This document shows, piece by piece, positions 1-40,010 of a stretch of DNA of 40,010 nt. Numbering within the stretch: the stretch's first letter is position 1; the number at the start of each line of letters is the position of its first letter. This DNA is from Candidatus Sulfopaludibacter sp. SbA3. GTDB taxonomy: Bacteria; Acidobacteriota; Terriglobia; Bryobacterales; Bryobacteraceae. The position numbers and the translations under genes are program-made. The DNA lies in the NCBI GenBank assembly GCA_945893365.1, contig CAMDED010000064.1, forward strand, positions 1 to 40,010, read 5' to 3'. The notes beneath the pieces are model-generated. The model was not told the origin of the DNA. It searched no databases and saw only the letters and a program-made list of their open reading frames with translations.

Positions 1-346
1 GTAGCACGTCGCCGTTCGCACTCCGCAGGCAACTCTCGCCTTCTTGCCGACTCCCCTGGCTCCCTGTTACGAACTCCGGTTCTGCATTCACTCCCCTACT
101 TCACCACCAAATTCACTCCCGGAACAGGTGGTTTCCTCTGACGCTTACTTCTAACTAACCGATTCCGGAGGCATCCGTAACGGGAGGCTTCAGCGAAATG
201 AGAACATCGATTCCCGCCGTTGCTTAGGCGTATCCACCGGGCAAGGCTCCAAAGCTCGCAGGCTAACATCGGGAAAAACGAGTTGCCGGTTATCTTCGGG
301 AAAATCGACCGGCCAGCCAACCGGGAATACCTCATTCCCGCATCGT
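1..346. other. non-coding or unassigned left edge
   Basis: No convincing gene is seen here. Short open frames exist on both strands, but none has a ribosome binding site, a recognisable domain or consistent GC-rich third positions. The region lies 3' of the bicupin gene on the minus strand, so it may be its downstream spacer. Its only clear structure is the stem-loop at 322-340. A decayed gene cannot be excluded. Confidence 0.4.
322..340 (-). repeat. stem-loop just after the bicupin stop codon
   Basis: A perfect 7-base inverted repeat (CGGGAAT / ATTCCCG) with a 5-base loop lies 7 bases beyond the minus-strand stop codon at 347. Its position fits a transcript 3'-end hairpin. No T-run follows it on the minus strand, so it is not a classical intrinsic terminator. 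Confidence 0.45.
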
Positions 347-1189
347 TCACTCCGCTGTTCCGAGCCATTTGGCTTCGCCCGAGCAGTAACTCGCGTCAAC
401 GATCGTGCGCTCGGGCTCGCTCCCAGAGTAAACCCAGATCATCGCCATATCTTTTTCGGAGCGATTCAAAAACCGGTGAACACGGCCGACCGGAACGAAG
501 GCCGTGTCAAGACCGCTAAGTCCGTAAACGTTCCCTTCGACTAAACAAAGCGCCTCACCGGAAACGATCGTAATAGACTCGTCGAACTTGTGGAAGTGGC
601 AGGGCAAAGAGGCCCCCGGACGGAACACGCCGTAGCCGCCGCAGATGCCTGCCGCCCCGAAGCGCCCCGCAAATAGATCCCGAAAAAAGGCGCCTTCCGA
701 AAGCTCATACACTTCGGCGGCGGCGAACCGGCGAATGCTTTCCGGGTCGGTATGCCGCGGCTGCCCGTGGCCGCAATCGACGGCGCGAAAGTCGTCGTTT
801 ACGAACTCTCTACCTGGAGTTGCGGCCCCGAAGGCGTAAAGAGCAACCATGGCAGCGCCGGCGGCAGGAGCAACCCGGTGCGCAACACCGCCGGGAACGT
901 GGAGGCAGTCATAAGGCGCGAGCCGGTAGGCTCTGCCTTCCACCGCCACCACGGCTTCGCCGATAAGGATGGCGATCGCTTCGCTGCAACGGTGCGTGTG
1001 GTAGGGCAGCTCCGAATTCGGCTGGAACGTAGCGGTTCCAGTACTGAACGCGGTCGCGCCGCACTCACCGGAAACAAATTCGCGCAGTTCGATACCGCGG
1101 AGCGGAATGGGAAGAGGCGCGCATCGGCCGGAAACAATTCGTTCTTTCAATTGCACCGCCGTAGCGGTTTTATTGTCTTTTGTCGTCAT
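347..1189 (-). CDS. bicupin protein (two cupin_2-type barrels)
   Basis: This 280-residue protein carries two cupin barrels. The first (about residues 50-115) has the metal-site pattern H64, H66, E70 and H104. The second (about 185-250) has H198, H200, E204 and H238. Both sites look intact, so each half could bind a divalent metal. There is no signal peptide, so it is probably cytoplasmic. Bicupins include oxalate decarboxylases, dioxygenases, isomerases and glyoxylate-forming enzymes such as AllE, and the substrate cannot be read here. The ATG at 1189 is preceded by GGAG six bases upstream. It stands alone on its strand, and the next gene to the right runs the other way. I am confident of the fold, not of the reaction. 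Confidence 0.85.
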   Translation of the reverse strand: MTTKDNKTATAVQLKERIVSGRCAPLPIPLRGIELREFVSGECGATAFSTGTATFQPNSELPYHTHRCSEAIAILIGEAVVAVEGRAYRLAPYDCLHVPGGVAHRVAPAAGAAMVALYAFGAATPGREFVNDDFRAVDCGHGQPRHTDPESIRRFAAAEVYELSEGAFFRDLFAGRFGAAGICGGYGVFRPGASLPCHFHKFDESITIVSGEALCLVEGNVYGLSGLDTAFVPVGRVHRFLNRSEKDMAMIWVYSGSEPERTIVDASYCSGEAKWLGTAE

Positions 1190-1555
1190 GGGATTCTCCA
1201 GGCCGCACTATCACCGCGGGCGAAGCGCGGATCAAGATGCCGCCGTAATCGAACGGGTGTCCGGCGCCAACGGCCGCCAGCCAATCCATTCAGGTTCGGT
1301 CCGCCATACGGGAAGCCGTGAGGCTTCGCGCCGTACGGGATTTCGAGATCGGCAAGCTTCTCGCGGTTCTATTTAACGATGTAGGCGAGACGAAGCTTTG
1401 AGGCATCCCTCCCTTCCAGCGAAATCGCTCTCCAACCTGTGTAGTGGAGGGCAATTCGGCGACGGTCCGGCGCGCAGAGCCGGGTGATCCTATCGGTTCC
1501 GCCTCTCTTTGGCAGCTCGGGTCGCAACAGAGCTAGCGCCGCTACGGGAAGCAGA

Positions 1556-1567
1556 TATCAGACCAAT
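1556..1567 (-). promoter_or_regulatory. candidate FadR/GntR-type operator, upstream copy
   Basis: Read on the minus strand this 12-mer is ATTGGTCTGATA. It matches the copy at 1629-1640 in 11 of 12 positions, in opposite orientation. The core TTGGTCTGA resembles operators of the FadR subfamily of GntR regulators (TGGTCnGACCA). The site is about 80 bases upstream of the -35 box of receptor 1. No GntR gene lies in the window, so the regulator would act in trans. Confidence 0.45.
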
Positions 1568-1628
1568 AGAGTGAATATAGCGATCTTAGGCCGAGATATC
1601 AATACCAAATTGCGGTCTCTTTCCGAAA

Positions 1629-1640
1629 ATTGGTCTGACA
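1629..1640 (+). promoter_or_regulatory. candidate FadR/GntR-type operator, promoter-proximal copy
   Basis: ATTGGTCTGACA ends 6 bases before the -35 box at 1647. It agrees with the FadR-subfamily consensus TGGTCnGACCA except for one base in the right half. Together with the inverted copy at 1556-1567 (centres about 73 bases apart) it could support looping or cooperative binding that controls receptor 1. Confidence 0.5.
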
Positions 1641-1646
1641 ATCGTA

Positions 1647-1675
1647 TTGACATATCGCCCGTTCTCCGATATCAT
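1647..1675 (+). promoter_or_regulatory. sigma70-type promoter of TonB-dependent receptor 1
   Basis: A perfect -35 (TTGACA, 1647-1652) is separated by exactly 17 bases from a good -10 (TATCAT, 1670-1675). The predicted start of transcription near 1682 leaves a leader of about 33 bases before the proposed TTG start at 1715, enough to hold the strong ribosome binding site at 1703-1710. Confidence 0.75.
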
Positions 1676-1702
1676 CGTCACCGGCCATGGTCAGAGCTCT
1701 TG

Positions 1703-1717
1703 AAAGGAGGCTCCTTG
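1703..1717 (+). promoter_or_regulatory. ribosome binding site and TTG start of receptor 1
   Basis: AAAGGAGG (1703-1710) lies 4 bases before TTG (1715-1717). This decides the start. The frame is open further upstream to 1484, but that stretch lies before the promoter and would place about 77 unlikely residues ahead of the signal peptide. Confidence 0.6.
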
Positions 1718-4700
1718 AAGTTCCCAGCTAGTCTATTTTGCGCCCGTCTCACCGCGCCGAGCCGCGCAGCCGGTCTCGTGTTGACGATCTCATTGGTCAT
1801 GCTTCCGGCGGCTCTTTTTAGTCAGACTACCGGAACGATCCTGGGGCAGGTTTCCGACCCGGCCGGCGCGGCCGTCGCCGGGGCTACCGTCAAGGCCGAG
1901 AATCTCGGCACAGGCCTCGGAAGGACGGCCTCAACCAATACCGACGGCGTCTATCTGATCCCGGCGCTCCCGGCCGGAGCGTACAGGATCGTCATTGAGA
2001 CCCCGGGCTTCAAGGTCTTTACCCAAACCGGTATCTCGCTCCAGGTTGGACAAAACGCTCGCGTCGATGTTGCCTTGGCCCTGGGAACCGTGAGCGAATC
2101 GGTGGAGGTCGCCGCGTCGGCGCTGAGCGTCGATACGCAGTCCACGACCATTGGCTCAACAGTCGACAACAGGCGACTCGTCAGCATTCCACTCAACGGC
2201 AGAAATGTTCTGGCCTTGGCGCAATTGCTCCCTGGCGTCGGAACCGGCAATCTTCCCACGGCGTATACCTTCAGCCGTTCAGGGCCCACGATCAGCGTCT
2301 CCGGCAGCCGGGTCAACCAAAACAACATCATGCTTGACGGCACAACCTTGATCGGCGCCATGGGAAACGTCGGTCAGAACCTCCCCTCGCCCGACACGCT
2401 GCAGGAGTTCCGGGTCCTCACCAATACGTTCAGCGCGGAATACGGCCGCGCCGCGGGCGGGGTGTTCCTCGCGATCACGAAATCCGGAACAAACGAGGTA
2501 CACGGCAGCCTCTGGGAGTTCCTGCGAAACGACGCCCTCAACGCGCGCAATTTTTTCGCGGCCGGCAAGCCGTTCCTGCGCCAAAATCAGTTCGGTGGGA
2601 GCGCGGGCGGGCCAGTAGTCCTGCCGGGCTACAACGGCAAGAACCGAACGTTTATCTTCGGCTCCTACCAGGGGCTGCGCATCCGGCAACAGAATCTCAT
2701 CACCACGTTCCCGCCCAGCGCGCGCGAGCTGGCCGGCGACTTCTCAAACCTGACACAGCCGATCGTCGATCCGCTCAACGGCCAACCGTTTCCCGGGAAC
2801 ATGATTTCTCCAACCCGCTTCGACCCGCTGTCGGTGAACATCGCCAGGCTCTACGTTCCGCCGGTCAACCAGCCCAACGGCAGCAGCGTGACCCTCCGCT
2901 CCATCCCAACCTCGGGCGATCAGTTCAGCGTTAAAGGGGACCATAAGCTCAGCGACGCCGACAGCCTTTCGGTTAGATACTACCGGAACAGGGAGGAACA
3001 GGGTAACCAGAGCGGCGGCGACGCCGAAGCGCTGGCGGGTCCCAGGGCGAATACGGTCACAAGCTGGGCGGCTGCCGAAACCCACATCTTCAGTCCCGGA
3101 TTGCTGAATGAATTCCGCGTTTCCTACACGCGGATCTACAGCTTGTTTACGACATCGCCGCTCAATAGGACGCCGCGAGAACTGGGAGCGAATTTCAACC
3201 AGGACGGCCCCTTCCCCCTTGTGCCTAATGTCACGGTGTCGGGCCGATGGGCCATCAGTCCGAATTTTCCGCTGCCGGAGCCCGACGACCTCTTCCAGTA
3301 CGACGAGAAGCTCGCCTGGATTCGTGGGCGGCATTCCTTCAAATTCGGCGCGCAACTCATGCGGATCCGCCACCTTAGCCGCGGGCAGTTCAATAGTTCC
3401 GGCGGCTTCACGTTCGACAGCTCTTTTACGCGGAACGCCATGGCGGACTATCTGATCGGGCGTCCCAGCAATTTGTTCATGCAGAGCCCGCTCGAAGACG
3501 CCTCGCGGAGCGGCAACTATCACTTTTTCGCGCAGGACGATTTCAAGGTGAATCGCCGGCTGACTCTCAATCTCGGCGTGCGTTACGAGCTCAATACGCC
3601 CTACGTTCAGGTCCATGACTGGACGTCCTCCATCCGGCCCTATGTGGGATGTGCCGCCGATTGCGCGCGTTCGACCATATTCCCCACAGCTCCCGCGGGG
3701 CTGGTGTTTCCAGGAGACGCCGGAGTGCCGCGGGGCTTGGTCCCGACCGACAAGAACAACTTCGCACCGCGGCTCGGCTTCGCGTGGGACCCGTTCGGCG
3801 GGGGCCGCACGGCTATTCGCGGCGCCTACGCGATCTTCTACGACTACACGGGAGCTATTGTTTCGGCGACGGTGAACCAGACTCTGCCCTACGTGCTTCC
3901 GATCAGCCTCGATCCCCCGCCAAGCTTTAGCAACCCTTGGCAGGGCAGACAGGATCCGTATCCCCACCGGCTTAATCCGGCCAACCCATTGTTCATTTAT
4001 CCCGTTCAGGCGTATTCGGTAAGCAAAGACTTTCGCGATGGGTACATTCAGCAATTCAATCTGAATGTTCAGCACCAGTTCGGCTCCAATTGGGTTGTCC
4101 AGGTTGGTTATTACGGGCGGCTCGGACGCAAACTCTCGGCGAATCATGAAGGCAACCCGGCGATCTTCGGTCCCGGCGCGACTGCCGCGAACATACAATC
4201 GAGGCGGCCTTTCCTGCCTCAGAACTACGCCAGCATCGGGTTGATTACGGCGGACACGAACTCCTCGTATAACGGCCTTCAGGTGAGCATGGAAAAGAAG
4301 TTCTCTCACGGTTACACCCTGCAGGCGGCGTACACGCATTCCCGGTCGATCGACGAACGGTCTCGCTTTTCCGTGGACGGCGCGAGCGGAGCCAACCCAT
4401 TCAATTACCGGAAAGGCGACCGTGGACTGTCGGACTTCGATCAGCGGCACATCCTGGCGCTCAACGGAGTATGGGAGATCCCATTTCTGGGTCGAAAGGG
4501 CCTGCTGACCACCGCTTTTGGCGGCTGGCAGTTGGCCGGTACGGTGCGGGTTGGCAGCGGGTTTCCCTTCAACCCCATTAACGGATCCGACGTGGCTCTA
4601 GCGGGCAGTGGGCGCGGTTCAACGGCGCAGGTCCCCGACGTTGTCGGGGACCCCCGGCTGGACACCGGACGGGTGCGGAACGACTTGGTTGCCGCCTATT

Positions 4701-4987
4701 TCAACAAAGCAGCCTACGCCCGCCCTGCCACGGGCAGTTTCGGCAACAGCGGACGCAACAACGTCATTGGTCCGGGTTTTTCGCAGACGGACCTTGCCGT
4801 TCTGAAGCGGTTTCAGATTCCGAGAGAGCGGCTCGGGAGGTTCGAGTTTCGATCTGAGATTTTCAATTTACTTAATCAAGTGAATTTCAACAATCCAAAC
4901 AACAATCTCATTTCACCGGCTTTTGGCCGGCTGCTCACCGCTCGCGATGCCCGCATCGTACAGTTTGGGTTGCGCTATGACTTCTAG
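1715..4987 (+). CDS. TonB-dependent receptor 1, Oar-like with carboxypeptidase-regulatory-like domain
   Basis: This outer-membrane receptor has about 1090 residues. Such proteins import or bind ligands using TonB energy; the ligand is unknown. From the TTG start there is a signal peptide (hydrophobic core LVLTISLVMLPAALF, cut before TTGTILG). A CarboxypepD_reg-like beta domain follows (TILGQVSDPAGAAVAG through the GFKVF repeat end), then a plug containing IPLNGRN and a FGGSAGGPV segment. The rest is a long beta barrel ending in GLRYDF, the terminal Phe expected for BAM-dependent insertion. It is monocistronic as far as can be seen, with its own promoter and operators. This architecture is greatly expanded in Acidobacteriota. 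No terminator was found after the stop codon. Confidence 0.9.
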   Translation: MKFPASLFCARLTAPSRAAGLVLTISLVMLPAALFSQTTGTILGQVSDPAGAAVAGATVKAENLGTGLGRTASTNTDGVYLIPALPAGAYRIVIETPGFKVFTQTGISLQVGQNARVDVALALGTVSESVEVAASALSVDTQSTTIGSTVDNRRLVSIPLNGRNVLALAQLLPGVGTGNLPTAYTFSRSGPTISVSGSRVNQNNIMLDGTTLIGAMGNVGQNLPSPDTLQEFRVLTNTFSAEYGRAAGGVFLAITKSGTNEVHGSLWEFLRNDALNARNFFAAGKPFLRQNQFGGSAGGPVVLPGYNGKNRTFIFGSYQGLRIRQQNLITTFPPSARELAGDFSNLTQPIVDPLNGQPFPGNMISPTRFDPLSVNIARLYVPPVNQPNGSSVTLRSIPTSGDQFSVKGDHKLSDADSLSVRYYRNREEQGNQSGGDAEALAGPRANTVTSWAAAETHIFSPGLLNEFRVSYTRIYSLFTTSPLNRTPRELGANFNQDGPFPLVPNVTVSGRWAISPNFPLPEPDDLFQYDEKLAWIRGRHSFKFGAQLMRIRHLSRGQFNSSGGFTFDSSFTRNAMADYLIGRPSNLFMQSPLEDASRSGNYHFFAQDDFKVNRRLTLNLGVRYELNTPYVQVHDWTSSIRPYVGCAADCARSTIFPTAPAGLVFPGDAGVPRGLVPTDKNNFAPRLGFAWDPFGGGRTAIRGAYAIFYDYTGAIVSATVNQTLPYVLPISLDPPPSFSNPWQGRQDPYPHRLNPANPLFIYPVQAYSVSKDFRDGYIQQFNLNVQHQFGSNWVVQVGYYGRLGRKLSANHEGNPAIFGPGATAANIQSRRPFLPQNYASIGLITADTNSSYNGLQVSMEKKFSHGYTLQAAYTHSRSIDERSRFSVDGASGANPFNYRKGDRGLSDFDQRHILALNGVWEIPFLGRKGLLTTAFGGWQLAGTVRVGSGFPFNPINGSDVALAGSGRGSTAQVPDVVGDPRLDTGRVRNDLVAAYFNKAAYARPATGSFGNSGRNNVIGPGFSQTDLAVLKRFQIPRERLGRFEFRSEIFNLLNQVNFNNPNNNLISPAFGRLLTARDARIVQFGLRYDF

Positions 4988-5071
4988 CACCTACCTGCAT
5001 AAATAAGCGAGTCTGCAACATGAGCCGACCGGCTGTGGCGAACAGCGGCTCGTCGAACGCGCTCTTGCTTC

Positions 5072-5314
5072 TCAGTCAAGGAAAGACCAACCTGGAGGTA
5101 GCCGGGCAGGTGAAGACGAGACCACTGGGAGAGGTAAGCGACGCTCAGGTCCGGCGCATCTTGCGCAAGTACGGCTCCGGTAAACCGAGTATTGGTAATG
5201 AAAGGCGCTCCGCTCTTGCTCGTCCGGATCGAGAGCGAAACAGCGACAGGTGGGGCCGTTCGGATGCGCGCTCAGCAGGCACGTGAGAAGCGGCATCAAG
5301 AGTAGAATTTTCAT
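5072..5314 (-). CDS. possible small exported protein downstream of the HTTM-DCC1 gene
   Basis: This frame of 80 residues begins with a convincing signal-peptide-like start (MKILLLMPLLTCLLSA, then HPNGPTCRCF). It lies 22 bases after the stop of the HTTM-DCC1 gene on the same strand. A purine-rich AAGGAAAGG sits directly before the ATG at 5314. The first half has GC-rich third positions as in a real gene. The last third is Pro/Arg-rich and less coding-like, so the gene may be frameshifted or decayed at its 3' end. A plus-strand frame (5020-5286) with a helix-turn-helix-looking stretch (SDAQVRRILRKYG) competes for part of the same DNA. The family is not recognised. Confidence 0.35.
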   Translation of the reverse strand: MKILLLMPLLTCLLSAHPNGPTCRCFALDPDEQERSAFHYQYSVYRSRTCARCAGPERRLPLPVVSSSPARLPPGWSFLD

Positions 5315-5336
5315 CCTTTCCTTTTCGCCGAACAGC

Positions 5337-6575
5337 TCAAGCCGGAGCTTTGCTTCCCGGCTCCACCTCGCACGTGCTATTCGCCGTGAGCTTGTGGCGA
5401 TTCCGCGCGACCACGTCATACACCGCTTCCCCAATCGGCCGGAACAACGGAAAGAAGAACGCGAGCAGGGCCGATACCACAATCCGCCGGTACAGTGGCG
5501 CTTCGCCGCGTGGGGCGGCAATGAGCGCCGCCATCGCCAGGTACGTAACCGGATTGTAGAGGAGCATCATTTGGAATGCGCGAAACCCCTTGTAGACGCG
5601 GCCTTCGACCACTAAATGCAGGCTCCGCGAAAAGGCCTCATCGCCGATCCCGAATCTTGCACCGATCCCGGCGCCTATCTCAGACCGATACGGATGCCAT
5701 GCGAGCATTCGCTCCAGATCGAACCGCTCCATCCAACGCCGCGACCGGTTGCAGAAGCCGCAATCGGCGTCATAGATCACGGCGAGAGGAGACCGCGGCC
5801 ACTCGGCGAATGCCAGCATCGACGCCTGCATCCCGTAAAAGAACATGGTGAAAGTTGTGCCCGTGAAAAGCAGCAAGCCCGATTGAAACAGAATGCCGAC
5901 CCAGATCGCCCACGGCCAAGCCCGGCGAACCAGGAACGCCGCCGATAGGCCCAATTCCACGCCGATCGTCATCCAACTCATGATCTTTCCAGCCAGGAGC
6001 GGCGGTAGCGTCCGAGACACCCACAGGTATACCGGCTGCTTCAGCCGCATGGACGACCAGTGCTCGAAGAACAACCCGCTCTGCCAATCGGGATCGAGCA
6101 ACTTGTTCAGCCCGGCCCCGAGGTATACGACAATCAACTGCGCGCGATGCATCCACGGTGTGCCGCCCGTCTCATAAAGACCGGTGAAAAACAGAATCAA
6201 ACCGCAGAACGTCTTGTTGTTTCCGTAATAAGCCTTCGAGGCGATGACGCCGAGCAGGATCGACCCGCCCAGCGCAAGGCAGGCAATGCGCACGGAACGA
6301 TTGAACAACAGGGCCAGTGCCGAGGTTACAAAAACCGTCTGGAGAGCGATCCGGAAGACGGCCGGCGGAACCATGACGTCGAGTCCGGGAATGAAGGGTA
6401 AGAAGGGATCGGGCAACAGCCGAACATGGTTCGTGAGAAGCAGGCAGAGCGCGATCACTTTCGCCATCACGAGCAGAGGCACGGGAAGCGCCGCCGAGCA
6501 GCGCAATGGATTCCACGGAGCGTTCGCCGATTTGAAAGCCGCCGCGGACTTCACCGGTTGGGAGTCCATCGCCAT
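5337..6575 (-). CDS. HTTM-type membrane protein fused to a DCC1/DUF393 thiol-oxidoreductase domain
   Basis: This 412-residue protein has two parts. Residues about 30-260 form a multi-helix membrane region resembling HTTM (vitamin-K-dependent gamma-carboxylase-like) domains, including the YLGAGLNKLLDPDWQSG segment. Residues about 263-350 form a DCC1-like (DUF393) domain with the signature D-A-D-C-G-F-C; Cys272 and Cys275 give a CxxC thioredoxin-type pair. A further hydrophobic segment lies near residues 365-385. Membrane-anchored thiol-disulfide chemistry is the likely role; substrate and partner are unknown. It overlaps the upstream small membrane gene by 25 bases, so the two are translationally coupled. 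Confidence 0.8.
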   Translation of the reverse strand: MAMDSQPVKSAAAFKSANAPWNPLRCSAALPVPLLVMAKVIALCLLLTNHVRLLPDPFLPFIPGLDVMVPPAVFRIALQTVFVTSALALLFNRSVRIACLALGGSILLGVIASKAYYGNNKTFCGLILFFTGLYETGGTPWMHRAQLIVVYLGAGLNKLLDPDWQSGLFFEHWSSMRLKQPVYLWVSRTLPPLLAGKIMSWMTIGVELGLSAAFLVRRAWPWAIWVGILFQSGLLLFTGTTFTMFFYGMQASMLAFAEWPRSPLAVIYDADCGFCNRSRRWMERFDLERMLAWHPYRSEIGAGIGARFGIGDEAFSRSLHLVVEGRVYKGFRAFQMMLLYNPVTYLAMAALIAAPRGEAPLYRRIVVSALLAFFFPLFRPIGEAVYDVVARNRHKLTANSTCEVEPGSKAPA

Positions 6576-6901
6576 TCCCGTTCTTCCTTGCCGTTCACGC
6601 GGTACTTCATCGAGACTTCGGCCCGCTCCGCGACGGCGCGCCGCTCTTCAACGCCCTGGAGAATATCGATGACATGCTGAGGCGACCGGTTATCGAAGCC
6701 GTGCGCGGCACGACGGTATCGCGCCCGGATCTCCGCGGCGCTCAAGGCCTGCCCATGAATCGACGCGGAAATCCAGTATTCAGTCTGCGTGTCGTACGGC
6801 GCCCAGCAAAAATAGCGCGACGGCACGAAGCGCGCATATCCGATCATCACCACCTGGAACAGCAGGATGGCGCCGCCGATTGCCGCCCGCGCGTGCCTCA
6901 T
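6551..6901 (-). CDS. small single-pass membrane protein, partner of the HTTM-DCC1 gene
   Basis: This protein has about 116 residues from the ATG at 6901; an in-frame ATG at 6928 is also possible. One N-terminal membrane helix (AAIGGAILLFQVVMIGYARF) is followed by a soluble part with the conserved-looking FCWAPYDTQTEYWI, an Arg-rich helix, and a C-terminal YRVNGKEEREWRW. It overlaps the start of the HTTM-DCC1 gene by 25 bases, which indicates a shared transcript and coupled translation. No named family is recognised. From context it is an accessory or assembly partner of the HTTM protein. Confidence 0.7.
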   Translation of the reverse strand: MRHARAAIGGAILLFQVVMIGYARFVPSRYFCWAPYDTQTEYWISASIHGQALSAAEIRARYRRAAHGFDNRSPQHVIDILQGVEERRAVAERAEVSMKYRVNGKEEREWRWTPNR

Positions 6902-6908
6902 TCGTAGA

Positions 6909-7148
6909 TTATGGCGCACTACGAGCATCTAAAGAAAACAACTCGCGAGCGCGAAGGCGTTCCTGCCGCCAATAGTCGTCGCGGCCGGGATGAGCGAACT
7001 GCACCTCCAGGTGGATGGCGGCCCGCCGCGGGATCGTACTGTCGAAACACCGCGCCATTCGCAGATCCCGACCACTTCTTCTCTTCCATGGAAATCCGGT
7101 AGTCCTGCCGAATCCAGGGCCAGGAGCGCCTAATCCCGAGCAGCGCCA
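6909..7148 (-). pseudogene. possible frameshifted short gene at the head of the HTTM operon
   Basis: Coding-like signal switches frame within this stretch on the minus strand. From the ATG at 7148 one frame gives MALLGIRRSWPWIRQDYRIS with GC-rich third positions. After about 30 codons the better frame becomes the +1 frame, giving MARCFDSTIPRRAAIHLEVQ and onward to a TAA at 6909. That stop lies 8 bases before the next gene's ATG at 6901. Either a 49-residue gene (7058 to 6909) is intact, or a gene of about 79 codons has suffered a single frameshift near 7075-7090. The product is not recognised and there is no clear ribosome binding site. Confidence 0.25.
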
Positions 7149-7167
7149 TTACAACCCGATACCACGG

Positions 7168-7173
7168 TATAAT
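7168..7173 (+). promoter_or_regulatory. -10 element TATAAT, likely leaderless start of the DUF1549 gene
   Basis: A consensus TATAAT lies 11 bases before the ATG at 7185, and no Shine-Dalgarno is present. A transcript starting about 7 bases after the hexamer would begin almost at the start codon. No good -35 box is visible. Confidence 0.45.
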
Positions 7174-7184
7174 TTCATCAATAT

Positions 7185-9731
7185 ATGCGAACCGTATCAA
7201 TAGGGCGCATGTGCCTTCTTCTGGCAGTCGCATCCGCTCGGGCTGCGCCGACTTTCGAAAGCACGGTCCTCCCGATATTTTCCGCGAATTGCCTGCCATG
7301 CCATTCGAAAGGCGCGAGGACCAGCGGCTTCTCAATAGAAGCGACGGAAGACGTGATCGCCGGCGGAGCGCGAAACGGTCCCGCCGTGCAGCCCGGAAAT
7401 GCCGCCGGCAGCCTCCTGGTAAAGGTCTTGCGTGGAAGCGTCCAGCCTCAAATGCCGCCGGGAAAGACGCTTCCCGCACAAGACATCGCCGCTATCGAAG
7501 CCTGGATTCAAGCACTACCGCCTACCGCCGCCAAGGCAGCCCCTAGCCGCTATTGGGCGTTTGTGAAGTCTGCCAGGCATCCTGTTCCGGAAGTGCGGGA
7601 GGGTTCGGTAGTCGGCAATGCCATCGACGCGTTCATTCTAAGCAAGCTTGCGGAGAAGTCGTTGACGCTGGCTCCCGAAGCGGACCGCCGCACCCTCATG
7701 CGCCGGCTCTATTTTGATCTCGTTGGTGTTCCTCCACGGCCCGAGGAAGTGAAGGCGTTTGTCGAAGACCGCTCACCGAAAGCCTATGAGAATCTGGTCG
7801 ACTCCCTGTTGGCCGATGTCCGCTACGGCGAGCGCTGGGGACGCCACTGGCTGGACTTGGCGCGCTATGCCGATACCAACGGATATGAAGGCGATCCCGA
7901 ATGGCCGCATGCCTGGCGCTACCGCGACTACGTGATCGATTCCTTCAACCAGGACAAGCCCTACGATCAGTTCGTCAAGGAGCAGATAGCCGGCGATGAA
8001 TTTTTCCAGATCGTTTCCGCCGTGCCCGCGCCGCTGCCAGAGCCGGAGAAGCAAGTGGCCCTCAGCTTCCTTCGCATGGCGCCGTTCAATCGCACGCCGG
8101 TAAGCGACGAAAATCGCGATTCTCTGCTGAGTGAGATGACATCGACCGTGAGCTCCGTTTTCCTCGGTCTTACCGTTGGCTGCGCCAAGTGCCACAATCA
8201 TAAGTACGACATGGTGCCCACGCGCGATTTCTACCGCATGAAGGCGTTCTTCGCCTCGGTGCAGATCACCAACACCGGCCGCGCCGGCGGTTACGAGCCC
8301 GCCGATTTCTATAAGCCCGGTCAGAAGGCATGGGCCGACGAGACCCGCGCGCAATACAAGAAGGACGTCGAGCAGGCGGAGACGGAGTTCAAGGAGTTCC
8401 AGAAGCCTCTGCTGGTAAAACTCACCGCGGCGAAGAAGCTCGAAAAACCTGTGGAGACCAAACCCGAAGACACCAAACCTGGAGATGCGAAGCCTGGAGA
8501 CACCAAAGAACTCACGGCGAAGGATCTGGAGCGGGAGATCAACTCGGAGAACAACAACGCCTCGGGATTCGACAAGAAGCCGGAGATCTTTGCGCGGGAC
8601 GAGAAAGACCGGTATTTCCAATTCACCGAACGCATCGGCCGCTTGAAAAAAGCGACCGAGCGCCTGGAGCCGCTCGCCATGGGCTTGCGCAATGCCGACG
8701 GCCCGCCGATGGGTCCCAACGTGCCCACCACATACGTGCTTAATCGCGGTGAATACGATTCCCCCGGGGAGCCGGTGGAACCGGGATTCCTGAGCGCCAT
8801 CGAGGGTCATACGAAGCCCGCCGTGCTGGAGCTTGACCGCTACAAGATGTTCCCCACGCGCGGCCGCCGCATGACGCTCGGCAACTGGATTGCCAGCCCG
8901 AACAATCCGCTCACCTCGCGCGTGATGGTGAATCGCATCTGGCAACATCATTTCGGCCGGGGAATCGTCGAAACCTCGAGCGATTTCGGCAAGAACGGCA
9001 CAGCTCCCAGCCATCCGGAACTGCTGGATTGGCTTGCGAACCGCTTCGTCGAAGAGAAATGGAGCATCAAGGCCATGCACCGCCTGATACTCACGTCAAG
9101 CGTTTACCGCCAGACCTCGTCGAAGTCCGACAAACGGGCCGAGCAGGACGATCCCGACAACCGGTTGTTGTGGCGCTTTCCGCGTCACCGGCTGGAAGGC
9201 GAGGCCATCCGCGACAGCGTGCTCGCCGTGAGCGGCAGGCTTAACCTGAAGCCGGGCGGCCCGCCTGTGTATCCGCCGCTCCCGGAAGGGCTGGATGAGG
9301 CGCAGAAGGTTCAAGGCGTCAACACGTGGGAAACGAGCGCCGGTGAAGACGCCCGGCGGCGCAGCATTTACATCTTCCAGCGGCGCGCGCTGAACATGCC
9401 GTTCCTCGAAACGTTCGACGCTCCGGTTTTCAACGCGCCGTGCGACCGCCGCCGCCACTCCATAACGGCGCTGCAGGCGCTATCGATGTACGACAGCGAT
9501 TTTGTGAATGAAGAAGCGCGGCATTTCGCCGGGCGTGTGCGGTCGGAAACCGGTCCCGATTCCGCCGAGCAGATCCGCAGCGCCTTTCAAATAGCGTTCG
9601 GGCGCGCCCCGAAGCCCTCGGAGGCGGAGCGTGCCCAATCCCTGATGGCCGCAGTGACGCCAAGTGCGAATGCGCTGACTGCCCTGTGCCGGGCGCTACT
9701 GAACAGCAGTGAATTTATTTATATCGATTGA
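7185..9731 (+). CDS. exported DUF1549/DUF1553 protein with N-terminal c-type cytochrome (PSCyt1) domain
   Basis: This 848-residue protein starts with a signal peptide (MCLLLAVASARA, then APTF). A PSCyt1-type domain with a heme motif C36-L-P-C-H40 follows. Next come DUF1549 (around LADVRYGERWGRHWLDLARYAD) with a second CxxCH in VGCAKCHNHKYD, a charged Lys/Glu-rich linker (about 390-500), and DUF1553 (RVMVNRIWQHHFGRG to VYRQTS and beyond). The family is abundant in Planctomycetes and Acidobacteriota and is nearly always paired with DUF1501. Its biochemical role is unproven; heme binding suggests periplasmic electron transfer coupled to polymer or organic-acid degradation. The next gene starts 12 bases after its stop codon, so they form an operon. 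A paralogue lies at 28166-30709. Confidence 0.9.
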   Translation: MRTVSIGRMCLLLAVASARAAPTFESTVLPIFSANCLPCHSKGARTSGFSIEATEDVIAGGARNGPAVQPGNAAGSLLVKVLRGSVQPQMPPGKTLPAQDIAAIEAWIQALPPTAAKAAPSRYWAFVKSARHPVPEVREGSVVGNAIDAFILSKLAEKSLTLAPEADRRTLMRRLYFDLVGVPPRPEEVKAFVEDRSPKAYENLVDSLLADVRYGERWGRHWLDLARYADTNGYEGDPEWPHAWRYRDYVIDSFNQDKPYDQFVKEQIAGDEFFQIVSAVPAPLPEPEKQVALSFLRMAPFNRTPVSDENRDSLLSEMTSTVSSVFLGLTVGCAKCHNHKYDMVPTRDFYRMKAFFASVQITNTGRAGGYEPADFYKPGQKAWADETRAQYKKDVEQAETEFKEFQKPLLVKLTAAKKLEKPVETKPEDTKPGDAKPGDTKELTAKDLEREINSENNNASGFDKKPEIFARDEKDRYFQFTERIGRLKKATERLEPLAMGLRNADGPPMGPNVPTTYVLNRGEYDSPGEPVEPGFLSAIEGHTKPAVLELDRYKMFPTRGRRMTLGNWIASPNNPLTSRVMVNRIWQHHFGRGIVETSSDFGKNGTAPSHPELLDWLANRFVEEKWSIKAMHRLILTSSVYRQTSSKSDKRAEQDDPDNRLLWRFPRHRLEGEAIRDSVLAVSGRLNLKPGGPPVYPPLPEGLDEAQKVQGVNTWETSAGEDARRRSIYIFQRRALNMPFLETFDAPVFNAPCDRRRHSITALQALSMYDSDFVNEEARHFAGRVRSETGPDSAEQIRSAFQIAFGRAPKPSEAERAQSLMAAVTPSANALTALCRALLNSSEFIYID
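8457..8501 (+). repeat. in-frame 15-base tandem repeat (TKPxD)3
   Basis: Three 15-base units encode TKPED, TKPGD and AKPGD (residues 425-439), followed by a partial fourth (TKELT). The units differ by a few bases. The repeat lies in the charged linker between the DUF1549 and DUF1553 parts and is absent from the paralogue at 28166-30709. It is probably a flexible spacer grown by slippage. Confidence 0.7.
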
Positions 9732-9742
9732 AGGAGTGCGCC

Positions 9743-11167
9743 ATGGCCGTTTCCAGACGAGATTTCCTTTGCCGGACCCGCAATGGTATCGGGGCCCTGG
9801 CTCTTGCCAATATGCTGGCCGAGGATCTGAGCGCCGCGTCCGTTGACCCGCTAGCGATCAAGCCGCAGCATCTGCCTCGCAAGGCCAAGCAGTGTATCTT
9901 TATGTTCATGGCCGGCGGCGCGAGCCAGATCGACACCTTCGATTACAAGCCCGCGCTTCAGAAATACGCCGGCAAACCCCTGCCCAAGGTACCCGGCCTG
10001 TCCGGCGAAATTGAAGGCTTTCTCGATTCGCCCAATCGCACTATTCCCAGCCCGTTCGAGTTCCGGCGGTACGGCCAGTCCGGGCGATACGTTTCCACTC
10101 TATTCCCCAGGATCGGGGAATCCGTGGACGATCTCGCGTTCATTCACGGAATCATGGTGGATAACAACAACCACGGCCCCGCGACGATGCACGTGAATAC
10201 GGGATCGCAACTTCAGGGCAGTCCTTCGGTCGGGTCGTGGATCAGCTATGGTTTAGGCACGCCAAACCGGAATCTGCCCGGATACGTGGTGATTCAAGAT
10301 CCGCGCGGCGCGCCTGTGAACGGAGCGGCTGTGTGGGGCAACGGCTATCTGCCGGCTTCCTATCAGGGCACGCTGTTTCGCTCAACCGGCGCTCCGATTC
10401 TGGACCTCAACCTGCCGAAAGGCTTGAGCCGCGAGCAGCAGGCCAAAGAGTTTCAGTTCGTGCGATGGCTCAATGAGCAGCACGCGAGCGAACGTCCGGG
10501 GGAGAGCGAACTTGAAGCCCGCATCAACGCCTATGAGCTGGCCTTCCGTATGCAGGCCGAAGCCCCGCGCATCGTGGATCTATCGACCGAATCCGCGGCC
10601 ACCAAGGCGCTTTACGGCATCGACAATCCGGTCACCGAGCCGTTCGGACGCCAGTGTCTGCTGGCCCGCCGGTTGGTCGAGAACGGAGTCCGCCACGTGC
10701 TGCTGGTCCATGGCGTCGAAATCGGAAAGTACAGTTGGGACGATCACGGCAACATTAAGGAGCGCATGCCTCAACATGCGGCCGAGGTGGATCAGCCCGT
10801 GGCCGCTCTACTGAAGGATCTCAAAACTCGAGGGCTTCTCAGCGAGACGCTGGTGGTGTGGGCTTCCGAGATGGGCCGCACGCCCTTCATCAACGACTTG
10901 AAATCCGACAAGCCAGGCCGCGATCACAATCAATACGGCTTGGTGATGTGGATGGCCGGCGGAGACGTCAAGGGCGGAGCAACCGCGGGCGAGACCGACG
11001 AGTTCGGCATTCGCGCCTTGAATGAGCCGATCCCGCTGCGCGACGTCCACGCGACCATCCTCAACCTGATGGGCCTGACCGACGAGCGGCTCACCTACCT
11101 GCACGCGGGCCGCTTCCGTAAGCTAACGGATATCGGTGGGCGCGTGCTGAACCAGATCATCGCTTAA
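9743..11167 (+). CDS. DUF1501 protein, Tat-exported, alkaline-phosphatase-like fold
   Basis: This protein has 474 residues from the ATG at 9743. AAGGAG (9731-9736) six bases upstream fixes the start. A twin-arginine signal (SRRDFL, residues 4-9, then a hydrophobic stretch) suggests folded export by Tat. DUF1501 proteins belong to the alkaline phosphatase/sulfatase-like superfamily. Visible conserved blocks are MFMAGGASQIDTFD, WASEMGRTP and GRDHNQYG, which carry probable metal ligands. The true substrate is unknown. It follows the DUF1549/DUF1553 gene by 12 bases and precedes the S9 peptidase gene by 5. A paralogue lies at 26723-28162. Confidence 0.9.
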   Translation: MAVSRRDFLCRTRNGIGALALANMLAEDLSAASVDPLAIKPQHLPRKAKQCIFMFMAGGASQIDTFDYKPALQKYAGKPLPKVPGLSGEIEGFLDSPNRTIPSPFEFRRYGQSGRYVSTLFPRIGESVDDLAFIHGIMVDNNNHGPATMHVNTGSQLQGSPSVGSWISYGLGTPNRNLPGYVVIQDPRGAPVNGAAVWGNGYLPASYQGTLFRSTGAPILDLNLPKGLSREQQAKEFQFVRWLNEQHASERPGESELEARINAYELAFRMQAEAPRIVDLSTESAATKALYGIDNPVTEPFGRQCLLARRLVENGVRHVLLVHGVEIGKYSWDDHGNIKERMPQHAAEVDQPVAALLKDLKTRGLLSETLVVWASEMGRTPFINDLKSDKPGRDHNQYGLVMWMAGGDVKGGATAGETDEFGIRALNEPIPLRDVHATILNLMGLTDERLTYLHAGRFRKLTDIGGRVLNQIIA

Positions 11168-11172
11168 AGCCG

Positions 11173-13179
11173 GTGCGGAGGCTCTTCGGTATCCTCGTGC
11201 TGGCGGCAGCCGCCCGTGCCGCTCAACCTTGTCTCGCGCCGGAATCCGTCTGGGAACTCCGGTCGATCTCGGACGCGCAGATCCAGCCCAGCGGCAAGTC
11301 CATCGTATTCGTCCAGGAATGGAACGACAAGATGGATGACGCCGCGTACAGCAACCTTTTCGAAATCGCCGCGGATGGGAAGAACCTCCGGCCGCTGACA
11401 CAGGGAAAGTATCGCGATTCAAGTCCACGCTGGTCGCCCGACGGAACGCGACTGGCGTACATCTCAAATCGCCAGGGCACTTCACAGCTTCACGTCAGGA
11501 CGATGGCGAGCGGTGCAGATCGCGTTTTAACCACCGGGAAAAATGGACCTTCCGCGGCGGCCTGGTCGCCCGATGGGAAGTGGATCGCATTCCTGCGCTT
11601 CACGCCATCGGCTTCGGAATGGGTTCCGCCTGTTCCCACCAAGCCACCGGGAGCGCGCTGGGCGCCGGAACCGGTTGCGGTTACCGCGCTCCGCTGGACC
11701 TTTGACGGAACGGGCGTTCTGCCACCTGGCGTGAACCGGATTTTTGCCGTTCCCTCGTCCGGAGGCAGCGCCCGCCAGATTACGCCCGACGGTTTTCATC
11801 ACACCTCTTACCTGACTGAACCGGAGCTGACGTGGTCCCGCGATTCGCTCTCGATAGTTGCGCCGGCGGTCGAGGGCAAGGACGGATGGGCCAACTACTC
11901 GGGCGGCGAAATCTTTGCGTTCCCGCTGACGGGAGGCACGCCGCGCGCCCTGACCCATCGCAATGGCCATGAAGTGCTTGTGCGCGTCTCGCCTGACGGG
12001 GCTCGTATCGCATTCGCCGGTTACGAATGGAAAGGCCAGACGTACCACGTTTCCAAACTGCACGTGATGGATGCGGATGGATCGAACCTGAAGGTCCTCA
12101 CCGAATCCTGGGACCGCGACGTGGCTTCGCCGGTGTGGTCGCCGGATTCGCAGCGAATTTTCTTCCTGAGCGATGACCAGGGCAGCACGAATCTGCACGC
12201 GGCAGACCTCGGCGGGGAGCGGAAGCAGATCACTCATGGTACGCGCAGGCTGTCCTCCATCTCGATCGCGTCATCGATCACGTCGAGCGGCCAAGTCGCG
12301 GCGATCCAAAGTACGTCGGCGGAAGCGGGCGTCCTCGTCACCGTTCCGGATGGAAAACGGCTTTACGATCCGAACGCCGCTTTTCTGAAAGCCTGTCAGC
12401 CGGCGCCGGTCGAGGAGCTCTGGTACGACTCCTTCGACGCAATGAAGATTCAGGGCTGGATTATCAAACCGCCCAACTTCGATCCTGCCAGGAGGTACCC
12501 GCTCGTGGTATCCATACACGGCGGACCTCACGGGATGTACGGTGTGAACTACCAGCACGAACTGCAGATCGACGCCGCGCGAGGGTTCGTTGTACTTTAC
12601 ACGAATCCGCGCGGATCGACGGGCTACGGTGAGCGATTTGGAAACGTGATCCAGCACAAGTGGCCTGGCGACGACATCAAGGACATACTGGCCGGCGTGG
12701 ACGCTCTCATAAGAACGGGCTACGTAGACGAGTCCCGCATGGCCGTTACGGGCGGCAGCGGAGGCGGCCTGATGACGGCGTGGATGATCGGTCAAACGGA
12801 CCGGTTCCGGGCCGCCGTCTCGCTCTACCCGGTCACCAACTGGTTTACGCACGTCGGCTCCGCCGACAACGGCTTCTACATTGGATCGGTATACCGGAAA
12901 GGGATGCCCTGGGAATTTCCCCAGGACTACATCGAGCACTCCCCTCTGTTCTACGCGAAGAACTTCAAGACCCCGACCATGATCATTACGGGTGAAGAGG
13001 ACTGGCGAACGCCCATGGCGCAAAGCCAGGAGCTGTTCCGGGCGCTGAAGGTGCGCGGCGTCGATACCGTCCTGGTGCGCGTTCCCGGAGAAGGGCACGG
13101 CATACGGAAGTATCCGAGCCATCGCGTGGCGACACTGGTCCACACGGTGGCATGGCTTGAGCGTTACCTCAGCCATTGA
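11173..13179 (+). CDS. exported S9 family prolyl oligopeptidase-like peptidase
   Basis: This 668-residue serine peptidase starts at GTG, 5 bases after the DUF1501 stop codon. A signal peptide (LFGILVLAAAARA) places it in the periplasm or outside. The N-terminal half is a beta propeller with PD40-type blades (SPRWSPDGTRLAY, AAWSPDGKWIAF, SPVWSPDSQRIFF). The C-terminal alpha/beta-hydrolase domain has the nucleophile in GGSGGG (Ser529), Asp610 in EEDWRTP and His642 in EGHGI, so the triad is complete. It resembles S9C acylaminoacyl-peptidase or dipeptidyl-peptidase types. It closes the plus-strand operon. The next gene on the minus strand converges, ending 13 bases away. Confidence 0.9.
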   Translation: MRRLFGILVLAAAARAAQPCLAPESVWELRSISDAQIQPSGKSIVFVQEWNDKMDDAAYSNLFEIAADGKNLRPLTQGKYRDSSPRWSPDGTRLAYISNRQGTSQLHVRTMASGADRVLTTGKNGPSAAAWSPDGKWIAFLRFTPSASEWVPPVPTKPPGARWAPEPVAVTALRWTFDGTGVLPPGVNRIFAVPSSGGSARQITPDGFHHTSYLTEPELTWSRDSLSIVAPAVEGKDGWANYSGGEIFAFPLTGGTPRALTHRNGHEVLVRVSPDGARIAFAGYEWKGQTYHVSKLHVMDADGSNLKVLTESWDRDVASPVWSPDSQRIFFLSDDQGSTNLHAADLGGERKQITHGTRRLSSISIASSITSSGQVAAIQSTSAEAGVLVTVPDGKRLYDPNAAFLKACQPAPVEELWYDSFDAMKIQGWIIKPPNFDPARRYPLVVSIHGGPHGMYGVNYQHELQIDAARGFVVLYTNPRGSTGYGERFGNVIQHKWPGDDIKDILAGVDALIRTGYVDESRMAVTGGSGGGLMTAWMIGQTDRFRAAVSLYPVTNWFTHVGSADNGFYIGSVYRKGMPWEFPQDYIEHSPLFYAKNFKTPTMIITGEEDWRTPMAQSQELFRALKVRGVDTVLVRVPGEGHGIRKYPSHRVATLVHTVAWLERYLSH

Positions 13180-13192
13180 GCCTGCCAGCCCA

Positions 13193-14185
13193 TCAGGCGT
13201 TCGCCGGCATCAAGCTCCTTACCGTACGATCCGCGGCGTTGATGGGGTGTTCCAAAGCCTGCTTCCTGAGCCGGTGGAGCGCCGGATAGCCAGCCAGCTC
13301 CTCGTCTCTCCACTCCGCGGCAAAGCGACCGCTGCGTATATGATCGAGGGCCTCTTCCATCCGCTTGCGCAGTTGCGCATTCCCGCCCGTGGCCCCGGCT
13401 CGGCGCGAGAGTACACCGTACTGGGATGTGGGCGAGTGAAACCGCATCTGCTCGAATATGCCCTGGCGGGCCATCTGCAGGAAGATATCGGCCGGCTCTT
13501 CCGACGCGTACAGTTCGAGCACCACCGCTTCCTTTGGATAACCCTTTTCGATAAGGAACTCATACGCCGTCACCAGACACTCGAAAAGCGCCGGCCACAG
13601 CGCCTGCTCGGAGAATAGATCCAACTCTACTTCCGTGGCAAACGAAGTGTGAAAAGCTCCGGCTCGGGTGCACCCGATACCCTTCGCAATCGCCAGCGTG
13701 ACAGCCCAAGCTGCGCCCGAACAGTCCTGCCACACGTCTACATCCGCATTTACGCCGCCGCCGCCCTCGTAAGCGATTCGTACCTGCCGGCCGATGGTCC
13801 GCGGCGCCACCATAATGACATCGATATCCTTGGGCGGAACAACCATGCCGAAGTGAACGTTGTATCCGCTGGCAAACGACAGAGTCTGCCCGGAATGCAG
13901 ATGAGGCGCAATCTCGCTCTTAAAGACCGCTGGTTGCACCTCATCCGGTATCAGGATCATCACGATGTCGGCGTCGCGCGCGGCATCCGCTATCGGTACA
14001 GGCGAAAAACCGTCCACCCGGGCCGTCTTCGCGTATTCATCCTCGAGATTGCCCACCTGCACGGATACGCCGCTGTCCCGCAGGTTAAGCGCCTGCGCCC
14101 GGCCCTGGTTCCCATAGCCGATCACACCGATACGCTTCCCTTCGAGAACCCGAAGGTCGGCGTCATGCTCGTAGAAAACTTTCAT
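13193..14185 (-). CDS. ketol-acid reductoisomerase-like protein, divergent IlvC paralogue
   Basis: This 330-residue protein has class-I KARI length. It has an N-terminal NADP-binding Rossmann motif (GYGNQGRAQALNLRDSG, residues 23-39) and the SGYNVHFG block with His111. It also keeps ELDLFSEQ with Asp189 and Glu193, which match metal ligands of true KARI. The usual APKGPGH loop reads APRTIGR, so the conserved Lys is Arg129, and the usual ECLHE block reads ELYAS. Branched-chain amino-acid synthesis is therefore doubtful; it may act on another 2-ketoacid or acetohydroxyacid. It follows receptor 2 by 7 bases on the same strand, so it is co-transcribed with an outer-membrane receptor, an odd setting for IlvC. 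Confidence 0.8.
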   Translation of the reverse strand: MKVFYEHDADLRVLEGKRIGVIGYGNQGRAQALNLRDSGVSVQVGNLEDEYAKTARVDGFSPVPIADAARDADIVMILIPDEVQPAVFKSEIAPHLHSGQTLSFASGYNVHFGMVVPPKDIDVIMVAPRTIGRQVRIAYEGGGGVNADVDVWQDCSGAAWAVTLAIAKGIGCTRAGAFHTSFATEVELDLFSEQALWPALFECLVTAYEFLIEKGYPKEAVVLELYASEEPADIFLQMARQGIFEQMRFHSPTSQYGVLSRRAGATGGNAQLRKRMEEALDHIRSGRFAAEWRDEELAGYPALHRLRKQALEHPINAADRTVRSLMPANA

Positions 14186-14192
14186 GAATCTC

Positions 14193-17100
14193 TCAGAAGT
14201 AGAATTTCAGCGCCAGTTGCATGGCTCTCGCCGGCTGCGCGGCGGTGATTCGTCCAAACGTGCCCGGAGCGCTCACGCTATTGCCAGGCCGGTTGTAATT
14301 CGTGTTATTCCAGAGATTGAATGCTTCGAAGCGGAACTGCAGGCGCTTCGTCTCCGTAATATTGAAAACCTTGAAAAGGCCGATGTCCTGCGTCTTGTTG
14401 CCGTCGGTGTCGAGGTAGTGCACGCCGCCGTTGCCGAAGGTATTCAGCGCAGGCTCGACGAAGCAAGCCGTGTCGAACCACTTCACAGCCGTGCGCTGGT
14501 CCGAAGGAAGGTTTCCGTTGCATATCCGGTTCGGGCGGCCGCCGAAGGTATTCGCGGTGTTGGACCGGTCGGTCGAGCCCGCATGGAACGGCAGACCCGT
14601 CTGCAATGCCAGGATCGTATTGAATTCCCAGCCGCCGATGACGTGCTTTAGCGCGCCCTTCGCGTCTTTTCCAAAGGGCAGCTCATAGTTCACGCTCACC
14701 ACCAATCTCTGGCGCACATCGAAGATGCTGCGGCCGTAATCGTTGCTGCCCGGACGGTAGAAACGAGTCGCCTTGCCGTCGTAGGAATCGGTGTCCATTG
14801 AGCGGCCCCAGAGATGACTCACCATGAACGTCATGCCTTGGCTATAGGATTTGCGCAGCGAGGATTGCAGTGCGTGATAGTTCGATAGCCCCGCGCCCTC
14901 ATCGCTCAGGATGAATCCGAGGTTGGGATAAGGGCGGCGCTGCTGTAGGGTGCGCGTGTCGCCCGGCTCCTGGAGCGTGGGGATGACGTTGCGGTCGTAG
15001 CGCTTGGAGAGCTTGGCGCCTTTCGAGCCGACGTAAGCAACTTCGAGGATCATTTCCGATGGAAGAGTCTGCTGGACGCTGAGGGTCCACTGCTGAAGAT
15101 AGGGATCGCGCCGCCCGACCAGATTAAACAGAGTGGTGCCGACGGAAAGAGGGCTCGACAGATCGATCGCGGGAAACAGTTGCTGGATGCCGACGGAAGG
15201 CACAACCGGGTCCGGTGTGGTGAACGACTGACCGGCGTTCAATGGAGGCGAGATTCCCTGCCAAGCCTGATCGTTGCCTGGAAGCCTGTCATAGAAGACC
15301 CCGTAACTGGTACGGATCGCCGTCTTCTCACTTCCGCGCGGCCGCCATGCGATGCCAAGTCTTGGAGCGAAGCCGTTGCGGTCGGTATCGTACAAACCGC
15401 GCGGGACGCCATCCTTTCCGGCGAACCGCTGCTTACCAGTGGCAAAGTCGAAATCCGAGATGTTGTCGTACTTTTCGGTGAGGGGTTGCTGCACCTGGTA
15501 GCGTAATCCGAGGTTCAAGGTCAGATTCTTCGAAACCTGAACATCGTCATTGAGGTACATCGCATACCACCAGCCGAAGCGATACATGGGGGTCACGCGG
15601 GCCTGCCCGATGGCGGAGGCGGGGAACCCCAACAGGTAATCCGCTAATGCGACGCCCGTGCCCACAACGCGATTGGTACCGTTGAAAGCTTCGGTGAATG
15701 CACCTGTGAACGTGAAATTACCTTGAGGATTGAAGGCCACTTCGTGCCGCAGGTTTACTTTTTCCAGCTGCCCGCCGAAGGAGAGCCTATGCCGCCCTTT
15801 CACATAAGACGCATTGTCGAACAGGGTGAGGTTCTGATTGCGCGGAATCAAGCAGCTGCCGCTTTGAAAGCCCCAAGCGCCGTACTCCTGTACACCGACG
15901 ATGGGAACTCCCGCGCAGCCCGGAGTGGTGCTGAGATTCCGGATTCCGAATAAGGCGGGGTAGTCCACGTCTCCGCCCGGCACGGGACCGCCCGCGCGCA
16001 AGTTAGCCCGGCCGAAACCGAGCCGCAGATCGTTGATCATGACCGGCGAGACGACGCGAGACCAGGAAACCACCGCGTTCCTGGAATACAACGGGTAGAT
16101 GCGCGCATCGCCCCTTTTCGGATTCAGATCGGTCTGGTCGGTCTGGTCGTAATTGACGCGCGCGAAGATCTTGTCTTTGTCGGAGAGAATATAATCCCAA
16201 CGGGTATCCCATTTGTTCACGTCCGTAATCACCCGTTGGCTCGCGAACAGGTTGAAGCCGCGGGCGCGCGACGCCGGGTCGAGCGGCGAGACCGGCGAGG
16301 TGAGGATGAAATCGTTGTACAGCTTGGCGAAGCCGCCGATGCGGTTGGCCGGAACCACGTTATTGGGGAAGGGCTGCTTGATTCGCTGCGCGTTCGCGGT
16401 AGCCGGATCGAAGATCTGGTTGAAACCGGTGAAATCGCCCTGCAGCATCGACGGAGTCGGAACCAGGATATTCACTGGGAAGGATTGCCTGGAACGCATC
16501 AATTCCGTGTTGAACATGGCGAATAGCTTGTCTTTGATCACCGGACCTCCGACGGATCCGCCGAACTGGTTTTGGCGGAAGGGGGGCTTGGTGGCAGAGA
16601 AATTGAACGTGTTGCGCGCGTCGAATTTGTCGTTCCGCAAAAATTCCCAAACGCCGCCGTGCCAACTGTTCGTACCGGACTTGCTGACCACGCTTACGAT
16701 GGCGGGCGAACCGAACTCGGGCGCGAAGTATCCGCGCATGATTTTGAACTCGGCAATGCCTTCGATCGTGGGCTGAACGGCGACCGCGCCATAAAACTCC
16801 TCCCGGCCGAGAACGCCATCGAACAGATAGGCGGCGGACACGTGGCGCGTCCCGGAAACCGCCACGGAAAGATTCGTGCGCCTTCCATTGAAGGACGAAG
16901 TGGTATCCTCGCCATTCTGCAAGACGGGCGGCACCGTGCCTGGAGTGAGCTGCGCCAACTGGAGAAAATTGCGGCCATTCAGAGGCAGCTCGATAATCGG
17001 CCGTTGAGAGATGACTTCGCCGATCGTTGCGCTGGTAGAGTTCAACGCGACTGCGCTCGCGGCTACAGTGATTTCCTGAGTCACCTCACCCACCTTCAGC

Positions 17101-17432
17101 GTGACGTCCTCTCTTCGGCGGGCATCCACTTGCAGCGTGATGTCGCGCAGCACGAACTTTTGGAAGCCGGGCGACTCCACCGTCAGGTTGTACCTGCCGA
17201 CAGGCAATTGCGCGAAGATGTAGTTGCCCTGTGAATCGGAAGTGCCCTTTCGCACGTCGTTCGTATCCACATTCTGCACGGTCACGACAGGGAGGGCGAC
17301 AGACGCTCCCGATGAATCCGTGACGTTTCCACGCAACTCCGCTACCGTAGTTTGCCCATAAGCCGCTATCGCAAAGAGGCAAGAGGCAACCGGAAAAACC
17401 AGCGCAAGACTTCGACGGCCGTTGTTCGTCAT
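14193..17432 (-). CDS. TonB-dependent receptor 2, Oar-like
   Basis: This 1079-residue outer-membrane receptor is preceded by GAGGAGG seven bases before the ATG. It has a signal peptide (LALVFPVASCLFAIAAYG) and a CarboxypepD_reg-like domain (AELRGNVTDSSGASVALP, about residues 32-115). A plug with ELPLNGRNFLQLAQLTPGT and FGGSVGGPV follows. The large barrel ends in LALKFYF with terminal Phe. It is only distantly similar to receptor 3 next to it, so it is not a recent tandem copy. It has its own promoter at 17464-17492 and leads into the KARI-like gene. The ligand is unknown; the neighbouring dehydratase and amidohydrolase suggest a carbohydrate- or organic-acid-derived compound. Confidence 0.9.
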   Translation of the reverse strand: MTNNGRRSLALVFPVASCLFAIAAYGQTTVAELRGNVTDSSGASVALPVVTVQNVDTNDVRKGTSDSQGNYIFAQLPVGRYNLTVESPGFQKFVLRDITLQVDARRREDVTLKVGEVTQEITVAASAVALNSTSATIGEVISQRPIIELPLNGRNFLQLAQLTPGTVPPVLQNGEDTTSSFNGRRTNLSVAVSGTRHVSAAYLFDGVLGREEFYGAVAVQPTIEGIAEFKIMRGYFAPEFGSPAIVSVVSKSGTNSWHGGVWEFLRNDKFDARNTFNFSATKPPFRQNQFGGSVGGPVIKDKLFAMFNTELMRSRQSFPVNILVPTPSMLQGDFTGFNQIFDPATANAQRIKQPFPNNVVPANRIGGFAKLYNDFILTSPVSPLDPASRARGFNLFASQRVITDVNKWDTRWDYILSDKDKIFARVNYDQTDQTDLNPKRGDARIYPLYSRNAVVSWSRVVSPVMINDLRLGFGRANLRAGGPVPGGDVDYPALFGIRNLSTTPGCAGVPIVGVQEYGAWGFQSGSCLIPRNQNLTLFDNASYVKGRHRLSFGGQLEKVNLRHEVAFNPQGNFTFTGAFTEAFNGTNRVVGTGVALADYLLGFPASAIGQARVTPMYRFGWWYAMYLNDDVQVSKNLTLNLGLRYQVQQPLTEKYDNISDFDFATGKQRFAGKDGVPRGLYDTDRNGFAPRLGIAWRPRGSEKTAIRTSYGVFYDRLPGNDQAWQGISPPLNAGQSFTTPDPVVPSVGIQQLFPAIDLSSPLSVGTTLFNLVGRRDPYLQQWTLSVQQTLPSEMILEVAYVGSKGAKLSKRYDRNVIPTLQEPGDTRTLQQRRPYPNLGFILSDEGAGLSNYHALQSSLRKSYSQGMTFMVSHLWGRSMDTDSYDGKATRFYRPGSNDYGRSIFDVRQRLVVSVNYELPFGKDAKGALKHVIGGWEFNTILALQTGLPFHAGSTDRSNTANTFGGRPNRICNGNLPSDQRTAVKWFDTACFVEPALNTFGNGGVHYLDTDGNKTQDIGLFKVFNITETKRLQFRFEAFNLWNNTNYNRPGNSVSAPGTFGRITAAQPARAMQLALKFYF

Positions 17433-17463
17433 GAAAAGACCTCCTCGAAACTATCTTTATACG

Positions 17464-17492
17464 GATATACTCTCAACCAATTGAGTTGTCAA
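17464..17492 (-). promoter_or_regulatory. sigma70-type promoter of receptor 2, with palindromic spacer
   Basis: On the minus strand a perfect TTGACA (17487-17492) is 17 bases from TATATC (17464-17469). The spacer holds an inverted repeat (CTCAA, 4 bases, TTGAG; 17472-17485), which could be a repressor site. The start of transcription would lie about 25 bases before the ATG at 17432. Confidence 0.65.
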
Positions 17493-17522
17493 GTGAGGCT
17501 AGGCATGCATGTGTCGAGCATG

Positions 17523-17551
17523 CGACGCAGACTAGCGGCAAGTCTGCGTCG
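17523..17551 (-). terminator. strong hairpin between receptor genes 3 and 2
   Basis: A perfect 11-base inverted repeat (CGACGCAGACT / AGTCTGCGTCG) with a 7-base loop starts 36 bases after the stop codon of receptor 3 and lies upstream of the promoter of receptor 2. Its position suits transcription termination or protection of the upstream mRNA 3' end. It lacks a T-run on either strand, so the termination role is inferred. Confidence 0.5.
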
Positions 17552-17586
17552 TATGCGTCGTGGGGACAAGACTTCAGCCTGCCGGT

Positions 17587-20500
17587 CTAAAAACTAAACC
17601 TCATTCCGAAGCGGAACTGGCGCTCGGAGGGGTTGGCCAATCCGCCCAGCGTATTGGTTATCGAGGAGAAATTGTTCAGCGTCCGAACCGTGCCGTCGCC
17701 ATTCAGGACCATCGAAGCCACGCCGGCGCCTGGGTTCGCGAACTTCGGCGTGTTGGTTATGTTGAAGCACTCGGCCTTGAATTCCAGCTTGATTCGCTCA
17801 TTCAACTTGAAGTTGCGGAAGGCGCTCAAGTCCAGATTCCACAAGCCCGGACCAAACATCGTGTTGCGCCCGGTCGAGCCGAAACGCACGCCGGTGGGCT
17901 GCCGGAAGGCTAGCGGATCGAACCACGATTTGTTGGCGCCGATCTCGCCGAGGACTTTGACTTTTCCCGTCGTGACCAGATCGGCGGTCTGGGCATTGCC
18001 GGGCGCATTCAGTTCCGTGCCCGCCGCGCTGATCGTGAAAGGGGTACCGGTGTAGGCCGCGAACATGCCGTTGGTCTGCCAGCCGCGGGTCAACCAGGAA
18101 GCAGGTCCCGCGGTCATCCAACGCTTCCCCGGGCCAAACGGCATTTCATAGAGGTAACCCATCGTGAGCATCTGAGCGCGGTTGTAGCCCGCAACGGCGC
18201 GGTTGCGGCTCCTCACCGGCTCCCAGTTCCAGGTGGGCGCACCCGTCCACCCATCCTCATCGGTCCAATTGATGGCTTTCGAAAATGTGTATGCGCCTTT
18301 CAGGAACAGACCGCGGCTGAATTGCCGGTTGAGCGCCACTTGAAGGCTGTGGTAGTTGCCGCTGGCGGCGCCGTCCCACATCAGCATGGCGATCCGGCGG
18401 TTCTGTGTGGCTGCGAGCGGCCGCCCCGCGGGACCTCCGCCTGGCGGCGCGGCGTTGATGTCGATGTCCAGCAGTTGGTGCACGGTCTGTGTGCCCACAT
18501 AGGCGAAGCTGGTCACGATTTCCGCCGGCAGCTTCCGCTCGACGCTAAAATTCCAGGACTGAATATAGCCGCGATTCAGCTCGCCGCCCCATGCGCTTCG
18601 CGGACCCATGTCGATGGTCGGCGGCAGTGGGATGACACCGGTGCTCGTGTCGGGTAGAGGAATGGCCGGAATACCTTTGTCGATCGTGTCGATCCAAGTG
18701 AACGGCGTGGTTGAAACGAAGGATGCGCCAATGGTCGCCGGGTACATACCGCGCAAAGGCCGTGAGAAGGGGAGCGGATCGTACGTGATCCCGTATCCGC
18801 TGCGCACCACGGTTTTCTCCGTCGCGCGGAACGCGAACCCGATACGCGGAGCAACCAGCCTCTTGCTGGTTGTGATGCCGGCGTTTCTCGGGTTGTTTCC
18901 CACGCCGCCCATGGTAACCAGATTCGTGCCCGGGTCCCACCGCTCGATGCCGCGGTCTTTCCGCCCGATCAGCGGGAAATACTCATAGCGCAATCCGATG
19001 TTTAGTGTAAGCCTGCGCGTGACTTGCCAACGGTCCCGGACAAATCCGCCAAACTGCCATTCGCGGTTCGTCATCTGGTACAACTGGACGGCCTTCTGCA
19101 TGGAAGTGGTCAACCCGAGCAGGTAGGTCGCATACGAGTTCAGGTAATTCGAGGTGTAGCCTCTCGCTCCCGTGGCATCGCCGCCGAAGGTGATGTTTCC
19201 GCGCGGTCCGCCGCTGACTTCCGGCTGCCACTGGTCCATTTGGTATCGAACCAGGTCGAAACCCCAGCGAATTTCGTGCGATCCGTGCATTTTCGTGGCG
19301 TTGGTCGTATAGGTGAAGGAGCGCTCGTTGTAGAAGTGCGGCTGCCAGCCGGCGGTTGCCCCCCAGGTTGTAAAGCCGTGGACGATGGTAGGCATGCCGG
19401 TGTAACAGCCGCCGTTAGCGAGACCGGGGCAGGCCGCTTTCACACGGTCGGCTCCCGGTCCGGTTACGACCGGTTCATTGGTATTCGGAATGCCCCAAAC
19501 GTCGCTCCCGATGTTTTTCCCGTAACCCGGGTAAACCCCGGTCATATCCATGCGCGTGAAGGCCACCGTGCCGTCGAGCAGCAAGGTCGGCGAGAACGTC
19601 TTTGTGTAGCCGAACGTCGGGAGGATGACGTGAGTATCGGTCACCTCCGGCGCTCCCGCGCGGCTCAACCCGGGCCCGCCGAGTTGGTCGCCGAAGGCGA
19701 ATTTCGAGCTGACTTTCGCATCCATGCGACTATATTTGCCCCAAAGAACCAGGCTGTTCGAAGGGTTCCAGTTGACCTTCACGTCGTAGTTGTAACGGTT
19801 GAGTCGTTCGGTGCCTGAAGTGAAATAGTTATTCAACGTGCCTTGAGAGGTCCCGGGCAGATTCGCGAAGGGAGCCAAATCCTGGATTTTTTTGCTAATG
19901 GGGCTGATACGGCCCACGGGGATCTGGTTGCCGGCGAAGGGTTGCCGGTCGCTGCCGTCCGGATTGCCCGTCAACGGGTCATATATCGTGACCGGCAGCC
20001 CGCCGAAGTTGCCCGCGCGGATGTCAGCCGTTGGTACCGAGTAGGGGATGGGAGAAATGCCGGCACGTTCCAGGGTTCCTTCAAAGCTGCCGAAGAAGAA
20101 AAGCTTGTCCTTCTTCACCGGCCCGCCTATCGTTCCGCCGAGAATGTTGAAAATCGACTTGGCCTTGCCGGTGCTCGACGGAAGGAAGAAGTTTCGCGTC
20201 CTCAGGTGTTGGTTGTCATGGTACTCGAAACCCGAGCCGTGAAACTCATTCGTACCGGATTTCGTAGCCACGGTGACCGCCGCTCCTCCGGCCATGCCCT
20301 GCTCCGCGTCGAACGAACCGGTGCTGATATTCACGGCGTTGATGGACTCAACCGGGGGAACGTACACCATATTGTGGGGCAGCCAGATGTAGACGTTCGT
20401 TGCGCCATCCACACGCGCGTTGTTATTGTTCCGCGCAGTTCCGTTGACGTTGGTCGTGAGCGCACGCGCGGGCGCCGCACCGACGCTGTTTTGGAAATTG

Positions 20501-21006
20501 GCCGGAGTGGCGCCGGGGACAAGGTTGATCAGGCTCTGGAAATTGCGGTAGGAGGAAAGAGGAAGGTTCTCCACCGCGCGGCTGGTGATTTCGGTATGGA
20601 CGTCGGACTTGTCCGTCTGAAGGGCGGCGGCGCTCGCTTCGACTGTGACCTGCTCGGTGATTTGTCCGAGCTCGAGCCGGACGCCGACACGTGTCACGCT
20701 GTTGATGGTGATATCAACGCCGGTCTGGGTGAACATGCGAAACCCGATAGCCGTCACTTTCAGGTCGTAGCTGCCAGGCAATAGATTCGCGAAGGTGTAG
20801 CGGCCCTCCGAATCAACCTTGGTTTCACGAACGGCTCCCGTGCCTTTATTCGTCATGGTGACGGAGGCGCCGGAAACGACCGCGCCGCTTTGGTCGAGCA
20901 CCGTGCCGACGGCTGAACCGTAAAGGACCTGTGCGGAAACCGGACGGATTGTGAATGCTGAGAGTAGCAGCACGCTGAGAAGCGTGGCTGGGAACGTTCG
21001 ATTCAT
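17587..21006 (-). CDS. TonB-dependent receptor 3, Oar-like
   Basis: This protein has 1139 residues from the ATG at 21006, which follows AAAGGGGG. The frame is open up to 21093, but the extra 29 residues precede the signal peptide (LLSVLLLSAFTIRPVSA). It carries a CarboxypepD_reg-like domain (GTVLDQSGAVVSGASV), a plug with NLPLSSYRNFQSLINLVPG, and GGTIGGPV. The long barrel ends in RFGMRFSF. It lies 110 bases after the amidohydrolase stop codon on the same strand, with no clear promoter between. It is probably the last gene of the dehydratase-amidohydrolase-receptor transcript, and the uptake route for its substrate. Confidence 0.9.
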   Translation of the reverse strand: MNRTFPATLLSVLLLSAFTIRPVSAQVLYGSAVGTVLDQSGAVVSGASVTMTNKGTGAVRETKVDSEGRYTFANLLPGSYDLKVTAIGFRMFTQTGVDITINSVTRVGVRLELGQITEQVTVEASAAALQTDKSDVHTEITSRAVENLPLSSYRNFQSLINLVPGATPANFQNSVGAAPARALTTNVNGTARNNNNARVDGATNVYIWLPHNMVYVPPVESINAVNISTGSFDAEQGMAGGAAVTVATKSGTNEFHGSGFEYHDNQHLRTRNFFLPSSTGKAKSIFNILGGTIGGPVKKDKLFFFGSFEGTLERAGISPIPYSVPTADIRAGNFGGLPVTIYDPLTGNPDGSDRQPFAGNQIPVGRISPISKKIQDLAPFANLPGTSQGTLNNYFTSGTERLNRYNYDVKVNWNPSNSLVLWGKYSRMDAKVSSKFAFGDQLGGPGLSRAGAPEVTDTHVILPTFGYTKTFSPTLLLDGTVAFTRMDMTGVYPGYGKNIGSDVWGIPNTNEPVVTGPGADRVKAACPGLANGGCYTGMPTIVHGFTTWGATAGWQPHFYNERSFTYTTNATKMHGSHEIRWGFDLVRYQMDQWQPEVSGGPRGNITFGGDATGARGYTSNYLNSYATYLLGLTTSMQKAVQLYQMTNREWQFGGFVRDRWQVTRRLTLNIGLRYEYFPLIGRKDRGIERWDPGTNLVTMGGVGNNPRNAGITTSKRLVAPRIGFAFRATEKTVVRSGYGITYDPLPFSRPLRGMYPATIGASFVSTTPFTWIDTIDKGIPAIPLPDTSTGVIPLPPTIDMGPRSAWGGELNRGYIQSWNFSVERKLPAEIVTSFAYVGTQTVHQLLDIDINAAPPGGGPAGRPLAATQNRRIAMLMWDGAASGNYHSLQVALNRQFSRGLFLKGAYTFSKAINWTDEDGWTGAPTWNWEPVRSRNRAVAGYNRAQMLTMGYLYEMPFGPGKRWMTAGPASWLTRGWQTNGMFAAYTGTPFTISAAGTELNAPGNAQTADLVTTGKVKVLGEIGANKSWFDPLAFRQPTGVRFGSTGRNTMFGPGLWNLDLSAFRNFKLNERIKLEFKAECFNITNTPKFANPGAGVASMVLNGDGTVRTLNNFSSITNTLGGLANPSERQFRFGMRFSF

Positions 21007-21116
21007 GGTAGCCCCCTTTTTCAGATGCGAGATATTGGAGCCGACGCGAGAGTGGAAATTTGAAGCAGACGAGGCGAAGCCCGCCGCCGGCATTCAGTCA
21101 AAGATCAGACGCGAGT

Positions 21117-21962
21117 TCACTCCGTGGTGATCCCTAACTCCGCGAGCACGTCGCGGTGCAGGATTTGCTCTATGATCTCACAGGAGATCTTCGGTAATGG
21201 CGTCCCGGCCACCTGGTCGTTCAGCCGCTGCAATGCCGCCATCGACGACGCTGGTTCCCACAGCGGGTAATCCGAGCCGTAGAGAAGCTTGTGATAGACG
21301 CCCCACTCCCCGCAAACCACCAAGGCTTCGTAGCCCTGCCAGGGTCTGTGCCAGAGACCGGAGATGTCGGCATAAACATTCGGGTGCTTGCGAATCACCA
21401 TCGCCGCCTCGCGCTGCCAGGGATGGCCCAAATGGGCCATGATGATCCTCAACTCCGGCATCGCGATTGCCAGCTCGTCTACCAGGAGCGGTATCGACAG
21501 CCGCAGCAGGCCCTTGGTAGCGGGAGAAGTTCCCATGTGGGTGAGCACGGGCAGACTTAGTTCTACGGCGCGCTGGAAGAACGGACGGAACTGAGGGTCG
21601 GCGATGTTATAGAGCGACATCACCGGATAGAGCTTGATACCCTTCATCCCGAAGTCTTGAGCGCCGCGCTCCATTTCTTCGATGGCGTCCGGATGGCTGG
21701 GATCGAGGGCCATGAACCCGATGTACTTCTTCGGATTCCTCGAAACCAGCTTCGCCACGTATTCGTGCGGCGTGTGTATTCCGAGGGCGTAGGCGGTGAT
21801 GCCGAAAACGATGGCTTTTCCGACTGGCGCCATGGCCGCTTCGTACTGCTCCGGCGTGATTTCCGGCCACGCCCCCGTTCCGCCGCGCTCATCCCATTCG
21901 CGGGCGAACTCCGGCCCGAAGTGGGCGCGCCGCATGAAGTGGGTATGGTAGTCGATGATCAT
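21117..21962 (-). CDS. amidohydrolase family 2 (TIM-barrel metal-dependent hydrolase), possible lactonase
   Basis: This 281-residue protein has the Amidohydro_2 pattern. It shows the N-terminal HxH pair (His6, His8 in DYHTHF), Lys110 in KGIKLYP, His142 in THMG, His177 in AHLGHPW, and the closing Asp231 in GSDYP, all expected for metal binding and catalysis. The family includes lactonases (fuconolactonase, 2-pyrone-4,6-dicarboxylate lactonase) and decarboxylases (ACMSD type). There is no signal peptide, so it is cytoplasmic. Its ATG is 4 bases after the stop codon of the enolase-superfamily dehydratase. A lactonase feeding an acid-sugar dehydratase is therefore attractive, but this is inferred from context. 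Confidence 0.85.
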   Translation of the reverse strand: MIIDYHTHFMRRAHFGPEFAREWDERGGTGAWPEITPEQYEAAMAPVGKAIVFGITAYALGIHTPHEYVAKLVSRNPKKYIGFMALDPSHPDAIEEMERGAQDFGMKGIKLYPVMSLYNIADPQFRPFFQRAVELSLPVLTHMGTSPATKGLLRLSIPLLVDELAIAMPELRIIMAHLGHPWQREAAMVIRKHPNVYADISGLWHRPWQGYEALVVCGEWGVYHKLLYGSDYPLWEPASSMAALQRLNDQVAGTPLPKISCEIIEQILHRDVLAELGITTE

Positions 21963-21966
21963 AAGG

Positions 21967-23118
21967 CTAGCGGGCGCGCTGCATCGTCACCCCGGTCGAA
22001 GCCTGAAACGCGTACTTCCCGCGCACTTCATCCGTCAACTCCACTCCGAGACCCGGCGCGGTTGAGGGGTAAAGGTAACCATCCTCGATTCGGGGTTTCT
22101 CGGAGAACAATTCATTGCACAGGGGAAAGCCCCAGGTGGGGTACTCGAGAATCGAAGTGTTCGGAACTGTAAAGGCCAGATGATAGTTCGGCGCGAGCAC
22201 GACGGACGAGCCCCAGGAATGAAACGCCACTTCCACACCATGACTTTGCGCCAGAGCGGCGATTTTCCGGCACTCCTGAATGCCCCCCGAGTGTGCCGTA
22301 TCCGGTTGAGCGATGTCCAAAGCGCCCGCGTTGAAGAAGTTCCGGAACTCGTGAATGGAGGTGGAGCTCTCCCCTCCGGAGATGGGAATCGACAACTGCC
22401 TGCGAACGTGCGCGTAGCCCGCGTAATCGGTAGCCGCGCACGGCTCTTCGAACCAGCGTAAATTCAGGTGCTCCATCGCTTTGCCGATCTGAATTGCTTC
22501 GCCCGCGCTCCAAGGCTCCGGATTGTGACCCTGGACCGCGTCAACCATCAGCTCGATGTCGTTTCCAAGCGCATCACGGACGGCTTCCATCTTGCGCAGG
22601 TCCTGGCGGAAACCCATCCCAATCCGCACTTTGACCGCTCGAAAGCCTTCCGCGCGATAGCGCCGCATCTCCTCGATAGTTTGATCAAGGGGCTTTTCCA
22701 AACCTCCGCTCGCGTAGATGGGCAGGCGGCTATGCACTTTTCCGCCCAGCAACTCGTAAACCGGCAGGCCTCGAACCTTGCCCAGAATGTCCCATAGCGC
22801 AGTCTCGATCGCCCCAATCGTGCTGATCCCCACGCCCACCCGAGCCCAGAATAGCGTCTTGCTGTACATCTTCTGAAAAAGGTAGGCAACCTGCGTCGGA
22901 TCCTCGCCCACGAGTAGCGGTTCGAGCGCCTCGACGATGCCTTTCACGGCGAGCGGGGCGAAGATGCCGGCGTAGGTCTCGCCCAATCCGGTGATTCCCT
23001 CGTCCGTATGCACCTGAATCAGGGATGCGTGAACGGAAGAGAGCGAACCGCCCGACCAACGGATCTCTTCGGTGGGCGCGGCCGTGAGCAGGATCGTTTC
23101 CAAACTCGTGATTTTCAT
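21967..23118 (-). CDS. mandelate racemase/muconate lactonizing enzyme family protein, probable acid-sugar dehydratase
   Basis: This 383-residue enolase-superfamily enzyme has the capping domain at the N terminus and a modified TIM barrel after it. Metal ligands are Asp193 (MVDA), Glu224 (WFEEP) and Glu250 (SGGE). The general base pair typical of the mandelate-racemase subgroup is His300 (FHSWGS) with Asp273 (QPDTAH). The opposite base motif is K163-V-R165, where mandelate racemase itself has KxK. Members with this layout usually dehydrate aldonic or aldaric acids. It is the first gene of the minus-strand catabolic block, divergent from the IclR gene and sharing its control region. Confidence 0.88.
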   Translation of the reverse strand: MKITSLETILLTAAPTEEIRWSGGSLSSVHASLIQVHTDEGITGLGETYAGIFAPLAVKGIVEALEPLLVGEDPTQVAYLFQKMYSKTLFWARVGVGISTIGAIETALWDILGKVRGLPVYELLGGKVHSRLPIYASGGLEKPLDQTIEEMRRYRAEGFRAVKVRIGMGFRQDLRKMEAVRDALGNDIELMVDAVQGHNPEPWSAGEAIQIGKAMEHLNLRWFEEPCAATDYAGYAHVRRQLSIPISGGESSTSIHEFRNFFNAGALDIAQPDTAHSGGIQECRKIAALAQSHGVEVAFHSWGSSVVLAPNYHLAFTVPNTSILEYPTWGFPLCNELFSEKPRIEDGYLYPSTAPGLGVELTDEVRGKYAFQASTGVTMQRAR

Positions 23119-23136
23119 CTACCGATTTTCACCTAA

Positions 23137-23151
23137 TTGATAAGCCATCAA
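23137..23151. promoter_or_regulatory. candidate IclR operator in the divergent promoter region
   Basis: TTGAT-5 bases-ATCAA is a perfect 5-base inverted repeat with a 5-base gap. It lies 18 bases upstream of the dehydratase ATG and 55 bases upstream of the proposed IclR ATG. A palindrome in an AT-rich gap beside an IclR gene is a natural binding site for its product and could control both directions. Confidence 0.5.
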
Positions 23152-23167
23152 TACTACAATGGAATTA

Positions 23168-23196
23168 TTGCGCCCGTCAATTTCACCCGCTATTCT
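23168..23196 (+). promoter_or_regulatory. possible promoter of the IclR gene, leaderless
   Basis: TTGCGC (23168-23173, weak) and TATTCT (23191-23196) are 17 bases apart. The -10 lies 10 bases before the ATG at 23207, the same spacing as in the next gene. This supports the internal ATG over the one at 23159. Confidence 0.4.
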
Positions 23197-23206
23197 GGGA
23201 TCATAC

Positions 23207-24037
23207 ATGCCTGTAAAGAAACCACTTCCTCCAAAGAGGTACCAGGTTCCCGCGCTCAAGCGCGCCTTTGGAATACTCGACAGCCTGAATGAAAGCAGCT
23301 TCGGTTTGACCGTTCAGGAGGTGAGCAGCATCCACAAGATCCCGTACAGCACGGTGTTCTACCTTCTGGAAACCATGCTCGAGTGCGGCTATGTTCAAAG
23401 GAACGGCGACTCCAAGAAATACACGCTGGGCCACAAGCTGTTTGCGTTTCGGGACGGAAGCGTCGCGAAGAGCGCGCTCAATCTCCGGGCGCTGGCCTTC
23501 CCGCTTTTGCAGGAACTGACCGACGTGACCGGCTTGACCGTCCACATCGCGATTCTCAACAAGGACGAAGCTGTCTACATCGAAAAAACCGAGTCCAACG
23601 GCTTCATCCGGCTCAATACCTGGGTTGGAGAGCGGAAGAGTTTGCACTGCACGGGAGTGGGAAAGGCTTTGCTGATGCCGCTGCCCGACGAAGAGATTCG
23701 CAAGCTGGTGACAGCCGAATCGATGATTCGCCGCACGGAAAGAACCATCACGTCCGTTGACGCTCTGCTGGAAAACCTGGCGAAGTGCCGGGAACGCGGA
23801 TATGCGCTCGACGACGCCGAAGATGAAGCCGAAGGCAGAGGTTTGGCTGCGCCCATATTTGACAGCGAAGGTAAGGTGATCGCTTCGGTCGGTTTCGCCG
23901 GCACCCTCGCCCAGATCGATCTGCACCGTATCGACGCTTTGGGAAAGGCCATCAAGAACTATGCGGGGCAGATATCGCGCCGGTTAGGGTATACAGGCGT
24001 GGCCGGCCGCAGTCTGAAGCTGGTTCAGAACCTTTAG
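23207..24037 (+). CDS. IclR family transcriptional regulator
   Basis: This protein has about 276 residues from the ATG at 23207; an in-frame ATG at 23159 would add 16. It has an N-terminal winged helix-turn-helix (about residues 14-75: LKRAFGILDSL, LTVQEVSSIHKIPYSTVFYLLETM, then the wing QRNGDSKKYTLG). The C-terminal IclR effector domain (about 90-260) includes LHCTGVGKALLMPLPDEE and LAAPIFDSEGKVIASVGFAG. IclR proteins bind small organic acids or aromatic compounds and control catabolic genes. It is divergent from the dehydratase gene and 22 bases upstream of the MFS transporter gene. It is very likely the local regulator of both. Confidence 0.92.
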   Translation: MPVKKPLPPKRYQVPALKRAFGILDSLNESSFGLTVQEVSSIHKIPYSTVFYLLETMLECGYVQRNGDSKKYTLGHKLFAFRDGSVAKSALNLRALAFPLLQELTDVTGLTVHIAILNKDEAVYIEKTESNGFIRLNTWVGERKSLHCTGVGKALLMPLPDEEIRKLVTAESMIRRTERTITSVDALLENLAKCRERGYALDDAEDEAEGRGLAAPIFDSEGKVIASVGFAGTLAQIDLHRIDALGKAIKNYAGQISRRLGYTGVAGRSLKLVQNL

Positions 24038-24043
24038 CTGGCG

Positions 24044-24049
24044 TAGAAT
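24044..24049 (+). promoter_or_regulatory. -10-like TAGAAT before the MFS gene
   Basis: TAGAAT lies exactly 10 bases before the ATG at 24060, and no Shine-Dalgarno is present. This suggests a leaderless transcript for the transporter in addition to read-through from the IclR gene. The -35 region is not recognisable. Confidence 0.35.
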
Positions 24050-24059
24050 CTTTGAGCTC

Positions 24060-25277
24060 ATGTCGAAAAAATGGTGGACGGTCGGGCTCCTGTTCCTGGG
24101 CATCCTGATCAACTACGTCGATCGCGGCAACCTGAGCATCGTCGCGGTTCCCATGATGCGCGAGTTTGGAATCTCGCCCAAAGCCATGGGCATCCTGCTC
24201 TCGGCATTTTTCTGGAGTTATTCGCTTCTTCAAATACCGGCAGGGTATGTGGTAGACCGCTTCGGTTTGAAGTGGACCTACGCCGGGGCCTTCCTGCTGT
24301 GGTCGCTGGCATCGGCGGCGGTGGGCTTGGCCGAGTCCTTCGAGCAGGTCCTTGCATTTCGCGTCCTGCTTGGAATTGGCGAAGCGGTGGCGGCGCCGGC
24401 CAGTCTCGCGTATATCCGCCAGCAGTTTCGAGAAGACGAGCAGGGTTTGCCTACCGCCATCTACGTCTCGGGAATGATGCTGGGGCCGGCGATCGGGGCG
24501 TTCTTCGGCGCGGTGCTGCTGGAGCATCTGGGATGGCGGCAGCTTTTTGTATTCACGGGCCTGGGCGGGTGCCTTTGGCTCATCCCGTGGTTCCTGGTAG
24601 CGCCTACCGCCAAAGCCCGGCGCGAAGTACGGGCCGCGGAGCAACCTATCGAATGGGCGCGTCTATTTCGTAGTCCGCTGCTCTGGGGCATCTCGGTCGG
24701 AGCGTTCTTCTATTCCTACTACTGGTATTTCTACCTGACGTGGCTGCCGTCGTATCTCGTCATGGCCCACGGATTCTCCTTCCTCAAAATGGGCGCGTAC
24801 ACAGCCATTCCCCTGCTCGGGATGGCTCTGGTGGCAACGCTTGCCGGCCGCGCCGCGGACCGCATGATCTCGCGCTCGGGCCACGCCCTCCGCGTCAGGA
24901 AGGCATTCGTGTGCGTGGGCTTCACCGCGGGTAGTTCGATTTTTCTGTTGCTCTTGGTTCAATCGCAATACGCCGTATTGGCGACGGTCTGCTTCTCGCT
25001 CTTAGGTATCGGTTTGGCAAGCGCGAACTACTGGGCGCTCACTCAAGCCGTGACGCCCGAGCGAATCATCGGACGCGTGATCGGGTATCAGAATACGGTA
25101 GCCAATGCCGCCGGAGTCTGCGCGCCTATCCTTACCGGTTATCTGCTCGGAGACGGAAAGGACTTTCGTTCTTCCATTGCATTCGCAGGCGGCTCTCTTC
25201 TGATCGCAGCGGCTGCATATGCATGGATGGTTCGGGAGCGGGACGTCAAAGCCTTCCAGACGCAGTCCGGTACGTAA
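24060..25277 (+). CDS. MFS transporter, anion:cation symporter (ACS) type
   Basis: This 405-residue inner-membrane carrier has about 12 membrane helices. The first carries INYVDRGNLSI, typical of ACS-family hexuronate/glucarate/tartrate symporters. The loop 2-3 motif appears as GYVVDRFGLKW and helix 4 as FRVLLGIGEAVAAPASL. Its substrate is probably an organic anion such as a sugar acid, which fits the neighbouring acid-sugar dehydratase and IclR regulator. Its 3' end overlaps the end of the convergent ceramidase-family gene by 32 bases. Confidence 0.88.
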   Translation: MSKKWWTVGLLFLGILINYVDRGNLSIVAVPMMREFGISPKAMGILLSAFFWSYSLLQIPAGYVVDRFGLKWTYAGAFLLWSLASAAVGLAESFEQVLAFRVLLGIGEAVAAPASLAYIRQQFREDEQGLPTAIYVSGMMLGPAIGAFFGAVLLEHLGWRQLFVFTGLGGCLWLIPWFLVAPTAKARREVRAAEQPIEWARLFRSPLLWGISVGAFFYSYYWYFYLTWLPSYLVMAHGFSFLKMGAYTAIPLLGMALVATLAGRAADRMISRSGHALRVRKAFVCVGFTAGSSIFLLLLVQSQYAVLATVCFSLLGIGLASANYWALTQAVTPERIIGRVIGYQNTVANAAGVCAPILTGYLLGDGKDFRSSIAFAGGSLLIAAAAYAWMVRERDVKAFQTQSGT

Positions 25278-26718
25278 CGTCCGCCGCGAGCCGGCGAGAC
25301 AGCTCCAGAGCGCAATCGACCACCATTTGCCCGCATTCGGGAGTGAGCGCCATCGGAAGCTGGTAGGACTGGAAGAGCATGTCGGGAATCGCATAGGTTT
25401 CCCACGGCGACCAGCCGCCCCGCGGGTAAGCGTCCGCCGGGGAAATGTAGCCGATGCATCCGTTCGAGTAGCCGAGAAAGACGGTTTTCGAAAAAGGGGA
25501 ATCCTTTTTCACTGCCAACCCCAGCTCCACCAGGGTTTCCCCAGGGACCGCGACGATCGCGATGTCGTTGATCCGGATGGCTTGCACTTCGAGCGGAATA
25601 CTGACTTCCTTCTTCCCCGCCTCCACGGTGCGATGGAGCAATTGCGCCCAGTCGTAAAAATGCCGCAACACCGTGATGACTCCCGGGGACGCGTTATCCG
25701 CTTTCGCCTTCTCCCACTTCCCGGTTCGGTCGGCGAGAATCCGCTTGGTCTCCTCAAGAGACGGTAGAGGGAGCAGCGGCAAGTCTATGCTTTGAGTCAC
25801 GACCTGAATGCGGTCCGTTTGACCGGACTCGACCGGGACATACGGGTAAAGCGATACCTTCGCAAGGGACGACAGAAACACACGCGGGCCGCGGCGCTCA
25901 TGCGTGCGGATCTGCATCATGGTTTTCACCACCTCGGCGCCAAGAGTGGTTCCAAGGCGGTGCATATTCTCCGAATCGTCCGCGCGGGCCCCAATGCCTG
26001 TCGCGGGATTGATATTGCCCGCCGCGCCTTGCAGGAACAGAGACAGCGCTCCGGTGGCCGTCTCGATATGTTCCCGGGCGGGTCCTATGAAATCCGGCGA
26101 GAGTTTCAGGAATTTCGGCCCCATCGTCACCGTGTGACAGCCATGGCTGTACAGTACGGCCAAAGGCCGCCCGCCGTCCAGGTGGTCGATACGGATCACG
26201 CTCACTTCCGGGTCCATCGGTCCGTCCGGATTCTCACCGAGGAATGCCTTGCCGTTTTCATCCTTCTCACGGCGGTTGATGCCGATATTCACCGACCCCG
26301 AACCCGAGCCGACGCGCACCGGTTGCAGGTTCGAATTCGCGGCCGCCGCCACGCCCGTCAGTTGCGCCTTCAGATTCACAAGGTACGACGCCTGCAACTG
26401 CCGTTGGTCCTCCTCCTGAAACAGGAAGCCCGGAAGCGTGGGGCCACAATGCGTGTGGCTGTAATTAAGCAGCACGCATTCCGCGCGAGTCCCCACCGCC
26501 GCGGCAATTTTTTGCCGAACATCCGTGGCCGCCGGGTTCTGGATGAACGCGATGTCACAGGCGACAATGACGATCTTGGTTTCGCCATCCGTCAGGACGA
26601 GGGCTGTCGCAGTCAGCGGACGCTCGATACCGGTTGAGACACCCTCGCGGATGTAATAGCCGACCATGCCGATTCCAATCGGCGGGGTGATGTCGATACG
26701 TGAAACGCCAGCGTGCAT
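25246..26718 (-). CDS. neutral/alkaline ceramidase-family protein lacking the ceramidase serine
   Basis: This protein has 490 residues from the ATG at 26718, 4 bases after the DUF1501 stop codon. An upstream in-frame start at 26760 would run into that gene. The N-terminal domain matches the non-lysosomal ceramidase family, with zinc-type motifs HTHCG (His88, His90) and SHGCH (His192, His195). Where ceramidases have GDVSPN with the nucleophilic Ser, this protein reads GNINPA (about 234-239), so sphingolipid amidase activity is unlikely. No signal peptide is seen, although both genes upstream encode exported proteins. Its role is therefore open; many acidobacterial and planctomycete relatives are annotated only as hypothetical. 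It is the last gene of a three-gene operon. Confidence 0.8.
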   Translation of the reverse strand: MHAGVSRIDITPPIGIGMVGYYIREGVSTGIERPLTATALVLTDGETKIVIVACDIAFIQNPAATDVRQKIAAAVGTRAECVLLNYSHTHCGPTLPGFLFQEEDQRQLQASYLVNLKAQLTGVAAAANSNLQPVRVGSGSGSVNIGINRREKDENGKAFLGENPDGPMDPEVSVIRIDHLDGGRPLAVLYSHGCHTVTMGPKFLKLSPDFIGPAREHIETATGALSLFLQGAAGNINPATGIGARADDSENMHRLGTTLGAEVVKTMMQIRTHERRGPRVFLSSLAKVSLYPYVPVESGQTDRIQVVTQSIDLPLLPLPSLEETKRILADRTGKWEKAKADNASPGVITVLRHFYDWAQLLHRTVEAGKKEVSIPLEVQAIRINDIAIVAVPGETLVELGLAVKKDSPFSKTVFLGYSNGCIGYISPADAYPRGGWSPWETYAIPDMLFQSYQLPMALTPECGQMVVDCALELSRRLAADVTYRTASGRL

Positions 26719-26722
26719 AGGT

Positions 26723-28162
26723 TTAGGCGAGAAGCTTTTTCTTGACTTCGCCGGCAACATCCGTCAGGCGGAAATCCCGCCCCTGGTGGCGATAGGTGAG
26801 CCGTGTATGATCGAAGCCAAGGCAGTGCAGGATGGTTGCCTGCAGATCGTGCACATGAACTTTGTCTTCGACGATGTTGAATCCAATGTCGTCCGTCTTT
26901 CCGACCACCTGCCCGCCCTTGATTCCGCCTCCCGCCATCCACATGCTGAACGCCAGCGGATGATGGTCGCGGCCCTCATTGCCCGGCTCCCCGGGACGCC
27001 TGATCTCGACCATGGGAGTGCGGCCGAACTCGCCGCCCCAGACTACCAATGTGGAATCGAGCAACCCGCGCTCCTTCAGGTCCTGGATCAGAGCCGCGGC
27101 GGGATGGTCGGTTGCCTCGCACTTCTCCTTTAAGCCCTTGTTCAACTCCGAGTGATGGTCCCAGCTCGCATGCATCAATTGAACGAAGCGCACGCCGCGC
27201 TCCACCATGCGTCTGGCGAGCAGGCAGTTCGTGCCGAACGGCCGTGTCTCCTTCCGATTGACGCCATACATTTCGAGCGTGCGGGGCGATTCCTTCGAAA
27301 AATCCAGTAGCTCGGGAGCCGAAGACTGCATCCGGAACGCCAACTCGTAGGAGGCGATACGCGAAGCGATCTCGACATCGCCAGTCGTGGCAAGACGCTC
27401 CTCATTGAAGTCGCGCATCAGGTCGAGCCCCGAGCGCTGAATTTTCGGGCTGACTCCCTCCGGGCTCGAAAGATACAGCACCGGATCGCCCGCACTGCGA
27501 AAAGTTACGCCCTGATAGGTGGATGGCAAGAATCCGCTCGACCAGTTGGAAGCGCCGCCGCTCGTTCCTCTGCCGGAGCTGAGCACCACAAAACCGGGAA
27601 GGTTCCGCGATTCGCTTCCCAATCCGTAGGTCGCCCACGCCCCCATGGACGGCCGCCCAAATTGAATGCTGCCGCTCATCAGCAGAAGCTGGCCCGGATG
27701 GTGATTGAATGCATCGGTGAACATGGACCGGACGAGACAAATGTCGTCCGCGCGCGAGGCCAGTCCGGGCAGCAAGTCGGATAATTCCATGCCGCACTGC
27801 CCCGCGGGCTTGAAGACGCGCGGGCTGGCCATCACCTTGGCGGTGGGCTTAATGAAAGCCAGCCGCAGATTTTTCGTGAGCGACTCAGGCAATGGATGGC
27901 CGTCCCACTTCTGCAATCCGGGCTTGGGATCGAACAGGTCCACCTGGCTCGGCGCGCCCTCCATAAACATAAAGATGACGTTCTTTGCTTTTGGGGCGAA
28001 GTGAGAAGGCTTTGGCGTGAGCGGGTCCGTTATGCGCTCCGCCTCGGCCGCGCGACCCTCATCCGCCAGCACGTGCAGGAGCGCAATCGTACCCAACCCA
28101 CCGCCGCAATCGCGGAAGAAACGTCGTCGGGTCTGAATCTGACTGAACTGGCCGCTGTCCAT
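26723..28162 (-). CDS. DUF1501 protein, Tat-exported (second copy)
   Basis: This 479-residue protein has a twin-arginine-like signal (TRRRFF, then a Gly-rich hydrophobic stretch). Conserved blocks are [23 protein letters not shown] and GRDHHPLAF, the same set as in the paralogue at 9743-11167. The fold is alkaline phosphatase/sulfatase-like and the substrate is unknown. Its ATG is 3 bases after the stop codon of the DUF1549/DUF1553 gene, so the two are coupled. The two DUF1501 copies are clearly divergent, which argues for different substrates and against a recent duplication. Confidence 0.9.
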
Positions 28163-28165
28163 CGT

Positions 28166-30709
<2,544 letters not shown>

Positions 30710-31056
30710 CTAGTTGGGATTCTATCATCCCAGCGTGTAGTGAGGCTATGCGAGACTGCCGGAACCTGTTGGCTCCGCACGCCGATTCATGACGAACTCG
30801 GCAAGAACGGCGATGGTTCAAACGGAGCAGGCGCCCGTCTGCGAGTGGTACGGAGCAACGCAACTTCCGGATGCCGTGACACGACAAGGATCCGCAGGCC
30901 TCCTCTTGACCCCTTCCGATCTCAACCCGCTCACACACGGAGGGCTTTGCCCCGACCCTTTTCGAACCGCACGCCGGCACTTTTTCTTGTTTGGCAAGTT
31001 GTCCATCCGATGAACGCCTTCGTGATCGGATCCATCAACGCACTGGAGGCAAACCG
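30710..31056. other. intergenic stretch with no clear gene
   Basis: The 5' flank of the second DUF1549 gene occupies the left end. A plus-strand frame (from ATG 30789 to 31013, 74 residues, containing the phrase APVCEWYGATQLPD) has some codon bias but no ribosome binding site and no recognisable domain, so it is not called. No RNA gene or mobile element was recognised. Confidence 0.4.
30719..30724 (-). promoter_or_regulatory. -10-like TAGAAT before the second DUF1549 gene
   Basis: On the minus strand TAGAAT lies 9 bases before the ATG at 30709, with no Shine-Dalgarno between. This is the same arrangement as at the first DUF1549 gene (TATAAT, 11 bases) and the MFS gene, and is consistent with a leaderless transcript. 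Confidence 0.4.
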
Positions 31057-31254
31057 GTGGACACGCAGAAACCGGAAAAAGCCGGCGGCTCCTCCGGCCC
31101 GGCTGCGACTCCGATCCTTCGGGACCGACTGCCGCTTCGGCGGCCTAAATCATTGGTAGCCATATCTCGGGTCATGCCCGATGCTCAGACCGGACGGAAG
31201 TACATCTCTTCGGTCGGAGGCGCCTCGCTAGCGGCGCCTCGATCCGCTAAGTAG
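31057..31254 (+). CDS. possible small basic protein, unrecognised
   Basis: This 65-residue frame starts at GTG, with GGAGG (31045-31049) at the ideal distance of 7 bases. The product is rich in Pro, Gly, Ser, Arg and Lys (for example QKPEKAGGSSGP and LPLRRPKS), with no signal peptide or membrane helix. It resembles no family I know. The strong ribosome binding site is the main support. Third-position GC bias is only moderate and the end of the frame runs into a stem-loop, so it may be spurious or a relic. It stands alone between two minus-strand genes. Confidence 0.3.
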   Translation: MDTQKPEKAGGSSGPAATPILRDRLPLRRPKSLVAISRVMPDAQTGRKYISSVGGASLAAPRSAK

Positions 31255-31257
31255 CGG
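31217..31257. repeat. two adjacent stem-loops downstream of the glycosyltransferase gene
   Basis: Stem 1 is GAGGCGCC / GGCGCCTC (31217-31224 and 31233-31240, 8-base loop). Stem 2 is CCGCT / AGCGG (31244-31248 and 31253-31257, 4-base loop). They lie about 77 bases past the glycosyltransferase stop codon at 31334 and at the end of the small plus-strand frame. They may act as a bidirectional transcript end, but no T-run follows. Confidence 0.4.
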
Positions 31258-31333
31258 GAAGAGCCACCTTATCTTTGCCCAATTCCGTAGCCTGGCCCGT
31301 TCGTCTCCGGCGAGATGCACTCGGACACCGGTT

Positions 31334-32521
31334 CTACGTCCAGGAGAAGCGCTTCAAGACATAGGAAAGGCGCCGGCCGTCGGCGACGCTTACCTGAACC
31401 TGACTAGGCACGAAGTAGCGGGAGGCGCGCACCGTGAGACAAAGGGCTCCGTGCAACGGGCGCACTTTGATCGGAATCGAAAGATCGAAGTCGCCCACCG
31501 GAAGAAGCAGTTCGGCCACAGTTCGCCCCTCGCAGTCGATTCGAATCGACTGTCCGTTCAGCCAGGTTGCCCACTCAGGAAGCATTCCTCGAATTGACAG
31601 ATTCCCACTTCCTGGCGGAAGCATGAAATGCGCTTCCGTTGTCGCCCACCCGTCTGAAAACCAGCCCTGAGAGCGATGGATTCTGTCACCGACCGTGTGC
31701 GCAATCCGGCGCGCAATAAGATCTTTAAGCTTTTGCGAAACGGTCCGAAGAATCCCCGGGACGCACTCATCAATGGCGTCGTACCAAATCTTCGAGTAGG
31801 TATCGAGGCCGTACACAAAGTATCCGGGCGGCAACCATCGTCCGGTTTCACGCCGGAGAACATCGCCGATTTCAGCCACCCGGGTGGCTCCGCCGGTGAA
31901 CGTCTTGGCTGTCCCGTACTCGCGCAGACATCCCATGTATTCGGGGATGTAGACCAACGGGTATCGCTTTCCAATGCGGATCAAAAGGTCCCAATCCATG
32001 ACGTAATGCAATTTCTCGTCGAGCCAGCCGATTTCCTCAAGAACGGCGCGGCGGAAATATGCAGTCTGCTGAAGAATGTAGTCCGAGAGATGGACGAGTT
32101 TCCAGAGATTGAAAGGTTCGGTAATCGGGAAGCGGCCGGTAACATTGCCGTCGTAATCGAGCAGGTAGCCTTCACCGTAGACGGCTCCAGCCTTCGGGTT
32201 GGCTTCAAACGCGCGCACCGCGTGCGATATCGCTCCGGGGAGAATCGTGTCGTCTGAATTGAGATATGAAACAACCTCTCCCTTCGCCATTCGAAAGCCC
32301 TTGTTGATGGCGTGAGACTGACCGCGGTCCCGTTCGGAAATGAATTTCAGCCGGCTGGCGTATTCGCGGACGACCTTAGCGGTTTCATCCGTCGACCCCC
32401 CATCCATGACGATGTATTCGATCCGCGGGTAGTCCTGGCTGAGTACGCTCTCGATCGTCGCCCGGATGAAGTGGCCTTGATTGTAGGACGGCGTTACGAC
32501 CGTGACGAGTGGACTGCGCAT
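31334..32521 (-). CDS. GT2 family glycosyltransferase with C-terminal beta-rich extension
   Basis: This 395-residue protein has a GT-A nucleotide-sugar domain in residues about 1-230. It shows the start VTVVTPSYNQGHFI, Asp40 in MDGGSTDE, RGQSHAINKGF, the DxD-equivalent NSDD (88-91), and MDWDLLIRI for the acceptor side. The last 110 residues (from about GWATTEAHF) look like a small beta sandwich, possibly for carbohydrate or lipid contact. It is cytoplasmic or membrane-associated, making a cell-surface glycan or glycolipid. It stands alone with no polysaccharide cluster around it. No Shine-Dalgarno is visible before the ATG. Confidence 0.88.
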   Translation of the reverse strand: MRSPLVTVVTPSYNQGHFIRATIESVLSQDYPRIEYIVMDGGSTDETAKVVREYASRLKFISERDRGQSHAINKGFRMAKGEVVSYLNSDDTILPGAISHAVRAFEANPKAGAVYGEGYLLDYDGNVTGRFPITEPFNLWKLVHLSDYILQQTAYFRRAVLEEIGWLDEKLHYVMDWDLLIRIGKRYPLVYIPEYMGCLREYGTAKTFTGGATRVAEIGDVLRRETGRWLPPGYFVYGLDTYSKIWYDAIDECVPGILRTVSQKLKDLIARRIAHTVGDRIHRSQGWFSDGWATTEAHFMLPPGSGNLSIRGMLPEWATWLNGQSIRIDCEGRTVAELLLPVGDFDLSIPIKVRPLHGALCLTVRASRYFVPSQVQVSVADGRRLSYVLKRFSWT

Positions 32522-32658
32522 TCAGATGATCGGAACCGTCTGCTCAGGAGCCCGCGGGAAACAGGCGTTTCTCCATTATTGTTACACTAAAAGGTGGTGC
32601 CGGAGCATACGGCCTTGAACCGCCGTAGGCCGTCGGCGCATGCCCAAGGATGTGGACC

Positions 32659-34005
32659 GTGCAACACGGACCCGGAACGAAACCGAAGTTGTTTGCCGCT
32701 CTTGCCCTCGCCGCCGCAATCGTCCTCGCCAGAGCTCAAACCGACCTCGGGGGCTCCATCGTCATGGGCTTCGACGATCCGGCCATCCAGTACGCCTCAA
32801 ACGTGCTGAAAGACCCTATCAGCGAACTGCAGCGCAAACTCGACCGCGGCGAAGCGAGACTGCGGTTCGACAAGGAACGCGGCTACCTGCCCTCCGTCCT
32901 GGAACTTCTGAAGGTTCCGGTATCCTCCCAGGCTCTGGTGTTTTCAAAGACCAGCTTCCAACTTCAGCGCATTACACCGCAAACGCCGCGCGCGATCTAC
33001 TTCAACGACCAGGTTTATATCGGCTACGTGGTCGACGGAGATGTCGTCGAGGCGTCGGCTGTAGACCCGGAAAAAGGCGCGATCTTTTATACGCTCGACC
33101 AGAGCGGCAAGACCACGCCCCGGTTCGTGCGCCGCGACGAATGCCTGCAGTGCCACGCGTCTCCGAGGACCCTGGGGGTGCCCGGCCACATGGTGCGCTC
33201 GGTCTACACCGGCACCGACGGCTACCCGATTTTCCAGGCCGGCGGCTTCGTCACCGATCACCGTTCCCCGCTCAGGGAACGCTGGGGAGGATGGTACGTG
33301 ACCGGAACCCATGGCGCGGACCTGCACATGGGGAATGCCTTCTTGCGGGGCGATAACCCCGATGCCATGGACCTGAAAGCGGGCGCGAACGTGACCGATC
33401 TCGCCAGCCGCTTCGATACGGACCGCTATCTTTCTCCCCACAGCGATATCGTGGCGCTGATGGCGCTCGAACACCAAACGCGCATGCACAACCTGATCAC
33501 GCGGGTCAGCTATGAGGCGCGAACGGCGATGGAGCAGCAAGTGTCCATGAACCGGGCGCTCAAGCGGCCCGATGACGAATGGTCGGACTCCACGCGGCGG
33601 CGTATTTACGGGCCGTCGGAAGTGCTGCTTCAGTACATGCTGTTCCGTGACGAAGCGCCGCTCCACGCCCCAGTCAAAGGCACGTCCGCCTTCACGGCCG
33701 ATTTTCCCCGGCAGGGGCCGAGGGATCGCAAAGGGCGTTCCCTGCGGGATCTCGACCTGACCAAGCGGCTCCTGCGCTATCCGTGCAGCTATCTGATCTA
33801 CTCCGAGGCCTTCGACGCTCTTCCGAAAGAGGTGGCCGAATATGTCTACCGGAGGCTGTGGGAAGTGCTTTCCGGCGGCGACACGGGGAAGGTTTACGGA
33901 ACGCTCACGGCCTCGGAGCGGGCTGACATCGCCGGGATCCTGCACGACACCAAGCCCGCGTTTGCCGCGTACTGGGACTCAAGACGGGGTTCGAGCACCC
34001 GCTGA
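32659..34005 (+). CDS. exported protein with a single CxxCH heme motif, uncharacterised family
   Basis: This protein has about 448 residues. The GTG at 32659 is preferred because AAGGA lies 8 bases before it; an ATG at 32650 in the same frame is the alternative. A signal peptide (KLFAALALAAAIVLARA) sends it to the periplasm. The middle carries a single heme-type C162-L-Q-C-H166 within RRDECLQCHAS. Around it are strongly patterned blocks (VFSKTSFQLQRITPQTPRAIYFND, GVPGHMVRSVY, RWGGWYVTGTHG) that I associate with an unnamed family of large mono-heme proteins found in several phyla. Function is unknown; electron transfer or redox sensing is possible. It is divergent from the glycosyltransferase gene. 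Confidence 0.8.
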   Translation: MQHGPGTKPKLFAALALAAAIVLARAQTDLGGSIVMGFDDPAIQYASNVLKDPISELQRKLDRGEARLRFDKERGYLPSVLELLKVPVSSQALVFSKTSFQLQRITPQTPRAIYFNDQVYIGYVVDGDVVEASAVDPEKGAIFYTLDQSGKTTPRFVRRDECLQCHASPRTLGVPGHMVRSVYTGTDGYPIFQAGGFVTDHRSPLRERWGGWYVTGTHGADLHMGNAFLRGDNPDAMDLKAGANVTDLASRFDTDRYLSPHSDIVALMALEHQTRMHNLITRVSYEARTAMEQQVSMNRALKRPDDEWSDSTRRRIYGPSEVLLQYMLFRDEAPLHAPVKGTSAFTADFPRQGPRDRKGRSLRDLDLTKRLLRYPCSYLIYSEAFDALPKEVAEYVYRRLWEVLSGGDTGKVYGTLTASERADIAGILHDTKPAFAAYWDSRRGSSTR

Positions 34006-34060
34006 AAGCCGCCCACCGCCGGCTCCGCGGCAGCCTGCGCAATACCCAATAAAATTTCTC

Positions 34061-34096
34061 TTGACGTTTTGGCCGCTTCGTACTAACTTATTAGTA
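34061..34096 (+). promoter_or_regulatory. blaI promoter with overlapping BlaI-type operator
   Basis: TTGACG (34061-34066), a 17-base spacer and TAACTT (34084-34089) form the promoter. A perfect 6-4-6 palindrome TACTAA-CTTA-TTAGTA (34081-34096) covers the -10, the predicted transcription start and the first base of the ATG. BlaI/MecI repressors bind TACA/TGTA-type palindromes, so autorepression is likely. Transcription starting at about 34096 would make the message leaderless. Confidence 0.75.
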
Positions 34097-34485
34097 TGAA
34101 GCCGCCGAGTACAACCCTCACCGCTCAGGAACTCGAGATCATGAAGATCGTCTGGCGCCTGGAGAAGGCGACCGTGCGCGCCGTTTATGAAGCTTTGCTC
34201 GAACGCCGCAAGATCGCCTACACCACGGTCATGACGATGATGAAGATCCTCGAACAGAAGAAATACCTGTCCAAGAGCCGGGACGAGAAGGCGTTTGTCT
34301 ACACGCCTTCGGCGCCTCGCAACCAGGTGATTAGAGGTATGGTGCGCGAGTTTGTCGACCGCGTTTTCAACGGAGCGGCCGAGCCTCTGGTCGCTCATCT
34401 TGTCGAAGACCGGAAGCTCTCGCAGAAGGATTTGCGCGAGATCGCGCGCATGATTCGCGCCAGCGCCGAAGGGAGCAAGAAATGA
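34096..34485 (+). CDS. BlaI/MecI/CopY family transcriptional repressor
   Basis: This 129-residue winged-helix repressor has LTAQELEIMKIVWRL as the first helices, TVRAVYEALLERRKIAYTTVMTMMKILEQK as the recognition region, and a wing at SKSRDEKAFVYTP. The C-terminal dimerisation half (MVREFVDRVFNGAAEPLVAHL) follows. In BlaI/BlaR1 systems a membrane metalloprotease triggers cleavage of the repressor. The partner gene overlaps its last 4 bases (ATGA). The operator sits over its own start site. In Acidobacteriota such pairs are numerous and mostly not linked to a beta-lactamase; none is seen here. Confidence 0.93.
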   Translation: MKPPSTTLTAQELEIMKIVWRLEKATVRAVYEALLERRKIAYTTVMTMMKILEQKKYLSKSRDEKAFVYTPSAPRNQVIRGMVREFVDRVFNGAAEPLVAHLVEDRKLSQKDLREIARMIRASAEGSKK

Positions 34486-36251
34486 ACTACGCGCTGTGGT
34501 TACAGAATCTGGGACTGTATTGTGCGCAGGTCGCGATCGTCGCCCTGGCAGGGGCCCTGGCTGCCGCCGCATTCCGCATGCGCGCTCCCGGGCCTCGTCT
34601 GCTTTACTGGCAGATTGTGCTGTCCGCCTGCCTAATTCTCCCCGCCGTGCAGCCTTGGAAACAGGCGCCCTCGGGGCAGGATGACGTGCAGGTCGAAATT
34701 CGCGGCGCGCGGACTGCGCAGTCTCCCCAACGCGGCGAAACGGTTCCGATCGAGCTTGCGGTGGCGATCCTTCTCTCCGCCGGCGTCGCCCTGCGCACCG
34801 CGTGGCTCGCAGCCGGATTTCTAAAACTCCGGTCCCTCCGCCAAACCGCGCGGCTTGTCCATCCGCCGCTCCCGGCGATAGAGGAGATGCGCCGAAAAAC
34901 CGGTGTCGACGCGCCGGCGTTTCTCTCTTCCCGTATTTTGAGCCCCATCGCGATGGGCGTTTTTCGGCCAGCCATTCTGTTGCCGGAGCGCTTTCTCACC
35001 ATGCCGGTCGAAGAACAGCGAGCCGTGGCTTGCCATGAGCTGCTGCACATCCGCCGGCGGGATACTCTCATTGTCATCCTCGAGGAGTTCGTCCGCGCCG
35101 TCCTTTGGTTCCATCCCGCCGTGTGGTGGATTCTGGGCCAGATTCATTTGACCCGTGAACAAGCCGTGGACCGGGAAGCGGTGCGGCTCACGAAGTCGCG
35201 GGCGAGCTATCTCACCGCGCTGCTGGCCATGGCGGAAGCGAAGGTGCGGCTCGACCTCGCGCCCGCCCCGTTGTTTTTGAGAAAACGCCATCTCGCGAAA
35301 AGAGTGGCGTCCATCCTGATGGAGGTAACTATGTCGAAACGTCGAATGATTCCGTCCATGGCCGCGATGCTTGGTGTGCTTCTGGCCGCCGGCCGCGTGG
35401 CTGTACTTGTCTTTCCCTTGCAGGCCCAGGCGCAGGAGGGCGAGAGTCCGCGCGTCCTTCACAAGGCGCTCGCGGTCTATCCAGCGGAAGCGAAACAGAA
35501 GCGCATTGAGGGCGCCGTGACTATGGAAATCTCGCTCGATGCAAAAGGCAACGTCACCGACGCCCGCGCCGTCAGTGGTCCGGAGGAGTTGCGCGCGGCC
35601 GCGCTGCGATCGGTGCTTGATTCGCATTACGCAAACGATTCCGGGTATGCCCGGAAGGCGACGGCGACGGTTGAATTCCGGCTTGGCGATCAGGCCCAAG
35701 CCGTGAACAGGGCCGTTGTGAATCCGGCAAGAGATATGGGGCGCGTGCAGCGGATTCAGATCGAGGGCGTCACCGCAAGCGCGCAAGAGACGCTTCAGAG
35801 CCGGATTCCGGTGCGGGTCGGCGATCTGCTGAGCGCGGACTTGCAGAACCGGACCCGTGAAGCCGTGCGGGATGTTGACGAACATCTGGGCGTCTGGTTC
35901 AGCCCCGCGGAGGGTGGATCCGCGGTAAGGATCGGACTTGCGGGAAAGGCGACTTCGCCTGAACAGATTCGAATAGGCGGCAATATTCAAGCGCAAAAGA
36001 TCGTGACGAAGGTCAGGCCGTTGTATCCGCCGCTCGCGAAACAGGCGCGCCTCGAAGGCACGGTGAGGCTGTCGGTCGCGATCGCGAAAGACGGCACTGC
36101 GAAGGAAATCAACGTAGTGAGTGGAGAAGATCTGCTGGCGCCGTCTTCCATTGAAGCGGTGAAGCAGTGGGTCTGGCAACCGACCCTGCTCAATGGCAAC
36201 CCCGTCGAAGTATTGACCGACGTCGACATCAACTACACGCTCGCCAAGTAG
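34482..36251 (+). CDS. M56 BlaR1-like membrane metallopeptidase fused to TonB C-terminal and POTRA-like domains
   Basis: This 589-residue protein has N-terminal membrane helices (about residues 8-30, 40-58 and 88-108). The M56 peptidase region has the zinc motif H185-E-L-L-H189 and a helix at VLWFHPAVWWIL. A further membrane helix lies near 292-312. The outside part is not a penicillin-binding domain. It has a TonB_C-like domain (about 320-405, ALAVYPAEAKQKRIEGAVTM), a POTRA-like segment (about 420-485, RIQIEGVTASAQETLQSRIPV), and a second TonB_C-like domain (about 503-589, VRPLYPPLAKQARLEGTVRL). It is probably a sensor-protease acting on the BlaI repressor encoded just upstream, with a periplasmic ligand read by the TonB_C/POTRA module. 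The ATGA overlap indicates coupling. Confidence 0.85.
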   Translation: MNYALWLQNLGLYCAQVAIVALAGALAAAAFRMRAPGPRLLYWQIVLSACLILPAVQPWKQAPSGQDDVQVEIRGARTAQSPQRGETVPIELAVAILLSAGVALRTAWLAAGFLKLRSLRQTARLVHPPLPAIEEMRRKTGVDAPAFLSSRILSPIAMGVFRPAILLPERFLTMPVEEQRAVACHELLHIRRRDTLIVILEEFVRAVLWFHPAVWWILGQIHLTREQAVDREAVRLTKSRASYLTALLAMAEAKVRLDLAPAPLFLRKRHLAKRVASILMEVTMSKRRMIPSMAAMLGVLLAAGRVAVLVFPLQAQAQEGESPRVLHKALAVYPAEAKQKRIEGAVTMEISLDAKGNVTDARAVSGPEELRAAALRSVLDSHYANDSGYARKATATVEFRLGDQAQAVNRAVVNPARDMGRVQRIQIEGVTASAQETLQSRIPVRVGDLLSADLQNRTREAVRDVDEHLGVWFSPAEGGSAVRIGLAGKATSPEQIRIGGNIQAQKIVTKVRPLYPPLAKQARLEGTVRLSVAIAKDGTAKEINVVSGEDLLAPSSIEAVKQWVWQPTLLNGNPVEVLTDVDINYTLAK

Positions 36252-36264
36252 GCGGCAGGAAGCC

Positions 36265-36301
36265 CAGGATGTGGGCGGGCCGGTGTCCGCCCCGCATCCT
36301 G
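36265..36301 (+). terminator. hairpin terminator of the blaI-blaR1-like operon
   Basis: CAGGATG-t-GGGCGG pairs with CCGCCC-cg-CATCCTG, giving 13 base pairs around a small internal mismatch, with an 8-base loop. It begins 13 bases after the stop codon at 36251. Only a very short T-run follows, so termination is likely but not textbook. Confidence 0.6.
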
Positions 36302-36323
36302 TTAAACTGGGTGTTCCGTCCGC

Positions 36324-37340
36324 ATGGGGATCTACTCTCGTTCCATCGACCGCTGGGAGCTGAAGCTGGCCACCCGCGATACCAACCGCGTTATTCGCAA
36401 GTTCGAGTGGGGCCTCGACTGGCTCGGCGAGCCGCCCTCGAACGGCCAGTCGGCTGAGCGGCTTCGCGAGCTGACCCGCAACGCCGTATCCGGCTCGGAC
36501 CGTTTCTTCGACTACCGGACTCCCACGGATTTCAAGCTCGACGGCAGCCATCTCACGTTCACAAGCCCCGTCCACACGCCGTATCCCGAGAACAACACCG
36601 TGCACGCCGAGTTCTTTCCGCGAAGCGATGGGCCGCGCCGCGCCGTGCTTGTTCTGCCGCAGTGGAACGCGGACGCTCGCGGCCACCTCGGCCTTTGCCG
36701 CCTGCTGAACCGCTTCGGTATCACCGCCCTGCGGATGAGTCTGGCGTATCACGACCGCCGCATGCCGCCCGAACTCGAGCGCGCCGACTATCACGTTTCA
36801 AGCAACGTCGGCCGCACCATTCACGCCTCGCGGCAGTCCGTAATCGATTCGCGGGCGTGCCTGGACTGGCTTCAACAGCAGGGTTACGAGACGCTCGGCA
36901 TGCTCGGCACCAGTCTCGGCTCGTGCGTGGCGTTCATCGCCGTCGCTCATGACACACGCATCAGGACGGCGGCGTTCAATCACGTATCCATGTATTTTTC
37001 CGACGTCGTGTGGACGGGCATTTCAACCAAACACGTTCGGGCCGGTTTCGACGGCGAAGTCACCGAGGAGCAGTTGCGCGAGTACTGGTCGGTCGTCAGC
37101 CCCGCTACCTACCTGGACCGCCTTGACGGGCGCGATCTCGACAGCCTTCTGATCTGGGCCAGGCACGATTCGAGCTTTCTGCCGCAATATTCAAAGCAGG
37201 TTCTCGCCGAATTTCACCGCCGCAAGCTGCGCCACAAGGTCTTCGAGCTGCCCTGCGGACACTACACGACGGGCAAGTTTCCGTTCAACGTCATCGACGG
37301 CCTTGCCATGTGCCGTTTCCTCGATAAGCGCCTGAAGTAG
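36324..37340 (+). CDS. alpha/beta hydrolase, ABHD18-like
   Basis: This 338-residue protein has the fold of an alpha/beta hydrolase. The nucleophile elbow is GTSLGS with Ser197, the acid is probably Asp282 in WARHDSSFLP, and the base is His313 in PCGHYTTG. The segment RRAVLVLPQWNADARGH holds the probable oxyanion-hole strand. The sequence layout resembles ABHD18 (DUF2048) proteins, whose substrates are not well defined. No signal peptide is seen, so it is cytoplasmic. The ATG at 36324 lacks a Shine-Dalgarno; a TAAACT hexamer lies 15 bases before it. The next gene starts 14 bases after its stop codon. Confidence 0.8.
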   Translation: MGIYSRSIDRWELKLATRDTNRVIRKFEWGLDWLGEPPSNGQSAERLRELTRNAVSGSDRFFDYRTPTDFKLDGSHLTFTSPVHTPYPENNTVHAEFFPRSDGPRRAVLVLPQWNADARGHLGLCRLLNRFGITALRMSLAYHDRRMPPELERADYHVSSNVGRTIHASRQSVIDSRACLDWLQQQGYETLGMLGTSLGSCVAFIAVAHDTRIRTAAFNHVSMYFSDVVWTGISTKHVRAGFDGEVTEEQLREYWSVVSPATYLDRLDGRDLDSLLIWARHDSSFLPQYSKQVLAEFHRRKLRHKVFELPCGHYTTGKFPFNVIDGLAMCRFLDKRLK

Positions 37341-37354
37341 TAAACTGGCGTGTC

Positions 37355-37846
37355 ATGAACCAGCGCGACTCTTCGATATCGCGTGTTCGAATCGCGATCC
37401 TTGCGATCGCGCCATCTATTGTCTTTGGACAGCCGGCGGAAGACTCGTGGGGCAATCTCAGCCGATTGCGCGCAGGCCAGAAGATCGAGGTCGTCGATAT
37501 AAAGTTGAAGCCGGTAGCGGGAAAGTTCAGCGCATTTTCCGAAGCCGCGATTTCCTTGCTGGTGGGCAAGGACCGGATATCGATTCCTCGCGCCAACGTC
37601 TTGAGCGTGAAAAATCGGGAAGGGTCTCATCGGGCGCGGAATATTCTTCTTGGACTGGCCGCCGGCGCCGCGGGAGGTTTGGCAGCCGGCGCTATCAAAG
37701 GTGCGACCTACCATGAGGAGGGGGAAACGCCTGTTTTCCTGATGGTGGCGACCCCAATCGGCGCGGGCATCGGCGCTGCTGCAGGCGCTGCTCTACCGGC
37801 CTGGCAGGTGACCGTTTACCGGGCAAAAGCTCGTCCAAGGCCATAG
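37355..37846 (+). CDS. small exported protein with C-terminal glycine-zipper segments
   Basis: This 163-residue protein has a signal peptide or N-terminal anchor (VRIAILAIAPSIVFG). A short beta-rich domain follows (NLSRLRAGQKIEVVDIKLKPVAGKF to ISIPRANVLSVKN), like small barrel domains that handle ligand or RNA. Two Gly/Ala-rich hydrophobic stretches (LLGLAAGAAGGLAAGA and GAGIGAAAGAAL) with glycine-zipper spacing suggest membrane insertion. The type is common in Acidobacteriota and unnamed. TAAACT lies 8 bases before the ATG and no Shine-Dalgarno is present. It faces the lipoprotein gene at 38059, which has similar glycine-zipper segments. Confidence 0.75.
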   Translation: MNQRDSSISRVRIAILAIAPSIVFGQPAEDSWGNLSRLRAGQKIEVVDIKLKPVAGKFSAFSEAAISLLVGKDRISIPRANVLSVKNREGSHRARNILLGLAAGAAGGLAAGAIKGATYHEEGETPVFLMVATPIGAGIGAAAGAALPAWQVTVYRAKARPRP

Positions 37847-37931
37847 TTGATTGAGGAGCCCATAATTGCGTAAGAGGGCCGCCTCCGATCCCGCCGGACC
37901 GGGGGGATACGAAGTGAACGAGGATCCTTTC

Positions 37932-37955
37932 GCCACGGTACGCCAAAACCGTGGC
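37932..37955. repeat. stem-loop between convergent genes
   Basis: A perfect 8-base inverted repeat (GCCACGGT / ACCGTGGC) with an 8-base loop lies in the 212-base gap between two convergent genes. It could serve as a shared 3'-end structure. No T-run is present on either side. Confidence 0.45.
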
Positions 37956-38058
37956 ATCCCGGCTTACTTCCGGCCCGGCGCGCCGCCGAGCCATATTTAA
38001 GCGGGAGTCCCGCCACTACGTCGACGGGGAAGGCGTGTCCCCGCTGGAGAGGGTGTTT

Positions 38059-38772
38059 CTACCTCGACCCGGAGACATTGACCGAACTACTCAGTGCGAA
38101 ACGCAGCACGGTTTCGCTGGGGATGGCGGCGGAATCGCCGTACGTGACAAGCACCGCGCCAGTCCCGGCCCCGGCGCCCGCAGCCGCGCCTATGGCGGCG
38201 CCCCGGCCTCCTCCGGCTATGGCCCCAATCGCCGCTCCTATACCGCTGCCGATTCCGACCTTGGCAGCGTCTTTGCGCTTGGTTGCGTTCGCCTCGCGCG
38301 TATGGGTGCCGGTCGAAATCTGGATCCCGCGGCCGCCGGCGGTGTCGAGCCGCGTCAGCTGAACCGACAGTGTCGCGCGGCCCTTCACACGCCCGCCTTT
38401 ATCGCTCTCGACAATCCTGCCCTCGACCTCCGTGCCTTTTGGAAAGATCTCGCGGCCATCGAGGACCAGGGGCTGCTCCAGATGCGCGGTGAACGTCTCT
38501 CCCGCCTCCTGCGTCTTGGTGGACAAGGCGGTTGTAGTTCGAACCACGAGCGCCGTTCCCGCCGGCAGGGAGACGGAAGCGGGCTTGGCCGGAGGCTTCT
38601 CCACCCTCTCCATCCGAGGGGCGCCGGAGCCGGCGCTTCGGCCGGCGGCGGATTTCTCGGGCGCGATGGTCGTGGTCACCGGATCCCGGTTGGACCCGTT
38701 ATCCCTATTGCATCCAGGTTGGACCAAAACGGCTAGCGCCAAGCCCACGCCCAATAGTGTGTTTGCGTTCAT
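38059..38772 (-). CDS. probable lipoprotein with glycine-zipper region
   Basis: This protein has 237 residues from the ATG at 38772, chosen because GGAGG lies 8 bases upstream and a signal peptide follows at once (TLLGVGLALAVLVQPGC). Cys near residue 21 may be lipidated, although the lipobox (VQPGC) is not canonical. A low-complexity linker is followed by a beta-rich domain (ALVVRTTTALSTKTQEAGETFTAHLEQPL; FPKGTEVEGRIVES), then a glycine-zipper stretch (GIGSGIGAAIGAIAGGG), and a beta end. It is probably anchored in the envelope; function unknown. The frame is open further upstream to 38832, but that part has no start signals. Confidence 0.78.
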   Translation of the reverse strand: MNANTLLGVGLALAVLVQPGCNRDNGSNRDPVTTTIAPEKSAAGRSAGSGAPRMERVEKPPAKPASVSLPAGTALVVRTTTALSTKTQEAGETFTAHLEQPLVLDGREIFPKGTEVEGRIVESDKGGRVKGRATLSVQLTRLDTAGGRGIQISTGTHTREANATKRKDAAKVGIGSGIGAAIGAIAGGGRGAAIGAAAGAGAGTGAVLVTYGDSAAIPSETVLRFALSSSVNVSGSR

Positions 38773-38875
38773 AATCGATGCCTCCTCGCATCCACGCAAG
38801 GCCCTCGGGCCGTGCGGTTCACTGCTTTCCATCCGCGCGCCACTTGCCAGGGCGCAAACGCCCCCGGCCGCCGAT

Positions 38876-38906
38876 CAATCCGGTCAGGGCGGCGCCGGCC
38901 GGATTG
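38876..38906. repeat. GC-rich inverted repeat upstream of the lipoprotein gene
   Basis: CAATCCGG / CCGGATTG is a perfect 8-base inverted repeat with a 15-base GC-rich centre. It lies in the 256-base gap between the secreted-protein stop codon (39029) and the lipoprotein start (38772). It may be a transcript end for the former or a regulatory palindrome for the latter. Confidence 0.35.
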
Positions 38907-39028
38907 AACTGAGGCTGGCCTTCGACCGCTTCGCGGCCTTGGGGTTCTGCTAAGGGGGAATGCGGATCCGCCGGCCGCAAAAAGGATGCTTGAAATCGCC
39001 GCTCTCACCTGCCTCCCGCTTGCCGATT

Positions 39029-39613
39029 CTACGAGCTTCGGCGCAATATCTTTCTTCTAATGTCCGGCCAGAACTCAAGGGCCACGTTCTTGGCCGCATC
39101 GAACCCGAGGCTGGCGGAGCCATTGGCAAATCCCCGGCGCACCGTATTGAGCCGGTCCGGATGCCACTGGTTTGAAATAAAGGCTGCGCCGTACGCGCTT
39201 CCCAGCCGCCAGGCGGATAATGTCTCTCCGCCGCTATCCGTGCGGGTCAGAATGGTTCCGCGTAGCGCATGGCCCACGCGGCGCCGGATCCCCGTGCTGT
39301 TCGATCGGAAGTAACGGGGGTCCTGGCGCAGTGTCGAATCCAGGCTGAACGCGAGGACGCCGCGGATTCCGGAGGACGCGGCCGAAGAGCCAAGGCGCTT
39401 GCCATAGCCGCTGCCGCCCTGTCCCCACTCCGTGGGGCTGTCAATCATCTGGAGAAACGCCGCTCTCACTCCGCTCAGCCCAATCGAAGCGGGACCGAAG
39501 GATCCTTCAGCGTGAAAGCGCAGTTTGCCATTCGGATCGAGCGCTTCCGGAGTCTGAGCGATTCCGGCAACGGAAGCCTGACAGAGCGAGACGACAATCA
39601 ATAGTGTCCTCAT
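39029..39613 (-). CDS. secreted protein, uncharacterised acidobacterial type
   Basis: This 194-residue protein has a signal peptide (MRTLLIVVSLCQASVAGIA, then QTPEAL). The mature part contains FGPASIGLSGVRAAFLQM, EWGQGGSGYGKRLGSS, an Arg-rich middle (DPRYFRSNSTGIRRRVGHAL) and repeated Gly/Ala patches. This suggests an outer-membrane-associated protein with amphipathic helices. I recognise the general type from acidobacterial genomes but know no function. No Shine-Dalgarno lies before the ATG at 39613. The lipoprotein gene follows on the same strand after a 256-base gap, so co-transcription is uncertain. Confidence 0.7.
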   Translation of the reverse strand: MRTLLIVVSLCQASVAGIAQTPEALDPNGKLRFHAEGSFGPASIGLSGVRAAFLQMIDSPTEWGQGGSGYGKRLGSSAASSGIRGVLAFSLDSTLRQDPRYFRSNSTGIRRRVGHALRGTILTRTDSGGETLSAWRLGSAYGAAFISNQWHPDRLNTVRRGFANGSASLGFDAAKNVALEFWPDIRRKILRRSS

Positions 39614-40010
39614 AAACGAAATATCTCAAGGTCCCACCGCCTGAAGAGCGTTCCCGGCCGGCGTGGGAGGACCTCGGGTCCGCGATATGATCCATTTGGC
39701 CGAGCCCGCCCCTTGGGTCTGCCCGTCAAGAACCGAGCGACAGGAACAATTGCTGTGATGGCGATCGGCAGGCGGCCGGTTGTTGTCCGCCGCAATGCTC
39801 TCCTCCCGATTGGTTAATGCACGTTTGTGACCACCTCTCTCCAATAGCGTGACTGGGATGGACAGTATATTCCAATCGAAGAATGAGCCTGAAGGAGGAA
39901 GGGAGCGAACAGCCGCGGGGCCTCCTTTCTTGAGTTGAGAATGACCAAAAACTGCCCATACGCCGTACAATCTCCGGGGCCGACCAACGGGAGGTGGGAC
40001 ACCGCCCCCG
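39614..40010. other. unassigned right edge
   Basis: No gene is called. Near the right end a plus-strand frame (ATG at 39941, TKNCPYAVQSPGPTNGRW) stays open to the window edge and could be the start of a gene. It has no ribosome binding site and cannot be judged from so few codons. The left part is the presumed promoter region of the secreted-protein gene; no clear promoter was found. Confidence 0.35.

Follow-up and report, generated by a model that had tools for sequence, protein, structure and literature searches.

A BlaR1-type protease with a predicted TonB_C–POTRA–TonB_C sensor, and its operator in Bryobacterales

The window analyzed here (the whole stretch of 40,010 nucleotides from Candidatus Sulfopaludibacter sp. 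SbA3) encodes a member of the M56 family of BlaR1-type membrane proteases, identified both by its zinc motifs and by its fold. In place of the penicillin sensor of BlaR1, the protease by which penicillin resistance is switched on, the periplasmic part of this protein is predicted to fold as TonB_C–POTRA–TonB_C, and what the protein monitors is probably the outer membrane and not an antibiotic. With a slight inclination in its favor, we propose a BlaR1/BlaI-type relay contained in one protein, whose new sensor would respond to strands from the outer membrane. New here are the operator dyad, which lies over the promoter and start codon of the repressor gene, the other genes that it precedes in relatives, and the additional copies of the sensor.

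Table 1. Features of the blaI–M56 locus, in positions of the window
Feature	Position	Strand	Remarks
-35 element TTGACG	34061..34066	+	14 bases 5' of operator
Operator dyad TACTAACTTATTAGTA	34081..34096	+	over -10 region and first base of blaI start codon
blaI-type repressor gene	34096..34485	+	129 aa; PF03965, 121.2 bits
M56 transmembrane protease gene, predicted TonB_C–POTRA–TonB_C sensor	34482..36251	+	589 aa; ATG start
Loop EL1 (residues 57-89, between second and third helix), V-x-V strand motif	34650..34748	+	from model and motif count
Zinc-binding motif HELLH (residues 185-189)	35034..35048	+	H185, E186 and H189 invariant in 48 sequences
Third zinc ligand motif E226-x3-D230	35157..35171	+	invariant in 48 sequences
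Last membrane helix (residues 286-310)	35337..35411	+	helix in model; membrane location by analogy with BlaR1
First TonB_C domain, TB1 (residues 321-402)	35442..35687	+	family-specific, diverged; Pfam and model
POTRA domain (residues 415-487)	35724..35942	+	sub-threshold Pfam match, model and structure comparison
Second TonB_C domain, TB2 (residues 494-589)	35961..36248	+	close to C-terminal domain of TonB

The blaI–M56 Pair and Its Relatives

The two genes overlap by four bases (Table 1), and a BlaI family gene is present in 74 of the 79 loci related to this pair. Among named relatives, the closest are Bryobacterales assembled from metagenomes and other Acidobacteriota. Both genus mates keep the architecture of the M56 protein (78–81% identity), which recurs elsewhere in the family and in the order Bryobacterales; two relatives (L266 and L267) each encode an M56 protein with two POTRA and three TonB_C matches. 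A search of 72,556 plasmid records for relatives of the M56 protein returned one weak match only. One locus of Bryobacterales type (L271) lies in record CALQCC020000019.1, which is titled Bordetella parapertussis, a label that looks wrong.

Four M56 genes in total, including that of the window, are found in the genome (7.88 Mb). By Pfam, the protein encoded at L053:8578-10170 carries CarboxypepD_reg (56.7 bits) followed by a C-terminal TonB_C, and the one at L051:11647-13569 carries TPR repeats, likewise followed by a C-terminal TonB_C. The last (L052:9139-11592) is an unusual BlaR1-type protein: it lacks any match to TonB_C and has a C-terminal repeat of the IGSDGDK(S/A)R type.

The protein encoded at positions 32650-34005 of the window is 451 aa long, contains a single haem-type CxxCH motif, is 87–89% identical in both genus mates and has no Pfam match at E values up to 1; its gene adjoins the pair in genus mate G002, but lies about 6 kb away in G001. 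When blaI, M56 and overlapping frames were set aside, the conserved neighbors (clusters in at least four of the 79 loci) were ADOP, DUF3738 and small TonB_C proteins, as well as a receptor-like and a glycosyltransferase-like gene, both named by eye.

Protease Domain and Repressor

Peptidase_M56 was matched at residues 74–277 with 91.4 bits (Pfam cut-off 31), and the modeled membrane protease fold aligned with Staphylococcus aureus BlaR1 (8exs) over 249 residues, with Z 18.7 and rmsd 5.5 (VIA-align). PMC9834060 names H201EXXH, D210 and E242XXXD in BlaR1. By spacing, residues H185, E186, H189, D194, E226 and D230 of the window protein match H201, E202, H205, D210, E242 and D246 of BlaR1; D194, like the residues of the two zinc motifs, is invariant among the 48 aligned M56 sequences. 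Y243 and R274, which are candidates for BlaR1 Y261 and R294, are also invariant in the 48, but their spacing is off by two and four residues, respectively.

The repressor aligns without gaps with MecI 8–120. In S. aureus BlaI, the cut falls at N101–F102 (PMC9834060). This region is ungapped from MecI to the window BlaI, in which residues 101–102 are H-L, and a motif ending in H-L-V-E occurs in 56 of the 80 complete repressors (22 unmatched, two that differ). By analogy, the M56 protein would cut BlaI near residues 101–102.

Predicted Fold of the Sensor

Pfam matched TonB_C (104 bits) in two stretches, the best at residues 512–587. An AlphaFold2 model, built from a 48-sequence alignment (mean pLDDT 86.1, pTM 0.60), shows the b-a-b-b-a-b order of TonB_C at residues 325–399, a second TonB_C fold at 507–585 and, between the two, the b-a-a-b-b order of POTRA at 421–486. 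In VIA-align, where models without a true match often score Z 7–8, TB1 (323–402) matched Neisseria TonB 9ddz (Z 11.2, rmsd 1.8 over 77 residues), TB2 (502–589) matched FoxA-bound TonB 6i97 (Z 11.4, rmsd 1.6 over 86), and the POTRA segment (about 415–488) had its best rows in the Omp85 structures 2x8x, 3mc8 and 3mc9 (Z 9.6–9.8), with BamA rows at Z 8.6–9.2 (rmsd 2.0–2.8) and TamA POTRAs also among the matches. Foldseek agreed for BlaR1 and TonB; its POTRA matches were weak (E 0.04 and above). At the sequence level, PF07244 was matched at residues 421–464 with 16.3 bits, below the cut-off of 21.3, and when POTRA segments of relatives were searched alone, one passed this cut-off (L238, 22.1 bits) and one fell under it (L224, 15.3 bits). 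Since Z alone is insufficient and Foldseek is weak here, the POTRA reading combines fold order, VIA-align Z and weak sequence scores.

Custom profiles were used to count these domains across the order, in 82 BlaI-led operons drawn from 257 genomes. Complete M56 genes with both TonB_C and POTRA were found in 55 operons, with TonB_C only in 17, and with neither in two; six M56 genes are cut by contig ends, and two operons have no M56 ORF in reach. This recurrence argues that the architecture did not arise by chance. POTRA was undetected in 19 of the 74 complete M56 genes, so this type of protein does not depend on it. An earlier note on this DNA had described a BlaR1-like protease in which a TonB_C–POTRA-like–TonB_C sensor replaces the penicillin-binding one. 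That description stands: AlphaFold2 and structure comparison agree on the architecture, Pfam finds no transpeptidase or penicillin-binding sensor domain in the window M56 protein, and the C-terminal part yields TonB_C and POTRA folds in AlphaFold2 and VIA-align.

Operator and Promoter of blaI

The dyad that reaches into the start codon of blaI is perfect and has the form TACTAA-N4-TTAGTA; in the window and its orthologues, the sequence upstream of blaI reads TTGACA-N14-TACTAA-N4-TTAGTA-TG. If a 17-base spacer is assumed, the -10 hexamer falls at 34084-34089 and leaves six bases between itself and the ATG, a proximity that makes a leaderless blaI transcript probable. BlaI would presumably bind the dyad.

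Within the 7.88-Mb genome, 34081-34096 is the single occurrence of the perfect dyad. If one mismatch is tolerated, one further site appears, versus four for the reversed control, and when the -35 box is included and up to three mismatches are allowed, the window site stands alone, versus two for the control. No such dyad was seen, by eye, upstream of the three other blaI genes located next to M56 genes in this genome. The single perfect copy suggests that the pair may control only itself. Fourteen of 16 relatives carry the perfect dyad (control, zero). One perfect dyad among these relatives, G019:C147:6743 (L078), has no gene start at the site.

Operator-Linked Genes across Bryobacterales

The full dyad–start-codon pattern, TACTAANNNNTTAGTRTG, was scanned in the 257 genomes of the order; it was found in 88 and absent from 169, and the control gave four matches overall. 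The 111 distinct sites correspond to 121 oriented matches, ten of which are the back strands of the same sites. The gene that starts at the site is blaI in 82 of the 121 matches, and in three further blaI operons the frame is broken or a gene is inserted before blaI (L127, L194, L203). A TTGACA-like hexamer (five or six of six bases) is present at 14–15 bases in 77 of the 82 blaI promoters.

DUF3738 genes start at the site in six cases, one of which (L202) was assigned with a custom profile, its Pfam score of 15.7 bits being below the cut-off of 22; a seventh starts shortly downstream (L075). Single cases are a tonB (L176), genes for a CarboxypepD_reg protein (L124) and for a protein with TPR (L181), and an unassigned gene that is truncated (L199). 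The blaI-type -35 hexamer stands at 14–15 bases from the non-blaI sites L075, L077, L114, L176, L181 and L199, and at 16 bases from L204, and it is weaker (four of six) at L124 and L202. In JAIQFJ010000096.1 (L248), the tonB, with its perfect operator, is divergent from a blaI–M56 pair behind an imperfect dyad; as 16 TonB_C matches were counted in that genome, this tonB is one TonB_C gene among several. A tonB stands beside the pair in one of the 79 related loci. With the divergent tonB set aside, the non-blaI sites of this first class belong to six genomes (G032, G063, G076, G220, G254, G257), all of which hold an operator-led blaI–M56 operon, versus 83 of the 257 overall, a comparison that ignores kinship. 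At L076, a DUF3738 gene follows a dyad that lacks the start codon, and in OKRF01000226.1 (L240:3666-7731) the order is operator, DUF3738, blaI, M56, DUF3738.

The operator provides a first handle on the DUF3738 proteins, for which no publication was found in a search of open-licence literature and no sequence match in the PDB. A fold model based on four sequences only (pLDDT 60) had no usable structural match, and a likeness to secretin/STN domains received no support. The window genome gave no DUF3738 match, in a search that was also without a match in control genomes.

At 15 sites the gene encodes an ADOP-type permease, with the dyad exactly at the start codon (L073, L120, L148, L150, L151, L158, L159, L162, L168, L172, L173, L175, L187, L188, L190). 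TIGR03434 is over its cut-off in L073, L120 and L188, and the other 12 were assigned with a four-sequence custom profile. Together with two DUF3738 sites, these sites lie in a different context, with TA or CA ahead of TACTAATTCN-TTAGTATG and with the constant center TTC; 13 of the 15 have no -35 box of at least five matches at spacings of 13–17, and the other two have one at 17. Because the surroundings differ, the ADOP permeases and the two DUF3738 genes were rejected as members of a BlaI regulon. The ADOP-type sites appear to form a second class, possibly served by another regulator; no PadR-type gene turned up in these loci in a simple motif search, which does not amount to a search by family. 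In L246 and L247, ADOP genes over the TIGR03434 cut-off lie downstream in the operon, after a TonB_C gene.

What the Sensor May Detect

TonB_C and POTRA domains bind their partners through extended beta-strand pairing: TonB pairs with TonB boxes, and the POTRAs of BamA with segments of outer-membrane proteins. Since both kinds of domain pair with strands, an exposed outer-membrane strand is the likely signal, and envelope or receptor sensing is plausible for a protein with these domains. In the proposed relay, BlaI would occupy the dyad of its own, leaderless-looking operon, over both the promoter and the start codon. The M56 protein would span the inner membrane with the N-out/C-out topology of BlaR1, placing the zinc site in the cytoplasm and TonB_C–POTRA–TonB_C in the periplasm. 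The strand could be the TonB box of a receptor that is engaged or in surplus, or a barrel segment that has not been assembled. Its binding would, in the direction of response that we infer, activate the protease, which would cut BlaI and derepress the operon. The output would be the pair itself in the window genome, would extend to protease-less sensor copies and DUF3738 proteins in some relatives, and would include a TonB in one genome.

The kinship of TB2 with cellular TonB bears on the nature of the strand. TB2 from 48 M56 proteins shares a median of 62% identity with the C-terminal domain of 18 cellular TonB (864 pairs), versus 56% for TB2 against TB2 among orthologues (1128 pairs); the 18 TonB, picked by length, proline run and C-terminal motif, are clear cases only, and the 62% partly reflects the lower variation among them (77% identity, TonB against TonB). 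The window TB2 is 54% identical to the TonB of the same genome over 96 residues. For TB1, the median identity to TonB is 24%. No proline run precedes TB2 in the sequence, the N-terminal part being the M56 domain. Given this closeness, binding of TonB-box-type peptides by TB2 is reasonable, and the distance of TB1 from TonB implies that such binding is not required of every module.

It is possible, although we think it improbable, that the periplasmic modules sense other things (a small molecule, peptidoglycan or a soluble protein) and that TonB_C is a generic scaffold. TonB_C indeed ends two other M56 proteins of the window genome, after TPR or CarboxypepD_reg, and some relatives encode small TonB_C proteins close to the pair. 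However, a generic scaffold does not explain why TB2 shares, on average, more identity with cellular TonB than with the TB2 of its orthologues, and POTRA accompanies TB2 in 55 of the 74 complete genes.

Within the strand-sensing relay, a more specific scheme, which we hold to be rather unlikely, is that TB2, as a mimic of the TonB C-terminal domain, competes with TonB for exposed TonB boxes and thereby measures unmet TonB demand, with loop EL1 filling the groove at rest. In BlaR1, EL1 sits in the active site of the sensor. When boxes exceed TonB, they would displace EL1, which carries a TonB-box-like V-x-V strand, the protease would cut BlaI, and the cell would produce additional sensor modules, along with additional TonB in at least one species. 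The V-x-V motif is present in the EL1 of 28 of the 48 sequences, versus a shuffle mean of 7.9 (0 of 2000 shuffles reach 28); because kinship among the sequences inflates this count, the motif is kept as an idea only.

The earlier note had also suggested a link of gene control to the three receptors in the window. That special link is not borne out, since these receptors are 13–29 kb distant, their family (OMP_b-brl_4) has at least 65 members in the genome (of 193 candidates, the 65 that were scored all gave strong matches), and the sole perfect operator is the pair's own. The broader idea of control by receptor occupancy is strengthened by the likeness of TB2 to TonB and by the tonB target of one relative, but not by the window receptors. 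A TonB-box motif search in receptors matched only three sequences, too few for use.

Extra sensor copies are encoded in some operons. In 10 of the 82 blaI-led operons, a TonB_C gene without HEXXH begins 2–51 bases after the M56 stop (nine of the 10 with POTRA), and a second M56 gene is found in five; both counts are lower bounds, as only 66 of the 82 loci have at least 3.4 kb of downstream sequence. Outside this count are two further candidate copies, in L117 and L140; each overlaps with its M56 gene and may reflect a break in the frame. Single-domain TonB_C proteins of 120–125 aa are also encoded near the pair (L246, L260, L271, L288). These small proteins and the protease-less genes would fit a reading in which the TonB_C modules are mainly output, that is, periplasmic TonB mimics that compete with TonB and so damp receptor traffic, with the protease only as the switch. 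We consider this quite improbable: in most operons, including that of the window, the protease is the only TonB_C/POTRA product found, and these domains occupy the sensor position of BlaR1. A classical antibiotic-responsive BlaR1/BlaI pair, to which the two protein families and the paired genes would conform, is very improbable indeed, given the missing transpeptidase-type sensor (Pfam), a score of 64.6 bits with the NCBIfam BlaR1 model, far below its cut-off of 400, and no beta-lactamase or penicillin-binding protein among the assigned operator-linked genes of the order.

Comparison with Known Systems

The window pair resembles BlaR1/BlaI and MecR1/MecI of S. aureus in its protease fold, zinc motifs, repressor family, adjoining genes and C-terminal extramembrane sensor. 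It differs from them in its sensor, which is TonB_C–POTRA–TonB_C instead of a penicillin-binding domain, in that no beta-lactamase target was seen, and in an operator that covers the start codon of a leaderless-looking blaI. TB2 likewise resembles the TonB of ExbBD–TonB, both in its identity to the TonB of its own genome and in the match of its model to FoxA-bound TonB, but the window protein lacks the proline-rich spacer and the energized N-terminal helix and is fused to a protease. With BamA/Omp85, the common element is the b-a-a-b-b POTRA fold (Z up to 9.8); unlike these proteins, the window protein has a single POTRA, between two TonB_C domains and under the Pfam cut-off, and no barrel.

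In DegS/RseP, the state of the outer membrane is read by regulated proteolysis. Cell-surface signaling is described in PMC7593790 as a TonB-dependent receptor, an anti-sigma factor and a sigma factor. The proposed relay would share with both the reading of outer-membrane state via regulated proteolysis, as an analogy only, and would differ in that its presumed substrate is a repressor and not an anti-sigma factor.

Fusions of TonB_C with M56 are present in databases for other phyla, and a title and abstract search of open-licence papers found no publication on BlaR1, BlaI or M56 proteins with a TonB-type sensor. To our knowledge, it is not established how bacteria with very many TonB-dependent receptors adjust the supply of TonB, or the repair of the envelope, to their receptor load. 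If the proposal is correct, a TonB-like sensor on a BlaR1-type protease would answer this question directly, and a function would be given to this class of M56 proteins. In a Riemerella lipopolysaccharide mutant, a BlaI-family gene was up about 3-fold, according to PMC5294843, an observation that is suggestive only.
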